From NCBI GenBank assembly GCA_003223455.1, contig QHVE01000034.1, forward strand, positions 521 to 64,520: a stretch of DNA of 64,000 nucleotides, given 5' to 3'. Below the pieces are notes generated by a model. It was not told the DNA's origin and did no database searches. It was given only the letters and a program-made list of their open reading frames with translations. Source of the stretch: Gemmatimonadota bacterium. Lineage in GTDB: Bacteria; Gemmatimonadota; Gemmatimonadetes; Gemmatimonadales; Gemmatimonadaceae. This document shows, in pieces, positions 1 to 64,000 of this stretch. Every line of letters starts with the position of its first letter. Position 1 is the first letter of the stretch. A program made the translations under genes and the position numbers.

Positions 1-122
1 CCGCCCACGGCGCGGAACGCCACCGTCGACACGACCACGCCCGCCAGACCGACCGCCCGCTTGAGCAGGAGGCTGGTTCCAGCCGACGCGATGGCCGCGA
101 TCAGCGCGAGCACGATCCACAT
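1..122 (-). CDS. EamA/DMT-type membrane transporter, N-terminal fragment
   Basis: Reading leftward from ATG at 122-120, the open frame runs off the window edge after about 40 residues. It opens with MWIVLALIAAIASAGTSLLL, a hydrophobic helix followed by Lys-Arg. That is typical of the first helix of drug/metabolite-family (EamA) permeases, which often begin with a small Ala/Gly-rich span. It ends 33 bp before the stop of the M20 peptidase gene and runs the same way, so the two may be co-transcribed. The family call rests only on this one helix; another small membrane protein is possible. Confidence 0.5.
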   Translation of the reverse strand, partial: MWIVLALIAAIASAGTSLLLKRAVGLAGVVVSTVAFRAVG

Positions 123-155
123 TGACGAGAAAGGAACGGGACGGCCGGCGGCGGT

Positions 156-1175
156 CTATCGGCTCAGCAGAGAATCGACGATCCGCTCGTACGTCTCCGC
201 CGCGGCGTGGAGCTCGGCGATCGCGACGTGCTCGTCGTCATGGTGCGCCACGTGGATCGAGCCGGGTCCGAAGAGAAATGGTTGTCCCCACGCCGGCAGC
301 GCGGGGATGTCGGTGGCGAAGGCGACCACCGTCGTCGGCAATCCTTCCAGCACGCCGAGCCGCATCGCCGGAATCTCGATGCTGCGCTCGAGATTCGCCC
401 GACCAGCCACCCAGCGCTCCAGCAGCATCCAGACGTCGTCGGCTGGCCCGACGATGCGCGCCATCAGTCGCGCCTCGGCGCTCGGCGCCACGACGTTGTC
501 CGCCACTCCGCCCGCGAGGCTGCCGATGTTCACCGTCGTCTCGCCGAGCAGCTCGTCGCGTGGCAGCTCGAGCGAGTCGAGCTCGGCGAGTAGGTGCACG
601 AGCGCTCGCGTCGCCGAGCGACCGAGATGCGGATAGGCCGAGTGCGCCGCCTGCCCAACCGTTCGAAGGATCACGCGCATTGCGCCCTTCGTCCCTACCG
701 CGAGCATGCTCTCCGTCGGCTCGCCACCGACGAGGGCGAGGCTGGGGAACGCATTGGCTCGCGCCCAGGCGTTGGCAGCATGCGCACCGTCGTGAGTCGT
801 CTCCTCACCGACGACGAACAGCATCGCCACCGGGCGCCCGCGCGCGCGCAGGCGTTCCGCGGCGCAGAGCATCGCCGCCGCGATCCCCTTCGCGTCACAC
901 GAGCCGCGGCCCATGAGTCGCGTCTCGTCGCGACTCGGTGGGCGGTACGGGGGCACCGTGTCGAGGTGCGTCGAGAGCGTCACGTAGGGACCCTCGCCCG
1001 ACGTCGCGAGCACGTCGATGCGTCCGTCCGTCACCGGGATCCGCGTGATCCGCCAGCCGCGCTCTTCCAGCTCATTGGCGAACATCGCCATCAACGCGCC
1101 CTCGCGCCCACTCGTCGAGTCGGTGGACATCAGCCAGGTCGCGATCTCTACCGGGTCGTTCGCCGGGAAAGGCAT
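156..1175 (-). CDS. M20-family metallopeptidase (ArgE/DapE-like)
   Basis: A 339-residue zinc amidohydrolase of the M20 family, whose members deacylate N-acyl amino acids or small peptides in the cytosol. Visible metal and catalytic positions are H70 and D72 in [10 protein letters not shown]94 in GSCDAKG, the E124-E125 pair in [10 protein letters not shown]152 in GGEPTES, and a C-terminal HVAHHDDEH segment. ATG at 1175 ([10 protein letters not shown]) is preferred because residues upstream of it do not look like family sequence. It diverges from aconitase across a 303-bp gap. Substrate cannot be told; an acetylornithine deacetylase or succinyl-diaminopimelate desuccinylase role is equally plausible, and no arg or dap genes lie nearby. 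Confidence 0.85.
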
Positions 1176-1478
1176 GGGGAGAATGTAACTGCCACAGCCG
1201 TACCGAGTACGACAGACGTAGCGAGTACACAGACCCAGTCCGCGGGCTCCCGGATTCGCTCGAGATCGCGACCGGCGGAGCATTCACTACCTCGGACTCA
1301 CCACCTTCCGGGAGCACCCAACCGGTACTGCGTATCTGCTACGTCCGTCGTACCGAGTACTGCAGTGCCAGTTCACAGATATAGATTCAGGTCAGCCTGG
1401 CGAGCTATCGCCGCCAGTGGCTCCGTTCTCCACCGTCGCCAGACCGATGACCACGGCGGCACCGAGAGACAACTCGCA
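1176..1478. other. 303-bp divergent intergenic region with GTACCGAGTAC repeats
   Basis: This gap between the M20 gene and aconitase encodes nothing convincing. It holds two exact direct copies of GTACCGAGTAC (1200-1210 and 1350-1360) and one variant, GTAGCGAGTAC (1218-1228). A related GTAC-rich stretch lies just past the aconitase stop at 4291-4309. A TATAGATT stretch near 1380 could serve as a -10 region for aconitase, but no good -35 box is visible. The repeats could be operator sites or a dispersed small repeat. Confidence 0.6.
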
Positions 1479-4274
1479 ATGACCTCACTCGATTCGTTCG
1501 GCAGCCGCGCGGCGCTCGACGTCGCGGGCACATCGTACACGATCTACAGGCTCGACGCGCTCAGTGCGTCGTCCGGCGGGAACAGCGACCGACTCCCGTT
1601 CAGCCTCAAGATCCTCCTCGAGAACCTGCTCCGAAACGAGGACGGCGCGTTCGTGAAGCGCGTCGACGTGGAGACGATGGCCAACTGGGACGTGCGCGCG
1701 AAGAGGGAGAAGGAGATCGCCTTCCGCACCGCCCGAGTGCTGCTGCAGGACTTCACCGGCGTCCCCGCCGTCGTCGATCTCGCCGCGATGCGCGACGCGC
1801 TCTCCAGTCTCGGCGGCGACCCACAGCGCATCAACCCGCTGCAGCCCGTCGACCTCGTGATCGACCACTCCGTGCAGGTCGACGAGTACGGCACCGACGC
1901 CGCGTTCCTCATCAACACCGATCTCGAGTTCGAGCGCAACGTCGAGCGCTACGTGTTCCTCCGCTGGGGCCAGGACGCGTTCAAGAACTTCCGCGTCGTC
2001 CCGCCCGGCACGGGCATCTGCCACCAGGTCAATCTCGAGTACCTCGGCAAGACGGTGTTCGTGAATGCGGAGACCGGCGAGGCATACTGCGACTCGCTCG
2101 TCGGCACCGACTCGCACACCACGATGATCAACGGTCTGGGCGTGCTCGGTTGGGGCGTGGGTGGCATCGAGGCCGAGGCGGCGATGCTCGGCCAGCCCGT
2201 GTCGATGCTCATCCCCGAGGTCGTCGGGTTCAAGCTCTACGGAAAGCTCCCGCCCGGCGCGACGGCGACCGACCTCGTGCTCACCGTGACCGAGATGCTG
2301 CGCAAGAAGAAGGTCGTCGGGAAGTTCGTCGAGTTTTATGGGAGCGGGCTCAGTAGCCTGAGCCTCGCTGATCGCGCGACGATCGCCAACATGGCCCCCG
2401 AGTACGGCGCGACGATGGGCTTCTTCCCCGTCGATGCGGAGACGCTCAAGTACCTCCGCCTGTCCGGGCGCAGCGAGCAGCACGTCGCGCTCGTCGAGGC
2501 CTACACGAAGGCGCAGGGACTCTTCCGCACCGACGAGACGCCGGACCCGGTCTTCACCGACACGCTGGAGCTCGACCTCGCGTCGGTCGAGCCGAGCCTC
2601 GCCGGCCCGCGCCGTCCGCAGGACCGCGTACCGCTCAAGCTCGCGAAGCAGATGTATCAGGACGCGCTGAAGACCGACCTCGAGAAAGCAGGTACGCTCG
2701 CCGGCGCGGCGGTGGAGAAGAAGGCCACGGCAGTGAGCGCGTCGCCGGAGCTCGCCAAGTCGCTCATGGTCGCCGACACCGAGGGGGCTGGCCAGCCGCA
2801 GCACGAGCACGGCGGCGTGAAGTGCACCTACAAGGGCCAGTCGTTCACCCTGCGCCACGGCGCCGTGGTCATCGCGGCGATCACGAGCTGTACCAACACC
2901 TCGAACCCCGGCGTCATGCTCGCCGCCGGCCTGTTGGCGCGCAACGCGGTGCGAAAGGGCCTCACCGTGAAGCCGTGGGTGAAGACGTCGCTCGCGCCGG
3001 GATCGAAGGTCGTCACCGACTACTTCGAGGCGGCCGGCGTGACACCGTTCCTCGACAAGCTCGGCTTCAACCTCGTCGGCTACGGCTGCACCACGTGCAT
3101 CGGCAACTCCGGCCCCCTCCCCGACGAGATCGCGTCCGCGATCGAGGAGGGAAAGCTGTTCGTCGCCAGCGTGCTTTCCGGCAACCGGAACTTCGAGGGG
3201 CGCGTCAATCCGCTCACACGTTACAACTACCTGGCTTCGCCCCCGCTCGTCGTCGCGTACGCGCTCGCCGGCCGCATGGACCTCGACCTCTCCCGCGAGC
3301 CGATCGGCATCGGCAGCGACGGTCCCGTCTTCCTGCGCGACATCTGGCCGTCGCCCAGCGAGGTGCACGACGAGATCATGCGCAGCGTGAAGAAGGAGTT
3401 CTTCACGCGCCAGTACGCCGATGTCTTCAAGGGCGACGAGCACTGGCAGCATCTCCACGTCCCCGGAGGCGAGACCTACGCGTGGCAGGATGACTCGACC
3501 TACGTGAAGAACCCGCCGTACTTCGAGGGGATGACGATGCAGCCGCCCGGCGTGAAGGCGATCGCCGGCGCGAAGGCGCTCGCCATGCTCGGCGACTCCA
3601 TCACCACCGATCACATCTCCCCTGCCGGCAACATCCCGGCGGCGAGTCCCGCCGGGAAGTGGCTCATCGAGCACGGCGTGCAGCGCAAGGACTTCAACTC
3701 GTACGGCGCGCGGCGCGGCAATCACGAGGTGATGATGCGCGGCACGTTCGCGAACATCCGGCTGCGCAACGAGATGGTGCCCGGCACCGAAGGCGGATGG
3801 ACGACGACCGAGCCCGGTGGCGCGCCGGTGTTCATCTACGACGCGGCGATGGAGTATCAGAATCGCGGAACGCCGCTCGTCATCGTCGCCGGCAAGGAGT
3901 ACGGCACTGGCTCCTCGCGCGACTGGGCGGCCAAGGGCACCGTGCTGCTGGGCGTGCGCGCCGTGATCGCCGAGAGCTTCGAGCGCATCCATCGCTCGAA
4001 CCTCGTCGGGATGGGCGTCCTCCCGCTCGAGTTCACGAACGGCGAGACGCGCCAGTCGCTCGGCCTCACCGGCTTCGAGACCTTCGACATCGACGGCCTT
4101 GCCGACACCCTCGCCCCACGCTCGACCCTCACCGTCCACGCGACTGCGCCCGACGGGAGGAAGAGGTCTTTCGCGGTGGTCTGCCGGATCGACACGCCGG
4201 AAGAGCTGAACTACTACAAGCACGGAGGGATCCTTCCCTACGTTCTCAGATCCCTTGCGCGAAAGGCTTCGTAA
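1479..4274 (+). CDS. acnA: Aconitate hydratase A
   Basis: A 931-residue monomeric aconitase of the AcnA/IRP type, interconverting citrate and isocitrate in the TCA cycle. The 4Fe-4S ligands are visible as C471 ([12 protein letters not shown]) and C537/C540 ([12 protein letters not shown]). Other signatures are [33 protein letters not shown] and the substrate-binding [10 protein letters not shown] in the C-terminal swivel domain. The open frame continues far upstream, but family sequence starts at ATG 1479 ([17 protein letters not shown]). Length is normal for AcnA. It is monocistronic, with the DUF1003 gene convergent downstream. The leader carries GTACCGAGTAC repeats that could bear on its regulation. 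Confidence 0.97.
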
Positions 4275-4331
4275 GGTGGACACATCGGTGGTACTCAAGT
4301 ACAGAGTACGGAACTGCTTTGATCCAGCAGC

Positions 4332-4925
4332 TCACGTCCGCGTATCATCCAGCATCGGATTGTGGTGCCTCGCCTCCGTCGCCGTCTCGATCTGTTCTAA
4401 CAGATCCTTCTCGATCCCGCGTACGTCGAGCGGCTGGAGCATGTGGTGCAGCTCGGGGTCGTCGCTCACCCGGTGTCCCATCCGCGTGTACAGCCCCGCC
4501 ACGAGCTGGAGCGTCTTCGTCACCTCCTGCTCCACGCGCAGGCTCACCTGCAGTCCGAGCTCCTCGCGCAGCTCGGCGATCGCCGATTCTCTCTGCTGCG
4601 CCATCAGCACGAAGATCGAGAGGAAGATCGCCTCGAGTGAGACGACCATCGTCAGGAGACCGAACGGGAACGGGTCGAACGCCCGAAACCCGAGCAATCC
4701 GGTGTTCCATGCGATCCAGACGCCGAACCAGATCGCGTGCGCTACGAGGAATGGGGTCGAGCTCGCGTAGTGATTCAGCCCATCGACGAAACGCTCGAGC
4801 CGCGATCGATGCTTCGCGTGCTGCGCCTTGATGGCTCCGAACGCCAGGTTGGCGACGGTGCGTCGTCGTCGCCGCTCCGAGGCTCCTGGGCTGGTGTCGC
4901 TCCCTTTTTCTTGCGCTTCGCTCAT
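4332..4925 (-). CDS. DUF1003 family membrane protein
   Basis: A 197-residue protein with a basic N-terminus, two central membrane helices (around VAHAIWFGVWIAW and LLTMVVSLEAIFLSIFVLM) and a charged helical C-terminus. It carries the LEAIFLSIFVLMAQQR signature of the DUF1003 family. Function is unknown; these are small inner-membrane proteins. It converges on aconitase, 57 bp apart, and is probably transcribed alone. Confidence 0.85.
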   Translation of the reverse strand: MSEAQEKGSDTSPGASERRRRRTVANLAFGAIKAQHAKHRSRLERFVDGLNHYASSTPFLVAHAIWFGVWIAWNTGLLGFRAFDPFPFGLLTMVVSLEAIFLSIFVLMAQQRESAIAELREELGLQVSLRVEQEVTKTLQLVAGLYTRMGHRVSDDPELHHMLQPLDVRGIEKDLLEQIETATEARHHNPMLDDTRT

Positions 4926-5017
4926 CGTGGCCCTCGCAAGCGAGAAGCATGTCCCCTGAGGTCGTCACGATAGCGCCTCGAGCCGCCGCGCGCACTGTCG
5001 TCGTCTCCGAAACGACG

Positions 5018-5045
5018 CTGCCCACGCCAGCATCGGCGTGGGCAG
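5018..5045 (-). terminator. Hairpin, probable terminator of the glycine-zipper gene
   Basis: A perfect 11-bp stem (CTGCCCACGCC / GGCGTGGGCAG) with a 6-nt loop lies 66 bp past the stop of the minus-strand gene ending at 5112. There is no clear U-tract, so termination strength is uncertain. Confidence 0.55.
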
Positions 5046-5111
5046 GTCGAAGGAATTACGACGTTCTCGGTATCGCGGCTGACATGGCCGGCGGCTACCG
5101 CCGGCACTGCG

Positions 5112-5612
5112 CTAGTGCTCGACGTCGACCGTGTGGCCGATGATGCCGCCAAGTACGCCACCCGCCGCCGCGCCGATCAGGCCGCCCTTCACCTTGTCGC
5201 GGCTGCTCACCGCACCGATGACGGCACCAGCCGCCGCGCCGATCGCCGCGTCGCGCTTCGTGTGGCGGACGGGCTCACGCGCCGGCGCCGGATAGTAGGT
5301 TCCCGACGATCCGCTGCTGCTGCGTCGAGCCGTGGTGCGCGCCGGTGCGCGATACACCGGAGCCGGGCTGTAGACGGGCGCCGCGCCGTAGTACGGCGAC
5401 CGCGCCGCGGCGTTGTACTGCTGTGCCCCGTAGGGCGAGCCGTACTGCGCCTCCATCGGCGAGACGAACTGCTGCGCCTGGTACGGCTGTGCCTGTGCCG
5501 CCAGGGCGAGGTCGTTCTTGAGCGCGTCGTCGGAACTCGCGTCACTACCGCGGCTGCATGCCCCCAGCAGGGCGAGTCCGGCCACCGACAGTGTCATTCC
5601 AAGTCTGCGCAT
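5112..5612 (-). CDS. Glycine-zipper lipoprotein
   Basis: A 166-residue predicted lipoprotein. The signal MRRLGMTLSVAGLALLGAC ends in a lipobox cysteine. A Gln/Tyr/Pro/Ala-rich linker follows, then a C-terminal glycine zipper (AAIGAAAGAVIGAVSS and GLIGAAAGGVLGGIIGH) typical of YMGG-like/17 kDa surface-antigen proteins that sit in the envelope. ATG 5612 is chosen because GGAGG lies 8 nt upstream and it starts the signal peptide cleanly; longer in-frame starts have no such support. It is divergent from the peroxiredoxin gene. The precise role is unknown; an outer-membrane structural role is a guess. Confidence 0.8.
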   Translation of the reverse strand: MRRLGMTLSVAGLALLGACSRGSDASSDDALKNDLALAAQAQPYQAQQFVSPMEAQYGSPYGAQQYNAAARSPYYGAAPVYSPAPVYRAPARTTARRSSSGSSGTYYPAPAREPVRHTKRDAAIGAAAGAVIGAVSSRDKVKGGLIGAAAGGVLGGIIGHTVDVEH

Positions 5613-5796
5613 CGAATCCTCCATGGCATGTGCGTTATTCATCCGGCCCCTTCCAAAGCACGCTCTGCGCCACCGCTCGAGTGCGTTTAGGACGCCTCCC
5701 GGACGCTCGGAGGCAGCTTCCGTCCATGTCGTTGGATCGAACCGTCCACTATTTCGGTCAGGCGCTCGGCCGGCGCGAATCGGCCGGGCTCCTGCA

Positions 5797-5825
5797 TTGC
5801 GATACCGCACGCGTCGCCACATACT
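5797..5825 (+). promoter_or_regulatory. Sigma-70-like promoter for the peroxiredoxin gene
   Basis: TTGCGA and CATACT are separated by 17 nt and lie 33 bp upstream of the ATG at 5858. The spacing is ideal; the -10 has a weak first base. Confidence 0.45.
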
Positions 5826-5857
5826 GGCGCCGCATCGAATCCCCTGGAGACGAGATC

Positions 5858-6433
5858 ATGATCACCCCCGCTAAAACTCGTGTCGCGGTCGCGGCCTTGC
5901 TGATGGTGGCGGCCTCGGCGGCCCGTGCTCAGCAGCCCGCGGCGGCCGGCACTCCTCCACCGGAGGTGGGCTCGCTCGCCCCCGACTTCGCCCTTCCCGG
6001 CGCCACGCGCTACGGCGTGCTCCGTGACTCGGTTCACCTGTCCGACTTCCGCGGCAAGACGGTCGTGCTCGCCTTCTTCTACAAGGCACGGACCAAGGGC
6101 TGAACGGTTCAAATGGAGGCGTACCGTGATCAGTACGCCAAGCTCTTCAACAGTGGCCGCAACGTCGTCGTCCTCGCCGTGAGCGTGGACCCGGACACCG
6201 CCCTCGCGTCGTGGGCACGCGACCTTCAAACACCCGTGCTGTTCGCCAGCGACGTCGGACAGAACGTTGGACGCCGCTATGGTTCGATTCGTGGTGGTGT
6301 CGACAGCCGCAATCTCTTCGTGATCGATCCCGCTGGCCGGATCGCGAAGAGCATGACGCCCTTCAACGAGCTCGCCCAGACGTCGTACGAGCAGCTCGAG
6401 GCCGCCGTGAAGAAGACGCTCCCGACGAACTGA
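5858..6433 (+). CDS. Secreted peroxiredoxin with in-frame TGA (probable selenocysteine 82)
   Basis: Reading through TGA at 6101-6103 gives a 191-residue AhpC/TSA (BCP-like) peroxiredoxin with signal peptide MITPAKTRVAVAALLMVAAS and an Ala-x-Ala cleavage site. The motif around the TGA is FFYKARTKG-U-TVQMEAYRD. In relatives the peroxidatic cysteine of the FYP...TPGC signature sits exactly at this TGA. The frame continues without a shift into YRDQYAKLF, VVVLAVSVDPDTALASWA and NLFVIDPAGRI. No cysteine occurs anywhere else, so the protein would have no redox residue unless TGA encodes Sec. A hairpin at 6118-6139 could be the SECIS. GGAGA precedes the ATG. The glycerate kinase gene starts 8 nt after the stop. 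Selenocysteine genes (selA, selB, selC, selD) are not in this window. The alternative is a nonsense mutation. Confidence 0.85.
6118..6139 (+). promoter_or_regulatory. Candidate bacterial SECIS hairpin
   Basis: A 7-bp perfect stem (GGCGTAC / GTACGCC) closes an 8-nt loop, CGTGATCA, within the peroxiredoxin reading frame. The loop begins 21 nt after the TGA. From memory, the bacterial SECIS model wants a short stem-loop with a G among the first two loop bases and a loop roughly 16-37 nt from the UGA; this one fits. A competing weaker stem (ACGGT 6104-6108 / ACCGT 6123-6127) also exists. Confidence 0.55.
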
Positions 6434-6441
6434 CTCCACTC

Positions 6442-7800
6442 GTGCTCGACCGCGCGCCAGACGCAGTGCTGAACGATCGGACTGCTGTACCGGCGCGCGG
6501 TCGCGCCCTGCTCGTGGAGCTGTACGACGCAGCCGTGGCGGGCGCCGCGCCTGGTCCCATCACGACGAACGCGCTCCGGGACATCGACGCGCGGCCGGAG
6601 CAGCGTCTCTGGCTGTTCGCCTTCGGCAAGGCTGCGCATCCCATGGCCGCTGCCGCCGTGTCCTCGCTCCAGCGGACGAGGCACACGATCGTCGGCGGGG
6701 TCGTCGTCGCGCCGGAGACGCTACCCACTCCAGCGGCGACGATCACCACACTCGCCGGCGATCATCCGATCCCGGGTCCACGGTCGCTCGCAGCGGCGCA
6801 GCGCATCGGCGAGCTCGCGGCCGGCATGCGCAGCGACGACGTCGCGCTCGTGCTGATCAGCGGCGGCGCGACGAGCCTCATCGGGGCACCGCTGCGCGGT
6901 CTGCAGGAGGCGGATCTCGTCCGGCTCTACGGGCTGCTGCTCGGCTCGGGGCTCGACATCCGCGAGATGAACGCGGTGCGCAAGCGGTTCGCACGCTGGG
7001 GCGCCGGCAGGCTCGCCGTCGCGCTCGCGCCGGCGCGCACCCACGCCTTGCTCATCAGCGATGTCGAGAGCGACGAGCCAGCCGACATCGCCTCGGGTCC
7101 ATGCACGCCGGACCCGAACACGGTGCACGAGGTGATCGCCATCCTCCAACGCACCGGACTGTACTCGCGCATCGCGGCGTCGATGCGCGAGTATCTCACG
7201 GCGGTTGCGCACGGCGCCATTCCCGAGACACCGCGCGCGACGCATCCCGCGTTCGCACACGTGTCGACGCGAATCATCGGCAGCAACCGTCTCTCCACCG
7301 AGGCCGCCGCGCGTCGGGCCGAGGAGCTGTCCATCCCCGTGGTGAACGAGGGGAGCGTGCTCACTGGCGACGCCGCGCGCTGCGGCGCCACGCTCGCGTC
7401 GGCGCTCCTCGATCGCGCGCGCGAGAGCTGGCGCGGATGTGTCATCTGGGGCGGAGAGACGACGGTGCAGCTCGGCACCGTCACGTCCGGTACGCCGCTC
7501 GGTGGACGATGTCAGGAGCTGGCGCTCGCCGCGGCACGCGTCCTCGCGGGAGGCGGCGATGCGGCGCGCGGAATCACTCTCCTCGCCGCGGGCACGGACG
7601 GGCGAGACGGGCCCACCGATGCGGCGGGCGCGTTCGCCGACGCGACGGTGTGGGAGGCCATCCGCGCGAGCGGTCGCTCACCCGAGCACTCGCTGGCACG
7701 TCACGATTCCTACGTCGTGCTCGACGCCGTCGGCGCACTTCACCGGCGCGGCCACACGGGAACAAATGTGAGGGATGTGGTGATTGCAGTGCTCGAGTAG
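6442..7800 (+). CDS. Glycerate 2-kinase (DUF4147/MOFRL family)
   Basis: A 452-residue protein of the GckA/TtuD type that phosphorylates D-glycerate at C2. Seen are the N-terminal DUF4147 region (LFAFGKAAHPMA, LAGDHPIPGPRS, LVLISGGATSLI, MNAVRKRFARWGAGRLA) and a C-terminal MOFRL domain (WGGETTVQLG, GGRCQELALAAARVLAG, AAGTDGRDGPTDAAGAF). GTG 6442 lies 8 nt after the peroxiredoxin stop and is the first plausible start; GTG 6466 is an alternative. The tight spacing implies co-transcription with the peroxiredoxin, though no functional link is obvious. Confidence 0.88.
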   Translation: MLDRAPDAVLNDRTAVPARGRALLVELYDAAVAGAAPGPITTNALRDIDARPEQRLWLFAFGKAAHPMAAAAVSSLQRTRHTIVGGVVVAPETLPTPAATITTLAGDHPIPGPRSLAAAQRIGELAAGMRSDDVALVLISGGATSLIGAPLRGLQEADLVRLYGLLLGSGLDIREMNAVRKRFARWGAGRLAVALAPARTHALLISDVESDEPADIASGPCTPDPNTVHEVIAILQRTGLYSRIAASMREYLTAVAHGAIPETPRATHPAFAHVSTRIIGSNRLSTEAAARRAEELSIPVVNEGSVLTGDAARCGATLASALLDRARESWRGCVIWGGETTVQLGTVTSGTPLGGRCQELALAAARVLAGGGDAARGITLLAAGTDGRDGPTDAAGAFADATVWEAIRASGRSPEHSLARHDSYVVLDAVGALHRRGHTGTNVRDVVIAVLE

Positions 7801-7866
7801 GACGGTAGGCACGCGTCTTCCCCGTGACGCTAGCTTTCCGCCTGACCCAGCCGCCACGAGTCGCCC

Positions 7867-8802
7867 ATGACCACCCGTCCGTTCACCGTCGGCATCATTC
7901 AGGACTCTGCCTCGCCGGACACCTCGGCGACGCTCGAGGCGAGCGTGGCGCGCGTGCGCGAGGCCGCAGGCCGCGGTGCGCAGATCATCTGCCTCAAGGA
8001 GCTCTTCAACGCGCCGTACTTCTGCAAGTCGCAGAAGTCCGAGCGGTTCGACTACGCCGAGCCGATCCCGGGCCCGACGACGGACGTGATGCAGAAGCTC
8101 GCGAGAGAGCTCGAGGTCGTTCTCATCGTGCCGCTGTTCGAGCGGCAGGCCCGTGGCGTGTACCGCAACTCGGCGGCGATCATCGACGCCGACGGCTCGC
8201 TGCTCGGCGTGTATCGCAAGATGCACATTCCCGACGATCCGCTGTTCAACGAGAAGTACTACTTCGTGCCGGGCGATGCCGCGCACGACGATCGCATCGA
8301 CAAGATCGGCGAGGTCGCGAAGCAGGCCAGCGGGTTCCGCGTCTGGCGCACGCGCTACGCGAGCATCGGCGTGCTGATCTGCTGGGATCAGTGGTATCCC
8401 GAGGCGGCACGCATCACGAGCCTGCTCGGCGCCGACATCCTGTTCTATCCGACGGCGATCGGGTGGCATCCCTCGGAGAAGTCGGAGTTCGGCGAGGCGC
8501 AGCAGGACGCGTGGCGCACGATCCAGCGCTCGCACGCGATCGCCAACGGCGTATTCGTCGCTTCGCCGAATCGCGTCGGCCACGAAGAGGAGCCCGGCAC
8601 GGACGGGATCGAGTTCTTCGGCCATTCGTTCATCGCCGACCCGTTCGGCCGCATCCTCGCCGAGGCGGGTCAGGGCGATGCGATCCTCACGGCGGAGTGC
8701 GACCCGCGCCTGATCGAGGAGACACGGCGCAACTGGCCCTTCCTCCGCGACCGCCGAATCGACGCGTATGCGCCCATTCTGTCGAGATATCTGGGCGCGT
8801 GA
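7867..8802 (+). CDS. aguB: N-carbamoylputrescine amidase
   Basis: A 311-residue nitrilase-superfamily enzyme with the complete triad E45 (CLKELFNAPYF), K118 (VYRKMHIPDDP) and C172 (LICWDQWYPEAA). The LFNEKYYFVPGD and CWDQWYPE blocks are characteristic of N-carbamoylputrescine amidase, which hydrolyses N-carbamoylputrescine to putrescine, CO2 and ammonia. The next gene encodes agmatine deiminase, which makes its substrate, so the pair forms the arginine-decarboxylase-dependent putrescine route. TAGCTTTCC lies about 30 bp upstream of the ATG. A palindromic repeat element starts 8 bp after the stop. Confidence 0.93.
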   Translation: MTTRPFTVGIIQDSASPDTSATLEASVARVREAAGRGAQIICLKELFNAPYFCKSQKSERFDYAEPIPGPTTDVMQKLARELEVVLIVPLFERQARGVYRNSAAIIDADGSLLGVYRKMHIPDDPLFNEKYYFVPGDAAHDDRIDKIGEVAKQASGFRVWRTRYASIGVLICWDQWYPEAARITSLLGADILFYPTAIGWHPSEKSEFGEAQQDAWRTIQRSHAIANGVFVASPNRVGHEEEPGTDGIEFFGHSFIADPFGRILAEAGQGDAILTAECDPRLIEETRRNWPFLRDRRIDAYAPILSRYLGA

Positions 8803-8810
8803 GAACCGCA

Positions 8811-8997
8811 GTGAGTTGGTGAGTTGGATAGCTGGTTGGCTGGTTGGCTGGTCGGTTGATTGGTGCGCTCACTACACGGGCCACTCGACCAGCGTGCGAC
8901 CTCCACGAGTGGTCTCCACGCCGGTTGTGACGGGGGCCTTTCAGTTCACTAGTTCGCCGACCAACTCACTCACGAGCCAACGCACCAACTCACCAGC
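8811..8997. repeat. Palindromic octamer-arm repeat, copy 1
   Basis: The left arm is a run of 8-bp units (GTGAGTTG twice, GATAGCTG, GTTGGCTG twice, GTCGGTTG). The right arm is the complementary kind (CACCAACT, CACCAGC). The inner core resembles the other copies through TCTCCACGCCGGTTGTG. This copy is the most diverged on its left core. It lies between aguB and aguA, with the right arm abutting the aguA start codon. Confidence 0.85.
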
Positions 8998-10065
8998 ATG
9001 CCCCTTCCCTTCACCTTTCCCCCAGAATGGTCGCCCCATCACGCTACCTGGATCGCCTGGCCACACCACGAGCCTGACTGGCCAGGGAAGCTGGGGCCCA
9101 TTCCGTGGGTGTACGCGGAGATCACGCGCGTGCTCGCCCAGCACGAGCGTGTCGAGATTCTCTGCCACGACACCGAGGTGCGCGCGGCGTGTGAGGAGCA
9201 ACTGCGGGCGCACGACGTCGCGAGCGGGGTGCGGCTGCATCTCGTCCCGAACGACCGCGTCTGGCTCCGCGATTCGGCGCCCACGTTCGTCCACGACGAG
9301 TCGGGGCGCGTACGTCTGGTGAACTGGGCGTTCAACGGCTGGGCGAAATATTCCAATTTCGCGCACGACGCCGAGATCGGCCGCGCGATCGAGCGGATCA
9401 CGAAGCTGCCGCGAATCGAGCCGACGCGACCCGACGCCCCCGATCGCCTCGTCCTCGAGGGCGGAGGCATCGAGACCGACGGAGAGGGGACGCTGCTCGT
9501 AACCGAGGAGTGGCTCCTCTCCGACGTCCAGGTGCGCAATCCCGGCCTCGATCGTGTCGGCTACGAACGGGCGTTTCGGGACTATCTCGGAATCCGCGAG
9601 ACGATCTGGCTCGGCGAAGGGTGCGTCGGCGACGATACGCACGGCCACGTCGACGACATCGCCCGGTTCGTGGCGCCCGGCGTCGTCGTGCTCGCGTACG
9701 AGGAAGACCCGGCCGACGACGAGAACCATCGTCGGTCGATCGACAACATGCGTCGGCTCGAGCTCGCCGGCGCTGCACGCGGCACGCTCAAGGTCGTGAA
9801 GATCCCGTATCCCCGCGCCGTGACGATGAACGGCGAGCGACTCCCGGCGAGCTACGCGAACTTCTACATCGCCAACGGAGTTGTTCTCGTACCCACGTTC
9901 AACGACCGGAACGATCGCCTCGCGCTCAACGCGATCGCCGAGCTGATGCCGGATCGGCAGGTGGTGGGAATCCACGCGGTCGATCTCGTGTGGGGCTTCG
10001 GCACCCTGCACTGCCTGACCCAGCAGCGGCGGTTCGGTCCTTGCACCCCCGGAGGTGCACCATGA
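8998..10065 (+). CDS. aguA: Agmatine deiminase
   Basis: A 355-residue peptidyl-arginine-deiminase-family enzyme converting agmatine to N-carbamoylputrescine. Seen are the N-terminal FPPEWSPHHATWIAWPH, the substrate-binding RDSAPTFV, LEGGGIETDGEGTLLVT, GHVDDIARF and the catalytic C339 in GFGTLHCLTQQ. It works directly upstream of AguB. ATG 8998 directly follows the repeat arm (CACCAGC), and no Shine-Dalgarno is visible. The stop overlaps the OsmC gene start (ATGA), so aguA, osmC and the DCC gene form an operon. Confidence 0.95.
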   Translation: MPLPFTFPPEWSPHHATWIAWPHHEPDWPGKLGPIPWVYAEITRVLAQHERVEILCHDTEVRAACEEQLRAHDVASGVRLHLVPNDRVWLRDSAPTFVHDESGRVRLVNWAFNGWAKYSNFAHDAEIGRAIERITKLPRIEPTRPDAPDRLVLEGGGIETDGEGTLLVTEEWLLSDVQVRNPGLDRVGYERAFRDYLGIRETIWLGEGCVGDDTHGHVDDIARFVAPGVVVLAYEEDPADDENHRRSIDNMRRLELAGAARGTLKVVKIPYPRAVTMNGERLPASYANFYIANGVVLVPTFNDRNDRLALNAIAELMPDRQVVGIHAVDLVWGFGTLHCLTQQRRFGPCTPGGAP

Positions 10066-10475
10066 AGATCACGCTGCTTGGCGACGACGCGATCCGGCTC
10101 GAACCGGTCGCCGGCCCGATGACGATCGAGGCGGCGAGCGCGGAGATGGTCTACTCGCCCTTTCACATGCTCGCGAGCTCGCTCGCGACGTGCATCTTCT
10201 CCGTCATCAACTCCTGGGCGACGCACGCGAAGATCTCGACCGATGATCTCGTGATCGACGTGCGGTGGAAGTTCGGCGACGAGCCGCACCGCGTGAGCGA
10301 CTTCGCCGTCACCTTCGACTGGAAGTCCCTGCCGTCGAACCGAATCGCCGCCGCGCGCCGCGTCGCCGAGCTGTGCACGGTGCACGCGACGCTGCACCAC
10401 CCGCCGCAGATCACGGTCGAGCCGGCGACGCAGGCCGCAGCGCCCGCGCCGCAGCACGCGGGCAGCATCGCATGA
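10062..10475 (+). CDS. OsmC-family peroxidase-like protein
   Basis: A 137-residue protein of the OsmC/YhfA superfamily, thiol-dependent hydroperoxide reductases. The two conserved cysteines are present: C44 (SSLATCIFSVINSW) and C105 (VAELCTVHATLHH). Its start overlaps the aguA stop and its stop overlaps the next start (both ATGA), indicating translational coupling. GGAGG lies 7 nt before the ATG. The Ala/Pro-rich tail is dispensable-looking. Physiological substrate is unknown. Confidence 0.85.
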   Translation: MKITLLGDDAIRLEPVAGPMTIEAASAEMVYSPFHMLASSLATCIFSVINSWATHAKISTDDLVIDVRWKFGDEPHRVSDFAVTFDWKSLPSNRIAAARRVAELCTVHATLHHPPQITVEPATQAAAPAPQHAGSIA

Positions 10476-10909
10476 CGGTTCCCGTCGTCCGCTTCACCAT
10501 CGCCGGCCAGGAAGGCGCGGTGGCGCCGAGCCTCGGCCGCGACTACACGATCGTCTACGACGGCGACTGCAAGGTGTGCACGCGGCTGTCGAAGATGGTC
10601 GTCCCCTCGCAGCAGCCTGGCGTCACGGCACGCTTTCCATGGATCCCGGCGCGCGCCTACGTCGAGGCGCTGCAGATGGTGGCCGCCGACGGCACGACCT
10701 GGCAGGGCGCCGCCGCGATCGAGAAGCTGCTCGACGTCCTACCGAAGGGACGCCTCGTGTCGTGGCTCTTCAAGATCCCCTTCGTTCGCACCCTCGCCGA
10801 CCGCTTCTATCGCTGGTTCGCACGCAATCGCTACAAGCTCGGCTGCGGCGCGCACTGCCAGTCGCGGCCATTGGACGTAATTTGGGCCGAGGCGGAGAAG
10901 GCAGGCTGA
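10472..10909 (+). CDS. DCC-family (DUF393) thiol-disulfide oxidoreductase
   Basis: A 145-residue protein with the family motif YDGDCKVCTR carrying the CxxC pair C33/C36, a Trp/Gly region (TTWQGAAAIEKLL), and a basic C-terminus with two further cysteines in LGCGAHCQSR. These are small thioredoxin-like proteins of unclear partner. It is translationally coupled to the OsmC gene by ATGA overlap, which fits a shared redox role. A palindromic repeat element begins 5 bp after its stop. Confidence 0.85.
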   Translation: MTVPVVRFTIAGQEGAVAPSLGRDYTIVYDGDCKVCTRLSKMVVPSQQPGVTARFPWIPARAYVEALQMVAADGTTWQGAAAIEKLLDVLPKGRLVSWLFKIPFVRTLADRFYRWFARNRYKLGCGAHCQSRPLDVIWAEAEKAG

Positions 10910-10914
10910 TTCGT

Positions 10915-11090
10915 GTGAGTTGGTGAGTTGGATAGCTAGTGAGTTGGTCGGTGAACGAGTGCACTGAACGGCCCTGGCCACAACCGGCGTGGAGACGCCA
11001 CTGAGGGATCTCCACGCCAGTTCGTAGCCAGGGCCGTGCACTCACAATCAACCGACCAACCAACCAGCGATCCAACTCACCAACTCACCA
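10915..11090. repeat. Palindromic octamer-arm repeat, copy 2
   Basis: The left arm GTGAGTTG-GTGAGTTG-GATAGCTA mirrors the right arm, which ends in CAACTCACCAACTCACC. The core GGCCCTGGCCACAACCGG (left) pairs with its complement on the right, around a short loop near 11009. It fills the gap between two convergent genes, ending exactly at the TAG stop of the SDR gene. Confidence 0.9.
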
Positions 11091-12590
11091 CTACTGACTC
11101 ACCATCTTCTCGGCATTCTCTGTCTGCTTCGCCCGCATCGCGATCTCCTCGCACCAGCGCTCGATCGCGGCGGCTTCGTCGTCGTCCAGCGTGGCGCGCT
11201 CGTGCTCCACACCCGGCGCGGTGCCGCCACTGATTCGCACCATCTCCTCGACCACGTGCGACCAGGTATGGTCCTGCAACCGGTCGCCGACGGCGCGCAT
11301 CGCGATGAAGTCGATCACGTTCGCCGGCCGGTCGTAGACCTCGACCTGGAATCGCACCCCGTCACCGCGCTGCTCGCACAGGAATCGCACCGCCCCCGCC
11401 AGCGGATGGCCCTCGAGCGTCAGCAGCGTCACGCGCCGCGGCTCCAGCGCGGCGACGCGCACCTGCACGTGCCCCCGCATCGGCAACGCGAGCGTGAGCG
11501 TCTCGCCCTCCTCGATCACGCCCGTCGTCCGCGGCTCCGCCTTCGCGTCCACGAACACCGGCGTGACGTCGTCGAAGTGGGTGCGGAAGAGGGTGAACAG
11601 CGTCTCCGGCGAGTGCTTCGACCCGGCGATGTCCGCCCAGTACCGCTTCCGCTTCAGCGCGCCGACCCCCTGTGATGGCAGTTGCTCGGGCTGAAGCTCG
11701 GCGAGCTTGCGCAGTCCGACGTCGAGCGGCGTCGGCGTGATGCCGAGCAGATCGAGCCCGTTCGTTCCTCCCTCGCGGATCGTGTTCCCCTCCTTGAGCA
11801 TCTGCAGCTCGGAATCGCCGAGCGGGATCTTCCAGCCGACCATCGAGATCGCCTTCGCGCCCAGCGCGGCGAGCATCTCGGGCACCGGAATGCTCTGCAC
11901 GTCCTTTCCCGTGATGCGGCTCATGCGAGCGTGCAGATCGTTCTGGCTGGTGATTTCGTCGCCGGCGAGATCGAGTGCCCGCCGCGCCAGATCCTCGCGT
12001 TCGACGACCGTCGCGAGCGCGGCCGCGAGATCTTCCCACCAGATGGGTTGGAACTGCTGGTCCCCCGATCCGATCGTCGGGACGAGCGGCGTCACGCCGC
12101 GGACGAGCCGCAGCATCACCGAGATCTGCCCGTCGCCGGGCCCGTAGACGTTGCCGGGCCGACAGATTGTCCAGTTGCCCGCGAACCGTTCGACGATACG
12201 CTCGGCCTCGCGCTTCGAGCGATGATAGTCGGACTCCCCGTCCAGCGCACCGAGCGACGAGACGAACACGAAGCGACGCACCCCCGCCCGCTCCGATTCG
12301 GCAACGATGTTCGCCGTGCCTTCGACGTTCACGCGGCGGAAGGTCACCTTCGGCGGTGACTCCTCGACGATCCCCGCGACGTGCAGCACCGCCTCGCACC
12401 CGTCGGCCGCGCCACGGATCGAGGCCACGTCCGAGACGTCCCCCACGATGGGCGTCACGCCGCTCGGCCACTGGCGGGCGTCGACGTCGGCATGGCGCGC
12501 CAGCAGCCGCACCTCGTGCCCCCGCTTGAGCAGTTCGGTTACCGCGCCCACCCCCACCACTCCGCTGCCGCCCGTCACGAGAATCTGCAT
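11091..12590 (-). CDS. NAD(P)-dependent epimerase/atypical SDR with extra C-terminal domain
   Basis: A 499-residue protein. Residues 1-300 are an extended/atypical SDR: nucleotide motif TGGSGVVGVGAV, V-A-G at 71-73, active-site YxxxK at Y122/K126 (DYHRSKREAER), then RPGNVYGPGDGQ. Residues from about 310 to 499 form a second region, rich in beta-like sequence and including FRTHFDDVTPVFVDAK and YDRPANVIDFIAMRAVGD, that I do not recognise with confidence. The N-terminal half resembles NDUFA9-type quinone/lipid-associated SDRs. It is divergent from the binding-protein gene. Function is unknown. Confidence 0.75.
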   Translation of the reverse strand: MQILVTGGSGVVGVGAVTELLKRGHEVRLLARHADVDARQWPSGVTPIVGDVSDVASIRGAADGCEAVLHVAGIVEESPPKVTFRRVNVEGTANIVAESERAGVRRFVFVSSLGALDGESDYHRSKREAERIVERFAGNWTICRPGNVYGPGDGQISVMLRLVRGVTPLVPTIGSGDQQFQPIWWEDLAAALATVVEREDLARRALDLAGDEITSQNDLHARMSRITGKDVQSIPVPEMLAALGAKAISMVGWKIPLGDSELQMLKEGNTIREGGTNGLDLLGITPTPLDVGLRKLAELQPEQLPSQGVGALKRKRYWADIAGSKHSPETLFTLFRTHFDDVTPVFVDAKAEPRTTGVIEEGETLTLALPMRGHVQVRVAALEPRRVTLLTLEGHPLAGAVRFLCEQRGDGVRFQVEVYDRPANVIDFIAMRAVGDRLQDHTWSHVVEEMVRISGGTAPGVEHERATLDDDEAAAIERWCEEIAMRAKQTENAEKMVSQ

Positions 12591-12748
12591 CGTCCCTCGG
12601 AGATTTCGACCTGTGGATTGCCCGAGGAATTGTGATTGGCAGAGAGAATGCCAGGGCGTACATGCGCGGTTGCGCGAGGCACCTCAGCTCGTCAATAGCC
12701 GACGCGCGTCGTGACGCTACGACGCACGCGCCTCTCCCGCCTCACCCG

Positions 12749-13834
12749 ATGATGAAGCGCCTTCTGCTCGTGACCATGCTGGTGACCGGATCCTGCGGCA
12801 GCAGCGCTTCGCTCACCTTTGGCGCTGCGGGTCCGTGGAAGGAGGGTTACGGCGCGATGAACCGGCGAGGGATCGAGCTCGCGCTTCAGGAGATCAACGC
12901 GCGGCCGGAGCGCGCCGGCGCGCCGCTTCGCATCGACTTCCAGGACGACGAGGGCAGCGGCCAGATGGCGAGCCGCATCGCGCAGCGATTCGTCGACTCG
13001 AAGGACGTCGTCGCCGTCGTCGGCCACGTCAACTCCGGTGCGATGGTGGCCGCGGCGCAGGTCTACGACGGCCACCTCGCCGCCGTCGCCACCACGGCGA
13101 CCTCGCCGGCGCTCACGGGCATCTCTCCCTGGGCCTTCCGCATCATCTCCAGCGATTCTTCGAACGGCAACGACATCGCCTCGTTCGCGAGCCGGCTCGG
13201 ACGCTCGCGTGCAGCGATCCTGTACGAAAACAACACCTACGGCCGGGGGTTGGCCGATGCGTTTCGCCGCGCCTTCGTGGGCCAGGTCGTCAGCATGGAT
13301 CCGATCGGCGAAGGGGCGGATCAGCCGTTCGAGGCATACGTGAGCTACCTCACGCTCACGAAGCCCGACGTCGTCTTCATCGCGAGCACGGAGGAGTCGG
13401 GTCTCGCCTTTCTCCGCGAGGCGCGCCGGCAGCAGCTCGCGGCCGATCTCGTCGGCGGCGACGGCTGGAGTGGCTTGAGCGCCGACACCCTCCGCTCTCA
13501 AGGCGTCTACGTTGGCGTGCCGTTCACGGCGGAGGATCCGCGGCCGGAAGCGCAGCGGTTCGTCGCGACATTCTCCGCGCAGTTCAACATGCGGCCCGAC
13601 AACAACGCCGCTCTCGCCTACGACGCCACGCTGCTGCTCTACTCGGCGGCGCAGAAGGTCGGCCCCGACCGGACGCGCATTCGCGACTATCTCGCCTCGC
13701 TCACGGCGACCACGGCCTACCACGGCGTCAGTGGGCCGATCTACTTCCGTCCCGACGGCGATCCGGTGGCGCAGCACGTCGTCATGACCCAGATCGACCA
13801 TGGCACACTTCGCGTCGCGCAGAGGGCGCAGTGA
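12749..13834 (+). CDS. Periplasmic-binding-protein lipoprotein (Leu/Ile/Val type)
   Basis: A 361-residue ligand-binding protein of the branched-chain amino acid/ANF receptor type. The signal [16 protein letters not shown] ends in a lipobox, so it is probably membrane-anchored. Family features are [49 protein letters not shown] and [16 protein letters not shown]. No ABC permease or ATPase gene is nearby. Instead, the next gene, a chemoreceptor, starts inside its stop codon (GTGA). This suggests the binding protein reports a ligand to the receptor rather than feeding a transporter. ATG 12752 is an equally possible start. Confidence 0.85.
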
Positions 13835-15564
13835 CCTTCCTCGCCCTCTCCCGCCGCGGCACGATCCGCGGCCGTCTCACGCTGGGCTTCACCGCCCTCA
13901 TCGTCCTCCTCCTCATCGCCGGCGTGCTCGCACGGCGAACGATGACCCAGATGTCCGGCACGATCGACGCCACACTCAGGGGCGTCCAGGAGGAGGCGCG
14001 GCAGAGCGCCGAGCTCTCCGGCGACGTCGCGCAGACGATCGAGGCCGCGAGCAGCTACGTCCAGACGCGCGACACCAATGCCCTTGCCGCGTTTCGCAAG
14101 TACGGCTGGCATGCGCACGAAGTGCAGCGCGAGATGAACGCGCGTCTGGGCCGCGCCTCGGAGCGCAACGAGCGCAAGGACGAGGAAGCCGGCCTGATCG
14201 CCATGATCGACTCGCGCTTCTCGGATCTCGAAGTGCGCTACACCCTCGCTCATCGGCTGCTCGACCTCGGGCGAGCCGCTGACGCGTCCCGTCAGGAAGC
14301 GCTTGCGCGCCGGGTGATCGGCGAGCTGCTCGCGGACATCGAGAAGCTCGGCGTGCTGAAGGCGGCCAAGGTGGCGTCGGTCTCCGCGAGCCTCACCGCG
14401 GACTCGGACCGCCGCTCGCTCATACTCGTGGTGCTCATCGGCTTTGCCGCGATCGTCGGCTCGCTCGGCGTCGTCGTCACCGTCCGCTCGATCAGCTCAC
14501 CGCTCGATCTGCTGGTGCGGCACGCGCGGTCGCTGAGCGAGGGCGACCTCACGGTGCGCACCGACGCGCAGCTTCCGGCCGAATTTCAGATCCTCGCCGC
14601 GGCGATGAATCAGACCGGGGACTCCCTCTCGCGCGTCGTCTCCGTCGCGGCCCAGACCTCCGAAGACGTCGCCGGCTCCGCGACCGAGCTCGCGTCGGTC
14701 TCCGAGCAGATCTCACTGTCCGCCGGCCAGATGGCGTCGTCGATGACCGAGGTCTCGGCCGGCGCCGAGCAGCAGGTGAATCGGCTGCGGACGGTGGGCC
14801 GCGCGCTGCAGGCGATCCAGCATACGGGTGGTGGCGTGAAGGACCGCTCGGCTGAGGTCACGACGTTCGCGGGCGACATCGAGTCCACCGCCGCGCTGAA
14901 GCGGATCGAGATCGAGCGTGCCCTCGACATCCTGCGCCACGTGAAGAGCAGCGTCGAGAGCGCCACCACCGAGGTGCGCGCCCTCACCGCCACGGTGGAC
15001 GACATCAATCGGTTCGTGCAGACGGTGAGCTCGATCGCCGATCAGACCAACCTGCTCGCCTTGAATGCGGCGATCGAGGCGGCCCGTGCCGGCGACGCGG
15101 GCCGCGGCTTCGCCGTCGTCGCCGACGAGGTGCGCAAGCTGGCGGAGAGCTCGCATCTCGCCGCGCAGGACATCGTCCAGCTCACCAGCCAGGTGGCGTC
15201 GCGCGTCGCGCACAGCACGCGCGCGATGGAGACGAGCACCGCCCGCGTCGCCGAAATCGAGCGCGTCTCGCGCGACATCGACGAGGCGCTGACGTCGATT
15301 ACCGCCGCGGCGGAGAAGACGCGCGTGGCCGCGAGCGGCGTTGCCGATGCGGCCGAGACGAACCTCGCCGCCGCCGAGAGCGCCGTGGTCGACGTGCAGG
15401 AGATCGCCCGCACCGCTGAAGGTCACGCCGCGGCGGCGCAGGAGGTGAATGCCGCCACCGAACAGCAGAGCGCCGCCTGCGAGGAGATGACCAGCGCCTC
15501 CCATCAGCTCCTCGAGGGTTCGACCCAGCTGCGCCAGCTCGTCGCCGGCCTGCGCACGAGCTGA
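13831..15564 (+). CDS. Methyl-accepting chemotaxis protein
   Basis: A 577-residue class I chemoreceptor. Helices at about 17-34 and 196-218 flank a 160-residue periplasmic domain that looks like a four-helix bundle. A HAMP segment follows ([20 protein letters not shown]), then a long cytoplasmic coiled coil with the hairpin tip [20 protein letters not shown] and [13 protein letters not shown]. The GTG start overlaps the stop of the binding-protein gene, so the two are made together. No che genes are in the window. Confidence 0.92.
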
Positions 15565-15583
15565 CCGAGGCGCCGCCAGGAAA

Positions 15584-17287
15584 TCACTGCCGGCAGGTCC
15601 CCTTCGGATCGGGCTTCGGCTTGTCCACGACGGGGGGGTGTCCGAGGTCGGACACCCGCTTCGCGAGATCGACCACGAACCGTCCGACTCGAGCCATGTG
15701 CGCGTAGTCGATGTACTGCGGCTCGTCGGTCACCTGGTGATAGTCGCCGTGCAGCCCCGTCGTCATGAACACCACCGGAATGCCGTACCGCGCATAGTTG
15801 TAGTGGTCGCTCCGGCAATAGATGTTGTCCGGATGTCCGTTCGCATCGAAGGTGTAGTCCAGCGTGAACGGCATCGGCTCGCGCTTGTTCACCGCCTCGA
15901 CGAGATCGCCCAGCTCCGTGGACAGGCGGCGCGAGCCGACCAGCTGCAGATATCGGTCGCTCCCCGCACCCAGGTCGGCTGCACCCCCGCGCCCCACCAT
16001 GTCGATGTTGATCTGCGCGACGATCGAGTCGCGCGGCACCGTCGGATGGTCGACGAAGTATCGCGAGCCGAGCAGACCCTTCTCCTCGCCGGTGTGCCAT
16101 ACGAAGAGGAGCGAGCGCTTCGGCTTCACTGTCCCACGGGCGAACGCCTCCGCGACCTCGAGCACCGTCACCGTGCCCGAGCCGTCGTCGTCGGCGCCGT
16201 TGTTGATCGAGTCGCGGCGTGCAGGGCGCAGCGCGCGCACCGAGTCGAGATTCACGCGTATCGCCGCCACGCGGGACTGCATCGCCTGCCGGGCGTCGGC
16301 GCTCGGCGCCGCACCCGTCGGGTTCTCCGTCGCGAGATATCGCCGTGCCGCGAACAGATGCAGCGAGTCGTGATCGACCGGGCCCGTGGCGCGGTATCCG
16401 ACGTGATCGCTGTGCGCGCCGATCGCGACGTACTGATTACGCAGCACGGGGTCGGATCCTCGCAGGATGGCCACGACGTTGCGCGTCGGCGCCGCGCGCT
16501 CCACGAATCGCAGATTCCCCTGCACCGTGCCGCCGGCCGTCCCCACGGCCATCCCCTGCAGCGGTGCGCCGAGCAGGCGCTCGGCGGCGCTCACGCTCAT
16601 CGCCAGCGAGACCACTGCCGAAGGCGCGTCGGGTGCGGGCGGCAGCGTCAGCGTCGGTAACCGTCCGGTCGCCCGGGCGGCCGCCGTCAGATCGCCTTCG
16701 CCGACGAGCGCGATGCCGGCGGCGCGGGCGAGTGGACTCGTCGCCGCGATGCGGCCGAAGGCGCCCGTCGGATTCCGCATGACGACGAACTTGCCTTCGG
16801 CCTGCGCGGCGGTGAGCGCATGCGCGGTGTCGCCCAGCACGCCCCCGAAGACGACCTGCGCCCCGTCGATGGCGCGTGGCAGCGCGCCGCGGAACGGCAC
16901 CACCACGAAGTCCTTGTACGCCGCGAGCGTCGCGCCGTTCGCCAGGATCGTCGTCGCCGAATCGAGTGTGCGCGCCATGAACGGCACGTTCTGGAAGTAG
17001 CCGCCGCTGTCCCCCGCCGGCACGAGGCCAAGTCGCCGGACCTCGGCCGCGATGTACGCCGTTCCCTTCATGGCGCCCGGCGTGCCAGCCTCGCGCCCCA
17101 TCATCGAGTCGTCGGCGAACAGGTAGAGCCGCGACATCAGGTCGTTCTCGGTGATCGCGGTCGTCGTCGGCTGCGGCCGCCGCTTCAGCGGCGGGTGCGC
17201 GCCGGCCGGCGCCATGGCCGACTGGGCATCGAGCGCGGTCGGGGCGATCACGAGAGCACCGAGCAGAAGCGCGGAGCGGAGCGACAT
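15584..17287 (-). CDS. Secreted M28-family zinc aminopeptidase
   Basis: A 567-residue exported peptidase. It has signal MSLRSALLLGALVIAPTALD, then a PA-like insert (about residues 130-290). The M28 core has zinc-ligand blocks GAHSDHVGY, NNGADDDGSGTVTVLEVAEA, WHTGEEKGLLGSRYF, NIDMVGRGG and YHQVTDEPQYIDY. These enzymes release N-terminal residues from peptides outside the cytoplasm. ATG 17287 has GAGG upstream and begins the signal peptide. It converges with the chemoreceptor gene, with 19 bp between stops. Confidence 0.92.
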   Translation of the reverse strand: MSLRSALLLGALVIAPTALDAQSAMAPAGAHPPLKRRPQPTTTAITENDLMSRLYLFADDSMMGREAGTPGAMKGTAYIAAEVRRLGLVPAGDSGGYFQNVPFMARTLDSATTILANGATLAAYKDFVVVPFRGALPRAIDGAQVVFGGVLGDTAHALTAAQAEGKFVVMRNPTGAFGRIAATSPLARAAGIALVGEGDLTAAARATGRLPTLTLPPAPDAPSAVVSLAMSVSAAERLLGAPLQGMAVGTAGGTVQGNLRFVERAAPTRNVVAILRGSDPVLRNQYVAIGAHSDHVGYRATGPVDHDSLHLFAARRYLATENPTGAAPSADARQAMQSRVAAIRVNLDSVRALRPARRDSINNGADDDGSGTVTVLEVAEAFARGTVKPKRSLLFVWHTGEEKGLLGSRYFVDHPTVPRDSIVAQINIDMVGRGGAADLGAGSDRYLQLVGSRRLSTELGDLVEAVNKREPMPFTLDYTFDANGHPDNIYCRSDHYNYARYGIPVVFMTTGLHGDYHQVTDEPQYIDYAHMARVGRFVVDLAKRVSDLGHPPVVDKPKPDPKGTCRQ

Positions 17288-17362
17288 CAGGAGTTCCTCG
17301 AACGAGTGAAGAAGGGCGGGAAACGGAATGTCGCCGGTCGCGCGACGAGCAGGAATCCCGCC

Positions 17363-18550
17363 ATGTCGATCAGCCACGCGTCGGATATCTTCCCGGAAGA
17401 CACGATCCTCCGTCCTCTCTCCGCTTCGCGCATGCGCATCGAGACACTCGCCGTCCGCGCCGGTCACGCCGTCGATCCGTCCACGGGCGCCGTGACGCCA
17501 CCGATCCATCTCAGCACGACGTTCGAGCGCGAGCCCGATGGCAGCTACCGGCAGGGACACATCTACGCCCGCACCTCGAACCCCGGCCGCCAGTCACTCG
17601 AGGCGGCGCTCGCCGCGCTCGAGGGCGGCGTGGCGGCGATCGCGTTCGCCTCGGGGATGGCCGCGACGCATGCTGTCTTCCAGGCGCTCACCCCGGGCGA
17701 CCACGTCCTTCTCCCGGAGGACGCGTACTACAGCACGCTGCGTCTCGCGCGCGAGGTGTTCGGCCCCTGGGGACTCGAGTGCGACGCGTGTGACATGAGC
17801 GACCTCGCGGCCGTGAAGCGGCTGCTTCGCCCGACGACGAAGGTGGTGTGGGTGGAGACGCCATCGAACCCGCTGCTGCGCGTCGTCGACATCGCGGAGT
17901 TGGCCGCACTCGCACACGCCGTCGGCGCACGCTGCGTCGTCGACAACACCTGGTCGACGCCGCTCCTTCAGCGCCCGTTCAGTCACGGCGCCGACCTCGT
18001 CATGCACTCCACGACGAAGTATCTCGGAGGCCACAGTGATCTGATCGGGGGCGCGCTCGTCGCCCGCGTCGAGGACGACTTCGTCGCACGGCTGCGCGTC
18101 CTGCAGGGACTCGGAGGCGCCATTCCATCGCCCTTCGACTGCTGGCTTCTCATGCGCGGCATTCGCTCGCTCCCGTGGCGCATGCGCGGCCACTGCGAGA
18201 ACGCATTCGCGGTCGCGCGGTTCCTCGCCGCGCACCCGGCGATCGAGGCCGTGCACTATCCGGGGCTTCCGTCGCATCCCGGTCACGACATCGCCGCGCG
18301 CCAGATGAACGACTTCGGCGGCATGCTCAGCATCCAGCTCCGCGGTGGCGAGCAGGCCGCCCTCGATCTCACCAGTCGCCTCGAGCTCTTCACCCGCGCG
18401 ACGAGCCTCGGAGGCCCCGAGTCCCTCATCGAGCATCGCGCCTCCGTCGAAGGCCCCACCACCATCTCGCCGCGAAACCTTCTGCGCGTCTCCGTCGGGT
18501 TGGAGAACGCGGACGATCTGATCGAGGATCTGGATCGTTCGCTGCGCTAG
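17363..18550 (+). CDS. Cystathionine gamma-synthase/beta-lyase family PLP enzyme
   Basis: A 395-residue transsulfuration enzyme. The PLP lysine is K219 in MHSTTKYLGGHSDL. Other family blocks are PPIHLSTTFERE, YARTSNPGRQSLEAALAALE, FASGMAATHAVFQAL, VVDNTWSTPLLQ and SLGGPESLIEHRAS. It acts on homocysteine/cysteine chemistry in the cytosol; synthase, beta-lyase and gamma-lyase cannot be separated by eye. ATG 17363 with AGGAA 8 nt upstream is used; ATG 17432 (MRIETLAVRAG) is an alternative closer to where homology starts. queC follows after 9 bp. Confidence 0.9.
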   Translation: MSISHASDIFPEDTILRPLSASRMRIETLAVRAGHAVDPSTGAVTPPIHLSTTFEREPDGSYRQGHIYARTSNPGRQSLEAALAALEGGVAAIAFASGMAATHAVFQALTPGDHVLLPEDAYYSTLRLAREVFGPWGLECDACDMSDLAAVKRLLRPTTKVVWVETPSNPLLRVVDIAELAALAHAVGARCVVDNTWSTPLLQRPFSHGADLVMHSTTKYLGGHSDLIGGALVARVEDDFVARLRVLQGLGGAIPSPFDCWLLMRGIRSLPWRMRGHCENAFAVARFLAAHPAIEAVHYPGLPSHPGHDIAARQMNDFGGMLSIQLRGGEQAALDLTSRLELFTRATSLGGPESLIEHRASVEGPTTISPRNLLRVSVGLENADDLIEDLDRSLR

Positions 18551-18559
18551 CTTTCCCCC

Positions 18560-19255
18560 ATGCCCAAGGCCGTCCTCCTCCTCTCCGGAGGGCTCGACTC
18601 CACGACGATGCTGGCGTACGCGATCGACGCCGGCTTCGACGTGCACGCCATGACGTTTCGGTACGGCCAGCGCCACGCCGCGGAGATCGACGCCGCGCGG
18701 CGCGTCGCACGCCACTATCCCGTGCGCGATCACGTCGTCGTCGACATCGACCTCCGCACCTTCGGCGGCTCGGCGCTCACCGCCGACATCGACGTTCCCA
18801 AGGACCGCGGCGACGCGGACATCGCGCATGGCATCCCGATCACCTACGTCCCGGCGCGCAACACGATCTTTCTGTCGTTCTGCCTCGCCTGGTCCGAGGT
18901 GCTCGGCGCGTCCGACATCTTCATCGGCGTCAACGCGCTCGACTACTCGGGCTACCCCGATTGCCGGCCGGAGTACGTCGAGGCGTACGAGCGCATGGCG
19001 AATCTCGCCACGCGTGGCGGCGTCGAGGGGACGACGCCGGTGCACATCCGAACGCCGCTCATGCATCGCACGAAGGCCGAGATCGTCCAGCTCGGCCGCT
19101 CGCTCGGCGTCGACTACGCGCTCACCCTGAGCTGCTACGATCCCACGCCCGACGGGCTCGCGTGTGGCCACTGCGACTCGTGCCAGCTCCGCCGGAAGGG
19201 ATTCGCCGAGGCCGGCGTCCCGGATCCGACGCGCTACGCCGCGCCGGTCGCCTGA
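18560..19255 (+). CDS. queC: 7-cyano-7-deazaguanine synthase
   Basis: A 231-residue PP-loop ATPase making preQ0 from 7-carboxy-7-deazaguanine for queuosine synthesis. Seen are the PP-loop [10 protein letters not shown] (9-18), [26 protein letters not shown], and the zinc site C192/C202/C205/C208 ([19 protein letters not shown]). The previous gene's TAG stop is part of a TAGCTT box ending 6 nt before the ATG, so this gene may also have its own leaderless promoter. queE follows within 8 bp. queD and queF are not in the window. Confidence 0.97.
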
Positions 19256-19262
19256 GGGCCAC

Positions 19263-19925
19263 GTGGCGTACACCGTCAAGGAGATCTTCTACACGCTGCA
19301 GGGCGAAGGAAAGAACACCGGCCGTCCCGCCGTGTTCTGCCGCTTCAGCGGTTGCAACCTCTGGACGGGCCGCGAGGCCGACCGGCACGACGCCGTCTGT
19401 CAGTTCTGCGACACGGACTTCCTCGGCGTCGGCCCCGACGGTGGCCGCTTCGCCGACGCGTCCTCGCTCGCCGACGCCGTGCTCGCGCGCTGGCCTGAAG
19501 TCGTCGAAGGTCGTGCGCGCGATGGAAGGCCGCTCGTCGTCTGCACCGGCGGAGAGCCACTGCTGCAGCTCGATGCCGCGGCCGTCGATGCGCTGCATGC
19601 GCGCGGCTTCGAGGTCGCGGTGGAGACGAACGGGACGCGTCTTCCGCCGCCGGGGATCGATCACGTCTGTGTGAGCCCGAAGGCCGACGCGCCCCTCGCG
19701 CTGACGCGCGGCCACGAGCTCAAGCTCGTCTATCCGCAGCGTCATTCCGCCGCGCAGCCCGAGCGGTTCGTCGATCTCGAGTTCGACGAGTTCTTCCTTC
19801 AGCCGCTCGACACGGGCGACGCCGAGGAGACCAGGCGCAACGTGCAGGCGGCGCTCTCGTATTGTCTCGCGCACCCGCGCTGGCGGCTCGGACTCCAGAC
19901 CCACAAGCTGCTCGACATCCGCTGA
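19263..19925 (+). CDS. queE: 7-carboxy-7-deazaguanine synthase (radical SAM)
   Basis: A 220-residue radical-SAM enzyme producing 7-carboxy-7-deazaguanine, the substrate of QueC. The cluster motif is the variant C31-x14-C46-x2-C49 (CNLWTGREADRHDAV then CQFC) rather than CxxxCxxC. This variant is known in some QueE enzymes such as that of Burkholderia. Also seen are YTLQGEGKNTG, CTGGEPLLQLD, VETNGT and CVSPKA. GTG 19263 follows GAGGG and gives the correct N-terminus. It is the third gene of a run beginning with the transsulfuration enzyme. Confidence 0.95.
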   Translation: MAYTVKEIFYTLQGEGKNTGRPAVFCRFSGCNLWTGREADRHDAVCQFCDTDFLGVGPDGGRFADASSLADAVLARWPEVVEGRARDGRPLVVCTGGEPLLQLDAAAVDALHARGFEVAVETNGTRLPPPGIDHVCVSPKADAPLALTRGHELKLVYPQRHSAAQPERFVDLEFDEFFLQPLDTGDAEETRRNVQAALSYCLAHPRWRLGLQTHKLLDIR

Positions 19926-20012
19926 AAGCGGGCGAATCCTTCGCACATCACACACGTGACGTGAGCTGCGTCACATCGTCTTCCTCGTGACGTGCCATTC
20001 GCGAGTTCGCGG

Positions 20013-20041
20013 TTGACCGGGCCCGTCTTTCGCCCTAGGAT
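20013..20041 (+). promoter_or_regulatory. Sigma-70-like promoter for the NlpC/P60 gene
   Basis: TTGACC and TAGGAT are separated by exactly 17 nt, in the 208-bp gap before the NlpC/P60 gene, about 93 bp upstream of its ATG. Confidence 0.6.
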
Positions 20042-20133
20042 GACTTCGAAGGCGCCGCGTCCGCTTCATATGCGTGGAGGTCGTTCGCCGGCTCCGCGAG
20101 GGAGTCGGAAGCAGCGTTCGTTTCCGGTTCGCG

Positions 20134-20727
20134 ATGCAGATCTCTCTATCCAGTCGCTCGCTGCGCCTCGTCGTGCGCCCGATCCTCGGGTGCGCGCTCG
20201 TCGTTGCGTGCGCGATCCCGATGAGCGCGCAGACGCCCGTCGTGCGGATGGGTTCAGCGGTGCAGCGCCGGCCGTTCGCCCTGTGGAGTGAATCGGCGCA
20301 CAATCTGCGCGACTCGCTCGTCGCCGTCGCGCGCGCGCAGATCGGCGCGCGGTACGTCCTCGGCGGCACCACGCCGACCGGCGGCTTCGACTGCAGTGGT
20401 CTCGTGCGCTACGTCATGTACGCGCTCAAGGTGGAGCTGCCCCGCACCGCGGCACAGCAGGCTCGCATCGGTGACGAGGTCTCCACCGACCCCAGTCGGC
20501 TTCGTCCCGGCGACCTGCTGACGTTCGGCTGGAAGGGGAAGCGCGGCGTCAGCCACATCGGGATCTACGTCGGCGATGGGCGCTACATCCACGCCAGCAG
20601 CGGGGCCGGCCGCGTGATCGAGAGCAACCTCAATCGCTCCGGGCCTCTCATCAAGGCGTGGCGCGGTGTGCGCCGCATCGTCGCGGGTGCGGAGCCCGAC
20701 ACGGCCGTCGTCAGCAGCGGCGGCTGA
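20134..20727 (+). CDS. NlpC/P60 cell-wall peptidase
   Basis: A 197-residue exported endopeptidase of the C40 family, cutting peptidoglycan stem peptides. The N-terminus is basic and then hydrophobic with an Ala-x-Ala-like MSAQ site. The catalytic set is visible: C87 (GGFDCSGLVRYVM), H141 (VSHIGIYVGDGRY) and H153 (IHASSG). The ARAQIGARYVLGGTTPTGGF lead-in is typical. ATG 20134 is preferred over an in-frame GTG 60 bp upstream. It has its own promoter and a hairpin downstream. Confidence 0.9.
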   Translation: MQISLSSRSLRLVVRPILGCALVVACAIPMSAQTPVVRMGSAVQRRPFALWSESAHNLRDSLVAVARAQIGARYVLGGTTPTGGFDCSGLVRYVMYALKVELPRTAAQQARIGDEVSTDPSRLRPGDLLTFGWKGKRGVSHIGIYVGDGRYIHASSGAGRVIESNLNRSGPLIKAWRGVRRIVAGAEPDTAVVSSGG

Positions 20728-20754
20728 TCCCGCGTTCTCCCACCGCTCCACGCT

Positions 20755-20775
20755 GCGCCTCGCCCGTCGAGGCGC
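20755..20775 (+). terminator. Rho-independent-like terminator
   Basis: An 8-bp stem (GCGCCTCG / CGAGGCGC) with a 5-nt loop is followed by GTTTCGTTTC, 28 bp after the NlpC/P60 stop. Confidence 0.6.
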
Positions 20776-20799
20776 GTTTCGTTTCGCTCCCCTGCGGTA

Positions 20800-22119
20800 T
20801 CACCGTGGCGTCGCGTCCGCGGGCACGGTGGCGGTGATCGCTCGCGCCTCGAGCCGGCCATTCGCACGCACCCGCGCACCGGTGCTCGGGAAGTCGAGCC
20901 GTCCCAGCGAGTCCACGAGCGCGGCAGCTCGCGCGCTCGGGTCGGAGCGCATCACGCCGGGCGCCAGTTGGCGCGTCCCGCGAAGCTCCGCGTCCCGTGG
21001 CCGCCCGCGCTGATCCAGCGTCGTGCACAACACCGCACCCCGATTCGCCGGCTCGTGCAGTCTGAACGGTCCATAGGTCACGAGATTTCCCAGCGAGTAC
21101 GCGATCAATGCGCCGCGCTCGCGCCACTCGACGGCCCGGAGCACGTGCGGTCCGTGACCGATGACCAGCGCTGCACCGCCGCGCACCGCCGCATCGGCGA
21201 ACGCGACGGGGTTGCCGCGATCGATTCCCAGATACCGCTCGGGTGCGTCCGACGTGCGTTGCGCGTCGCGACCCTCGGCGCCGAGGTGCATCGTCACGAT
21301 CACCGCGGGATACCGATCGAACGCCCGCGCGACGTGCCGCCGCACGGCAGCCGTATCGCGGGCGTCGGGCGTCGAGTCCGACGTGTAGAATCCGAGCACG
21401 CCGATCGTGTCGCCTCGCGTGGTCGGCACCGGCGTCGCGATGGTGTCCGCCCCGGTCACCACCACGCCGGCCCGCGCGAGAGCCGCGATCGTGCTATCGC
21501 GCCCTTCGCGACCGGCGTCGCGCGCATGGTTGTTCGCCACGTTGCCGATCACCGTCCCGGTCGCGCGCAGACCGCGCAGCGCACGCGCGCTCGCGGGCGG
21601 CGCTCGGAACGCGAAGCAGTTCGTGGATTGCGCACTGCATTTGCTCGGTGCGGGACCGTCGCCGATCGCCGACTCGACGTTCACCAGCACCAGCTCTGCG
21701 TCCGTGACCAGCGGTCGCAGCGGCGCGAGCAGCGACGCCGGATCGTCTCGCTGCCGGAACCGCGTGCGCAGCCGCGCCGAGGCGACGCGCGTCCACGCGG
21801 TATCGAGGTTGGTGCCGAGAGTCACGTCGCCGCCCGCGCAGACACGCACGGTCGCTCGGAGCCCCCGCGTGGGAAGCGTGTCCGTACGCGCCGAGGCGCG
21901 CGGAAGCGCCGGTGGGGCCGGAGGAGTCGTCCGCGCAGCGGCCCGCGCTGCGGCCCGAGCGGAGTCGGCGCGAACGCTGTCGACGTCGCGGCTCGTTCGC
22001 GCGGGAGGAAATGGCGTCGGTGCTGCCGGCGCCGTGCGCGGGCCGCAGGCGGCCAGCACGGTCAGCACGGAGGCGTAGGCTGACCGGCGGAGGAGACGCA
22101 CGTCGAGGCTCGTGTTCAT
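20800..22119 (-). CDS. CapA-family (poly-gamma-glutamate synthesis-like) lipoprotein
   Basis: A 439-residue protein with a lipobox (SVLTVLAAC, C25), then an Ala/Pro/Arg/Thr-rich linker of about 70 residues. A CapA-type metallophosphatase-like domain follows: CAGGDVTLGTNLD, VLVNVESAIGDG, FAFRAPPASARAL, VIGNVANNHARD, VIVTMHLGAEG, VIGHGPHVLRAVEWRE and LIAYSLGNLVTYG. CapA-like domains occur in poly-gamma-glutamate capsule proteins and in many stand-alone envelope proteins; no capB or capC is nearby. It converges with the NlpC/P60 gene and is divergent from the ferritin-like pair. Confidence 0.85.
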   Translation of the reverse strand: MNTSLDVRLLRRSAYASVLTVLAACGPRTAPAAPTPFPPARTSRDVDSVRADSARAAARAAARTTPPAPPALPRASARTDTLPTRGLRATVRVCAGGDVTLGTNLDTAWTRVASARLRTRFRQRDDPASLLAPLRPLVTDAELVLVNVESAIGDGPAPSKCSAQSTNCFAFRAPPASARALRGLRATGTVIGNVANNHARDAGREGRDSTIAALARAGVVVTGADTIATPVPTTRGDTIGVLGFYTSDSTPDARDTAAVRRHVARAFDRYPAVIVTMHLGAEGRDAQRTSDAPERYLGIDRGNPVAFADAAVRGGAALVIGHGPHVLRAVEWRERGALIAYSLGNLVTYGPFRLHEPANRGAVLCTTLDQRGRPRDAELRGTRQLAPGVMRSDPSARAAALVDSLGRLDFPSTGARVRANGRLEARAITATVPADATPR

Positions 22120-22298
22120 CGGCTCGGTCGAAGATCGGACGGCGACCGCCCCACGTCGAGTACCACGCCCCCCACCCGCCGCGCCGACTGGGACCTCGGA
22201 CCGCCCGCACGGGTCGTCGATCCATTCGCCCCGTCCACTCGGTAGCTTTCGCTCGCGGAGGGTGCGCTATCGGGGCCTCCGCCACGCACGGGAGAACC

Positions 22299-23066
22299 AT
22301 GACGGACCACACCACGCGCGGCGAATCTTCGCCGCGTACGATCGAGCGCGTCACCGACCTGCACGCCACGACCTCGCGGCGTGGCTTCCTGCGTCTCGTG
22401 GGACTCGGCGGCACGATCGCGCTGCTGCCCCGGTTCGTCGCCGCCTGCGACTCCGACTCCGTCACCGATCCGGGCAACGGTGTCCCAGGATCCGGCAACC
22501 CCGTGTTGATCGACTTCGAGCAGGGCGACGTGGCGATCCTGCAGTTCGCCTCCGTGCTCGAACAGATCGAGGCGGCGTTCTACACGCGCGTCGTCGCCGC
22601 GTTCGAGACGTCGAACATCGCCAGCGGCGAGCAGACCGTGCTCACGGAGATCCGCGATCACGAGCTGTCCCATCGCGCCTTCTTCGAGGGGACGCTTGGT
22701 GCGGATGACGCAGTTCCGATCACCGCGACCTTCCGAGGGGTCAACTTCGCGGACCGCACGGCGGTGCTCACGGCGGCCCAGACGCTCGAGGATCTCGGTA
22801 TCGCGACGTACAACGGCGCGGCGCAGTATCTCACGGCGGGCCCGACGCTGCTCGCGCTCGCCAAGATCGTTTCGGTCGAGGGGCGTCATTCCTCCACCAT
22901 CCGCGACTTGCAACAGCCGAAGACCAACGCATTCAGCCCCGCCGCGACGGACGACGCCTTTCGCCCGACCAAGTCGGCGACTCTCATCCAGGGATACCTC
23001 GTCGACAAGCTGGCGTTCGCGAACGTGCCCTCGGCGTTCGTCCAGGGCCCGAACGGGGGCGGGTGA
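22299..23066 (+). CDS. Tat-exported ferritin-like protein
   Basis: A 255-residue protein with a twin-arginine signal (TTSRRGFLRLVGLGGTIALL) ending near an Ala-Cys, so it may be an exported lipoprotein. A ferritin-like four-helix domain follows: EQIEAAFYTRV, EIRDHELSHRAFFEG, TLEDLGIATYNGAAQYL and SVEGRHSSTIRD. The Glu/His pattern fits a di-metal site, as in desiccation-related/Ferritin_2 proteins. GGAGA precedes ATG 22299, and TAGCTTTC lies at 22243-22250. The next gene is a paralogue 6 bp downstream, so they probably work together, perhaps in iron or oxidative-stress handling. That last point is inference. Confidence 0.85.
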   Translation: MTDHTTRGESSPRTIERVTDLHATTSRRGFLRLVGLGGTIALLPRFVAACDSDSVTDPGNGVPGSGNPVLIDFEQGDVAILQFASVLEQIEAAFYTRVVAAFETSNIASGEQTVLTEIRDHELSHRAFFEGTLGADDAVPITATFRGVNFADRTAVLTAAQTLEDLGIATYNGAAQYLTAGPTLLALAKIVSVEGRHSSTIRDLQQPKTNAFSPAATDDAFRPTKSATLIQGYLVDKLAFANVPSAFVQGPNGGG

Positions 23067-23072
23067 TCACCG

Positions 23073-23762
23073 ATGCCGAACGATTCCCCGATCTCCTCGT
23101 CCGAGTCGTCGTCCGCGATCGCCGCAGCCGACGTCGTCGTCGACTCGCTGCGGCTCCTGCAACAGGTGGCATACCTCCAGTCGGAGCTCTACGCACGCGC
23201 ATCGGCCGCGGCGGGCTTCATTCCCACGGCGGATGTCACCGTCTTCACGACGCTGGGCGCGCAGGAGTCACTGCACGTGGGCACGCTGGCGACCTTGATC
23301 ACGGCGCGGTCCGGCACGCCCGTGCCTCGACCGACGACGTTCGATTTCACGGGCAAGGGCGCCGTCCCCGGCTTCGCGTTCGCCACGGGTCAGTACGAGA
23401 CCTTTCGCATGCTCGCCCAGGCGTTCGAGGATCTCGGCGTGCGCGCGTACAAGGGGCAGGTCCAGGCGCTGATCGCGGACAAGCAGGCCCTGACCTACGT
23501 GCTCGCGATGCATTCGGTGGAGGGTCGCCACGCGGCCGAGGTGCGTCGCATGCGCGGCAAGAAGGCATGGATCACCGGCAGCAGCGCGGACGATCTGCCA
23601 GCGTTCGCCCAGGCGATCTACGCTGGAGAGGACGTCACCACGCAGGGCGGGGTGAACGTGGCCAGCGCCTCGACGGGCGGCGCCACCGCGGCGTCTCAGG
23701 CGTTCGACGAGCCCCTCGGCACGGCGCAGGTGACGGCGATCATCACGCCGTTCATCACCTGA
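23073..23762 (+). CDS. Ferritin-like protein (paralogue, no signal peptide)
   Basis: A 229-residue protein with the same helical pattern as its neighbour: YLQSELYARA, LGAQESLHVGTLATL, AFEDLGVRAYKGQVQAL and MHSVEGRHAAEVRRM. The spacing of Glu and His residues matches a ferritin-like di-metal site. It lacks an obvious export signal, although the partner has a Tat signal; it could be co-exported as a complex, which is speculation. It starts 6 bp after the first gene and its stop meets the convergent SnoaL-like gene 1 bp away. Confidence 0.8.
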   Translation: MPNDSPISSSESSSAIAAADVVVDSLRLLQQVAYLQSELYARASAAAGFIPTADVTVFTTLGAQESLHVGTLATLITARSGTPVPRPTTFDFTGKGAVPGFAFATGQYETFRMLAQAFEDLGVRAYKGQVQALIADKQALTYVLAMHSVEGRHAAEVRRMRGKKAWITGSSADDLPAFAQAIYAGEDVTTQGGVNVASASTGGATAASQAFDEPLGTAQVTAIITPFIT

Positions 23763-23763
23763 G

Positions 23764-24723
23764 CTACTGCGGCCGCGCGCTCCCTCCGTCCACGACGTAG
23801 CGCCACGTTCCGTCGCGCTGTTTCTTCCAGACGGTGAGGTACTTGGAGTAGCGCTCGATCTTCGCGCCGTCCTCACGCACGCCGTTGAAAACCGCGTTGC
23901 CGACGGTGAAGCCCAGATCGCCCGAGGCCGCGACCTCGCCGTGCACCGGATGCCAGACGAGCGTGTTCTTCTCCGTCGGCGGTCCGAACGACTCGCTGAT
24001 CGCGTGTGGTCCGCTGATGAACTCGCCCGGGCCGGAGAAGATCTGCGCATCCGCTGCGGCGTACCGACCGAATGCGACGCCGGTGCCCATCTTCATCGCG
24101 TCGCTCGAGAACTCGACGTCGGCCGTACGAATCGCCTCGAGGGGACCCGTTCCGCGCTCCATCCCGACGTCCGGGATCGCGGCGGAACTCGCCGCCGGCG
24201 GCAGTGACAGCGTCGTCGGCGGCGCGCCGTACGTCTCCGCGTACGCCGCGATGCGCCAGCCCACGGGCAGATGGCGCCAATAGGCGATGTAGCGGTCTAC
24301 ACGAATCGTCGGCGCGCCGTTCATCGACGTGCTCACGATCGTGTAGCCATAGCTGTACCCGCTCTGGCCGTCTCGGCTCGCCTCGGCACGCACCGGCTGC
24401 CACCGCACGGCGAACGGCACCGCGAGCGACTCCGCGGCCACGATCGCCCGCGCCGCGTCGCGTCCCCGCAGGATCGGCAGCCCACCGCGAAGATAGACGA
24501 CGTCGTCGGTGAGGTTCGCGGCGAGCCCGTCGGCCATCCCGCGGTGCATCACCGAATCGGCGCGTGCGATGTCCGCGCGCAGAAGCTCGTCGTGCGCGGC
24601 CTCGGCCTCGGAGAGTGGCTCGAGGAGCGAGGCGCCGACGAACGAGGCGCCGGGCGAGCGCGCGCCGCGGTGGCAGGCCACCGCTGACACTGCTGTCAGT
24701 ACGAGTACCCCAAGTCGTCTCAC
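23764..24723 (-). CDS. Lipoprotein with two NTF2/SnoaL-like (DUF4440) domains
   Basis: A 319-residue predicted lipoprotein (MRRLGVLVLTAVSAVAC). Two copies of a cone-shaped NTF2-like domain are visible. The first spans roughly 40-170 (DDVVYLRGGLPILRGRDAAR, YIAYWRHLPVGWRIAAYAE). The second spans roughly 195-319 (DAQIFSGPGEFISGP, GDLGFTVGNAVFNG, YSKYLTVWKKQRDGTWRYVVD). The second is the classic DUF4440 form. Ligand and role are unknown. It is convergent with the ferritin-like pair and stands alone. Confidence 0.8.
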   Translation of the reverse strand: MRRLGVLVLTAVSAVACHRGARSPGASFVGASLLEPLSEAEAAHDELLRADIARADSVMHRGMADGLAANLTDDVVYLRGGLPILRGRDAARAIVAAESLAVPFAVRWQPVRAEASRDGQSGYSYGYTIVSTSMNGAPTIRVDRYIAYWRHLPVGWRIAAYAETYGAPPTTLSLPPAASSAAIPDVGMERGTGPLEAIRTADVEFSSDAMKMGTGVAFGRYAAADAQIFSGPGEFISGPHAISESFGPPTEKNTLVWHPVHGEVAASGDLGFTVGNAVFNGVREDGAKIERYSKYLTVWKKQRDGTWRYVVDGGSARPQ

Positions 24724-24837
24724 GCCCTCGCTCCGTCGCGGCGGGGATCGCGGGGCGGCCGACCCCGCTCCCTGACTCTATCGCCCGAACCTTCGAGACG
24801 CCACTCCGGTCAACCGGCCTTGGCAGCCTCGGCGATT

Positions 24838-24853
24838 GGGAAACTCCCGACAG
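24838..24853. repeat. 16-bp inverted repeat, left partner
   Basis: GGGAAACTCCCGACAG here is the exact reverse complement of CTGTCGGGAGTTTCCC at 25733-25748. The pair brackets the DUF3108 gene. The left copy can fold on itself (GGGA-AAC-TCCC). A further GGAGTTTCC lies at 24861-24869. Confidence 0.8.
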
Positions 24854-24955
24854 CGCACAAGGAGTTTCCGGCCGGAGTGTGGTACTCCACCCGACGGACC
24901 CGGGGTCCCTCACCGGCGACTTTCTAGGCACGTGCCCGCCTCGGAGTCGCCCGCA

Positions 24956-25723
24956 ATGATGACCGCCATTCGTCTTGGACTCGCCGTCGCTGCCTTCGCC
25001 GCCGTCGCCAGCGAGGCACGCGCGCAGGCTTCGACCGCGCTGCCCTTCGCCGTCGGGGAACGACTCGTGTACGACGGCAGAGTGCGTGGTATCGGCGGTC
25101 GCGGCACGATGTGGATCGCGGGCCCCGTCGTCGTTCGCGGCGTACCGACCTACGAGCTTCACTTCGACTTTACCGCTCGCGTCGGCCCGCTCACGGTCAG
25201 CCAGAAGTCCACGTCGTGGCTCGATCCCGAGCGCATGGCGGCGATGCGCTTTGAGAAGCGGGAACGGCACCTCCTCGCGCGGCGCGATGAGTCGGTCGAG
25301 CTCTTCCCCGACGAGCGCCGCTGGCGGGCCAACAACGGCGATGCGGGGATCAGCCCGACGAGCGCACCGCTCGACGAGCTCTCGTTCATCTACTTCGTCC
25401 GTACGCTCTCGTCCGCGTCGGACTCGACGCTGCGCTTCGACCGCCACTTCGACGCCGAGCGCAGCCCGACCCTGGTGCGCATGCTCGGGCGCGAGCAGGT
25501 GAGCACCCCCGCCGGGAGCTTCAACACCGTCGTCGTGGAGATGCGCGTGCGGGACCCCCAGCACTACAAGGGCGAGGGCACGATCCGCTTCTCGATCTCC
25601 GACGACCGCTGCCGAATCCCCGTCCGAATCGAGAGCAACATCCCGGACGCGGGCAACGTCGTGCTCACACTCGCCGACGCGGGACCGGACACCCTCTGCT
25701 CGGCGCGCCTCGCGCGCCGCTGA
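24956..25723 (+). CDS. DUF3108 periplasmic protein
   Basis: A 255-residue exported protein with signal MMTAIRLGLAVAAFAAVASE and cleavage after ARA. It matches DUF3108 by PFAVGERLVYDGRV, the WLDPERMAAMRFEKRER block, FVRTL and the GSFNTVVVEM region. Such proteins are predicted beta-rich periplasmic proteins of unknown role. ATG 24959 is an equal alternative start. It is flanked by a perfect 16-bp inverted repeat pair, the right one within a terminator-like hairpin. Confidence 0.8.
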   Translation: MMTAIRLGLAVAAFAAVASEARAQASTALPFAVGERLVYDGRVRGIGGRGTMWIAGPVVVRGVPTYELHFDFTARVGPLTVSQKSTSWLDPERMAAMRFEKRERHLLARRDESVELFPDERRWRANNGDAGISPTSAPLDELSFIYFVRTLSSASDSTLRFDRHFDAERSPTLVRMLGREQVSTPAGSFNTVVVEMRVRDPQHYKGEGTIRFSISDDRCRIPVRIESNIPDAGNVVLTLADAGPDTLCSARLARR

Positions 25724-25732
25724 GCGGCATCC

Positions 25733-25754
25733 CTGTCGGGAGTTTCCCTCCCGA
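25733..25754 (+). terminator. Terminator-like hairpin containing the right inverted-repeat partner
   Basis: TCGGGAG (25736-25742) and CTCCCGA (25748-25754) form a 7-bp stem around TTTCC, 12 bp after the DUF3108 stop. The segment 25733-25748 is the reverse complement of 24838-24853. No U-tract follows. Confidence 0.45.
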
Positions 25755-25887
25755 GCGGAAGCGGAATCACCGAGAACGTTCCGCACTTCACCCCACGGAA
25801 AGCCTCCGCTGGAATCGCGATCTTCGAATCACGAATCGCGAGTCATGCGAACAGCACAATGAAGGTCGGAAGCCAGGAGGCCCGACG

Positions 25888-26487
25888 ATGAAAGTCAACA
25901 TCAAATCCACCATGCTCGCCCTTGCGATCCTCGTCCCCGCTTCGGGGGCGTGGACGATCGCGAACGAGCTGCTCGTGCTGCAGCCGCAAAGCCGCCTCTG
26001 GATCGACGGCACCTCATCCATTCGCAGCTTCAGCTGCAAGGCCGCCGAAGTGAACGCCGTGGTCGAGGCGACGGGTGCGAATGCCATCCCGCAGCTGCTC
26101 ACCGGCGACAAGGGCGTGAAGACCGTCCGCGTTACCGTCCCCGCCGAGCGGCTCGACTGCGGCAATGGAACGATGAACGAGCACATGCGAAAGGCGATCA
26201 AGCTTTCCGACAACAAGACGATCGAGTTCAGCCTCTCCGACTACGACGTCTCCCGCACCGCCGATGGCGTCGCCGGAACGATCAACGGCACGCTCCTCCT
26301 CGGCGGCGTCACCAAGCCGATCACGTTGAAGGCCGAAGGCAAGCCCGAAGGTGCCATGCTCCACATCACGGGCAGCTACGACCTCGACATGACCGAATAC
26401 GGGCTGAAGCCGCCAACGCTGATGTTCGGCCGCATCAAGGTCGGACCGACCGTGAAGGTGAATTACGACCTGCTGCTCAAGAGCTGA
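25888..26487 (+). CDS. YceI-family periplasmic protein
   Basis: A 199-residue lipocalin-like protein of the YceI family, which binds isoprenoid-type lipids in the periplasm. The signal is near the N-terminus (MLALAILVPASGAWTIA). Family blocks are LWIDGTSSIRSFSC, KTVRVTVPAERLDCGNGTMN, MRKAIKLSDNKTIEFSL, GTLLLGGVTKPITL and YGLKPPTLMFGRIKVG. AGGAGG precedes the ATG. A barrel protein gene follows after 32 bp, probably the same transcript. Confidence 0.9.
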   Translation: MKVNIKSTMLALAILVPASGAWTIANELLVLQPQSRLWIDGTSSIRSFSCKAAEVNAVVEATGANAIPQLLTGDKGVKTVRVTVPAERLDCGNGTMNEHMRKAIKLSDNKTIEFSLSDYDVSRTADGVAGTINGTLLLGGVTKPITLKAEGKPEGAMLHITGSYDLDMTEYGLKPPTLMFGRIKVGPTVKVNYDLLLKS

Positions 26488-26519
26488 TCACACCGTAGCA
26501 ATCACTGAGGAACCCTCCC

Positions 26520-27950
26520 ATGTTGACCACCCGTTTCTTCCTCTTCGCGGCCCTCGTGGCGGCCGCACCAGCTCTCGCGCAGAACGCCACGGTCACCGTC
26601 GCTTCGAAGGACACCATCTCGAAGCCCGCCTCGCCCACCGCGGCCTTCACGGCGCCCGACTCGCAGCCCGCGGCGACGGACTCGCAGCCCGCCAAGAAGG
26701 CGACCCCGAAGGCGGTTCGCTACTACACGCCGGCGGTCGAGATTCAGCACATGCGCCCGCTCGACCAGCGCGGCCTCAACGTCTTCGAATCCCCGAAGGA
26801 GCCCGGCGCGTCCTACACTGGCTTCAAGCTCTCGTGGGGGGGCGCCTTCGCCCAGCAGTTCCAGAACCTGACACACGAGAACAAGGCAGCGCCGAAGGTC
26901 GTCAGTGGGGTGAACCAGAATCAGCTCATCGCCATCGGCTCGGGCTTCAACAATGCCGACGCGAACCTGTATCTGAACGTCCAACTCGCGCGCGGCATCC
27001 GCGTCGCCGTCGAGACCTACGCCTCGGCACGCCACCACAACGAGTCGTGGGTGAAGGACGGCTACTTCCTGATCGACGCCTCGCCGTTCGAGAGCAAGAC
27101 ACTCGACAAGATCATGGAGGTCGCCTCGCTGAAGGTCGGTCACTTCGAGGTGAACTACGGTGACCAGCACTTCCGCCGCAGCGACAACGGGATGACGCTC
27201 TACAATCCGTTCGTCGGCAACTTCGTGATCGACGCCTTCACGACCGAGATCGGCGCCGAAGCGTACCTTCGCAAGAACGGCTACCTCGCGATGTTCGGCA
27301 TGACGGGCGGCGAGGTGAAGGGCCAGGTGACGGCTCCAGGACAGCGTGGCCCGACCTACCTCGCCAAGATCGGCGTCGACAAGCAGGTCCGAAGCGACAT
27401 CCGCGTCCGTCTCACCGGCTCGCTGTACAAGAAGGACCGCTCTGCGAGCGGCACGCTCACCAGTGGTGACCGCGCTGGCTCCCGCTACTACGACGTGCTC
27501 GAGAATACGACCTCGACCGAATCCGCGAACGCCTGGTCCGGCGCGATCCAGTCCGGCATGAGGAACATGGTCACCGCCTTCGTGGTGAACCCCTTCGTGA
27601 AGGTCGGCGCCGTCGAGCTCTTCGGAAACATCGAGACCATGACGGGTGCCGCCTCGAACGAGACCGATCGCCGCACGCTGCGCCAGCTGGTTGGCGAAGG
27701 CCTGTATCGCTTCGCCGGCAACAAGCTCTACCTCGGCGGCCGCGTCAACTCGGTGCACGGCGAGCTGGCCGGCATCCCGAACGACATCTCGGTCAAGCGC
27801 TACCAGGCCGGTGGCGGCTGGTTCGTCACCCCGAACGTGCTCTCGAAGCTCGAGTTCGTGCGGCAGAACTACGAGAACTTCCCCGCGACCGACATCCGCA
27901 ACGGTGGCAAGTTCCAGGGCTTCATGATCGAGGGCGCCGTCGCCTTCTGA
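26520..27950 (+). CDS. Putative outer-membrane beta-barrel protein
   Basis: A 476-residue exported protein with signal MLTTRFFLFAALVAAAPALA, then a Thr/Ala/Pro/Lys-rich segment to about residue 60. A long beta-rich region of alternating aromatic and polar residues follows, ending in AVAF, an outer-membrane-type C-terminal Phe. Segments such as LYLNVQLARGIRVAVETYAS and LYKKDRSASGTL look like barrel strands. I do not recognise a specific porin family. It follows the YceI gene in an apparent two-gene operon ended by a 38-bp perfect palindrome. Confidence 0.75.
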   Translation: MLTTRFFLFAALVAAAPALAQNATVTVASKDTISKPASPTAAFTAPDSQPAATDSQPAKKATPKAVRYYTPAVEIQHMRPLDQRGLNVFESPKEPGASYTGFKLSWGGAFAQQFQNLTHENKAAPKVVSGVNQNQLIAIGSGFNNADANLYLNVQLARGIRVAVETYASARHHNESWVKDGYFLIDASPFESKTLDKIMEVASLKVGHFEVNYGDQHFRRSDNGMTLYNPFVGNFVIDAFTTEIGAEAYLRKNGYLAMFGMTGGEVKGQVTAPGQRGPTYLAKIGVDKQVRSDIRVRLTGSLYKKDRSASGTLTSGDRAGSRYYDVLENTTSTESANAWSGAIQSGMRNMVTAFVVNPFVKVGAVELFGNIETMTGAASNETDRRTLRQLVGEGLYRFAGNKLYLGGRVNSVHGELAGIPNDISVKRYQAGGGWFVTPNVLSKLEFVRQNYENFPATDIRNGGKFQGFMIEGAVAF

Positions 27951-27967
27951 CGGCCTCCTGAGTCCAT

Positions 27968-28005
27968 GCGAAGCGGGGTGCACCGGCCGGTGCACCCCGC
28001 TTCGC
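27968..28005 (+). terminator. 38-bp perfect palindrome, terminator hairpin
   Basis: A fully symmetrical 38-bp palindrome (half-site GCGAAGCGGGGTGCACCGG) begins 17 bp after the barrel-gene stop. The stem is very strong but no U-run follows. Confidence 0.65.
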
Positions 28006-28046
28006 ATTCCGCCGCTCATGGCAGAGTCCGGTGCCTTGGGAGCCCT

Positions 28047-28610
28047 TTGCTCGTCAACGGGGTACATTCATGTACACCGGTCGGCATTGCCGGCCATCAC
28101 GGAGCACTGTTTCTGAGTACAGTTCTGAAGAGATCATCCGACCGCCGGGGCCGGCGCCCGCGCCGAGGTGGAAGGGCCGCCCCACAGCTGACGTCGACAT
28201 CGACCAGCCGCACTGCCTACGCCGAGACCCGGCGATGGCTCCTCGCCAAACACGGGTCCGTCTGCGCGTACTGCGGCCAGCAGGTCGCCGAGTCCACCAT
28301 CACGCTCGATCACGTCACACCGCGTCGCGGCCAGAGCGCTTACGATCGGCGCGACAACCTCGTGCTCGCCTGTCAGCCCTGCAATGGCGCGAAGGCGGAC
28401 ATGCCCATCCTCTCGTTCCTGCTGCGCAGGCGCGAGCGAGCGGCGGTGCTTGCGCGCTACGGCTCGCACCTGAGCCCGATGCTCGTGGATCTCGTGCGCA
28501 GCCTTGCCGGCGAGCCGGGCGCGATCCCCATTCGAGTGAAGGAGAAGTTCGACGATCTCTTCTTCGAGGATGGCGAGTCGCCCTATCACGAGTCGCCCTA
28601 CCGCGAATAG
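28047..28610 (+). CDS. HNH endonuclease
   Basis: A small HNH nuclease. The core is complete: a zinc CxxC (CAYCGQQV), the catalytic LDHVTPRRG, then RRDNLVLACQPCNGAKAD with the second CxxC. The conserved part begins near RTAYAETRRWLL, about 50 residues in. The N-terminus is unclear: there is no in-frame ATG or GTG after the upstream palindrome. TTG 28047 with GGGAG upstream gives 187 residues; CTG 28113 with GGAG 8 nt upstream gives 165. Two small palindromes (28062-28075 and 28106-28123) lie in this leader. These HNH proteins are common in genomes without clear phage context, and none is seen here. Confidence 0.75.
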   Translation: MLVNGVHSCTPVGIAGHHGALFLSTVLKRSSDRRGRRPRRGGRAAPQLTSTSTSRTAYAETRRWLLAKHGSVCAYCGQQVAESTITLDHVTPRRGQSAYDRRDNLVLACQPCNGAKADMPILSFLLRRRERAAVLARYGSHLSPMLVDLVRSLAGEPGAIPIRVKEKFDDLFFEDGESPYHESPYRE

Positions 28611-28770
28611 CGGCTTCCCGCCCTCCGGCGCGCCTTTTCGCGGTTCCCGCACGATTCCATCTGGCACCACCGCCACAAACCATTTCGGCTGCGGTCCACG
28701 ATCGCTACCTCGTCGAGCGCGAGGATCGCGTCGCACACTTCGACGTCGTCTACGAGAGCCCGGAACGGTC

Positions 28771-29739
28771 GTGAGCCAGCACCATCCTCCGCGCGCGGCG
28801 CTGCTCGCGGCCTTCGCCGCGGTCTATCTCTTCTGGGGTACGACGTTCCTCGCCGTACGGTATGCGGTGCTCGTCGTCCCGCCCATCCTGATCATCGTCG
28901 TGCGGTGCACGGGGGGAGCGCTCATCCTCGGCGCGTGGCTCGCGTGGCGACGTGAGCTGCGGCGACCGACGCTCGCACAGTGGCGCACGGCGGCAGTCGC
29001 CGGCCTGTTCCTCTTCCTCGGCAGTCACGTCTCGATCGTATGGGCGGAGCAGCGGATGTCGTCCGGCCAGGCGGCGCTCTACTCCTCGACGATCCCCCTC
29101 TGGATCGTGGCGATGGAATCCGCACGCCTCCGCTCCATGCCCAGCGTGCGGGTCATCGTCGGCATCGTCGTGGGAATGCTCGGTGTCGGGATTCTCGCGG
29201 GAGGCAGCGCATTCCACGCCGGCCTGCTCAGCGACCGGCTCATCATCTCGTTCGGTGCCTTCTGCTGGGCGGTGGGCTCCCTTGTCGGCCGGCACGGGGC
29301 ACGTCCCGCCGTCGCCACTCAGGCGACCGCGATGCAGCTCGCGACCGGAGCGCTGTGGACCTTCGCGGCGAGCCTGCTCCACGGCGAGCTCGCCCGATTC
29401 AGTGTCGCTCAGCTCACGATGCGCGCGGTGATCGCACTGCTCTTCCTCGTGCTCTGTGGCACGGTGCTCGCCTTCGCGTCGTTCACCTGGCTGCTGCGCG
29501 TCGCCTCTCCCGCGGCGGTCAGCAGCTATGCCTTCGTCAATCCAGTGGTCGCCCTCGTGCTCGGCGTACTCGTCGGCGACGATCTGCTCGGTGGTCGCGT
29601 CATCGTCAGCGCGATTCTCGTCGTCGCTGCGGTCGTGCTCACGATGGGCGGGATACCGGCCACCGCGCATCGATCACGCGAGCCGTCGCCGCTGGAAGAG
29701 GATCGACCCGACGAAGTGCGCGCTCGCGCGGCGTCGTGA
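28771..29739 (+). CDS. EamA-family transporter
   Basis: A 322-residue inner-membrane protein with ten predicted helices in two EamA repeats. Markers are AAVYLFWGTTFLAVRYAV, VVRCTGGALILGAWLAW, AALYSSTIPLWIVAM, FGAFCWAVGSLVGRHG and AVSSYAFVNPVVALVLG. The GTG start at 28771 overlaps a TGA (GTGA) that closes a short open stretch in another frame, 28611-28774. That stretch has no start codon, so coupling is doubtful. Substrate is unknown; members export amino acids or metabolites. Confidence 0.88.
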   Translation: MSQHHPPRAALLAAFAAVYLFWGTTFLAVRYAVLVVPPILIIVVRCTGGALILGAWLAWRRELRRPTLAQWRTAAVAGLFLFLGSHVSIVWAEQRMSSGQAALYSSTIPLWIVAMESARLRSMPSVRVIVGIVVGMLGVGILAGGSAFHAGLLSDRLIISFGAFCWAVGSLVGRHGARPAVATQATAMQLATGALWTFAASLLHGELARFSVAQLTMRAVIALLFLVLCGTVLAFASFTWLLRVASPAAVSSYAFVNPVVALVLGVLVGDDLLGGRVIVSAILVVAAVVLTMGGIPATAHRSREPSPLEEDRPDEVRARAAS

Positions 29740-29794
29740 ACCGTGCAGTCCGTGACTCGCCCGCTCCGACGGCGTTGCGTCGGTTCGGGGCGGT

Positions 29795-30601
29795 TTACGC
29801 GCCGACGGGACTCTGCTCGCGGACGAGGTCGCGGATGAACGGATACCGCGAGCGGATCTCGGCGACTCGCTCCGCGCGCAGCACAACGTAGCCGGCGGTT
29901 TGGTCCGCCAACGTCGTCGGTTGCAGTCGCTCGCCCCACGGGTCGTACGCCGCCGAGCCGCCGTCGTACGACAGCCCGCCCGCGTCGCCGATCCGGTTCA
30001 CCCCCACGACGTAGCACTGGTTCTCGATCGCGCGCGCCGGGAGCAGCGCATCCCAGTGCGGTCGGCGGCCGGACGGCCAGTTCGCGATGATGAACATCGC
30101 ATCGACGTCGGGCGCCACGGCGCGGAACAGCTCGGGAAACCGCAGGTCGTAGCAGATGAAGAGGCCGATCCGCACCCCGTGCACCATCGCGGTCGCCGGC
30201 CCGTCACCAGGCTCGTAGCTGGCGTGCTCGCTGGCATACGCGAACAGCTTCTGCTTCCGGTACGACGCCTCGAGCTCTCCCCCGGGACCGAACAGTAGGG
30301 CCGTGTTCTGGAACACCTCCCGTCCCTCGACGAGCTCGCGCGCGGCCACACCGGCCAGTACATGCACCTCGTTCTCCGCGGCAATGCCAGCCAGCGCGCG
30401 CACGTGCGGGGAGTCGAGCGTGACGGCGTGCGCCTTCGGCTCCATGGTGAAGCCGGAGAGGCACATCTCGGGGAGCGCCACCAGGTGTGCTCCATGACGC
30501 GCCGCGCGTCGGACCAGCGCCGACGCACGTTCCAGCGACGTCACGGGATCGTGCCAGCCCGTGTCGTATTCGCCCAGCACGACACGAAGCTCGTTCGTCA
30601 C
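29795..30601 (-). CDS. Omega-amidase-like carbon-nitrogen hydrolase
   Basis: A 268-residue nitrilase-superfamily enzyme with triad E45 (LPEMCLSGF), K116 (YRKQKLFAYASE) and C150 (LFICYDLRFPELFR). The CYDLRFPELFR block and small size resemble omega-amidase (YafV/NIT2-like) enzymes, which hydrolyse 2-oxoglutaramate or 2-oxosuccinamate. Its GTG start overlaps the aminotransferase stop (GTGA). That matches the transaminase plus omega-amidase pairing of the glutaminase II / methionine-salvage type. Substrate assignment rests on this context. Confidence 0.8.
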   Translation of the reverse strand: MTNELRVVLGEYDTGWHDPVTSLERASALVRRAARHGAHLVALPEMCLSGFTMEPKAHAVTLDSPHVRALAGIAAENEVHVLAGVAARELVEGREVFQNTALLFGPGGELEASYRKQKLFAYASEHASYEPGDGPATAMVHGVRIGLFICYDLRFPELFRAVAPDVDAMFIIANWPSGRRPHWDALLPARAIENQCYVVGVNRIGDAGGLSYDGGSAAYDPWGERLQPTTLADQTAGYVVLRAERVAEIRSRYPFIRDLVREQSPVGA

Positions 30602-31827
30602 GCCGGGGTTCTCCCGTGCAGCACGTCGGGGTTGCTCAGTGCATGCTTCAACGCCTCGGCCCCTTCCTTCACCATCGGCGTGGCGCAGCTGTAGGCGAAG
30701 CGAATCGCGTCGTCGCACGTCTGACCGAACGCACTGCCCGGCGCGCTTCCGATGCCGATCGCCGCCAGCTTGTCCGAGAGCTCGTTCGCGTCCGCGACGC
30801 CCAATCGCGCATAGATCGCCGGATCGAGCTCCGCCCACACGTAGAAGGCGCCCCGAGGCGTGAACGGTCGCACGCCTTCGATGGTCGACAGGGCGGAGAT
30901 GAGCGCGTCGCGGCGGACGATGTACTCGGAGACCATCTGCGCGAGCTGCGACTGGTCGCCGGTCACCGCGGCGAGCGCCGCCCACTGTGCCAGGCTGTTC
31001 ACGCCGTTGATCGTGCAGCGAAGCAGCTTCGGGATGCGGTCGTGGAGGATCGGTGAGCGCGCCACGATGTATCCCGTGCGCAGCCCGCTCATCGCATAGC
31101 TCTTCGAGAACGAGAAGATGCTCACCACCTTCTCGGCGTAGTCCGGTACGAGCGAGCCGATCGAGAAATGCTTGTGCGGCGCGTAGATCACGTCCTCGTA
31201 CGCCTCGTCCGAGACCAGCCACAGGTCATGCCGCTTGGCGATCTCGGCGATCTCACGCAGAGTCTGCTCGGAGAGCACCGCGCCCGTCGGGTTCTGCGGC
31301 GTGTTGAGGAAGATCGCGACCGTGCGCGGCGTGATCGCCGCCTCGATCTCGGCCGGGTCGTACTCGAAATCGCGATCGGCACGCAGTGGCACCCCGACGG
31401 TGACGCCCCCCGCCAGGCGAATGTTCTCGCCGACTTCGGTCCACATCGGGTCCGGGAGGATCACTTCGTCGCCCGGCGACAACAGCGCGCCGAACGTCAC
31501 GTACAGTGCGTGCATCGCACCGTTCGTCAGGAAGATGTCCTCGTCCGTCACGCCGGCGATGCCGTTCTTGCGGACGACCTTCTCCGCGAGCGCCTTGCGC
31601 AGCTCGGGGATCCCGCTGTTCGGGATGTAGTGCGTCTTGCCCGCGGCGCCCGCCTTGTTCACCGCCTCCAGCACATGCGGCGGGACCGAGAAGTTCGGAT
31701 CCCCTGACTCGAGACGGTACACTTTCGTGCCGACCGCCTGAGCCTTGAGGAGCCGCTCACGAATCTGCACGATCAGGCCGAGCGAGATCTCGTCGAGCGG
31801 ATGTGGGGCGACGGTGGACGGTGTCAT
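30598..31827 (-). CDS. Class I/II pyridoxal-phosphate aminotransferase
   Basis: A 409-residue fold-type I aminotransferase. Blocks are YRLESGDPNFSVPPHVLEA, YIPNSGIPELRKALAEK, FLTNGAMHALYVTFGALL, FLNTPQNPTGAVLSEQ, SDEAYEDVIY and the PLP lysine in SFSKSYAMSGLRTGY. ATG 31827 has GGAGAG 7 nt upstream. It is the first gene of a two-gene unit with the omega-amidase-like enzyme, suggesting glutamine- or asparagine-dependent transamination of an oxo acid. tRNA-Asn lies just upstream on the same strand. Confidence 0.9.
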   Translation of the reverse strand: MTPSTVAPHPLDEISLGLIVQIRERLLKAQAVGTKVYRLESGDPNFSVPPHVLEAVNKAGAAGKTHYIPNSGIPELRKALAEKVVRKNGIAGVTDEDIFLTNGAMHALYVTFGALLSPGDEVILPDPMWTEVGENIRLAGGVTVGVPLRADRDFEYDPAEIEAAITPRTVAIFLNTPQNPTGAVLSEQTLREIAEIAKRHDLWLVSDEAYEDVIYAPHKHFSIGSLVPDYAEKVVSIFSFSKSYAMSGLRTGYIVARSPILHDRIPKLLRCTINGVNSLAQWAALAAVTGDQSQLAQMVSEYIVRRDALISALSTIEGVRPFTPRGAFYVWAELDPAIYARLGVADANELSDKLAAIGIGSAPGSAFGQTCDDAIRFAYSCATPMVKEGAEALKHALSNPDVLHGRTPA

Positions 31828-31868
31828 GCGCAGGCTCTCCGGAGTATGCGGGCGCGAGGAAACGAGAA

Positions 31869-31941
31869 CTGGGGCGGCAGGGCTCGAACCTGCAACTTCC
31901 CGATTAACAGTCGGGCGGTCTGCCAATTGACCTACACCCCA
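31869..31941 (-). tRNA. tRNA-Asn (GTT)
   Basis: A 73-nt cloverleaf reads leftward from 31941. The acceptor stem is TGGGGTG / CGCCCCA with one G-U pair, and the anticodon loop CTGTTAA holds GTT. The T-arm contains GGTTCGAGCC. The discriminator is G, as usual for tRNA-Asn. CCA is not encoded. It is 41 bp upstream of the aminotransferase gene. GTT tRNAs are queuosine substrates, consistent with queC/queE in the window. Confidence 0.97.
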
Positions 31942-32260
31942 TCATTGATGCTGGCGGCATCGTACCGAGCCGGCGTGCGACTCTGCCGATCTTCTTCCTT
32001 ACCTGCTTACCTGCAAAAGCGCCCGCCAGGTGAGACCTGGCGGGCGCTTCTCAGCGTGACCTGCACACGCGCGCTAGCCAAGTCTCCAGAAGAGGCTCCG
32101 ATTAATATTATTCCCTGGCTTAAGCGTGCAGTTCTTGGTCATGATCGTCATTCGTGGGCGCGCGACGCGCGACCCGTGACATGCTAGAGATTCAGGCGAC
32201 GTCTGTCAAGAGTCCGGTTGCGCGAGCGAACGAGGAATCGCACACGCGCGACGCGACGGT
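31942..32260. other. 319-bp gap holding a strong hairpin and an AT-rich patch
   Basis: No coding gene is supported between tRNA-Asn and the sigma-factor gene. The gap contains a 15-bp perfect hairpin (32017-32049). About 50 bp to its right is an unusually AT-rich patch, GATTAATATTATTCC (32099-32113), which on the minus strand reads as a possible -10 element (TAATAT). A short minus-strand RNA starting near 32095 and ending at the hairpin is conceivable. No good -35 is visible. Confidence 0.5.
32017..32049 (-). terminator. Strong terminator (minus direction)
   Basis: AAGCGCCCGCCAGGT and ACCTGGCGGGCGCTT form a 15-bp perfect stem with a 3-nt loop. On the minus strand it is followed by TTGCAG after GCTT, giving a short T-run. 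It separates the sigma-factor transcript, or a small RNA, from tRNA-Asn. Confidence 0.7.
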
Positions 32261-32809
32261 TCACCAACCGCCGCCGGACGGCAGCCACGGCGCGAGACGC
32301 TCGCGCAGGTGACGCAGCGCCCTCCCCATGCGCGCTTCCACGGTCTTCACCGAGATGTCCAGCACGCTGGCGATCTCGGGATAGGTCAGTCCATCGCGCC
32401 GGCTCATCTCGAATACTTCGCGCTGCGGCGGTGACAGCTCCGCCATCGCTTCCGCCACCGCCGCCTGGAGCTCGCGCGACGAGACGCGCGCATCCGTGCG
32501 GGGCGCCGCCGTCGGAGGACGCACATACGGCTCCGATTGCCGGACGGTCCGCCCGTGCCGCAGATGATTCAGCGCCCGATTGCGCGCTGACTGATGCAGG
32601 TACGCTCGCAGTGGTCCGGTGAGCGTCAGCTCCTCGCGCCGTCGCCAGAGCTCGAGCATGACGTCCTGCACGACCTCTTCAGCCAGCGAGCGATCACCGA
32701 GCAGTCGACCCGCTGAGAGCACGAGCCACGAGTAGTGCTCGCGGAAGATGGTCGCGAAGGCGTCGTCGTCGCCCTGACGCAGTCGCGCCAGCAGTTCCGA
32801 TTCATCCAC
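32261..32809 (-). CDS. ECF RNA polymerase sigma factor (FecI-like)
   Basis: A 182-residue sigma-70 group IV factor. Region 2 is DAFATIFREHYSWLVLSAGR plus AEEVVQDVMLELWRRR. Region 4 is LSPPQREVFEMSRRDGLTY then PEIASVLDISVKTVEARMGR with the helix-turn-helix. It is divergent from fecR and the TonB receptor, 131 bp apart. This is the layout of surface-signalling iron/carbohydrate uptake systems, in which FecR controls the sigma factor. Confidence 0.92.
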   Translation of the reverse strand: MDESELLARLRQGDDDAFATIFREHYSWLVLSAGRLLGDRSLAEEVVQDVMLELWRRREELTLTGPLRAYLHQSARNRALNHLRHGRTVRQSEPYVRPPTAAPRTDARVSSRELQAAVAEAMAELSPPQREVFEMSRRDGLTYPEIASVLDISVKTVEARMGRALRHLRERLAPWLPSGGGW

Positions 32810-32940
32810 GGTCGGCGTATCGTTGCTGGCGAGGGCCGGGCATGGGCGAGCAATCTAATTCACCGCGGGCTTCGCACGATGCGAGCCGGGTAGCCGGCCG
32901 GACGGCGTAGGGTGTTCTTCCATTCGGGTGTCTCAGCAGC

Positions 32941-34038
32941 ATGACCGACGACCGCGAGCAGCCGGATCTCGACGCCCACTGGGAAGCTCTGGCCCGCTTT
33001 CTCGCGGGTCAAAGCTCGCCCGAGGAGGAGCAGCGCATCAGAGCGCAGCTTGCGCGCGACCCCGAGCACGCCGCGCTCGTGAATGCTCTCGACGCCGCGC
33101 TGGAGCAGCCTGGCGAAAGCCCTCTCTCCCCTGGAGAGGTGGACACGGCGCTCGCCTCGGTGATGGCGCGGCGAGACATCCCCTCCACGGGTCCCGCGCC
33201 GTCGTCACCCGACGTGATTCCCCTGCGCCCGCGCCCCAGTGCTCCGCTGCGGCAGATCCGCTCGCGCTGGAGGACCGCGGGGCTGCGCGCCGCAGCTGCG
33301 GTGCTGCTGGTCGCCGGCGTCAGTCTCGTCTGGCGGGCCAGCCGGCCCGCGGGCTCGCCGACTTCCACTGGTCACACCGCCACCGCCTCTCGCATCTATC
33401 GAACGCGCACCGGGGCGGTCGACACGGTGAAGCTCGTCGATGGCTCGACGGTGATGCTCGGCCCCGCGAGCCGCCTCGCACTCGGAAGCGGCTACGGTGC
33501 CGGCACGCGCTCGATCGAGCTGGAAGGTCAGGCGTACTTCGACGTGGTACATGACGATGCACATCCGTTCGTCGTGCGAACGCCGAGTGCGACGCTTCGC
33601 GACGTCGGAACGACGTTCTCGGTCCGCAGCGATTCCCTGAGCGGTACCCGCGTCGCCGTGACCTCGGGTGCGGTCGACGTCGTGGCTACACGAGCGCCGG
33701 CTTCCACACCGACCGTGCTGCATGCGGGCGACAGGGCCGAGGTCACCCGAGGAGCCATGCGCGTGGAGCGCGGCGTGGACACCGAAGCCGAGCTGTCGTG
33801 GACGCGAGGGGTCCTCGAGTTCCGCGACGCCTCGCTCACGGCCGTCGCGCAGGAACTTCGGCGGTGGTATGGGGTGGAGCTGATCGTGACCGACTCGGCC
33901 ATCGCGTCCAGACGCCTGACCGCCACCTTCGACCGCGCTGCCCCAGACGATGTCGGGCGCGTGCTCGCGGCCGTGCTCGGCGGATCCGTGACGCGGGCCG
34001 GCGATACCCTGCGACTCGGTGCGGCTGGCGCACGCTGA
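32941..34038 (+). CDS. FecR-family anti-sigma/signal transducer
   Basis: A 365-residue membrane protein. A cytoplasmic N-terminus (ALARFLAGQSSPEEEQRIRA) resembles the DUF4880 anti-sigma region. A membrane helix lies near residues 120-137 (RAAAAVLLVAGVSLVW). A periplasmic FecR domain follows: KLVDGSTVMLGPASRL, RSIELEGQAYFDVVHD, PFVVRTPSATLRDVGTTFSV. The C-terminal part is DUF4974-like (GVLEFRDASLTAVAQELRRW). It should relay receptor occupancy to the divergent ECF sigma factor. The receptor gene overlaps its last 20 bp. Confidence 0.93.
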   Translation: MTDDREQPDLDAHWEALARFLAGQSSPEEEQRIRAQLARDPEHAALVNALDAALEQPGESPLSPGEVDTALASVMARRDIPSTGPAPSSPDVIPLRPRPSAPLRQIRSRWRTAGLRAAAAVLLVAGVSLVWRASRPAGSPTSTGHTATASRIYRTRTGAVDTVKLVDGSTVMLGPASRLALGSGYGAGTRSIELEGQAYFDVVHDDAHPFVVRTPSATLRDVGTTFSVRSDSLSGTRVAVTSGAVDVVATRAPASTPTVLHAGDRAEVTRGAMRVERGVDTEAELSWTRGVLEFRDASLTAVAQELRRWYGVELIVTDSAIASRRLTATFDRAAPDDVGRVLAAVLGGSVTRAGDTLRLGAAGAR

Positions 34039-36607
34039 CCGCGCGCGGCGCGTGTACCGGCGCGCCATCGGCGTGGGCGCGGTGTTCGCCGCGACTACGA
34101 CGGGAGCGCGCGCGGGCGCCCAGCCGAGTCCTCCCTGCACCGCCGTGGCGAGCGAGGTCGCGACACACGAAGGAGCGTGGCCGGCGCCGCTCGACGCCCT
34201 CGTCACGCTGCGGGCGCGCGGTGTCTCGCTGCGCGATGCACTCGACCGGCTCGGCGCCAGCTCGGGTGTGCCTCTCGCCTACTCCAGCGATCTGCTGCCG
34301 CTCGACCGCACGGTCTGCGTCGTCGCCGAACGGCGGCCGCTGGGGCTCGTGCTTGCGACGCTGCTCTCCGGGATGAGCGTCCAGGCGTCCGTCGTCGCAC
34401 GCCAGGTCGTGCTGGCCCCGACGGCCGGCGCTCGTGTGGCCGAACCTGCGAGGGTGAGCGTCCTCGAGCGCGTCATCGTCACCGGGAATGCGGTCGCCGC
34501 ATCGCGTCGCCCGTCGGCGGTCGGTGTCGAGGTCATCGACGGCGAGGAGCTGCGGCTTGGAGGAGTCGGTGGCCTCGCGACGGCTCTGGATGCGTACGTG
34601 CCCGGCCTCTGGCTGTGGGACCAGGCACCCGGCAGCCTTGTCGCTCAGTACGGCGGCGTCCGCGGCGCCAGCTCGTTCTCGACGAGCTATCCGAAGATGT
34701 ACATCGACGGCGTCGAGGTGGCGAACCCGCTGCTCGTCACGCAGCTCGACCCCGACGTCGTCGACCGCGTGGAGGTGATCCGCGGACCACAGGGGTCGGC
34801 GCTCTATGGTTCCGACGCCATCAGCGGCGTGATCAATGTGATCACGCGCCACGACGGGGCCTCGTCCTCCGGTGTCGGCGTGCAGGTGAGCAGTCTCGCC
34901 GGCGCGAGCGCGACCCAGTTCGGCACGAGCCTCGTGCCGACGCACGATCAGCGCATCGCCATTCGCGGCGGGACGAACCTGCGCTCTGGCGGCCTCGCCC
35001 TGGAGTTCGGCCAGACGGGCGCCGTGTTCCCGTCGGCGCAGAGCCGGCAGATGACGCTCGTCGGCGATGCGAGACACGTCTCCGCGAGCACCACGTTGAG
35101 CGGAAGCGCGCGGCTGTTTGACCGTCGTGCCGGGATCGGCAACAATCCGCTCGTCGTCGCGTCGGCTGCGCCCATGGGCGACGATCCTACCGGAGCCTAC
35201 CCGACACAGGGCGGCGCGCGCGGGCCCGGCGACGGTGGCTACGTCCGGTATTCCGCGCCAACGCCACGCGATGGCGATCAGCACGTGCGGCTCTACACGC
35301 TGGGCGGCAGCGCGACCATCACGACGCACGGCGTGTGGACGCACACCCTGCTCGCCGGCATCGACGGCTATCGGCTCGACAACGTCGCCGACGCGACAAA
35401 TCCGTTCGATGCGGGAGTCGATCCGTCGCGTCGAGGAGCGGCGGGAAGCGCGGACCGCACGACGTTGCGCGCGAGCAGCGTGGCGCAGATGGGCGGCGGC
35501 GGCGCGATTCCCGCCACGACGCTCACGCTGAGCGCCGAGCAATCGGTGCTGCGCCAGCGCTCCGCCACGCTCGCCGTCGCGCCGCCGTCGCCGGGCCAGC
35601 GCTACTCCTCCGTCGTCGACGGCGTATCGAGCGCGTGGAATCACAACACGGGGATGCTCGCGCAGGTCAGCACCGCGTGGCGCGATGCGTTGTTCGTCAC
35701 CGGCGGTCTGCGCCTCGAGCGCAACGACGCGTTCTCCGGCGACGACCGCTATCCCGTGCTGCCGCTCCTCGGCGTCGCATTCGTACGGTCGCTCGGGCCG
35801 ATCGAGATGAAGCTGCGCAGCTCGTACGGCAAGGGAATCCGGCCGCCCACGACGACGGTTCGCGGTGCGTGGGGCGACCCGATGTCCGCGATGGGGATGA
35901 GGGCCGGACTCGATCCCGAGGTCCAGACCGGCGTCGAGAGCGGCATCGAGCTGTACGCCGGCAACATGTTCTCGCTGCAGGCGACGCGGTTCGACCAGCG
36001 GGCCACCGGCTTGATCCAAAACGTCGCGGTCGCCGTCGACACGCAGCTGCGCGCCGGAACTCCGGAGCGCCGCATTCGCTTCCAGCCCGAGAACGTCGGC
36101 GAGATCACGAATCGTGGATGGGAGATGCAGGCCGCGCTGCGACGCGGCGCACTCGGCGTGAGGGGGACGTTCACGAGCGTCGATAGCCGCGTCCGCACCG
36201 TAGCCGATGGCTACCTGGGCGACCTGCGCGCTGGCGATCGGATGCTCGCCGTGCCGGCGCGGACGGCGAGTCTCAACGCGAGCTGGACGGGCGCAGGCTG
36301 GTCGACGACGCTCGCCGCGACGCGCGCGATCGACTGGATCAACTACGACCGTGTCGCGCTGTCGCGCGCCTACACGAGCTCCGATGGCGCGGAGCAGCGC
36401 GCGGTGACCGGTTCGCGGCTTCGCGCCTTCTGGCGCTCCTACGACGGCGACACACATCTCCGATTGTCCGCCTCGCGCGACGTCGGCCGAGGACTCGAGC
36501 TGCTCGTCATCGGTGACAACCTGTTCGGCGGACAGCTCGGCGAGCCGGACAACCTGACGATCCGCCAGGGTCGTACGATCTCGGGCGGGCTGCGCGCCTC
36601 GTTCTGA
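34019..36607 (+). CDS. TonB-dependent receptor with STN signalling domain
   Basis: An 862-residue outer-membrane receptor with an export signal, then an STN domain at about residues 58-125 (GVSLRDALDRLGASSGVPLA). That domain contacts FecR. A plug domain (RVIVTGNAVA, YIDGVEV, VEVIRGPQGSALYGSDAISG) and a long beta-barrel follow, ending in GLRASF. Substrate is unknown, siderophore or glycan. GTG 34019 overlaps fecR; GTG 34052 is an alternative. With the ECF sigma factor and FecR it forms a complete surface-signalling trio. Confidence 0.93.
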   Translation: MRLAHADRARRVYRRAIGVGAVFAATTTGARAGAQPSPPCTAVASEVATHEGAWPAPLDALVTLRARGVSLRDALDRLGASSGVPLAYSSDLLPLDRTVCVVAERRPLGLVLATLLSGMSVQASVVARQVVLAPTAGARVAEPARVSVLERVIVTGNAVAASRRPSAVGVEVIDGEELRLGGVGGLATALDAYVPGLWLWDQAPGSLVAQYGGVRGASSFSTSYPKMYIDGVEVANPLLVTQLDPDVVDRVEVIRGPQGSALYGSDAISGVINVITRHDGASSSGVGVQVSSLAGASATQFGTSLVPTHDQRIAIRGGTNLRSGGLALEFGQTGAVFPSAQSRQMTLVGDARHVSASTTLSGSARLFDRRAGIGNNPLVVASAAPMGDDPTGAYPTQGGARGPGDGGYVRYSAPTPRDGDQHVRLYTLGGSATITTHGVWTHTLLAGIDGYRLDNVADATNPFDAGVDPSRRGAAGSADRTTLRASSVAQMGGGGAIPATTLTLSAEQSVLRQRSATLAVAPPSPGQRYSSVVDGVSSAWNHNTGMLAQVSTAWRDALFVTGGLRLERNDAFSGDDRYPVLPLLGVAFVRSLGPIEMKLRSSYGKGIRPPTTTVRGAWGDPMSAMGMRAGLDPEVQTGVESGIELYAGNMFSLQATRFDQRATGLIQNVAVAVDTQLRAGTPERRIRFQPENVGEITNRGWEMQAALRRGALGVRGTFTSVDSRVRTVADGYLGDLRAGDRMLAVPARTASLNASWTGAGWSTTLAATRAIDWINYDRVALSRAYTSSDGAEQRAVTGSRLRAFWRSYDGDTHLRLSASRDVGRGLELLVIGDNLFGGQLGEPDNLTIRQGRTISGGLRASF

Positions 36608-36697
36608 GCTGATACGGCGGGCGCCGCCTGCTCGTCAGCAGGGAGGCCAGGGCCGCCGACCGTCCGGCGGAACGTTTCGCCCCTCCCGTCCACCGAC

Positions 36698-37819
36698 ATG
36701 CCGACCATCCTGCGGCGCGCACTCGCTCGTCCACGCTGGCAGCTCGCCCTCGAGGCGTGGGCTGCGGTCGTCGTCCTCGCGGCGCTCTGGCAGATCCTCG
36801 GCAAGCTGCACGTCTACCAGTGGGACGTGATGGTCTACTGGTGGGGTGGACGGGCGTTCGCCCATGGCGTCTCGCCGTACGGGCCCATACCCGGCCAGCC
36901 GGAATACCTGCACTTCGTGTATCCGCCGCTCGTCGCCGCCGCGTTCGCTCCCCTCTCGGTGCTCAACGTCGCCGCGACCAAGGTGCTGTGGCTCGCGCTC
37001 AAGCTTGCCGCGTTCGTCGCGACGGTGCGGCTCTGGACTCGGCGCATCTCCACCGAGCCGGCGTCGATTCCGGCGTTGTTCTACTTCACCTTTGCCTTCG
37101 GCTCCGCGGCGCTCGTCGACTTCACGTCGGGGAACATCGCGATCTTCGAGCAGTTCCTGCTCTGGCTGGGGTTCGCCGCGCTGCTCTCGCGCCGATGGTG
37201 GACGTTCGCGCTGCTCGTCGTCGTCGCCGCCCAGGCCAAGCTGACACCGGTGTTCTTCCTCGGCCTGCTGCTCGTGATCGACGAGCGCCCGAGATGGTCG
37301 CCCTTCCTCGGCGGCGCGGTGGTCTTCGCGCTCGCCGTCGGCGCCAACGCCGTGCTGCTGCCTGGACAGACGCGTGAGTTCCTCGCGAGCGTCTCCGCGC
37401 TGGGCGAGCGAGGGTGGGGCGATCCGTCGATGCTGGGTCTGATGGAAGACCTGATCGATCAGCTGCGCGGACTTCGCCTGCCTCTCCCTGCGGCGACGGC
37501 CTACCTTCTCTACCTCGCCGCGATCGCGGCGGTCTTCTGGCTCACCGTGCGCTGGTGGCGTGCGCAACGTACCGCGGCCGCGAGCGATCCGCTGCTCGTC
37601 GTTCTCGTCACGCTCGCCGTGTACGCGCTCGTGATGCCACGCATGAAGGACTATTCGTACGTGGCGCTGCTCCCCGTCGGGTGGTACGTGCTGTCCATGC
37701 ACCGGCAGGCCACGGCGTCGCTCGTCGTGCTCGCGGTGCTCGTCCCGCGACCCGTGCCGCAGCTCAAGCTCTGGCTTATGCACCGCTGGTCGCCGCACTG
37801 GTTCTCTGGAGCGCGTTGA
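36698..37819 (+). CDS. GT87/DUF2029-family membrane glycosyltransferase, probably frameshifted near 37774
   Basis: A 373-residue multi-span protein of the polyprenyl-phosphate-dependent GT-C type (mannosyltransferase-like). Features are the membrane-proximal YQWDVMVYWWGGRAFAHG with Asp, YPPLVAAAFAPL, FTSGNIAIFEQFLLW and AQAKLTPVFFLG. After QLKLW (near 37774) the frame turns basic (MHRWSPHWFSGAR). The next frame instead gives a proper last helix, AYAPLVAALVLWSALTARP, running to 37911. One missing G after TGG would restore it. The true protein therefore probably ends at 37911, overlapping the convergent TPR gene by 14 bp. Confidence 0.8.
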   Translation: MPTILRRALARPRWQLALEAWAAVVVLAALWQILGKLHVYQWDVMVYWWGGRAFAHGVSPYGPIPGQPEYLHFVYPPLVAAAFAPLSVLNVAATKVLWLALKLAAFVATVRLWTRRISTEPASIPALFYFTFAFGSAALVDFTSGNIAIFEQFLLWLGFAALLSRRWWTFALLVVVAAQAKLTPVFFLGLLLVIDERPRWSPFLGGAVVFALAVGANAVLLPGQTREFLASVSALGERGWGDPSMLGLMEDLIDQLRGLRLPLPAATAYLLYLAAIAAVFWLTVRWWRAQRTAAASDPLLVVLVTLAVYALVMPRMKDYSYVALLPVGWYVLSMHRQATASLVVLAVLVPRPVPQLKLWLMHRWSPHWFSGAR

Positions 37820-37897
37820 CCGCGCGCCCCGCCGCGTCGGCCGAGCGTCGCGGGACGCTCGATGACCACGCTCCCGACGTCGAGCCGGAGATCGCCG

Positions 37898-38989
37898 TCA
37901 GCGCAGCGTGAGGCGAATGGCGAGGCCGTCCGCGAGTGGTTCCAGCGCGGCGCCGAACCGCCTCTCCACCGCGTTCATGTGTCGTGCGTGCACGAACGCT
38001 TCGATCGCCGCGATCCCCGCGATGGCGCCGGCGGCGGCGAGCCCGGGAGTGAGGTGCGGATGTCCCGTCTCGGTGCGCCTGTCGACGAACGGAGGCAGCG
38101 GATTCCCGAACGGGTCCTTCGGATTCACCACGAACTCCTTCGTGACGGGGCCGCTCTTCAATGCGTACGCGACCGCTCCTCCCGCCGCCATGAGCGTGAT
38201 GGCGCCGAACACGGGGCGGCCGGTGTACATCTGACCGGCGCCGGGGATGACGAGCCCGAGCCCCAGCGCGGCGCCGGGTGAAGGCGGTGTTCCGCGCAGC
38301 GTATTGATCCGCGCGATCACCGTTGCGCGATCCTCGGCTTCCGGCCGGAGCCGCAGGTACTGCTGGAGATCGGCGATCGCCAGCTCACGCCGCCCCAGCG
38401 CGGCGTTCGCGAGTGCGCGGTCGTAGTACGCATCGGCCCAATCCCGCTGGAGCGCGATCGCGCTGCTGAATGCGCTCTGCGCCTGCGCGTAGCGCCCGGC
38501 GTCGTACGCGGTCAGCCCCGTGCGGAATGGAGCGACGATGTTGTCCGGAACGGCTGGCGTCGTGTTGCGCGATACGCTGGCCAGCCGTTCGCGCACTTCG
38601 GCCGTCTCCGGTGCAGACGGCGCAAGCGCGACGAATCGGCAGTACTCCGCGGTCGCGTCGTCGCTGGCGCCGAGCGCGTCCTGCGCGCGCGCGAGCTGAT
38701 ACGCGAGATCGGGATTCGCCGGATCGAGCGCGGTGGCCTGGCGCAGCTGATCTCGTGCCGCGGTGCGATCGCCGAGAATCGCCGACTGCTGCGCGCGCTG
38801 CGCCAGCTCGCGCGCTCGGCGCCGCTGGTCGGGCGTGGCGGGTCGGGGAGTCGCGGCGGACGGACACGTCGGCCGCGCCGCGACCACTGGCATCCCGCGC
38901 TTCAGCGGCGATCGGACCTGCCCCTGTGCCACGGCCGTGCACAGGGGCAGGGCGAGCAGGACGACGAATGCACTGGCCGAACGCATCAC
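37898..38989 (-). CDS. TPR-repeat exported membrane protein
   Basis: A 363-residue protein with signal MMRSASAFVVLLALPLCTAV. Tetratricopeptide-like repeats lie around residues 55-225 (RARELAQRAQQSAILGDRTA, LDPANPDLAYQLARAQDALG, RTGLTAYDAGRYAQAQSAFS, DAYYDRALANAALGRRELA). Then come small Gly/Ala helices (ALGLGLVIPGAGQMYTGRP, AAGAIAGIAAIEAFVHA). It overlaps the BIG2 lipoprotein gene by ATGA, making it the last gene of the FHA-kinase-BIG2-TPR cassette. It may assemble the surface components, which is inference. Confidence 0.82.
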   Translation of the reverse strand: MMRSASAFVVLLALPLCTAVAQGQVRSPLKRGMPVVAARPTCPSAATPRPATPDQRRRARELAQRAQQSAILGDRTAARDQLRQATALDPANPDLAYQLARAQDALGASDDATAEYCRFVALAPSAPETAEVRERLASVSRNTTPAVPDNIVAPFRTGLTAYDAGRYAQAQSAFSSAIALQRDWADAYYDRALANAALGRRELAIADLQQYLRLRPEAEDRATVIARINTLRGTPPSPGAALGLGLVIPGAGQMYTGRPVFGAITLMAAGGAVAYALKSGPVTKEFVVNPKDPFGNPLPPFVDRRTETGHPHLTPGLAAAGAIAGIAAIEAFVHARHMNAVERRFGAALEPLADGLAIRLTLR

Positions 38990-40656
38990 GGCGTCACGGC
39001 GATGACCACCGAATCCTGCTTGCCGGAGATCGCCGCGGTGATGACTGCCGTCTGATTGCTCGACACGTTCTTGGCCGTCACCGTGGCCGTCGCGGCGCTG
39101 TTGGCCCCCACCGAGGTCACGCTGCTCGCCGGCGCGATCGTCGCCCCGCCGCTGGCCGTCCAGGTCACCGTGACGCCCTGAAGTCGCCGCCCCTGGCTAT
39201 CGAGCACGATCGCGGTAGCCGTCGTCGTCGTTTGCTTCTTGATCGACGTGCTCCCCAGTGACAGCGAGACGCTCGCGACGGAGCCCGGCGTGACGGTGAT
39301 CGTCGACGTCCCCGACTTGCCGCCGCTCGTGGCGGTGATCGTCGCGGTGCCGGCGACCCCTCCGGTGACTGTGACGCTCTGTCCGCTCGTGGCGGAGAGG
39401 CTCGCGACGTTCGCGTCGCTCGTTGTCCACGTGATGGACTGATTGCTGAGCGTGCCGCCGTTGGCGTCCTTCACCGTCGCCGTCAGCGTGGTGCCGTTGT
39501 TCTGCACGATCGACTGCGAGGCCGGTGAGACGGACACCGACGCCGGGGGCAGCGGCAGCACCGTAACCTGGACGCTACCCGGAACTCCGCCGCTGGTGGC
39601 GGTGATTTTCGCCGAACCGACCGCGACGCCCGTCACCTGCCCGCTGTTCGAGACCGTAGCGATCGCGGTGTTGTCGGACACCCAAGTGACCGGCCGGTTG
39701 GTCACGACCTGTCCGTTCACGTCGGTCACCGTCGCGCTGAGCTGCACCTTCTCACCGACCATCACGCTCGGGGTCGACGGCGAGATGGCCACACTGCGGA
39801 CGGGCGCGTCCGCGACGGTGATCGCCGAAGATCCGCTGATGCCGTCGATCGTCGCGGTGATGGTCGCGCTGCCTCCCGCCACCGCCGTCACGACGCCTGA
39901 GGACGAGACAGTCGCGACCGCGGAGTTGGAGCTCGCCCAGATCACCGTCTTTCCACCGAGGACGGTCCCGGCCGCATCCTTGGGCGACGCGGCGAGCTGC
40001 TGCGTCTGGCCGGCGACCATGTTCGCCGACGCGGGCGTCACGTCCACTCGCACGACGTGGCCCGCCGCGATCGAGAACGTCGCGGCGTCGCTCTTCCCCT
40101 CGCTCGTCGCGGTGATCGTCGCCGTACCGGCGGCGACGGCCTTCACGAGTCCCGTCGTGCTCACTGTCGCGACGCCGGCGTTGCTCGTCGTCCACACCAT
40201 CCCGCGGTCGGCGAGCGTGTTCTGCGACGCATCGAGCGCCGTCGCCGTGAGCTGCGTGCTGCTGCCGATCGCCGCGTCGACGCGGTTCGGCCGCACGACT
40301 ACGCTCGCGACGGGCGTCCGCTGCACGTTCACCGTCGCCACCCCGGACTTGCCGCGCGCGCTCGCGGCGACCTGTGTCGTCCCCAGGGCGAGCCCCGTCA
40401 CCACACCCGCCGCGGAGACACTCGCGACCGTCGGGTTCTCGACCGTCCACGTCACGGTGGCATCCGGCACGAGCTCACCCGCTTCGTTCCGCACCAGCGC
40501 CTGCAACGGCAGCTGGGCGTTGAGCGCGAGCGTCGACGACGCCGGGTTCACGACGATGTCCGCGACCTGTGGAGTCGCGTCCGGTTGAGTACTACCGCCG
40601 CATGACCAACTGGCCAGAGCCAATATGCCTACGAGGGCACGACGAAGTGCGAACAT
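38986..40656 (-). CDS. Surface lipoprotein with six BIG2 (Ig-like) domains
   Basis: A 556-residue lipoprotein. The signal MFALRRALVGILALASWSC ends in a lipobox, and AGGAG lies 8 nt before ATG 40656. Six tandem bacterial Ig-like group 2 domains of about 83-95 residues follow. Each has a TWTxxNxxVATV-like strand and a GTATITATxxGKSG-like end. They form a rod-like surface stalk or adhesin. The first domain is closely similar to that of the paralogue at 51313. The kinase gene ends 32 bp upstream, and the TPR gene overlaps the stop. A structural or sensed partner of the kinase ectodomain is an attractive guess. Confidence 0.9.
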   Translation of the reverse strand: MFALRRALVGILALASWSCGGSTQPDATPQVADIVVNPASSTLALNAQLPLQALVRNEAGELVPDATVTWTVENPTVASVSAAGVVTGLALGTTQVAASARGKSGVATVNVQRTPVASVVVRPNRVDAAIGSSTQLTATALDASQNTLADRGMVWTTSNAGVATVSTTGLVKAVAAGTATITATSEGKSDAATFSIAAGHVVRVDVTPASANMVAGQTQQLAASPKDAAGTVLGGKTVIWASSNSAVATVSSSGVVTAVAGGSATITATIDGISGSSAITVADAPVRSVAISPSTPSVMVGEKVQLSATVTDVNGQVVTNRPVTWVSDNTAIATVSNSGQVTGVAVGSAKITATSGGVPGSVQVTVLPLPPASVSVSPASQSIVQNNGTTLTATVKDANGGTLSNQSITWTTSDANVASLSATSGQSVTVTGGVAGTATITATSGGKSGTSTITVTPGSVASVSLSLGSTSIKKQTTTTATAIVLDSQGRRLQGVTVTWTASGGATIAPASSVTSVGANSAATATVTAKNVSSNQTAVITAAISGKQDSVVIAVTP

Positions 40657-40688
40657 TCTTCCACTCCTGACCGACTGTATCCAACATC

Positions 40689-43313
40689 TCAACCGCCAGG
40701 GCGCTCGACGTAGACAGGCCGCGTGCGATGCGTCCGCGTGCCATCGCCCAGCTGACCGTCACTGTTGTAGCCCCAGCAGAATGCCTCCCCCGACGCGGTG
40801 GTTCCGCAGGTGTGCGAGCCGAACGCGCGGACGCTGGTGAAGGTGTGTCCACCCGAAACGCGCACGGGTTGTCCGCTGTCCGACGTGCCGCCGTTGCCGA
40901 GCTGCCCGTACGTGTTTCGCCCCCAACACCACGCCTCGCCGTCACTGGCCACGGCACACGTGTGCACGGCGCCAGCGGCGATCGAGACGAATTGCTCGTC
41001 ACTGCGCACCCGAACGGGCGTCGAGCGTGGTGACGTGCTGCCGTCGCCGAGCTCTCCACTGGCGTTCCGACCCCAGCAGTAGGCCCCGCCGACGGGAGTG
41101 ATGCCACACGCGTGCGCGCTCCCCGCCGTGATCGCCTGGAACTGAATTCCTCCCTGCACGGGAGAGGGCTGCCGACGATCCGTCGTCGTCCCGTCGCCCA
41201 ACTGTCCTGCCGAGTTGTCACCCCAGCACAGGGCCAGGCCAGCCTCCGTAAGGCCGCACGTGAAATTCCAGCCCACGTCCAGGCTGACGAACCGCCACGT
41301 GCCCGCCACGGCGGTCGGCGATGACCGGTCGATCGTACCCCCGTCGCCAAGCTGGCCGTGCGCATCCGAGCCCCAGCACCAGGCCACGCCATCGGTATCC
41401 ACGCCGCAGGTGTGTGCTGCCCCGGCCGCTATAGCGCGAAATACATGCCCTGCCGCTGACCTCGTGGGCGTCGCTCGCGCCGTCATACTACGGTCCCCGA
41501 GCTGCCCATGATCGTTCTCTCCCCAGCACCAGAGACTGCCTCCCCGAGCGATCGCGCAGCTGTGCGCCAACCCGGGCGCGATCGCCGTGAATCGCAGATC
41601 CGGGCCGACCGCGGAAGGACTCGAAACCCGGTTGCTGCCGGCAATGCCGAGCTGGCCCTGATCGTTGCCCCCCCAGCAGAAGGCTCGTCCGTCGGCGCCC
41701 ACCAGACAGGTATGCAGCCCGCCGGCAACGACACTCAGGCGCGAGCGGGTCGGCGGCGGACCGATCGCCGCAGCGACCGACATCGATTGCGGAGTGGGAG
41801 TTGCTGGCGTCGGTGTCGGCGCGGTGATGCGGACCGGTGCAGCCGCGGTTGCGGGAGCCTTCTCCGTGGGCGCGGGTCGCTTGCTGTTCAGCTCGACCCC
41901 GATCGGGGCATCCGAACCCAACGAGCCGCTCGACGATGCGCTGTCGCGTCCTGGAGTCGCGAGCGCCATCGCTACCGACAGCGAGTCGGGCAGAGCGCCC
42001 GGCCCCGTGCCCATGGCGAGTGAATCGAGGAACGCCGAGGAATCGGCGGTGACCGTTGGACGCGCCGACGGATGCGCCACCTCGCCGCCGGACGCAGCCG
42101 CGCGGGTCGGCGTCCTCCGAACGACGGTCTGCGCTGCGTCCGAGCGTCCCTCGACGACGGTGACCACGGCACCGAGCGCGAGCACCCCGAGGATCGCCGT
42201 GGCCGCCAGCGCCGTCTGACGACGTGACGGCGTGAGACGCCTCCTCGGGCTGACATCCTCCAATTCGCCCGGCGAGAAGTAGGCTCCGACGAAGCCGGGG
42301 TCGAACCCGCGCGCGCTGTCGTGCACCATCGGCGGTGGCGCGACTGCCTCCTCTCGCGCCATGGCGGGAAGTGGGGCGGACGGGACCGGTACCATGCCCA
42401 TCGCGGGGCTCGCCGGCCGCTCGAAGCGCATCGTCTCCGAGTTGACGGGCACATGGAGCTGCGCGCGCCGGATGGGCGCTGCGCCGTCGAGGGCATCGAT
42501 CAGCTCGTCCATCGTCTGCCAGCGCGCCGAAGGATCCTTCTCGATCGCGCCGGCAATCGCGTCGGCGATCGGGTCGGACAGGTCCGGCCGCATCTCGCGC
42601 ACGCTGGGAAGTTCGTGGTGACGCTGGTGGTACAGCACCGCGTAGAGGCTTTCACCCTCCCAGGGTCGGTGTCCCGTCAGCATCTCCCACGCGACGAGCC
42701 CGAGACTGTAGATGTCCGCTCGGCCGTCGATCTGATCGCCGTCGATCTGCTCGGGCGCCATGTACGACGGCGTGCCGATCGCGACCCCGTGCATCGTGAG
42801 CTGGGTGTCGCCAGACATCGATCGGGCGACCCCGAAGTCGGCGAGCAGCGCCTTCCCCTCGGCGTCGATGAAGATGTTCTCGGGTTTCACGTCGCGATGG
42901 ACGATCCCCAGTCGGTGCGCGGCGGCAAGCGCCGCGGCCACCTGCCGCAGGACGTGCACGACGAAGTCGGGCGAGAGCGGACGCTCCTCCTGAATCACCT
43001 GCTTGAGCGTGCGCCCGTCGATGTGCGCCATCACGAGCGCGATGCCGGAGGCACCCAGATCCAGCACGCGGTGTACGCCGACGACGTTCGGATGATTGAG
43101 CTGCGTGACGAAGCGCGCCTCGCGCGCGAATCGCGCGATCGCCTCCTCGTCCTCGATGTACTTGGGACGAATCAGCTTGATCGCGACCTCGTCGCCCGTG
43201 GCTCTATCGCGCGCCAGGTAGACGATGGCGGTGCCCCCACGCCCAATCTCCCCGAGAATCCAGTACTCGGGCTCGAGCGCGGTGAGCGTCGTCGGGGTTC
43301 GTTCGCTGCTCAT
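40689..43313 (-). CDS. Transmembrane Ser/Thr kinase with extracytoplasmic seven-repeat RCC1 propeller
   Basis: An 874-residue receptor-like kinase. The PknB-type catalytic domain is intact: glycine loop GEIGRGGTAIVYLA (21-34), K46, HRD at 139-141, K143, DFG at 159-161, and GTPSYMAPE with APE at 186-188. A Pro-rich juxtamembrane linker follows, containing VPVNSETMRF (288-297), then one membrane helix at about 367-387 and a Ser/Thr/Pro/Ala-rich stalk. About 340 residues (535-874) form seven RCC1 repeats. Each has an HTC-like and a CWG motif (for example HTCLVGADGRAFCWGGN), so about two cysteines per blade, suiting disulfides outside the cytoplasm. ATG 43313 (MSSERTPTTL) is chosen. It is preceded by the FHA gene (49 bp) and followed by the BIG2 gene (32 bp). 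Confidence 0.93.
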   Translation of the reverse strand: MSSERTPTTLTALEPEYWILGEIGRGGTAIVYLARDRATGDEVAIKLIRPKYIEDEEAIARFAREARFVTQLNHPNVVGVHRVLDLGASGIALVMAHIDGRTLKQVIQEERPLSPDFVVHVLRQVAAALAAAHRLGIVHRDVKPENIFIDAEGKALLADFGVARSMSGDTQLTMHGVAIGTPSYMAPEQIDGDQIDGRADIYSLGLVAWEMLTGHRPWEGESLYAVLYHQRHHELPSVREMRPDLSDPIADAIAGAIEKDPSARWQTMDELIDALDGAAPIRRAQLHVPVNSETMRFERPASPAMGMVPVPSAPLPAMAREEAVAPPPMVHDSARGFDPGFVGAYFSPGELEDVSPRRRLTPSRRQTALAATAILGVLALGAVVTVVEGRSDAAQTVVRRTPTRAAASGGEVAHPSARPTVTADSSAFLDSLAMGTGPGALPDSLSVAMALATPGRDSASSSGSLGSDAPIGVELNSKRPAPTEKAPATAAAPVRITAPTPTPATPTPQSMSVAAAIGPPPTRSRLSVVAGGLHTCLVGADGRAFCWGGNDQGQLGIAGSNRVSSPSAVGPDLRFTAIAPGLAHSCAIARGGSLWCWGENDHGQLGDRSMTARATPTRSAAGHVFRAIAAGAAHTCGVDTDGVAWCWGSDAHGQLGDGGTIDRSSPTAVAGTWRFVSLDVGWNFTCGLTEAGLALCWGDNSAGQLGDGTTTDRRQPSPVQGGIQFQAITAGSAHACGITPVGGAYCWGRNASGELGDGSTSPRSTPVRVRSDEQFVSIAAGAVHTCAVASDGEAWCWGRNTYGQLGNGGTSDSGQPVRVSGGHTFTSVRAFGSHTCGTTASGEAFCWGYNSDGQLGDGTRTHRTRPVYVERPGG

Positions 43314-43362
43314 CGCCAGATGTCGGAGGGGAAGAGGCCTTGCTTCCGCCTCCGGCCAAGGG

Positions 43363-44058
43363 TCAGTGTGCGTGGAATCGCAACACGACTTCACCCAGCT
43401 CGATGCGGTCGCCGTCGGCCAGCTGACGCTCCCCATCGAGGTTCGTCAGCTCCTGGTCGTTCACTACTACCGGGTTGGTCTGCGAAAGATTCGCCACGAC
43501 CCACTTTCCGCCAGTGTAAGCGAGCCGAGCATGCTGCCGGCTGACCGTGCTCGAGTTGAGCGCGACGTGTTGCGGCGACCGCCCAGGGTTCCGGCCGAGA
43601 ATCAGATGAGGCTGCTGTCCGGCGACGCGAACGAATCGGATCTCCTGGTGCCGTGTGTCACCCGAGAGCACCTCGAGGTGGCCCGGAAGCAGTTGTACCA
43701 CCTCATCCGTCGGGCGAACGAACCGCACCGTTTCGCTGTTGACCGGGACCTGACTGTCCCCGTCCACCGACATCGGAACGTTGACTGGCCGCTCTCCGAG
43801 CGGGCGATTGACCGTTGGCGGAGCAGGCGGCGCGAAGCTCGACGTCGGGTCCGGCGGGGGCGCCTGCACCGGTGGGGCGGGCTCGACCGTCTGCACGGGA
43901 AAAGCCGACATAGTGGTTTCCCAGGCGATTCCCGAGTTCATCGGGAACACGAGTGGGATCGGGGTATAGGTCGTCCGGCGCCCGGCGCGCCATCTCTTGA
44001 ACGAGACGGCAGCCGCAAAGGCTAATGCGAGCAGCAGGACGACAACGACAAAGATCAC
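43363..44058 (-). CDS. FHA-domain membrane protein
   Basis: About 231 residues from GTG 44058. An N-terminal helix (VIFVVVVLLLALAFAAAVSF) is followed by a Pro-rich linker and VPVNSETVRF (104-113). A C-terminal forkhead-associated domain has LILGRNPGRSPQHVALN, SSTVSRQHARL and NLSQTNPVVVNDQEL. FHA domains bind phosphothreonine. It lies directly upstream of the transmembrane kinase and shares the VPVNSET peptide with it, suggesting it is a substrate and/or docking partner. The start is uncertain; no Shine-Dalgarno is visible and the frame extends upstream. Confidence 0.85.
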   Translation of the reverse strand: MIFVVVVLLLALAFAAAVSFKRWRAGRRTTYTPIPLVFPMNSGIAWETTMSAFPVQTVEPAPPVQAPPPDPTSSFAPPAPPTVNRPLGERPVNVPMSVDGDSQVPVNSETVRFVRPTDEVVQLLPGHLEVLSGDTRHQEIRFVRVAGQQPHLILGRNPGRSPQHVALNSSTVSRQHARLAYTGGKWVVANLSQTNPVVVNDQELTNLDGERQLADGDRIELGEVVLRFHAH

Positions 44059-44309
44059 GGGGGGAACGGGATGAGAGTTGCGTCGTTCACAACACTGGCG
44101 GCCTCCACCAGAAAGGCAAGAGGTGTTCCCCCAATCGACTTCGGAGATACCTCGGCCTGGCCCGCACACCATCCTGCGAGCTCGCAAATCTATAGCAGAG
44201 CTCGTTTGGATTGTCCATCACTCGTCATGAGTCGCAGCCGATCCAGTGCCTGCGAAAAATCGGCCGTCGGCGCCCTGACCTCGCGGCTGGCGGCGGGCCC
44301 GGCGGGCGC

Positions 44310-45021
44310 GTGATTCACGTCGGCACGTCGGGCTGGAGCTACCGCCATTGGGAGGGAGTGCTCTACCCCAACGACCTGCCGCCGAGACAACGGCTCGACT
44401 ACTACGTCGCCCGTTTCGGCACCGTCGAGCTGAACGCCAGCTACTACCGCTGGCCCGCCGACACCGGATTCGCCTACTGGCGTCGTCGCCTGCCGCAACG
44501 GTTCGTGCTCGCCGTCAAGGCTCCGCGGGCGCTCACCCACCAGCGGCGAACGCTGGATCGAGCGCATTCAACGCGGCCTGGCTCGACTCGCTCCGGTGCG
44601 ATGCCTCCTCCTCGTGCAACTCTCGCCGCGATTCGAGATCGACCTCGCCCGGCTCGAGTACTTCCTGGCGCACCTGCCGGACAATCTCCAGGTCGCTGTC
44701 GAGATGAGGCACGCGAGCTGGCACCAGGAGGCCACCTTTCAGGCGCTCGAACGCCATCGGGCGGCCTACTGCGTCATGAGCGGCGCCGGCCTCCCGTGCG
44801 TGCTGCGCGCAACGTCGCCGGTCGTGTACGCGCGGCTACACGGCCCCGACCAGGGAGCGCTGTACGGGGGATCCTACTCTGACGACGATCTGCGCTGGTG
44901 GGCGGACCGCGTCAGGGAATGGGAGGCGCAGGGCCGCGAGGTGTTCGTCTATTTCAACAACGATGGGGGCGGGAACGCGGTCCGGAACGCCCACCGGCTC
45001 CGCGAGCTGCTGGGGCAGTGA
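44310..45021 (+). pseudogene. DUF72-family protein, frameshifted near 44545
   Basis: The first half, from GTG 44310, reads VIHVGTSGWSYRHWEGVLYP through FVLAVKAPRALTHQRR, classic DUF72 (a TIM-barrel family of unknown function). The second half is in the next frame: GERWIERIQRGLARLAPVRC, LLLVQLSPRFEID, VEMRHASWHQEATFQAL and VYFNNDGGGNAVRNAHRL. The switch lies at about 44540-44552. Both halves are well conserved, so either a recent indel or an assembly error is likely rather than long decay. Confidence 0.8.
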
Positions 45022-45029
45022 TCGGCGCG

Positions 45030-46397
45030 CTACCGCGCCTCGAATAGCTGCAGGCTCACGGGCTCCGGGCGGTCGACCGACTTCTCGATCACGACGCGCA
45101 CTCTCCGCAGTGGCGGACCATCGGCCAGCCGGTCGAGCTTCGCGTGACCGATCGTGCTTCCCGATGAGAGCTCCTGCCACCGGCTGCCCGACGAGCCTTC
45201 CAGCCGGTAGGATGCCACGCGCTGCCCACGCGTGATGTCCTCGGCCAATCTCGCGATGCGGGGCCGGGCGGGAAGGCGCAGCTCCCACTCGATGTGCGCG
45301 CTGTCGTTGCCACGTGGACGGAACTCCACGCGTCGCACCGCAAGCGGAGCCCCGAACATCTCGTCGCGGCGTGACCGAAAGCCGGACAGCCGTGAGGCAT
45401 CCACTGCATGGATCACCCCGTCGCGCGTCGGCGGGACATTGAGCAGCAGCTTGGCGTTCCGCCCCACCGACGTGAAGTACAGCTCGACCAGGTTGTCCAC
45501 CGAGCGCACCTTGACGTCCTGAGCCGGATGATGGAACCAGCCGGGCCGGATCGACACGTCGACTTCGGCTGGTCGCCAAACGCTTCCCTCTTCATTGCCG
45601 TGCTGGAGGGCGGACTCGATCCCGCTCCCGCTCTGGCCAGGGTAGACGACGACCTTAGGATCGACGGTGGACCAGTTCGGTTCCCCAGCGACTCCTCGCT
45701 CGTTGCCACACCACCTGACGTCCGGCCCGGCGTCGGAGAAGATCACCGCATCGGGTTGGAGTCGGCGCACCAGCCCGAATACGCGCGGCCAGTCGTAGAC
45801 CTGACGGCGACCGTTGGGGCCCTCGCCGTTGGCGCCGTCGAACCAGACCTCGACGATCTTCCCGTAGCGCGTCAGCAGCTCGGTGAGCTGGGTGGCGTAG
45901 ACGTCGTTGTAGGCAGGCGAGTCGCCATAGGTAGGATGGTTCCGATCCCAGGGCGAGAGGTACAGCCCGGTGCGTAGCCCCTCCGCAGAGCACGCGTCGA
46001 CGAACTCGCGCACCACGTCCCCGCTACCACCCCGCCACGGACTGCTCGCGACGGAGTGGCGTGTGGTCGCGGTCGGCCAGAGACAGAATCCGTCATGATG
46101 TTTGGCCGTGAGGATCATGGTTCGGAATCCGGCCGCCTTCGCGGTGCGCGCCCACTCTCGCGCGTCGAGTCGCGTCGGATCAAAGATCGACGGCGACTCC
46201 GTCCCGTCGCCCCACTCGCGGTCCGTGAAGGTGTTGACGCCGAAGTGCAGGAACATCGCGAGCTCGTCGCGCTGCCACGCCACCTGCGCGGCCGAGGGCA
46301 GCGGACGCTGGTCGGCCGGAGCCATCGCCCATCGCGAGAGCGGCCAGCGTGCGGCCATCGAGAGCGCGCCGGCCTGAACGAACGATCTTCTATCCAT
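45030..46397 (-). CDS. Alpha-L-fucosidase (GH29), exported
   Basis: A 455-residue glycoside hydrolase with a Tat-like or Sec-like N-terminus (MDRRSFVQAGALSMAARWPL). The GH29 barrel has LAMFLHFGVNTFTDREWGDG, ILTAKHHDGFCLWPT, GLYLSPWDRNHPTYG and the likely nucleophile Asp in EVWFDGANGEG. A beta-rich C-terminal domain follows. It releases alpha-L-fucose from glycans in the envelope. It converges with the DUF72 gene, 8 bp apart. Its neighbours give no further sugar pathway. Confidence 0.92.
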   Translation of the reverse strand: MDRRSFVQAGALSMAARWPLSRWAMAPADQRPLPSAAQVAWQRDELAMFLHFGVNTFTDREWGDGTESPSIFDPTRLDAREWARTAKAAGFRTMILTAKHHDGFCLWPTATTRHSVASSPWRGGSGDVVREFVDACSAEGLRTGLYLSPWDRNHPTYGDSPAYNDVYATQLTELLTRYGKIVEVWFDGANGEGPNGRRQVYDWPRVFGLVRRLQPDAVIFSDAGPDVRWCGNERGVAGEPNWSTVDPKVVVYPGQSGSGIESALQHGNEEGSVWRPAEVDVSIRPGWFHHPAQDVKVRSVDNLVELYFTSVGRNAKLLLNVPPTRDGVIHAVDASRLSGFRSRRDEMFGAPLAVRRVEFRPRGNDSAHIEWELRLPARPRIARLAEDITRGQRVASYRLEGSSGSRWQELSSGSTIGHAKLDRLADGPPLRRVRVVIEKSVDRPEPVSLQLFEAR

Positions 46398-46453
46398 GGC
46401 CGTAGCATATGCAGGTTACGGAATGGCGCCGCAACCGCCCCTCGAACAGATTG

Positions 46454-46481
46454 TTGCGCGTCGGCACGCGAAATGTATACT
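46454..46481 (+). promoter_or_regulatory. Sigma-70-like promoter for the barrel gene
   Basis: TTGCGC and TATACT are separated by 16 nt in the gap upstream of the barrel protein gene; the -10 box is near-consensus. Confidence 0.5.
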
Positions 46482-46564
46482 AAGTTGAACACACTACTCG
46501 CGCGGGCCGTCGTCCCGCGCTACCCAGTTTCATGACCGCTATGGCCCCCGGAGGCGGCTCTCCC

Positions 46565-47311
46565 ATGAAACGTCCGATCCGTCTTGCACTCGTCACGGCC
46601 GCACTTGTCTTCAGTGCGGCCAGCTCGTCGTCGGCGCAGTCCGCCGGCGACGGCTACATGTTCCACCGTCCCGACGTGACGGTGAGCGTGCGCGGGGGCT
46701 ACTCCCATGCGGCCGCGGGCAGCGACGTCTTCGACGACGTCACGACCAATCTCACGCTCGATCGCGGAGACTTCAGCAGCCTCACCATCGGCGGCGACTT
46801 CGCCGTCCATCTCACGTCCCGCGTCGACGTCGTCCTCTCGGGTGGCTACTCGCGCGCGAATCACAAGTCGGAGTTCCGCGACTTCATCGACAACAACGAC
46901 CTGCCGATCGAGCAGACGACGACCTTCGAGCGTATCCCGCTCACGGCGAACGTGCGCCTGAACCTGAGCGCGCCGGGTCGAGCGGTCGGGAGACTCGCAT
47001 GGATTCCGACTCGCGTCGTCCCCTACGTCGGTGCAGGCATCGGAGCGATGCGCTATCGGTTCAAGCAGGACGGGGACTTCGTGAACTTCACGACGAATGC
47101 GGTGTTTCCTGCCGACCTCGACTCCGAGGGATGGGGGCTGGTCGAACAAGGCATGGCCGGCGTCGACTACAACTTCTCGACGCAGTTCGGTCTCTCGCTC
47201 GATGCGCGGTATCTCCACGCGAACGGTGAGCTCGGTTCAGCGTTCAAGGGTTACGATCGGATCGATCTTTCGGGCGCGACCGCTACCATCGGACTGTTGG
47301 TTCGACTCTAG
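46565..47311 (+). CDS. Outer-membrane beta-barrel protein (OmpA/OprF barrel-like)
   Basis: A 248-residue exported protein with signal MKRPIRLALVTAALVFSAAS and cleavage after SSAQ. An eight-strand-type barrel follows, with alternating motifs (VTVSVRGGYSHAAAGSD, VDVVLSGGYSRANHKS, RVVPYVGAGIGAMRYRF) and a final TIGLLVRL. GGAGG lies 12 nt upstream of ATG 46565; ATG 46532 is an alternative. No peptidoglycan-binding domain is present. The next gene starts about 21 bp downstream on the same strand. Confidence 0.8.
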   Translation: MKRPIRLALVTAALVFSAASSSSAQSAGDGYMFHRPDVTVSVRGGYSHAAAGSDVFDDVTTNLTLDRGDFSSLTIGGDFAVHLTSRVDVVLSGGYSRANHKSEFRDFIDNNDLPIEQTTTFERIPLTANVRLNLSAPGRAVGRLAWIPTRVVPYVGAGIGAMRYRFKQDGDFVNFTTNAVFPADLDSEGWGLVEQGMAGVDYNFSTQFGLSLDARYLHANGELGSAFKGYDRIDLSGATATIGLLVRL

Positions 47312-47332
47312 AATCCACTCATGAGGCCTTCA

Positions 47333-48586
47333 ATGATGATCGTCCCGCTGAAGCGCTGCATCGCGGTCCTCGGTCTGATTGTCGTCACGACGACGCTGGT
47401 TTCCGCGCAGGAGACTCGGGTCGGACCGAAATGGCTCGGATGGGTCGGCTGCTGGGCGTCGTCCGTGGTGGGCGCGTCCGCGCTTGCCTCGCCGACGGAG
47501 AGCAACACGTTGGTCTGCATCACCCCGTCGGCGCAGGGAGGCGACGCTGTCGACGTCACGACGCTCGCCGGCGGAAAGGTCGTGTCGACCCAGCACATCG
47601 ATGCGAGCGGCGCCGAGCGTCCGCTCGACGCCAAGGGATGCACGGGGGTGCAGCGCGCGACGTGGTCGGCGGACGAGCGGCGCATCTATCTGCGGTCGTC
47701 GTCGACGTGCGATGGCATGAAGTCGTCGACGTCGGGCATCCTCTCGCTGACGTCGACCGGGGAGTGGCTCGACGTGCGCGGTGTGGCCAGTTACGGCTCC
47801 GAGAACGTGCGCGTGGCGCGGTATCGAGACGTGGGAATCCCGTCGTCGGTGCCGGCCGAGATCGCGAGCGCGATCCGTGAGCGCGGGGCTGGCGTCGAAG
47901 CCGCGCGCATCAGCGCCGGCGTGCCGATCGGCATGCGCGGCGTCGTCGAGGCGTCGCGCGCCGCGGACAGCACGGTGGTCGCCGCGTGGCTGCTCGAGCG
48001 CCAGCAGCCCTTCCCGCTCGACGGGAAGGCCCTGCTGCAGCTGGCGGATGAAGGCGTGCCCGGCGCCGTGACGGACGCGCTGGTCGCCGTCTCCAATCCG
48101 CGCGCGTTCCAGCTCGCGCGCGTGCCGGAGCAGAGCGACGTGATTCATGCCGACAGCCTGCCCGCGCGGCGGCGTACGGCGGTGACGGGAATACCGTACG
48201 ATCCATGGACGTGGGGCTCGTATGGTTACGACTCGTACCGATACGGCGACCCGTACGGGTACCGCTACGGGTACGGGTCATACGGCTACGGATACGGCGC
48301 GGGGTACAACAACGGATACTACGGCGGGTATGCGCCGCCGATCATCATCGTGAACCCGGGAGCGCAGCGTGGATCCACCGGGCAGATGGTGAAAGGACAC
48401 GGCTATACGCAACCCGGCGGCTCGACGTCGACCGGGACGGCTCACGAGCGCCCGAACCGGACTTCGGAGCCATCTCCCGCGCCGTCGTCGAGCGGGTCAT
48501 CGTCGAGCAGCTCGTCGTCCGGCAGCTCGTCGTCCAGCTCATCGGGAGGCTCATCCGAGGCACGTACGGCACATCCGCGGCCGTGA
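47333..48586 (+). CDS. Exported protein with Tyr/Gly-rich and Ser-rich tail
   Basis: A 417-residue exported protein of unrecognised family. A signal (IAVLGLIVVTTTLVSAQ) is followed by a globular region to about residue 280 with several cysteines (VGCWAS, LVCITPS, KGCTG, STCDG). Then comes a low-complexity Tyr/Gly/Asp stretch (GYDSYRYGDPYGYRYGYG), a hydrophobic APPIIIVNPG and a poly-Ser tail. ATG 47333 has GAGG 6 nt upstream. It could be a surface or adhesive protein. It lies in a likely operon with the preceding barrel gene and is closed by a hairpin. Confidence 0.7.
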   Translation: MMIVPLKRCIAVLGLIVVTTTLVSAQETRVGPKWLGWVGCWASSVVGASALASPTESNTLVCITPSAQGGDAVDVTTLAGGKVVSTQHIDASGAERPLDAKGCTGVQRATWSADERRIYLRSSSTCDGMKSSTSGILSLTSTGEWLDVRGVASYGSENVRVARYRDVGIPSSVPAEIASAIRERGAGVEAARISAGVPIGMRGVVEASRAADSTVVAAWLLERQQPFPLDGKALLQLADEGVPGAVTDALVAVSNPRAFQLARVPEQSDVIHADSLPARRRTAVTGIPYDPWTWGSYGYDSYRYGDPYGYRYGYGSYGYGYGAGYNNGYYGGYAPPIIIVNPGAQRGSTGQMVKGHGYTQPGGSTSTGTAHERPNRTSEPSPAPSSSGSSSSSSSSGSSSSSSSGGSSEARTAHPRP

Positions 48587-48611
48587 GACCCGGTCGCATC
48601 TGGTGACGTGA

Positions 48612-48640
48612 ACGGGGTGCCGGCGCTGCCGGCGCCCCGT
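48612..48640 (+). terminator. Terminator hairpin
   Basis: ACGGGGTGCCGGC and GCCGGCGCCCCGT form a 13-bp stem (one G-U) with a 3-nt loop, followed by TTCGCG, 26 bp after the Ser-rich protein stop. Confidence 0.6.
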
Positions 48641-48737
48641 TTCGCGTCACGATGCAACGCTCGGCCGTCGCGCGCGCGGCGCCATGCATGCAGCTTCAGC
48701 TCGGACCGCTGGTTCGCAACACTTTCGATTGCCCGTC

Positions 48738-49400
48738 GTGAACGAGATATCGCTCGAGATCGACCCACATCCGCTGCTGAACGTCGCGTCGTTCGTCACG
48801 ACGTTTCCCAAGTCGCTCGCGACCATCGCGTCGCCGCCTGCTGCGCTCGAAGCATTGCGACTCGACGGCCCTGCACCGCTCTCCCGCGACGAGAGCGTTC
48901 GCGGTGCCGTGCGCGATCTCCTGAGATTCGCCGGCTACAAGCCGACGGGTCGAGGCAAGCCAGCGTCCGAGTACCTCGTCCGCGCGGCGACCGATGGCGC
49001 GCTCAGCGCGATCAACGCCGCGGTCGACGTCTGCAACGCGGTCTCGCTGCACAGCGGGTTGCCGATCAGTGTCGTGGATCTCGACCGAGCGCGTCCCCCG
49101 TTTCGCATCGGTGTCGCGCCCACAGGCACGTCGTACGTCTTCAACGCGTCGGCACAGGAGATCGACCTGAGTGGTCTGCTGTGTCTGTACGATGCCGACG
49201 GGCCGTGCGCCAATGCAGTACGCGACGCGCAACGGACGAAGACGCGGGACGAGACGAAGGCGACGCTCAGCGTCGTGTGGGGATGCATCGGCTTCGAGGC
49301 GCGCCTTGCGGAGGCTGTGCAGTGGTATCGTTCGCTGCTCGAGAGCACCGGAGCGACGACGCGCGACGTGACGGTGATGGCGAGCGAGTCTCCCCGCTGA
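48738..49400 (+). CDS. Stand-alone B3/B4 tRNA-binding domain protein
   Basis: A 220-residue protein resembling the B3/B4 domain of phenylalanyl-tRNA synthetase beta chain: DLLRFAGYKPTGRGKPASEY, AINAAVDVCNAVSLHSGLPI and VVDLDRARPPFRIGVA. Free-standing B3/B4 proteins are thought to edit mischarged tRNA or act in RNA/amino-acid binding. GTG 48738 is favoured (VNEISLEIDPHPL); ATG 48684 extends it by 18 residues. It lies between a terminated operon and a PadR gene. Confidence 0.8.
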   Translation: MNEISLEIDPHPLLNVASFVTTFPKSLATIASPPAALEALRLDGPAPLSRDESVRGAVRDLLRFAGYKPTGRGKPASEYLVRAATDGALSAINAAVDVCNAVSLHSGLPISVVDLDRARPPFRIGVAPTGTSYVFNASAQEIDLSGLLCLYDADGPCANAVRDAQRTKTRDETKATLSVVWGCIGFEARLAEAVQWYRSLLESTGATTRDVTVMASESPR

Positions 49401-49469
49401 CGCGATGCGTTGCCGGCTCGCGCAGTCGGCGAGTCAACATCCAATCATCCCCGCGACCGAACGAACCGA

Positions 49470-49796
49470 ATGGCGAAGGCTCTCGACGTCGTACAAGGAA
49501 CGCTGGATCTACTGATCCTCAAGGCGCTTTCCGTGGAGTCGTTCCACGGTTGGGGGATCAGCGCGCGGATCCAGGAGCTGTCGGGCAGCGTATTCCACAT
49601 CGGCCAGGGATCGCTCTACCCTGCACTGCATCGCATGGAGGGGCGCGGCTGGGTGACGTCGTACTGGCGGACGACGGAGAACAACCGCATCGCGCGGTAT
49701 TATCAGTTGACACCGGAAGGACGGAGCGCGCTCGCCGACGAGATCGCGTCGTGGCAACGCTACGCGAAAGCGATGGAGGCCGTCATCGAGGGATGA
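49470..49796 (+). CDS. PadR-family transcriptional regulator
   Basis: A 108-residue winged-helix repressor: VVQGTLDLLILKALSVESFH, GQGSLYPALHRMEGRGWVTS and YYQLTPEGRSALADEIASWQ. In related phyla these short PadR proteins usually precede an ABC permease of the MacB type. Here the next gene is an unrelated convergent miniprotein, so this one appears orphaned. ATG 49470 matches the family N-terminus (MAKALDVVQGT). Confidence 0.9.
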   Translation: MAKALDVVQGTLDLLILKALSVESFHGWGISARIQELSGSVFHIGQGSLYPALHRMEGRGWVTSYWRTTENNRIARYYQLTPEGRSALADEIASWQRYAKAMEAVIEG

Positions 49797-49806
49797 CGAC
49801 GCGCGG

Positions 49807-50010
49807 CTAGCGCGCGCCGAGCTTCGCCTGGTTCGCGAGGATCTTCTTCTGGTTCTTGATGATCGCTTCCTGGTTCCGAATGATGACCACTTCATTTGCG
49901 AGGACCAGCAGCAGGCGCTCCTGATTGCGCAGAATCTTGTTCTGGTTCGAGACGATGGTGCGATGGCCGGACAGAATCTTCTGCTGGTTCTTGAGCGTCG
50001 CTTGCGCCAT
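49807..50010 (-). CDS. 67-residue Asn/Gln heptad coiled-coil protein
   Basis: A tiny protein built almost entirely of a 7-residue pattern NQxxIL(x): NQQKILS, GHRTIVS, NQNKILR, NQERLLL, NQEAIIK, NQKKILA, NQAKL. One 10-residue break (VLANEVVIIR) shifts phase in the middle. Buried Asn positions in coiled coils set orientation and oligomer state, so a specific oligomer is likely. There is no signal, membrane span or recognised family. ATG 50010 is the only sensible start; Shine-Dalgarno is weak. Codon use is consistent with a real gene because the repeat is coherent only in this frame. Confidence 0.65.
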   Translation of the reverse strand: MAQATLKNQQKILSGHRTIVSNQNKILRNQERLLLVLANEVVIIRNQEAIIKNQKKILANQAKLGAR

Positions 50011-50188
50011 TTCGGTGTCTCGTGGAGGGGTGGTCGGGGCCGGCCGCGGAGGGCCCTGGACGCGCGAGGATCGCGATGGAGTCTCCCGGGCGTGTGGGCG
50101 GCGTAGGATAAGGCTGCCCGAGGGACGACGCCAGCCGTTGGCAGTGCGGTGCGAGCCGGCTCTCTGGCGTATGCACTTGGCATGAAAG

Positions 50189-50226
50189 CCGAAGGCCCGC
50201 GGCGCGACAGCGCTGCGGGCCTTCGG
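50189..50226 (-). terminator. Terminator of the lipoprotein gene at 50304
   Basis: A 12-bp perfect stem (CCGAAGGCCCGC / GCGGGCCTTCGG) with a 14-nt loop lies 78 bp past the minus-strand stop at 50304, followed on that strand by CTTTCAT. Confidence 0.6.
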
Positions 50227-50303
50227 TGTCTCCCCTTCTGAAATCGAACCGGGACCGTGCCCGTTCTGCGTGAGGAATGATCGACGCAGCACCCACCGTC
50301 GAT

Positions 50304-50891
50304 TTACGTGCCGGTGCGAGTCATGTCGATCGTCGAGCTTCGGGTACACGTCGCGAAGACTGGCGCGGTGGCCGAGGCCTCGTGGAGGACGTTCACGTAC
50401 GAACCGGTTCCCGTCAGCTTCGTGCCATCGGCCGAGCGATCGAGCACAAAGGTGCCGGTGACGTCGACATAGAACTGACGAGCGCCCGAGCGGAGGTTCT
50501 TCTCCTTGAACGAGAGCTTGAACCCGAGTGTCGCCTTCCCGGCCATGTCGATGCTGCCGGTATCCGCCGGTTCGGCAGGCTGGTTCGGGCGGGAGAGACT
50601 CAGCTTGCTCCCCGACTGAGCGATCTTGACCGGCTCGTTCAGCGTATACGCCTCGAACGCGATGTCCCCGCCCGAAGGCGGGTTCTGAGGCGTGCACGTG
50701 AGGGCCGCGATCACGTCGATCCGTTGGAAGGTGCCGACCACGCTCGGGAAGGCTCCGGGGCCCGTACCCACGTCAACGGTGGCTCCGTCGCGGCGGCCGC
50801 ACGCCGCAGCGAGTGTGAGGAGCAGCCCAGTCGCGAGGAACCGGGCGGGGGTACGGCGATCTTGGAGCGCTCGAAATCGACGCAAGGGCAT
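50304..50891 (-). CDS. Hypothetical lipoprotein
   Basis: A 195-residue predicted lipoprotein: ARFLATGLLLTLAAAC lipobox, then a beta-rich domain (GTFQRIDVIAALTCTPQNPP, GKATLGFKLSFKEKNL, GARQFYVDVTGTFVLDRSAD, YVNVLHEASATAPVF). Three cysteines remain after the lipobox, two of which could pair. No family is recognised. It is a single gene with a hairpin downstream. Confidence 0.7.
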   Translation of the reverse strand: MPLRRFRALQDRRTPARFLATGLLLTLAAACGRRDGATVDVGTGPGAFPSVVGTFQRIDVIAALTCTPQNPPSGGDIAFEAYTLNEPVKIAQSGSKLSLSRPNQPAEPADTGSIDMAGKATLGFKLSFKEKNLRSGARQFYVDVTGTFVLDRSADGTKLTGTGSYVNVLHEASATAPVFATCTRSSTIDMTRTGT

Positions 50892-51052
50892 GCAGTCCTC
50901 GGAACCACGGAGAGAATGGATGGGCTCGTGAACCGGATCGATCGTCCAGCAGAGCTCGAGACAGGCTCTGAACAGACGATTCCGCTATCTGCCCGTCACC
51001 ACTCACACGTTGGCACAAGGCATCGTTCCGAGCAGATGAGTGCGCAACAATG

Positions 51053-51082
51053 CGAGCGCCGTGCCGCGAGGCACGGCGCTCG
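51053..51082 (-). terminator. Terminator hairpin
   Basis: CGAGCGCCGTGCC and GGCACGGCGCTCG form a 13-bp perfect stem with a GCGA tetraloop. On the minus strand CATTGTTGCG follows. It would end the BIG2 lipoprotein transcript. Confidence 0.65.
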
Positions 51083-51104
51083 GAGGCAGAGCCCGGTGGC
51101 CGCT

Positions 51105-51312
51105 CTACTTCAGCGCAATCAGCGCGTCGCCTGACGGCCCCCAGACGAACTCTGGTAGCCTGCGATGATGAGCCCATTCGGGGTGAGGTACAGGGCTTCC
51201 GCCTCACTGTTGCCGCCTTTGGTGGCCAGCTCGAGGAGCGCGACACTCTGCGCTCCGGGGCACCATAGAGGTGGCGGGCGGATCCAGCCAGAGCAGCCTG
51301 GTCCAGACGCGC
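51105..51312 (-). pseudogene. Decayed gene tail of unknown family
   Basis: Between the BIG2 stop and the terminator, two frames on the minus strand look protein-like in succession: SVALLELATKGG through LYLTPNGLIIAGYQ, then after a shift FVWGPSGDALIALK ending at TAG (51105-51107). It may be the 3' end of an ancestral gene with an indel near 51150. Family is not recognisable. Confidence 0.3.
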
Positions 51313-51978
51313 TCAATTCACGTCGATCTTGAGCGATCCGCTCTTCCCGCCGCTCGGTGACGTCTGGGCCGTGATAGTTACGTCCCCTTTCCGCTTTCCG
51401 GTCACGACGCCACTCTCGGATACCGTCGCGGTGTTGGAGTTCGAGCTCGACCAGAAGAAGGTCTGGTGCGAGACCGGGTTTCCCTTGTCGTCGAGCGCGG
51501 TAGCGGCGAGCTGCATCGTGGATCCCGCCTTCACCTTCTTCGACGGCGCGGTGACCGTGACGGTCGCCACCGGGCCCTGATCCGTTGCCCCCGGATTCGA
51601 CGGGGGCGGATTGGAGGCGGGAGGATTGGACGCGGCTGGATTGACGGTAATGGTCGCGAGGCCGGATTTCCCGAGCGCACTCGCGGCGACCTGCGACCTG
51701 CCTACCGCCAACGCCGTGACGACGCCCTCGGGCGAGACGCTCACGATCCTCGGGTCCTGCACCGTCCAGGTGACGTCGGCATCGGGGACGATCGCGCCCG
51801 ACTCGTCCTGAACCTGCGCCTGCAGGGGAAGGTCGGTGTTGAGCGCGAGCGTCGAGCTGGCTGGGCTCACGATGATCGCGGCGACGTCCCGTGTCGCGTC
51901 CGGTGCCGTGCTGCCGCACGACCAACTCGACAGCGCGACCACGACCAGGGTCGCGAGCGTTCGTCTGCTCCCCAACAT
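51313..51978 (-). CDS. Two-domain BIG2 lipoprotein (paralogue of the six-domain protein)
   Basis: A 221-residue lipoprotein: signal MLGSRRTLATLVVVALSSWSC with AGGAG 8 nt upstream. A first BIG2 domain is nearly the same as in the protein at 38986 (NPASSTLALN versus SPASSTLALN, then LPLQA and TWTV blocks). A Pro/Asn linker (ASNPPASNPPPSNPGATD) and a second BIG2 domain (QTFFWSSSNSNTATVSESG) follow. Upstream lies a vestige of an RCC1 blade, so this locus looks like a shrunken copy of the kinase-BIG2 locus. Confidence 0.88.
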   Translation of the reverse strand: MLGSRRTLATLVVVALSSWSCGSTAPDATRDVAAIIVSPASSTLALNTDLPLQAQVQDESGAIVPDADVTWTVQDPRIVSVSPEGVVTALAVGRSQVAASALGKSGLATITVNPAASNPPASNPPPSNPGATDQGPVATVTVTAPSKKVKAGSTMQLAATALDDKGNPVSHQTFFWSSSNSNTATVSESGVVTGKRKGDVTITAQTSPSGGKSGSLKIDVN

Positions 51979-52013
51979 GTTGCCACTCCTTCCGCGCGCT
52001 GCCACGCACCTCG

Positions 52014-52100
52014 ACCATCGGGACGTACAACGTGGACCGGCCGCGTTCGATGAGTCCTAGATGCGCCGCCAGGCTGCCCGTCGCCGTGGTCATCCCAGCA
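52014..52100 (-). pseudogene. Vestigial RCC1 blade upstream of the BIG2 paralogue
   Basis: In the minus frame, CWDDHGDGQPGG, a short spacer and then THRTRPVHVVRPDG match the last blade of the RCC1 kinase (CWGYNSDGQLGDG, THRTRPVYVERPGG). No kinase or other intact blade remains. The vestige sits about 35 bp before the BIG2 start, as in the intact locus (kinase stop to BIG2 start 32 bp). Confidence 0.6.
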
Positions 52101-52227
52101 TATGGAGTGCCGACGGCGATGTCCTGCATCAGCGGATCGGATGAAGCCGCACTCCGTCCTATCCGGTTCCGCGACGGCGCCGACGCTTCCATCGAAGCCC
52201 GCGCCGAACGACTCCCCAAAACACAAA

Positions 52228-52260
52228 AGCCCGGCAACGCGACTGAGGCGTTGCCGGGCT
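52228..52260 (-). terminator. Rho-independent terminator of tRNA-Gln
   Basis: AGCCCGGCAACGC and GCGTTGCCGGGCT form a 13-bp perfect stem with a 7-nt loop. On the minus strand TTTTGTGTTTTGG follows, a good U-tract, 6 bp after the tRNA. Confidence 0.9.
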
Positions 52261-52265
52261 GCAAG

Positions 52266-52338
52266 TTGCCCCTCCTGGGATCGAACCAGGACTCTCCTGA
52301 TCCAGAGTCAGGCGTGTTGCCAGTTACACCAAGGGGCA
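52266..52338 (-). tRNA. tRNA-Gln (CTG)
   Basis: A 73-nt cloverleaf with acceptor stem TGCCCCT / AGGGGCA and anticodon arm CCTGA-CTCTGGA-TCAGG, giving anticodon CTG. The T-arm holds GGTTCGATCC. No CCA is encoded. It has its own promoter (52379-52407) and terminator. Confidence 0.97.
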
Positions 52339-52378
52339 GTAAATCCGCCGACTGGGTGACCATTCGGGGAACCCGTGT

Positions 52379-52407
52379 AAAATACCCGTGGTAGGATGCC
52401 GCTTCAA
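52379..52407 (-). promoter_or_regulatory. Promoter of tRNA-Gln
   Basis: On the minus strand, TTGAAG and TATTTT are separated by 17 nt, about 40 bp before the tRNA 5' end. Confidence 0.65.
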
Positions 52408-52433
52408 CCCCTGCCACCCCCACGGAGCATCCG

Positions 52434-53744
52434 CTGTTCCTCCATAGCCTCCGCGGATGCGTCGAGCGAGCTCGTCACGCCGCGCCGCTCGCCCTGTCGC
52501 TTCTCGCCGCGCTCATCGGCTGTCGTGATGCCTTTGCCGGATTCGGCTCCGGGCGGCCCGCGGTGGCGAAGGTCGATCAACTTTTCGGCGCGCTCGGCGC
52601 ACGACATGCCGACGTCGCGCGAAACGCCAAGTACGAGTACGCCCGGTTGCAGATCGCCAAGGGAGCGCTCGTCCCCTCGAAGGTGTTCGCCGACAGCAGT
52701 GCGTGGACGCGCAGCTCGGGCGCCGTGCGGCTGCTGGAGACGCAGGGCGCGTTCGTGGACGGCAAGTACTCACTCGCTTCGCGTCTCGACGTCTCGCCGC
52801 CGCGTCATCCAGCGGACGGCCGCCACGCCATCACGCTGAGCCGACTCTCGAGCAACGAGTTCCGCTGGGACACCGCCGTCGACTTCGCGATCGGCGACGT
52901 CCGGCCCGCAGACGTGGCGTCCGTTCTGTCGCGGCTCCTGGCCTCGGCCGAGGGGAAGACCGAAGCCGCGGCACGCTCCGATCTCGCCTCGGCGGCGCCG
53001 CGAGCGGCGGGTGCGCTCGGGCAACTGTTCTCCCTGGACTCGCTACGGCCGGTGCCGCAGGACGACGGCAGCACGGCAGTGACGCTCGTGGTCGGAGTGC
53101 ACTCCGACCAGCTCAGACGTCGGTATCCCGCCTTCGGTGACTACGTGCGTCGGTACGTGGATCCTCTCCGCTATCGCGTCGTGGTCACGGACGTGGGCGG
53201 AACGCCGTACTTCGAGGCGGAGGGGATCGATCAGCACGTGACCCTGCGGCTTCGAACGGCGAAGGGCGTGCTGGTGCCGCTCTCGGGCCCCCTCCGACGG
53301 ATGCCGGACACGCTCTTGGTGCTGATGGACTTCAAGGCGCGAGTGAAGCATCTGGGTGTCGGCTTCCACGGGCTCCGAATGGAATTGGTGCACGTCCGTC
53401 ACGACGAGATGGAGAACTCGTGGGTCGTGTCGGCCCGTCACGAGCCGGAGTGGGAATTCCCGCTCGCGATGGCGCGACTGATTCGCGCCCCGCTCCGCCG
53501 TCCGTTCGCCGGCGAGGGCTCGCTGTTCCGAATCGGAGTACGCGGCGACGGCGAGGGACCAACGGTGATCGTGCGCCAGATCACACTCTTCGTCCAGGAG
53601 AGCGCGATCCTGCGATTCCTCAACTCCCTCTCGGGAGCCGCATTCAGCGAGTTCGAGGACCGGGTGGACCGGGAGGAGAACGCGTGGCTGAGAGAGTTGT
53701 TCGCAGGAATGAGAGCGGATGCGCGGGCGGCGTTGGGAGGATGA
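52434..53744 (+). CDS. Large hypothetical lipoprotein, start uncertain (CTG or indel)
   Basis: A protein of about 436 residues, of no recognised family. In frame, upstream of the first GTG (52563), lies a clear lipoprotein signal (PLALSLLAALIGC). So the gene must begin further left, yet that stretch has no ATG, GTG or TTG. CTG 52434 has GGAG 6 nt upstream and is the best in-frame start. Alternatively ATG 52457 (MRRASSSRRA) with a one-base indel near 52485 would give a conventional signal. The mature part is mixed alpha/beta with GVHSDQLRRRYPAFGDYV and a late DRVDREENAWLRELFAGM helix. Confidence 0.65.
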   Translation: MFLHSLRGCVERARHAAPLALSLLAALIGCRDAFAGFGSGRPAVAKVDQLFGALGARHADVARNAKYEYARLQIAKGALVPSKVFADSSAWTRSSGAVRLLETQGAFVDGKYSLASRLDVSPPRHPADGRHAITLSRLSSNEFRWDTAVDFAIGDVRPADVASVLSRLLASAEGKTEAAARSDLASAAPRAAGALGQLFSLDSLRPVPQDDGSTAVTLVVGVHSDQLRRRYPAFGDYVRRYVDPLRYRVVVTDVGGTPYFEAEGIDQHVTLRLRTAKGVLVPLSGPLRRMPDTLLVLMDFKARVKHLGVGFHGLRMELVHVRHDEMENSWVVSARHEPEWEFPLAMARLIRAPLRRPFAGEGSLFRIGVRGDGEGPTVIVRQITLFVQESAILRFLNSLSGAAFSEFEDRVDREENAWLRELFAGMRADARAALGG

Positions 53745-54060
53745 CTCGGGCATCGACCGCTCATGGCACGGCTTAATTCACGAGTCGCCATTGGAGAGCC
53801 CGCCAGTCGATCGCCGAAGCGGTGCGCCCGAGCGCTACGCCGGTACCCTGCTGAGTAGCGAGCAACCCCGGTCCCGAAACGAAGAACGCCGCGATCCCGA
53901 GGATCGCGGCGTCAATCTCGCGCACAAGGGCGAGAACAGTCGGGGGTTGCCACACACGCCGTCATTGGAACTCTCCGTCCTACCGAACGGCGGCGGGCAA
54001 TCTATCGAACTGTGGCGACTCAAAACGCAATCAACGCGCCAACGAATTCTCGAAACAAAA
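53745..54060. other. 316-bp gap between the lipoprotein gene and tRNA-Ala
   Basis: No gene is supported. It contains a hairpin at 53886-53912 and an AT-richer stretch just left of the tRNA (ATTTTGTTTC on the minus strand right after the tRNA 3' end), which could help end tRNA transcription. Confidence 0.6.
53886..53912. terminator. Hairpin, probable bidirectional terminator
   Basis: ACGCCGCGATC and GATCGCGGCGT form an 11-bp perfect stem with a 5-nt loop. It lies between the plus-strand lipoprotein stop (53744) and the minus-strand tRNA-Ala, with TCTTCGTTTCG following on the minus strand. Confidence 0.6.
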
Positions 54061-54133
54061 TGGAGCTGAGGGGGCTCGAACCCCTGACCTCTGCAATGCG
54101 AATGCAGCGCTCTCCCAGCTGAGCTACAGCCCC
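54061..54133 (-). tRNA. tRNA-Ala (CGC)
   Basis: A 73-nt cloverleaf with acceptor stem GGGGCTG / CAGCTCC (one G-U), D-arm GCTCAGCTGGGAGAGC and anticodon loop TTCGCAT giving CGC. The T-arm holds GGTTCGAGCC. Discriminator is A, with no encoded CCA. A strong promoter lies 97 bp upstream. Confidence 0.97.
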
Positions 54134-54229
54134 GCGTTGGCGAGGACTTGTGGAGAGCAGCTCTCCGTCTCGTCCACAAGCCAGACGGAAACGGCCCCGC
54201 AATCGAGCGGAGCCGCCGTCACTGTAACA

Positions 54230-54257
54230 AATCTAGCCCGACGACCCGCGCTGTCAA
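54230..54257 (-). promoter_or_regulatory. Promoter of tRNA-Ala
   Basis: On the minus strand, consensus TTGACA and TAGATT are separated by 16 nt. This is the best sigma-70 promoter in the window, about 97 bp before the tRNA. Confidence 0.75.
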
Positions 54258-54371
54258 GCAGACGAGCGTCGAGCACACGTCGTAACGATGCGACGCGCTC
54301 GTTCGCTTCACGAGCTGCGATTCCGACTTGCCCCGGACGAGCCCGAGGTTAATTCTTTGTGTCCCCACCAA

Positions 54372-55337
54372 ATGATACTCCCAACGCCCCCCGACGTCCT
54401 CGCGGCTGCCCGCCGGTTGCGAGGAGTGATCCAGCGCACTCCGTGCAGCTACTCGGCGCCACTCTCGGCGCGGAGCGGCGCTGAAGCGTACATCAAGTGG
54501 GAGAGCCAGCAGAACACGGGCTCGTTCAAGCTGCGCGGCGCGTTCAACGCGCTGCTCACGATGCCGATCGAGGAGCGGCGGCGTGGTGTCGTCGCTGCCT
54601 CGGCGGGCAATCACGGGCTGGGCATCGCCTACGCGGCGCGGACACTGGGCATGCGCGCGCGTGTGTACGTGCCGCAGTCGGCGCCGTCGGTGAAGCGCGA
54701 GGGGATCATGGCGATGGGTGCCGAGGTCGACGCCTCGCAGCCCAGCTACGATGCGGCGCACGCGGCGGCGCACGACTTCGCGCAGCGTGACGGACGGGCG
54801 TATGTGAGTCCCTGCAGCGGCCGACCGCTGCTCGCTGGTCAGGGCACCGTCGGGCTCGAGATCCTCGAAGACCTGCCGAGCGTGCGCACGATCATCGTTC
54901 CCGTGGGCGGCGGCGGGCTCGCGGGGGGGATCGCGGTGCTGGTACGCGCCGTCGCCCCACACGTCCGCATCGTCGGTGCGCAGAGCGAGCTGACGAACGC
55001 CATGGCCGCCTCGCTCACCAGCGGACGGCGAACGACGATCCCCGTGGTGCCCACGCTCGCCGACGGTCTCGCCGGTCAGGTGGACGACGAAGGAGTACTC
55101 ATCGGCCGGTTCGCGCTGGATGAGATCGTGGTCGTCACCGAGCGCGAGATCGCGGACAGCATGCGCTGGCTCTCTCGCATGCATGGCGCTCGGGTCGAGG
55201 GTTCGGGTGCGGTCGGGGTTGCGGCTCTGCTGTCGCGCGGCGGATGGGACGGCCCCGTGGCAGCGGTCGTGAGTGGAGGCAACGTCGACCAGAGTGTGTG
55301 GAGCGAGATCGCCGGGGACACCGCCGCGGTCGCGTAA
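54372..55337 (+). CDS. Threonine dehydratase-like PLP enzyme (fold type II)
   Basis: A 321-residue enzyme of the threonine/serine dehydratase family. The PLP lysine K53 lies in NTGSFKLRGAFNAL. Other blocks are VVAASAGNHGLGIAYAA, the GGGGLAGG phosphate loop and GARVEGSGAVGVAALL. There is no ACT regulatory domain, so it is the short catabolic or racemase-like type rather than biosynthetic IlvA. ATG 54372 begins family sequence (MILPTPPDVLAAARRL). It converges with the KGG gene across a strong hairpin. Confidence 0.88.
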   Translation: MILPTPPDVLAAARRLRGVIQRTPCSYSAPLSARSGAEAYIKWESQQNTGSFKLRGAFNALLTMPIEERRRGVVAASAGNHGLGIAYAARTLGMRARVYVPQSAPSVKREGIMAMGAEVDASQPSYDAAHAAAHDFAQRDGRAYVSPCSGRPLLAGQGTVGLEILEDLPSVRTIIVPVGGGGLAGGIAVLVRAVAPHVRIVGAQSELTNAMAASLTSGRRTTIPVVPTLADGLAGQVDDEGVLIGRFALDEIVVVTEREIADSMRWLSRMHGARVEGSGAVGVAALLSRGGWDGPVAAVVSGGNVDQSVWSEIAGDTAAVA

Positions 55338-55361
55338 CCTCCACATCTACCAGAAGGCCGA

Positions 55362-55392
55362 ACGGCACGCCGGAGATTATCCGGCGTGCCGT
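55362..55392. terminator. Bidirectional terminator
   Basis: ACGGCACGCCGGA and TCCGGCGTGCCGT form a 13-bp perfect stem with loop GATTA, between two convergent genes and followed by TTCAG in the plus direction. Confidence 0.7.
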
Positions 55393-55424
55393 TTCAGCGT
55401 TCGAGCGCGTGTCGCGCGTCGGCG

Positions 55425-55991
55425 CTACGGGCGCTCGACGTTCCGCTCCTCGGAGGTCGCCGGCCGGCGCTCACCGCCGAGCGAGTTGCCGCTCTGCCGT
55501 GCCGTGCCCTGTCCACCCGCGTTGGCGGAAAGGCCGACCTCGCGATCGCCCTGGAAGCGTCCGGAGTTGCTGGAAGCTCCCTGCTCCGCGCTCCCGCCGT
55601 TGGCCTGAAGCCGCGCCGCGCGATTGGCGCCACGCGCTTCCCCGCCGCGACGACCGATGGCGGCCATGTGCTCCCGGTTGCGACTCACGGTCACGCCGCC
55701 CTTGCGGCCAGCGGCGCGCGCCTCGCTCGAATCGAATTCGTGCGCCGTGCCCTTCTGATGCGCCGCGCGACCGCCCTTGCTCGCGATCTCGCGCTGCTTC
55801 GTGCGATCCATCGAGGCGAAGCCACGATTGCTCCGACGCTGAGCGGAGCCGCTTTCGCTCGCCCCGTTGGAGCGACCGGCGCTCTCCCCACCACTCGATC
55901 GCGCCGCGCGCCCACTCTCGTTGGAGATCTCGCGCTGCCGCTCCCGATCCGCGCCGAAGCCGCGCTCCTCGTTATTCGGTCTGATCGCCAT
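55425..55991 (-). CDS. KGG-repeat stress protein
   Basis: A 188-residue, highly hydrophilic, probably disordered protein. It carries KGG-type stress repeats: DRTKQREIASKGGRAAHQKG, SEARAAGRKGGVTVSRN and REHMAAIGRRGGEARGAN. A degenerate copy is near the N-terminus (RERQREISNESGRAA). The repeats recall YciG/GsiB-like general stress proteins. The C-terminus is Ser/Gly/Asn-rich. A standalone gene. Confidence 0.85.
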   Translation of the reverse strand: MAIRPNNEERGFGADRERQREISNESGRAARSSGGESAGRSNGASESGSAQRRSNRGFASMDRTKQREIASKGGRAAHQKGTAHEFDSSEARAAGRKGGVTVSRNREHMAAIGRRGGEARGANRAARLQANGGSAEQGASSNSGRFQGDREVGLSANAGGQGTARQSGNSLGGERRPATSEERNVERP

Positions 55992-56244
55992 TCCCGCTCC
56001 TCCTGATTATGGTGGGCCGCTTTGGCCGGTGCCGCACTCCCACAACCTACGGGAAGCGCGGTCTCTCCGCTGTGGCCCATATAGGGCCAACTCCATGCGA
56101 GTTGATGTGCAAACTGCGGACCCAAGTGTTTGCCGGCGCAAGACTTTCGTGTGATTTAATCGTGATTGCGATCCAAAAATGTGATCACGTCGTTGGCTCC
56201 CTGTCCGCGGGCAAAGCGTGGGCCGCTGCGGAGTATATTCCGCC

Positions 56245-57168
56245 ATGTCGCTCGCCGTTCGTCTGCTCGGTACGTCCGCATCGCGCCCAACCGTGGAGCG
56301 CAACGTCGCGTCCATCGCGCTCGTGCGCGAAGGAGAGACCCTGCTCTTCGACTGCGGCGAAGGTACGCAGCGCCAGATGATGCGCTACGGCGTGTCGTTC
56401 GCCTTCGGGGATCTGTTCTTCACGCACTTCCACGCCGACCACGGGATCGGCCTGATCGCTCTGATCCGAACGATGGCCCTGCAGGGGCGCACCGAGCCAC
56501 TACGGCTCTGGGGACCGCGCGGTGCCACGCGTATGTTGAAGCGCGCCGAAGACTTCGGGATGGACCGCCTCACATTTTCTCTCGACATCGCGGAGCTCGA
56601 GCCGGGCCAGCGAGTGGAGCGCGCCGACTACGCCATCGTGTCCTTTGCCGTGGATCATCGGGGCGCGCGCGCGCTGGGCTACGTGCTCGAGGAGCAGGAG
56701 CGAAAGGGACGGTTCAATCCCGAGCTGGCGCGAGAGCTCGGGGTGCCGGAGGGGCCGCTTTGGGGGCAGATCCATCGCGGCCGCGCGGTGACGCTCGACG
56801 ACGGACGCGTGATCGAGCCGTCGGTGCTCGTCGGCGCACCGCGGCCGGGCCGTCGCGTCGTGATCACGGGAGATACACGTCCCTGCGCGGCGACGATCGA
56901 GGCGGCGCGCGGCGCGGACCTGTTGGTGCACGAGGCGACGTTCGGCCTCGAAGAAGCCGACCGCGCCGTCGAGACGGGACATTCGACGGCGCACGAAGCG
57001 GGAATCGTCGCGCGGGACGCCGGCGTGGACGCCCTGCTGCTGACGCACTTCTCCGCCCGCTATTCGCGCGACGCGACGGAGCTCGGAAAGGAGGCGCGCG
57101 AATGCTTCGGTGGAACCGTCTACGTCGGAAGAGACGGGATGGAAGTGGAAGTGCCCTATCGAGCGTGA
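56245..57168 (+). CDS. rnz: Ribonuclease Z
   Basis: A 307-residue metallo-beta-lactamase-fold endonuclease that trims tRNA 3' trailers. The HxHxDH motif is H61-H63-D65-H66 (FTHFHADHGIGL). Also seen are FDCGEGTQRQMM, VITGDTRPC, HEATFGLEEADRA and LLLTHFSARYS. None of the three tRNAs in the window encodes CCA, so RNase Z-type processing would suit them. A TATATT box ends 5 nt before ATG 56245, suggesting a leaderless mRNA. Confidence 0.95.
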   Translation: MSLAVRLLGTSASRPTVERNVASIALVREGETLLFDCGEGTQRQMMRYGVSFAFGDLFFTHFHADHGIGLIALIRTMALQGRTEPLRLWGPRGATRMLKRAEDFGMDRLTFSLDIAELEPGQRVERADYAIVSFAVDHRGARALGYVLEEQERKGRFNPELARELGVPEGPLWGQIHRGRAVTLDDGRVIEPSVLVGAPRPGRRVVITGDTRPCAATIEAARGADLLVHEATFGLEEADRAVETGHSTAHEAGIVARDAGVDALLLTHFSARYSRDATELGKEARECFGGTVYVGRDGMEVEVPYRA

Positions 57169-57225
57169 GCCGCCGCCGGAGGCCGCGAGTACGACGCCGC
57201 GGGCTCGATCACGCTTCGTCGTGTC

Positions 57226-57528
57226 TCAGTCGCCTCGCGATGGCTCGGGCCCCAGCAGCGGATCCTTCCGGCTCACCGGCATCGAGCGCTGGAACAGGCG
57301 CATGATCGTTCCAGCATCGAGGCCCTCGAGGATCTTCGCCGGATCGAGGCGGGCGGTCACGCTGCGCGACTCCGGACCGCGGCTGATGATCCAGTTGTAA
57401 CGATCGAGCCGCGAGCTGCGTCCGTCGGGATGCCGGAAAAGAATCATCGCGTTGCTCGAGCCGGGCGCCTGCACGATGACGTTCCAGGTGATGCCATCGG
57501 GCGCCGTATACGTCTTCGTCGTTTTCAT
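57226..57528 (-). CDS. Small hypothetical protein
   Basis: A 100-residue soluble protein of no recognised family (MKTTKTYTAPDGITWNVIVQ, AMILFRHPDGRSSRLDRYNW, RLDPAKILEGLDAGTIMRLF). It lies 14 bp after the DUF2203 gene on the same strand and is probably co-transcribed with it. Confidence 0.7.
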   Translation of the reverse strand: MKTTKTYTAPDGITWNVIVQAPGSSNAMILFRHPDGRSSRLDRYNWIISRGPESRSVTARLDPAKILEGLDAGTIMRLFQRSMPVSRKDPLLGPEPSRGD

Positions 57529-57542
57529 CGTGAGGGAAGGGA

Positions 57543-57944
57543 TCAGCCGACGAGCGTGGGCGTGAGCGGCTGACGTCCGGCGAACCCGGCGTCCTCGTCG
57601 TGCCAGAACAGAACGGAGGGTTCGCCGAGGCGCCAGCACAGAAGCACCCGTCGGCCATCGAGCTCACTCGGAAAGTCCACGAGCCCGATGCGGCGGTCCT
57701 TGAGTTGGATGCCGAGCGACTCGAGCTCCGCCTGGAACGTATCGATCTCACCGGCGATAGTCTGCGCGCGTCGCTCGAGGGCGACGATCCGTGGATCGGG
57801 AAGGTCCGAGCGCGCTTCGACGACGAGCACATCGAGCTCGGCGATCGTCTCCTGCCAGCGCTGATGCTCGCGCACGACGTCCTCGACGATCCGGCGAACC
57901 AGCGGGAGCGTGCGATTGGCGTGATCGACCGTGAAAAGCTTCAT
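57543..57944 (-). CDS. DUF2203 family protein
   Basis: A 133-residue helical protein matching DUF2203: KLFTVDHANRTLPLVRRIVE, FQAELESLGIQLKDRRIGLV and DFPSELDGRRVLLCWRLGEP, with the FWHDEDAGFAGRQPL end. Function is unknown. A TAGATT box ends 7 nt before the ATG, so it may begin a leaderless transcript that includes the next small gene. Confidence 0.88.
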   Translation of the reverse strand: MKLFTVDHANRTLPLVRRIVEDVVREHQRWQETIAELDVLVVEARSDLPDPRIVALERRAQTIAGEIDTFQAELESLGIQLKDRRIGLVDFPSELDGRRVLLCWRLGEPSVLFWHDEDAGFAGRQPLTPTLVG

Positions 57945-57984
57945 GGCTCCAAATCTAACCGCATCGGGAGTGCCGGGCAGCGGA

Positions 57985-58479
57985 TCATCCGCGCTCGGCG
58001 AGCAACGCCTCGCGGCGACGCGCCGCCTGGGCGTGCAGCGTCCGGTCCTCGTCGGTCTCGAGGCGAAGCGGCGGAACAGCCGCCGGCTTCCCGGCCTGAT
58101 CGAGGTGGACGAAAGTGAGCCAGCACTCGTTCGTGTGACGCCGCTCACCCGTCGCGATGTTCTCGGCGTACACGTTGGCGAGCACCGACATCGAGGTGTG
58201 GCCGACGTGGACGACGCGCGATCGGACCTCGACGAGCTCACCGACGTGAATCGGCTCCTTGAACAGGATGCGATCGATCGAAAGGGTAGTCGCCTGCCCC
58301 GCGGCGTGGCGCATCGCGCTGAGGGCGGCGCACTTGTCCACCATGCTCATGATGACGCCCCCGAACACGGACGGGCGCCGCAGCCCATTGGCCTGATGGG
58401 GCATCATGAGGTCGGCCATCACCGCCTCGGAGGCCATCGGCGACTTGGGGGCGGAGTGATCGACGGACGAGGGGGTCAT
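57985..58479 (-). CDS. Hotdog-fold acyl-CoA thioesterase (YciA-like)
   Basis: A 164-residue single-hotdog thioesterase. Blocks are ADLMMPHQANGLRRPSVFGG, VIMSMVDKCAALSAMRHA, SIDRILFKEPIHVGELVEVR and TSMSVLANVYAENIATG, typical of the BFIT/YciA group hydrolysing acyl-CoAs. Its ATG overlaps the stop of the upstream lipoprotein gene (ATGA). Confidence 0.88.
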   Translation of the reverse strand: MTPSSVDHSAPKSPMASEAVMADLMMPHQANGLRRPSVFGGVIMSMVDKCAALSAMRHAAGQATTLSIDRILFKEPIHVGELVEVRSRVVHVGHTSMSVLANVYAENIATGERRHTNECWLTFVHLDQAGKPAAVPPLRLETDEDRTLHAQAARRREALLAERG

Positions 58480-59702
58480 GCCCGAGGACGGGAAGGGGGA
58501 TTAACGGCATGCGAAGCGCGGCGACCGCGCACCAAGCGTAGCACCGACCGCGCAGGCGGTCGATGCAGCGACGCCGCACGGACCTCGTCGTCGTAGAGGG
58601 CGGACTCGTCGAAGGCACGAGCGAGCGCGAGGCGCGAGGCGCTGTCGACGGCCGGTCGATCGAGCCAGTAGATGCGCGCCGCAGGAATCGGCACGGTTCC
58701 GATCGGCCATTCGCGCGACGTGCTGTCGCGCAGCAGCAGGCGAGCGGCGCTGGAGCTGGAGTCCTGTCGCGCGACGACGTCGTACCGCCCATGGCGCCAG
58801 AGTTGTCGCGTGCCGTCCGCGGACGATACGGGAAGTGTCGGCAGCGCGTCGAGCCACCACGAGGGCTGGCCGATCTCGATCGGTGGCAGCTCGAGGAGGT
58901 GGCCTTCGTCGCCCTCGCCGCGTCCGCTGAGCGCATACGCCACGGCCGGATGACCATCGACGACGGTGATCGCGAAGCTGGCCGGATCCAGATGATAGGC
59001 GCGGAGGAGCGATGCGGTACGGGCGCGGTCGATCCGGTCGCCGCCGGTGCGCACGGAGTCGATCATCGCCGCGGCGACCACCTTCCGACGATTGGTGATG
59101 CGCGTCACATCCCCACCCGTGACGCGATCGAGCGAGGCAGCACGGCCGGTCGAGAGATCGATCACGCCGCGACGGCTGGTGTGCCAGGGCTCCGCGTCGT
59201 CCCGTTCCACATCGGCGTGAAGGCTGAACGAGAGGAACGGGCCATGGACTTCGGCCAGATCGATCGTCGTCGTGACACGCCAGCGCGGATCATCGTTGGC
59301 CTCGTCGCTCGGCTGCAGTCGGGCATCATCGGGATGCAGTCGAGTGTACACGGTCGCCAGGCGCGGCACGATCGTGTCCTCGTAGAGGAGCAGCGAGTCG
59401 CCGGTAACGAGGTCGCGCCGGAAGATGCGCTGGCCGAGGAGCACCGCGTCCTCGTAGGACCGATCGTCGTCAGCGACATAAAGCTCGTAGAACCGTCCGT
59501 CGACCCGGGCGAACTCGAGCGGCGCACCACGAAAGCGGATGGAGCCACCGGCGCTGGTGACCCAGTATGACGAATCGCCAGCCGAGAGCAGGAAGTCGGC
59601 GGCCGGCGGCTGCGCGGTGTCCGGGGCGGGCCCGCGGCACGCGGCGGCACCGACGAGGAGCGCGCACGCGAGGGCGCTGCGGAGGGAGGGGAACGAAGGC
59701 AT
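58476..59702 (-). CDS. Hypothetical lipoprotein
   Basis: A 408-residue predicted lipoprotein (SALACALLVGAAAC) with an extracytoplasmic domain of unrecognised family. It is rich in beta-propeller-like pieces (YWVTSAGGSIRFRGAPLEFA, SYEDAVLLGQRIFRRDLVTG, ARIYWLDRPAVDSASRLALA). A TATATT box ends 8 nt before the start, consistent with a leaderless mRNA. It is translationally coupled to the thioesterase. Confidence 0.75.
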   Translation of the reverse strand: MPSFPSLRSALACALLVGAAACRGPAPDTAQPPAADFLLSAGDSSYWVTSAGGSIRFRGAPLEFARVDGRFYELYVADDDRSYEDAVLLGQRIFRRDLVTGDSLLLYEDTIVPRLATVYTRLHPDDARLQPSDEANDDPRWRVTTTIDLAEVHGPFLSFSLHADVERDDAEPWHTSRRGVIDLSTGRAASLDRVTGGDVTRITNRRKVVAAAMIDSVRTGGDRIDRARTASLLRAYHLDPASFAITVVDGHPAVAYALSGRGEGDEGHLLELPPIEIGQPSWWLDALPTLPVSSADGTRQLWRHGRYDVVARQDSSSSAARLLLRDSTSREWPIGTVPIPAARIYWLDRPAVDSASRLALARAFDESALYDDEVRAASLHRPPARSVLRLVRGRRASHAVNPPSRPRA

Positions 59703-59804
59703 CTACAGGAAATATAGGGGAGATCGCGGCAAGATTCGGCGTGAAAGCTGCGATTCGTCCGCCGTCGATTAGCCTGCGAGTTCACCTCGACACCGGAATG
59801 GCCC

Positions 59805-60982
59805 GTGCCCGTTCGCCGCGTTACCGTCCTCTCCATCGCGCTGCTCACCCAGTCGCTCGCCGCGTGCTCGACGGCGGCCGAGCATGCAGCCACCACTCGG
59901 AGTGGCGAGGGCGGATCGAGGACGCGAGCTCACAGGCGGCGAGCCGTCCGGCCGGGGCGCTCGACCTGGACAAGGAGTTCCCGGTCGTTCGCGCGCTCTA
60001 CGTGAATCGCTTCGCGGCGCAGAGCACGAAGCGCATGCGCCAGCTGGTGCAGATCGCCGACGAGACGGAGATCAATGCGCTCGTCATCGACATGAAGGAC
60101 GAATTCGGCCTCAACTTCAAGACGACGAATTCGATGTGGGCGCAGAACGCCGGCACGGCGGGGATCGTGCGCGATCTGCGCGGCCTGCTCGACACGCTGC
60201 GGGCGCACAAGATTCTGCCGATCGCGCGGCTGGTGGTGTTCAAGGACTCGGTCACGGCGCGCGTCCACCCCGAGTGGACGATCCGTCGGCAGGACAACTC
60301 GGTGTGGCGCGACAAGAAGGGACTCGCGTGGGTGAATCCGTATCACCGCGAGCTCTGGAACTACAACATCGGACTGGGCGAGGAGCTCGCGAGGATGGGA
60401 TTCGGCGAGATCCAGTTCGACTACATCCGCTTTCCCGAGCCCTACCCGTCGCTGCCGAAGCAGGTCTTCCCGGGCAACGACGGCATGTCGAAGCCCGACG
60501 TGCTCGCGGCATTCCTCAAGGAAGCGAATGCTCGGTACGACAAGCTCGGGGTGCGGACGACGGCGGACATCTTCGGGCTCGTGACGACGGTGGGCGGACC
60601 GCTCGAGGTGGGCCAGTGGTGGGAGAAGATCTCGCCGATGGTCGACGTCGTGCTGCCGATGGTGTATCCGTCACACTATCCGCACGGGGATCTCGGACTC
60701 GCGGTGCCGAACGCGGCGCCCTACAAGGTGGTCAACATCGCGATCTCGCGTGCGCGGCAGCGCGATCAGAAGCTGGGAATCACCGCGCACGAGCACATAC
60801 GTCCCTGGCTGCAGGCCTTCACACTCGGCAAGCCGCCATACGGGCCGGCCGAGATCGAGGCGCAGAAGAAGGGGGCCTACGACGCCGGCTACGACGGGTG
60901 GGTGCTGTGGAATCCCGGTTCGAAGTACGAGCCGTTCTTGCCGGCGCTGGAGAAGACGTTGGAGCCTAGAAAGAAAACGTGA
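59805..60982 (+). CDS. DUF4015 glycoside-hydrolase-like lipoprotein, frameshift near 59890
   Basis: The main frame (from about 59890) encodes a TIM-barrel of the DUF4015 putative glycosyl hydrolase family: VRALYVNRFAAQSTKRMRQL, INALVIDMKDEFGLNF, GFGEIQFDYIRFPE and VVLPMVYPSHYPHGD. It has no sensible N-terminus. A good lipoprotein signal (VPVRRVTVLSIALLTQSLAAC from GTG 59805) lies in another frame and runs into it at about 59885-59905. An indel there, real or from assembly, best explains this. The stop TGA is directly followed by a palindromic repeat element. Confidence 0.82.
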
Positions 60983-60983
60983 G

Positions 60984-61145
60984 GTGGTGAGTTGGATAGC
61001 TAGTTGGCTGGACGGTTGATTGGTGCGTTGAACGGCCCTGGCTACAACGAGCGTGGAGACCTCTCGATAGGGCTTCCATACCGGTTGTGGTCAGGGCCGT
61101 TCCGTTCACTACTTCACTGACCAACTCACCAACTCACCAACTCAC
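60984..61145. repeat. Palindromic octamer-arm repeat, copy 3
   Basis: The left arm (GTGAGTTG, GATAGCTA, GTTGGCTG, GACGGTTG) and right arm (CACCAACT twice) flank a core GAACGGCCCTGGCTACAAC, which pairs with its near complement (GTTGTGGTCAGGGCCGTTC). It lies between two convergent genes. The right arm supplies the TGA stop of the minus-strand gene (TGAGTTGG), and the left arm starts directly at the other gene's stop. Confidence 0.9.
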
Positions 61146-62038
61146 TGCCCGATCCTCACTCCCGCCCATTCCTCCACGACCTTCACTGCCTCGACGTGAT
61201 CGGCTTCCTCGCCGAGAGCATTGTGGGCCATTCGGAAGAGATCGGCGGTGAGTTGCAGCACCGGCGCGGGGACCTTCTGCTCGCGGGCGACGCCGGCGGC
61301 GATGCCGATGTCCTTGTCGAGCAGCGCCAGGCGGAAGGTGCGCGGGAAGGCGCGCGTCAGCACACGCTCGGGAAAGAGATTCATCGACGCGTTCGAACGG
61401 CCGCTCGACGCGTTGATCACGTCGAGGGCGACGTCGGCCGACACGCCGGCCTTCGCCAGAGCGGCAAGACCTTCGGCCGTGCTCCAGACGTGGATGGCGA
61501 GGAGCGCATTGTTCACGGCCTTGAGCGCGTCGCCCGCGCCGACGGCGCCGCAATGGACGATCTTCTTGCCGAACGTCTCGAGGACGGGGCGCGCGCGCTC
61601 GAGCAGTGCTGCATCGCCGCCGACCATGACGGTGAGGGTGCCCTGCTCCGCGCCGATCGTTCCGCCGCTCACGGGTGCGTCGAGAAAGCCGACACCCCGC
61701 TCGGCGAGTCGCGCCGCAATGCGACGCGAGGTGGCCGGGTCCCCGGAGGTGCAGTCGACGAGGAGCGCTCCACGGGCGAGTCCGGCGAGCAGGCCGTCGT
61801 CGCCATCGAGCACCGCGTCGACGTCGGCGGAGACGGGGAAGCAGGTGAGCACGACATCGGCGCCGCGCGCGGCGTCGGCTGGCGTGACGGCCTGACGCGC
61901 GCCCGTTTCGGACGCGAACGTGCGCGCGCGCTCGGCGGTGCGGTTCCACACGGCGAGCGAGATGTCAGGTGCGGCGGCGAGCCGGGCAGCCATCGGGCGG
62001 CCGATCGCGCCAAGGCCGAGGAAGGCGACGGTAGTCAT
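61142..62038 (-). CDS. NAD-dependent 3-hydroxyisobutyrate-dehydrogenase-family enzyme
   Basis: A 298-residue beta-hydroxyacid dehydrogenase. The N-terminal Rossmann motif is FLGLGAIGRPMA. The substrate loop is DAPVSGGTIGAEQGTL, and the catalytic lysine lies in GAGDALKAVNNALLA. The C-terminal all-helical domain follows. It could act on hydroxyisobutyrate, tartronate semialdehyde or succinic semialdehyde; a glycerate kinase is encoded in the window but far away. The stop lies inside repeat copy 3. It is divergent from the HMA gene, 23 bp apart. Confidence 0.88.
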   Translation of the reverse strand: MTTVAFLGLGAIGRPMAARLAAAPDISLAVWNRTAERARTFASETGARQAVTPADAARGADVVLTCFPVSADVDAVLDGDDGLLAGLARGALLVDCTSGDPATSRRIAARLAERGVGFLDAPVSGGTIGAEQGTLTVMVGGDAALLERARPVLETFGKKIVHCGAVGAGDALKAVNNALLAIHVWSTAEGLAALAKAGVSADVALDVINASSGRSNASMNLFPERVLTRAFPRTFRLALLDKDIGIAAGVAREQKVPAPVLQLTADLFRMAHNALGEEADHVEAVKVVEEWAGVRIGQ

Positions 62039-62061
62039 GCGGGGAAGCTAATATTCCTCAC

Positions 62062-62292
62062 ATGCGCACGCGCCTTCACGTCCGCGGGATGTCCTGCCAG
62101 CACTGCGTGACCGCGGTGTTCACCGCGCTCACGCCGGTGGAGGGGATCAGCTCGGCCGACGTCGCCGTCGGATCGGTGACGGTGGAGCACGATGGACGCG
62201 CGACGGTCGAGGCGCTGCGTGCGGCGATCGCCGTGGCCGGCTACGACGCGGTCCTCGCGGCCGAGGAGCGTCGGCAGCTGCCCGTGATCTAG
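62062..62292 (+). CDS. Heavy-metal-associated (HMA) domain protein
   Basis: A 76-residue ferredoxin-like metallochaperone with the copper-type motif GMSCQHC (C12 and C15) and GYDAVLA at the end. It could carry Cu(I) or another soft metal; no metal ATPase is nearby. A TAATAT box ends 7 nt before the ATG, and the gap to the divergent gene is only 23 bp, so the mRNA is probably leaderless. Confidence 0.9.
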   Translation: MRTRLHVRGMSCQHCVTAVFTALTPVEGISSADVAVGSVTVEHDGRATVEALRAAIAVAGYDAVLAAEERRQLPVI

Positions 62293-62373
62293 CGGGGAGC
62301 GGCGGGTTGTGGCGACGCGGGCCCTCGTCCTACTTTGACGGGCTCGCCCTCTCATCGCCGCCGAGGACGTCGC

Positions 62374-63795
62374 ATGACGCCATCCCAGCACACACCGGAG
62401 GAGCGTCGTCCGATCGGCGCTCTGCTCGCCCCAGACATCCTCGCGCTGCTCGAAGAGTCTCCGTCGCAGATCGCGGCAGAGACCGAGGAGATGCATCCGG
62501 CCGATCTCGCGGACGTCGCCGAGGCGATGCCGTTCGAGCGAGTACCGGTGTTCCTCGCCGCGCTGCCGAAGGATCGGGCGGCGGACGTCCTCGAGTATCT
62601 GGACGAGGAGCTGCGCGCCGAAGTCCTCGAGGCGATGACGGCCGAACAGGCCGCGGCGCTCGTCACGGAGATGAAGCCCGACGAGCGCGCCGACGTGCTC
62701 GAGGAACTCGACGAGGAGCGGGCCGAAGAGATCGTCGAGGAAATGCCGGCGGCGGCACGGAAGGAGACGGAGCAGCTCCGTCGATTCGATCCGGACTCCG
62801 CGGGCGGCCTGATGACCACCGAGTTCGTCTCGGTGGAGGCGACCACTTCGGTGGAGGAAGCGCTGCGGCGGGTGCGGGTGATCGCGCGGAGCGAGAAGCG
62901 CGAGGCGATGTACGCCGTCTACACCACCGACGAGACGGGCAAGCTGGCGGGCGTGCTCTCGCTGCGCGAGCTGCTCGCCGCGCCCGAGGGGGCGACGCTC
63001 GCCGACGTCGCGTGGACGGAGCCGATCACCATCTCCCCGAACGCCGACCGCGAGGAGGTAGCGCGCGTCATCTCCAACTACGACCTCGTCGTCGTGCCGG
63101 TGGTGAGCGAGTCGGGTCACGTCATGGGGGTGATCACGGTCGACGACGTGATCGACGCGATCCAGGAAGAGCAGACGGAGGACGTGCAGAAGTTCGGTGG
63201 TCTGCAGGCGCTCGACGAGCCGTACATGCAGATCGGCATCGTCACGATGATGAAGAAGCGCGCGGGCTGGCTGAGCATCCTGCTCGTGAGCGAGATGCTG
63301 ACGACGCAGGTGATGCAGCACTTCGACAAGGAGCTCAAGGCGGTCGCGGCGCTGACGCTGTTCGTGCCGCTCGTCGTGAGCTCGGGGGGGAACTCGGGGT
63401 CGCAGGCGACATCGCTCATCACGCGCGCGATGGCGCTGCGGGAGGTGACGCTCGCGGACTGGTGGCGGGTGGCGCTTCGGGAGCTGCCGTCGGGGGCCGT
63501 GCTGGGCGTGATCCTCGGCGTGATCGGGATCATGCGGATCGCGCTCTGGCAGCGCATGGGCTGGTACGACTACGGGTCAGCCGATCACACCTGGGGACAG
63601 GTGGCGCTGACGGTCGGCTGTTCGCTGATCGGTATCGTCACCTTCGGCTCGCTCGCCGGCTCGATGCTGCCGTTCCTGCTGCGGCGAGTCGGGTTCGACC
63701 CCGCGAGTGCGTCGGCGCCGCTCGTCGCGACCCTCGTGGACGTGACGGGGCTCAGCATCTACTTCGGCGTCGCGTGGATGCTCCTGCTGCGGTGA
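62374..63795 (+). CDS. mgtE: Magnesium transporter MgtE
   Basis: A 473-residue Mg2+ channel. The N-terminal helical domain is acidic (PADLADVAEAMPFERVPVFL). Two CBS domains follow (GGLMTTEFVSVEATTSVEEA; VITVDDVIDAIQEEQTED), then five membrane helices with the signature FVPLVVSSGGNSGSQATSL and ending AWMLLLR. The N and CBS domains gate the pore by sensing cytosolic Mg2+. GAGGA precedes ATG 62374. Its stop overlaps the GTG of the next gene. Confidence 0.95.
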   Translation: MTPSQHTPEERRPIGALLAPDILALLEESPSQIAAETEEMHPADLADVAEAMPFERVPVFLAALPKDRAADVLEYLDEELRAEVLEAMTAEQAAALVTEMKPDERADVLEELDEERAEEIVEEMPAAARKETEQLRRFDPDSAGGLMTTEFVSVEATTSVEEALRRVRVIARSEKREAMYAVYTTDETGKLAGVLSLRELLAAPEGATLADVAWTEPITISPNADREEVARVISNYDLVVVPVVSESGHVMGVITVDDVIDAIQEEQTEDVQKFGGLQALDEPYMQIGIVTMMKKRAGWLSILLVSEMLTTQVMQHFDKELKAVAALTLFVPLVVSSGGNSGSQATSLITRAMALREVTLADWWRVALRELPSGAVLGVILGVIGIMRIALWQRMGWYDYGSADHTWGQVALTVGCSLIGIVTFGSLAGSMLPFLLRRVGFDPASASAPLVATLVDVTGLSIYFGVAWMLLLR

Positions 63796-64000
63796 GCAGC
63801 ACCCCGCCAGGCGTCGGCGCGAGCGTGCCGGGTGTGGGGCGCGCGACGGCACTCGTGGCGTTCAGCGCGTGCTGCTTCGGATCGATCGCCACGTTCGTCA
63901 CGGTGGCGACGCGCGCCGGCGCGCGGCTGCCGGAAGTGCTCGCGTGGAGGTTCCTCGTCGCCGCGATGCTGCTGGCAATCGTGGCCGGCGGGCCGTCGTC
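63792..64000 (+). CDS. EamA-family transporter, N-terminal fragment
   Basis: GTG 63792 overlaps the mgtE stop (GTGA). About 69 residues are visible, with two hydrophobic spans (ATALVAFSACCFGSIATFVT and EVLAWRFLVAAMLLAIVAGG) in the pattern of EamA permeases, in which ARxR-type loops separate short helices. The gene continues beyond the window. Confidence 0.7.
   Translation, partial: MSSTPPGVGASVPGVGRATALVAFSACCFGSIATFVTVATRAGARLPEVLAWRFLVAAMLLAIVAGGPS

Follow-up and report, generated by a model that had tools for sequence, protein, structure and literature searches.

A frame in the 64,000-nucleotide stretch of Gemmatimonadota DNA analysed here by computation (the window) would encode a peroxiredoxin were it not for an internal TGA codon, and the question it raises is whether this codon breaks an ordinary peroxiredoxin gene or specifies selenocysteine (Sec) as the catalytic residue. 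This frame lies at 5858-6433; there is no cysteine among its 191 residues, and the TGA at 6101-6103 (residue 82) is its sole internal stop. The features to which we refer are the following.

5846..5849, + strand: Shine-Dalgarno-like GGAG, 8 nt 5' of the ATG, read directly.
5858..6433, + strand: gene for a very probable Sec-peroxiredoxin, with Sec at residue 82 and a stop TGA at 6431-6433, from the frame, Pfam, relatives and the predicted fold.
5858..5929, + strand: probable signal peptide, residues 1-24 (MITPAKTRVAVAALLMVAASAARA), from the sequence and a similar leader in relatives.
6092..6094, + strand: Thr79, the Thr of the TxxU/TxxC motif, nearly invariant, from alignment to solved peroxiredoxins.
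6101..6103, + strand: TGA read as selenocysteine 82 at the peroxidatic position, from TGA/Cys alternation among relatives.
6118..6139, + strand: putative SECIS-type hairpin GGCGTAC-CGTGATCA-GTACGCC with a 7-bp stem, from folding and comparative evidence.
6308..6310, + strand: Arg151, candidate catalytic Arg of peroxiredoxins, invariant in 33 aligned relatives, with a role presumed from the family.

With the TGA read as a residue, the product matches the Pfam AhpC-TSA family (PF00578) with an E-value of 9.9e-25 and a score of 87 bits against a cut-off of 26, and the match runs from residue 37 to residue 164, across the TGA, so that neither half of the frame would suffice for the domain. The TGA aligns with the peroxidatic cysteine of solved peroxiredoxins, and both the peroxidatic TxxC/U motif and the conserved arginine are present (Thr79, Sec82 and Arg151); the proline of the PxxxTxxC motif is replaced by tyrosine or phenylalanine in most members of the family. 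The predicted structure has a peroxiredoxin fold with a mean pLDDT of 87.6, the leader (residues 4-29) being of low confidence, and the top PDB fold matches of the model are peroxiredoxins. Judged by sequence, members of the family begin with a hydrophobic stretch that closes in an AxA-Q type end, as exported proteins typically do, and we suggest that the window protein is probably exported, with a predicted leader cleavage after ARA.

What an earlier note had proposed for this locus from the letters alone is supported by these observations. Its coordinates and its description of a frame continuous through 6101-6103 are correct, the TGA is at the peroxidatic position as it had claimed, and the protein indeed lacks any cysteine; its description of the product as signal-peptide-bearing is supported by the hydrophobic leader with AxA-type cleavage sites, again as judged by sequence. 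Standard annotation would end such genes at the TGA or begin them at the downstream ATG at 6113, and an enzyme that is widespread in a common phylum would thereby be overlooked or wrongly divided.

Relatives were collected by scanning 84,980 species, each represented by one genome, and the 80 best were kept; essentially all are Gemmatimonadota by title, with a few having other or uninformative titles. Alignment of homologues, which the earlier note had recommended, reveals Cys/TGA alternation at exactly codon 82, with TGA in 77 of the 80 and TGC in three, and with no further stop in the aligned part. Additional copies recovered by whole-genome search have TGA or TGC/TGT only, genomes with a stop-free match having TGC or TGT, and no residue other than Sec or Cys, let alone a variety of them, was found at this codon in the relatives examined. 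Such pure Sec/Cys alternation is the pattern of a selenoprotein and excludes a lone mutation. One record, titled Euryarchaeota archaeon RS442 (L082), has a copy almost identical to two Gemmatimonadota copies (L076 and L079) and is probably mislabelled or misbinned.

The alternation extends to the rest of the cysteine content. Sec copies are without cysteine in the mature part in 94 of 95 instances, and Cys copies have exactly one, so that the family is of a 1-Sec or 1-Cys type, and the proposal of a 1-Sec enzyme holds family-wide. The window's genome also encodes a Cys paralogue, with about 40% identity.

The window's genome is a 4.96 Mb draft in 127 contigs that is 96% complete, and a search of it for selA, selB, selD and tRNA-Sec, as had also been proposed, found all four, so that the selenocysteine machinery is present rather than absent. 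The selB gene is on contig C80, selA is on contig C112, and a tRNA-Sec with the anticodon TCA is on contig C16 beside selD. The selD gene (C16:8400-10300) itself has an in-frame TGA (...RCAG-U-AAKLGP), and selenophosphate synthetase, its predicted product, is probably a selenoprotein too. A further match to selA was rejected as a second enzyme, as what matches is a 625-bp stretch repeated exactly within a phosphatase gene. The stretch is internal to selA and recurs in frame in the next gene, coding for a HAD-type (GmhB-like) phosphatase whose middle it apparently replaces (positions 1519-2143 and 3089-3713 within C112:22500-29500; L134); it reflects a gene conversion in the recent past or else an error of assembly.

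Across 298 Gemmatimonadota genomes, and among the matches listed, selA is found in 125 of the 132 genomes with a TGA copy and in one of the 11 with only a Cys copy (Fisher p 2.9e-10, a value that ignores shared ancestry and includes some incomplete assemblies). The seven TGA-copy genomes without selA are probably accounted for by incompleteness. One genome (G006, L115) has kept selA and yet has the Cys form of the peroxiredoxin, so that losing the Sec machinery does not account for the Sec/Cys exchange there.

Bacterial SECIS elements are hairpins located just 3' of the UGA, with a G among the first loop bases. The hairpin at 6118-6139 fits this form, as it lies just downstream of the UGA, with a gap of 21 nt between the UGA and an 8-nt loop (6125-6132) that starts C-G, placing a G at its second base. 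Hairpin energy was rejected as stand-alone evidence, the folding z-score being only -1.33; moreover, in this GC-rich window a downstream fold of -9 kcal/mol or stronger is predicted for 163 read-through TGA frames. The stability of the hairpin alone therefore proves nothing, and it is the comparative evidence that carries the claim. A search of Rfam around the gene gave nothing relevant, and a weak Rfam tRNA-Sec match near the gene (16.1 bits versus 47) was dismissed as chance.

Across 89 distinct Sec sequences, hairpin codons 88-93 have third-position entropies of 0 to 0.16, compared with 0.32 to 1.83 for 41 other conserved codons, all of which are above the six hairpin codons (Mann-Whitney p 4.7e-5). 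In the Cys copies, third-position variation is seen at most hairpin codons among copies that retain the residue. Six or seven of the seven stem pairs are retained in all 89 Sec copies, compared with mostly four or five in the Cys copies (two of 19 hold six), and the mean hairpin energies are -10.7 and -4.8 kcal/mol, respectively. Five of the seven pairs are invariant, and the outermost pair switches in a compensatory manner between G-C, U-A and C-G, with a mismatch in 14 of 36 sequences; the covariation score was reached by none of 500 shuffles, which do not keep relatedness. These comparisons support the assignment of 6118-6139 as a putative SECIS-type element.

How the TGA could be present without encoding Sec can now be considered. 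That an ordinary Cys peroxiredoxin gene has suffered a nonsense mutation, or was misread in sequencing, is a general possibility in any draft genome of 127 contigs, but it would have to be reconciled with the same TGA in 77 other genome records, and in more from the whole-genome search, and with coding conservation on both sides of the codon; we regard it as vanishingly improbable, in agreement with the earlier note, which had thought a nonsense mutation unlikely and had seen no other decay in the gene. A pseudogene was likewise rejected, since the TGA is conserved and goes with selA, and the hairpin is kept in TGA copies. Only slightly less improbable is that the TGA is read through otherwise than as Sec, for example by general recoding to Trp or Cys. 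The frame would be open under any recoding of TGA; however, TGA also terminates this same gene (6431-6433), the sole replacement residue in relatives is Cys, and TGA copies go with selA, with the hairpin being kept only where the codon is TGA. Setting aside the electron donor, we consider it very probable that 5858-6433 is a Sec-peroxiredoxin gene, and we infer that Sec is inserted, and that the protein is exported and active as a peroxidase. In this Sec-peroxiredoxin, the UGA at 6101-6103 would be decoded by SelB and Sec-tRNA-Sec together with the hairpin at 6118-6139, the protein would be exported across the membrane, and the selenol of Sec82 would attack peroxides to give a selenenic acid.

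Since the peroxiredoxin has no resolving Cys, its re-reduction must come from a partner. Among 73 relatives with at least 2 kb of downstream sequence, 39 have, tail-to-tail with the gene, a gene for an exported TlpA/ResA-like WCxxC protein with, next to it, one for a CcdA-type membrane protein (Pfam DsbD_TM); the adjacent ccdA-tlpA pair is convergent with the peroxiredoxin gene and does not form one operon with it. An envelope relay, ScsB-TlpA-PprX, is known in Caulobacter (Cho et al. 2012, as summarised in PMC5403849), and in view of this and of the lack of a resolving residue we propose a CcdA to TlpA to Sec-Prx pathway. The oxidised Sec enzyme would be re-reduced by a periplasmic TlpA/ResA-like WCxxC thioredoxin, the most likely partner, which would be held reduced by the CcdA (DsbD_TM) membrane electron carrier. 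The adjacency of the genes makes it reasonably likely that CcdA-TlpA is the donor. Reduction by something else, be it a low-molecular-weight thiol, some other envelope thioredoxin or a Dsb-type carrier of another kind, is an alternative at the donor step only and is possible but less probable. It draws some weight from 28 of the 73 loci, the window's type among them, where no ccdA-tlpA stands alongside and a C-N hydrolase, usually together with an agmatine deiminase, is encoded instead. Against it are the 39 loci in which tlpA and ccdA adjoin the gene, the presence of an unlinked ccdA-tlpA pair on contig C6 of the window's genome, and the same logic in the ScsB-TlpA-PprX envelope pathway, insofar as it is outlined in PMC5403849. 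The ccdA-tlpA association offers a testable answer as to how, outside the cytoplasm, a peroxiredoxin that has no resolving residue could be returned to its reduced state.

Sec peroxiredoxins with a TxxU motif are known, as in the Eubacterium acidaminophilum enzyme and the 'Prx' of the ocean metagenome selenoproteome (PMC2398784; PMC13188914). Like these, the window protein belongs to the AhpC/TSA family (PF00578) and would have Sec in its TxxU peroxidatic motif; unlike them it has a probable signal peptide and no Cys, and it scores below the NCBIfam PrxU (NF040737) cut-off (52 versus 270 bits). The BCP/PrxQ-type peroxiredoxins (PDB 3hjp, 2ywn and 4g2e) are its best sequence matches, and among its best fold matches, of solved structures, with identities below 30% in structural alignments, but the window protein differs from them in having Sec and a leader and in being free of Cys. 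As described in PMC5403849, Caulobacter PprX is a non-cytoplasmic peroxiredoxin that receives its electrons from a TlpA-type thioredoxin and a DsbD-superfamily carrier, an arrangement like the one we propose for the window protein. Judged against that description, the window protein is distinguished by Sec in place of Cys, and the Gemmatimonadota carrier is CcdA-like with a single DsbD_TM domain, unlike ScsB; the functional link between peroxiredoxin, TlpA and carrier in Gemmatimonadota is proposed from gene adjacency. Neither the 2016 survey nor the 2026 review mentions Gemmatimonadota in its main text, and a search of the open-access literature found no paper apparently describing a Gemmatimonadota Sec-peroxiredoxin family. 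An exported, resolving-Cys-free Sec peroxiredoxin that is widespread in one phylum and has a putative CcdA-TlpA donor is likely to be new.

The history of Sec/Cys exchange was followed on a quick tree of 110 copies in which the catalytic residue was blanked and branch support was by SH-aLRT only. Seven changes between Sec and Cys map onto it, of which at least five are forced by starred branches; the outgroup is long-branched and the direction of the changes is therefore not proven. Taken together, we lean slightly towards a reading in which a selenium-dependent defence against peroxides in the cell envelope is widespread among the Gemmatimonadota. It would consist of an exported peroxiredoxin with Sec as its only catalytic group, supplied with electrons through CcdA and a thioredoxin of the periplasm, and the natural exchanges between Sec and Cys, of which there are at least five, would largely track the presence of the Sec machinery. 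The family offers Sec and Cys forms of a single exported enzyme for ready comparison, some genomes having the two in tandem, and this may show what Sec gives to a peroxiredoxin of the 1-Cys type. The tandem Cys- and Sec-peroxiredoxin genes are found in one genus, in genomes G063, G082, G057, G168 and G258 (L114, L126, L127, L128 and L129).
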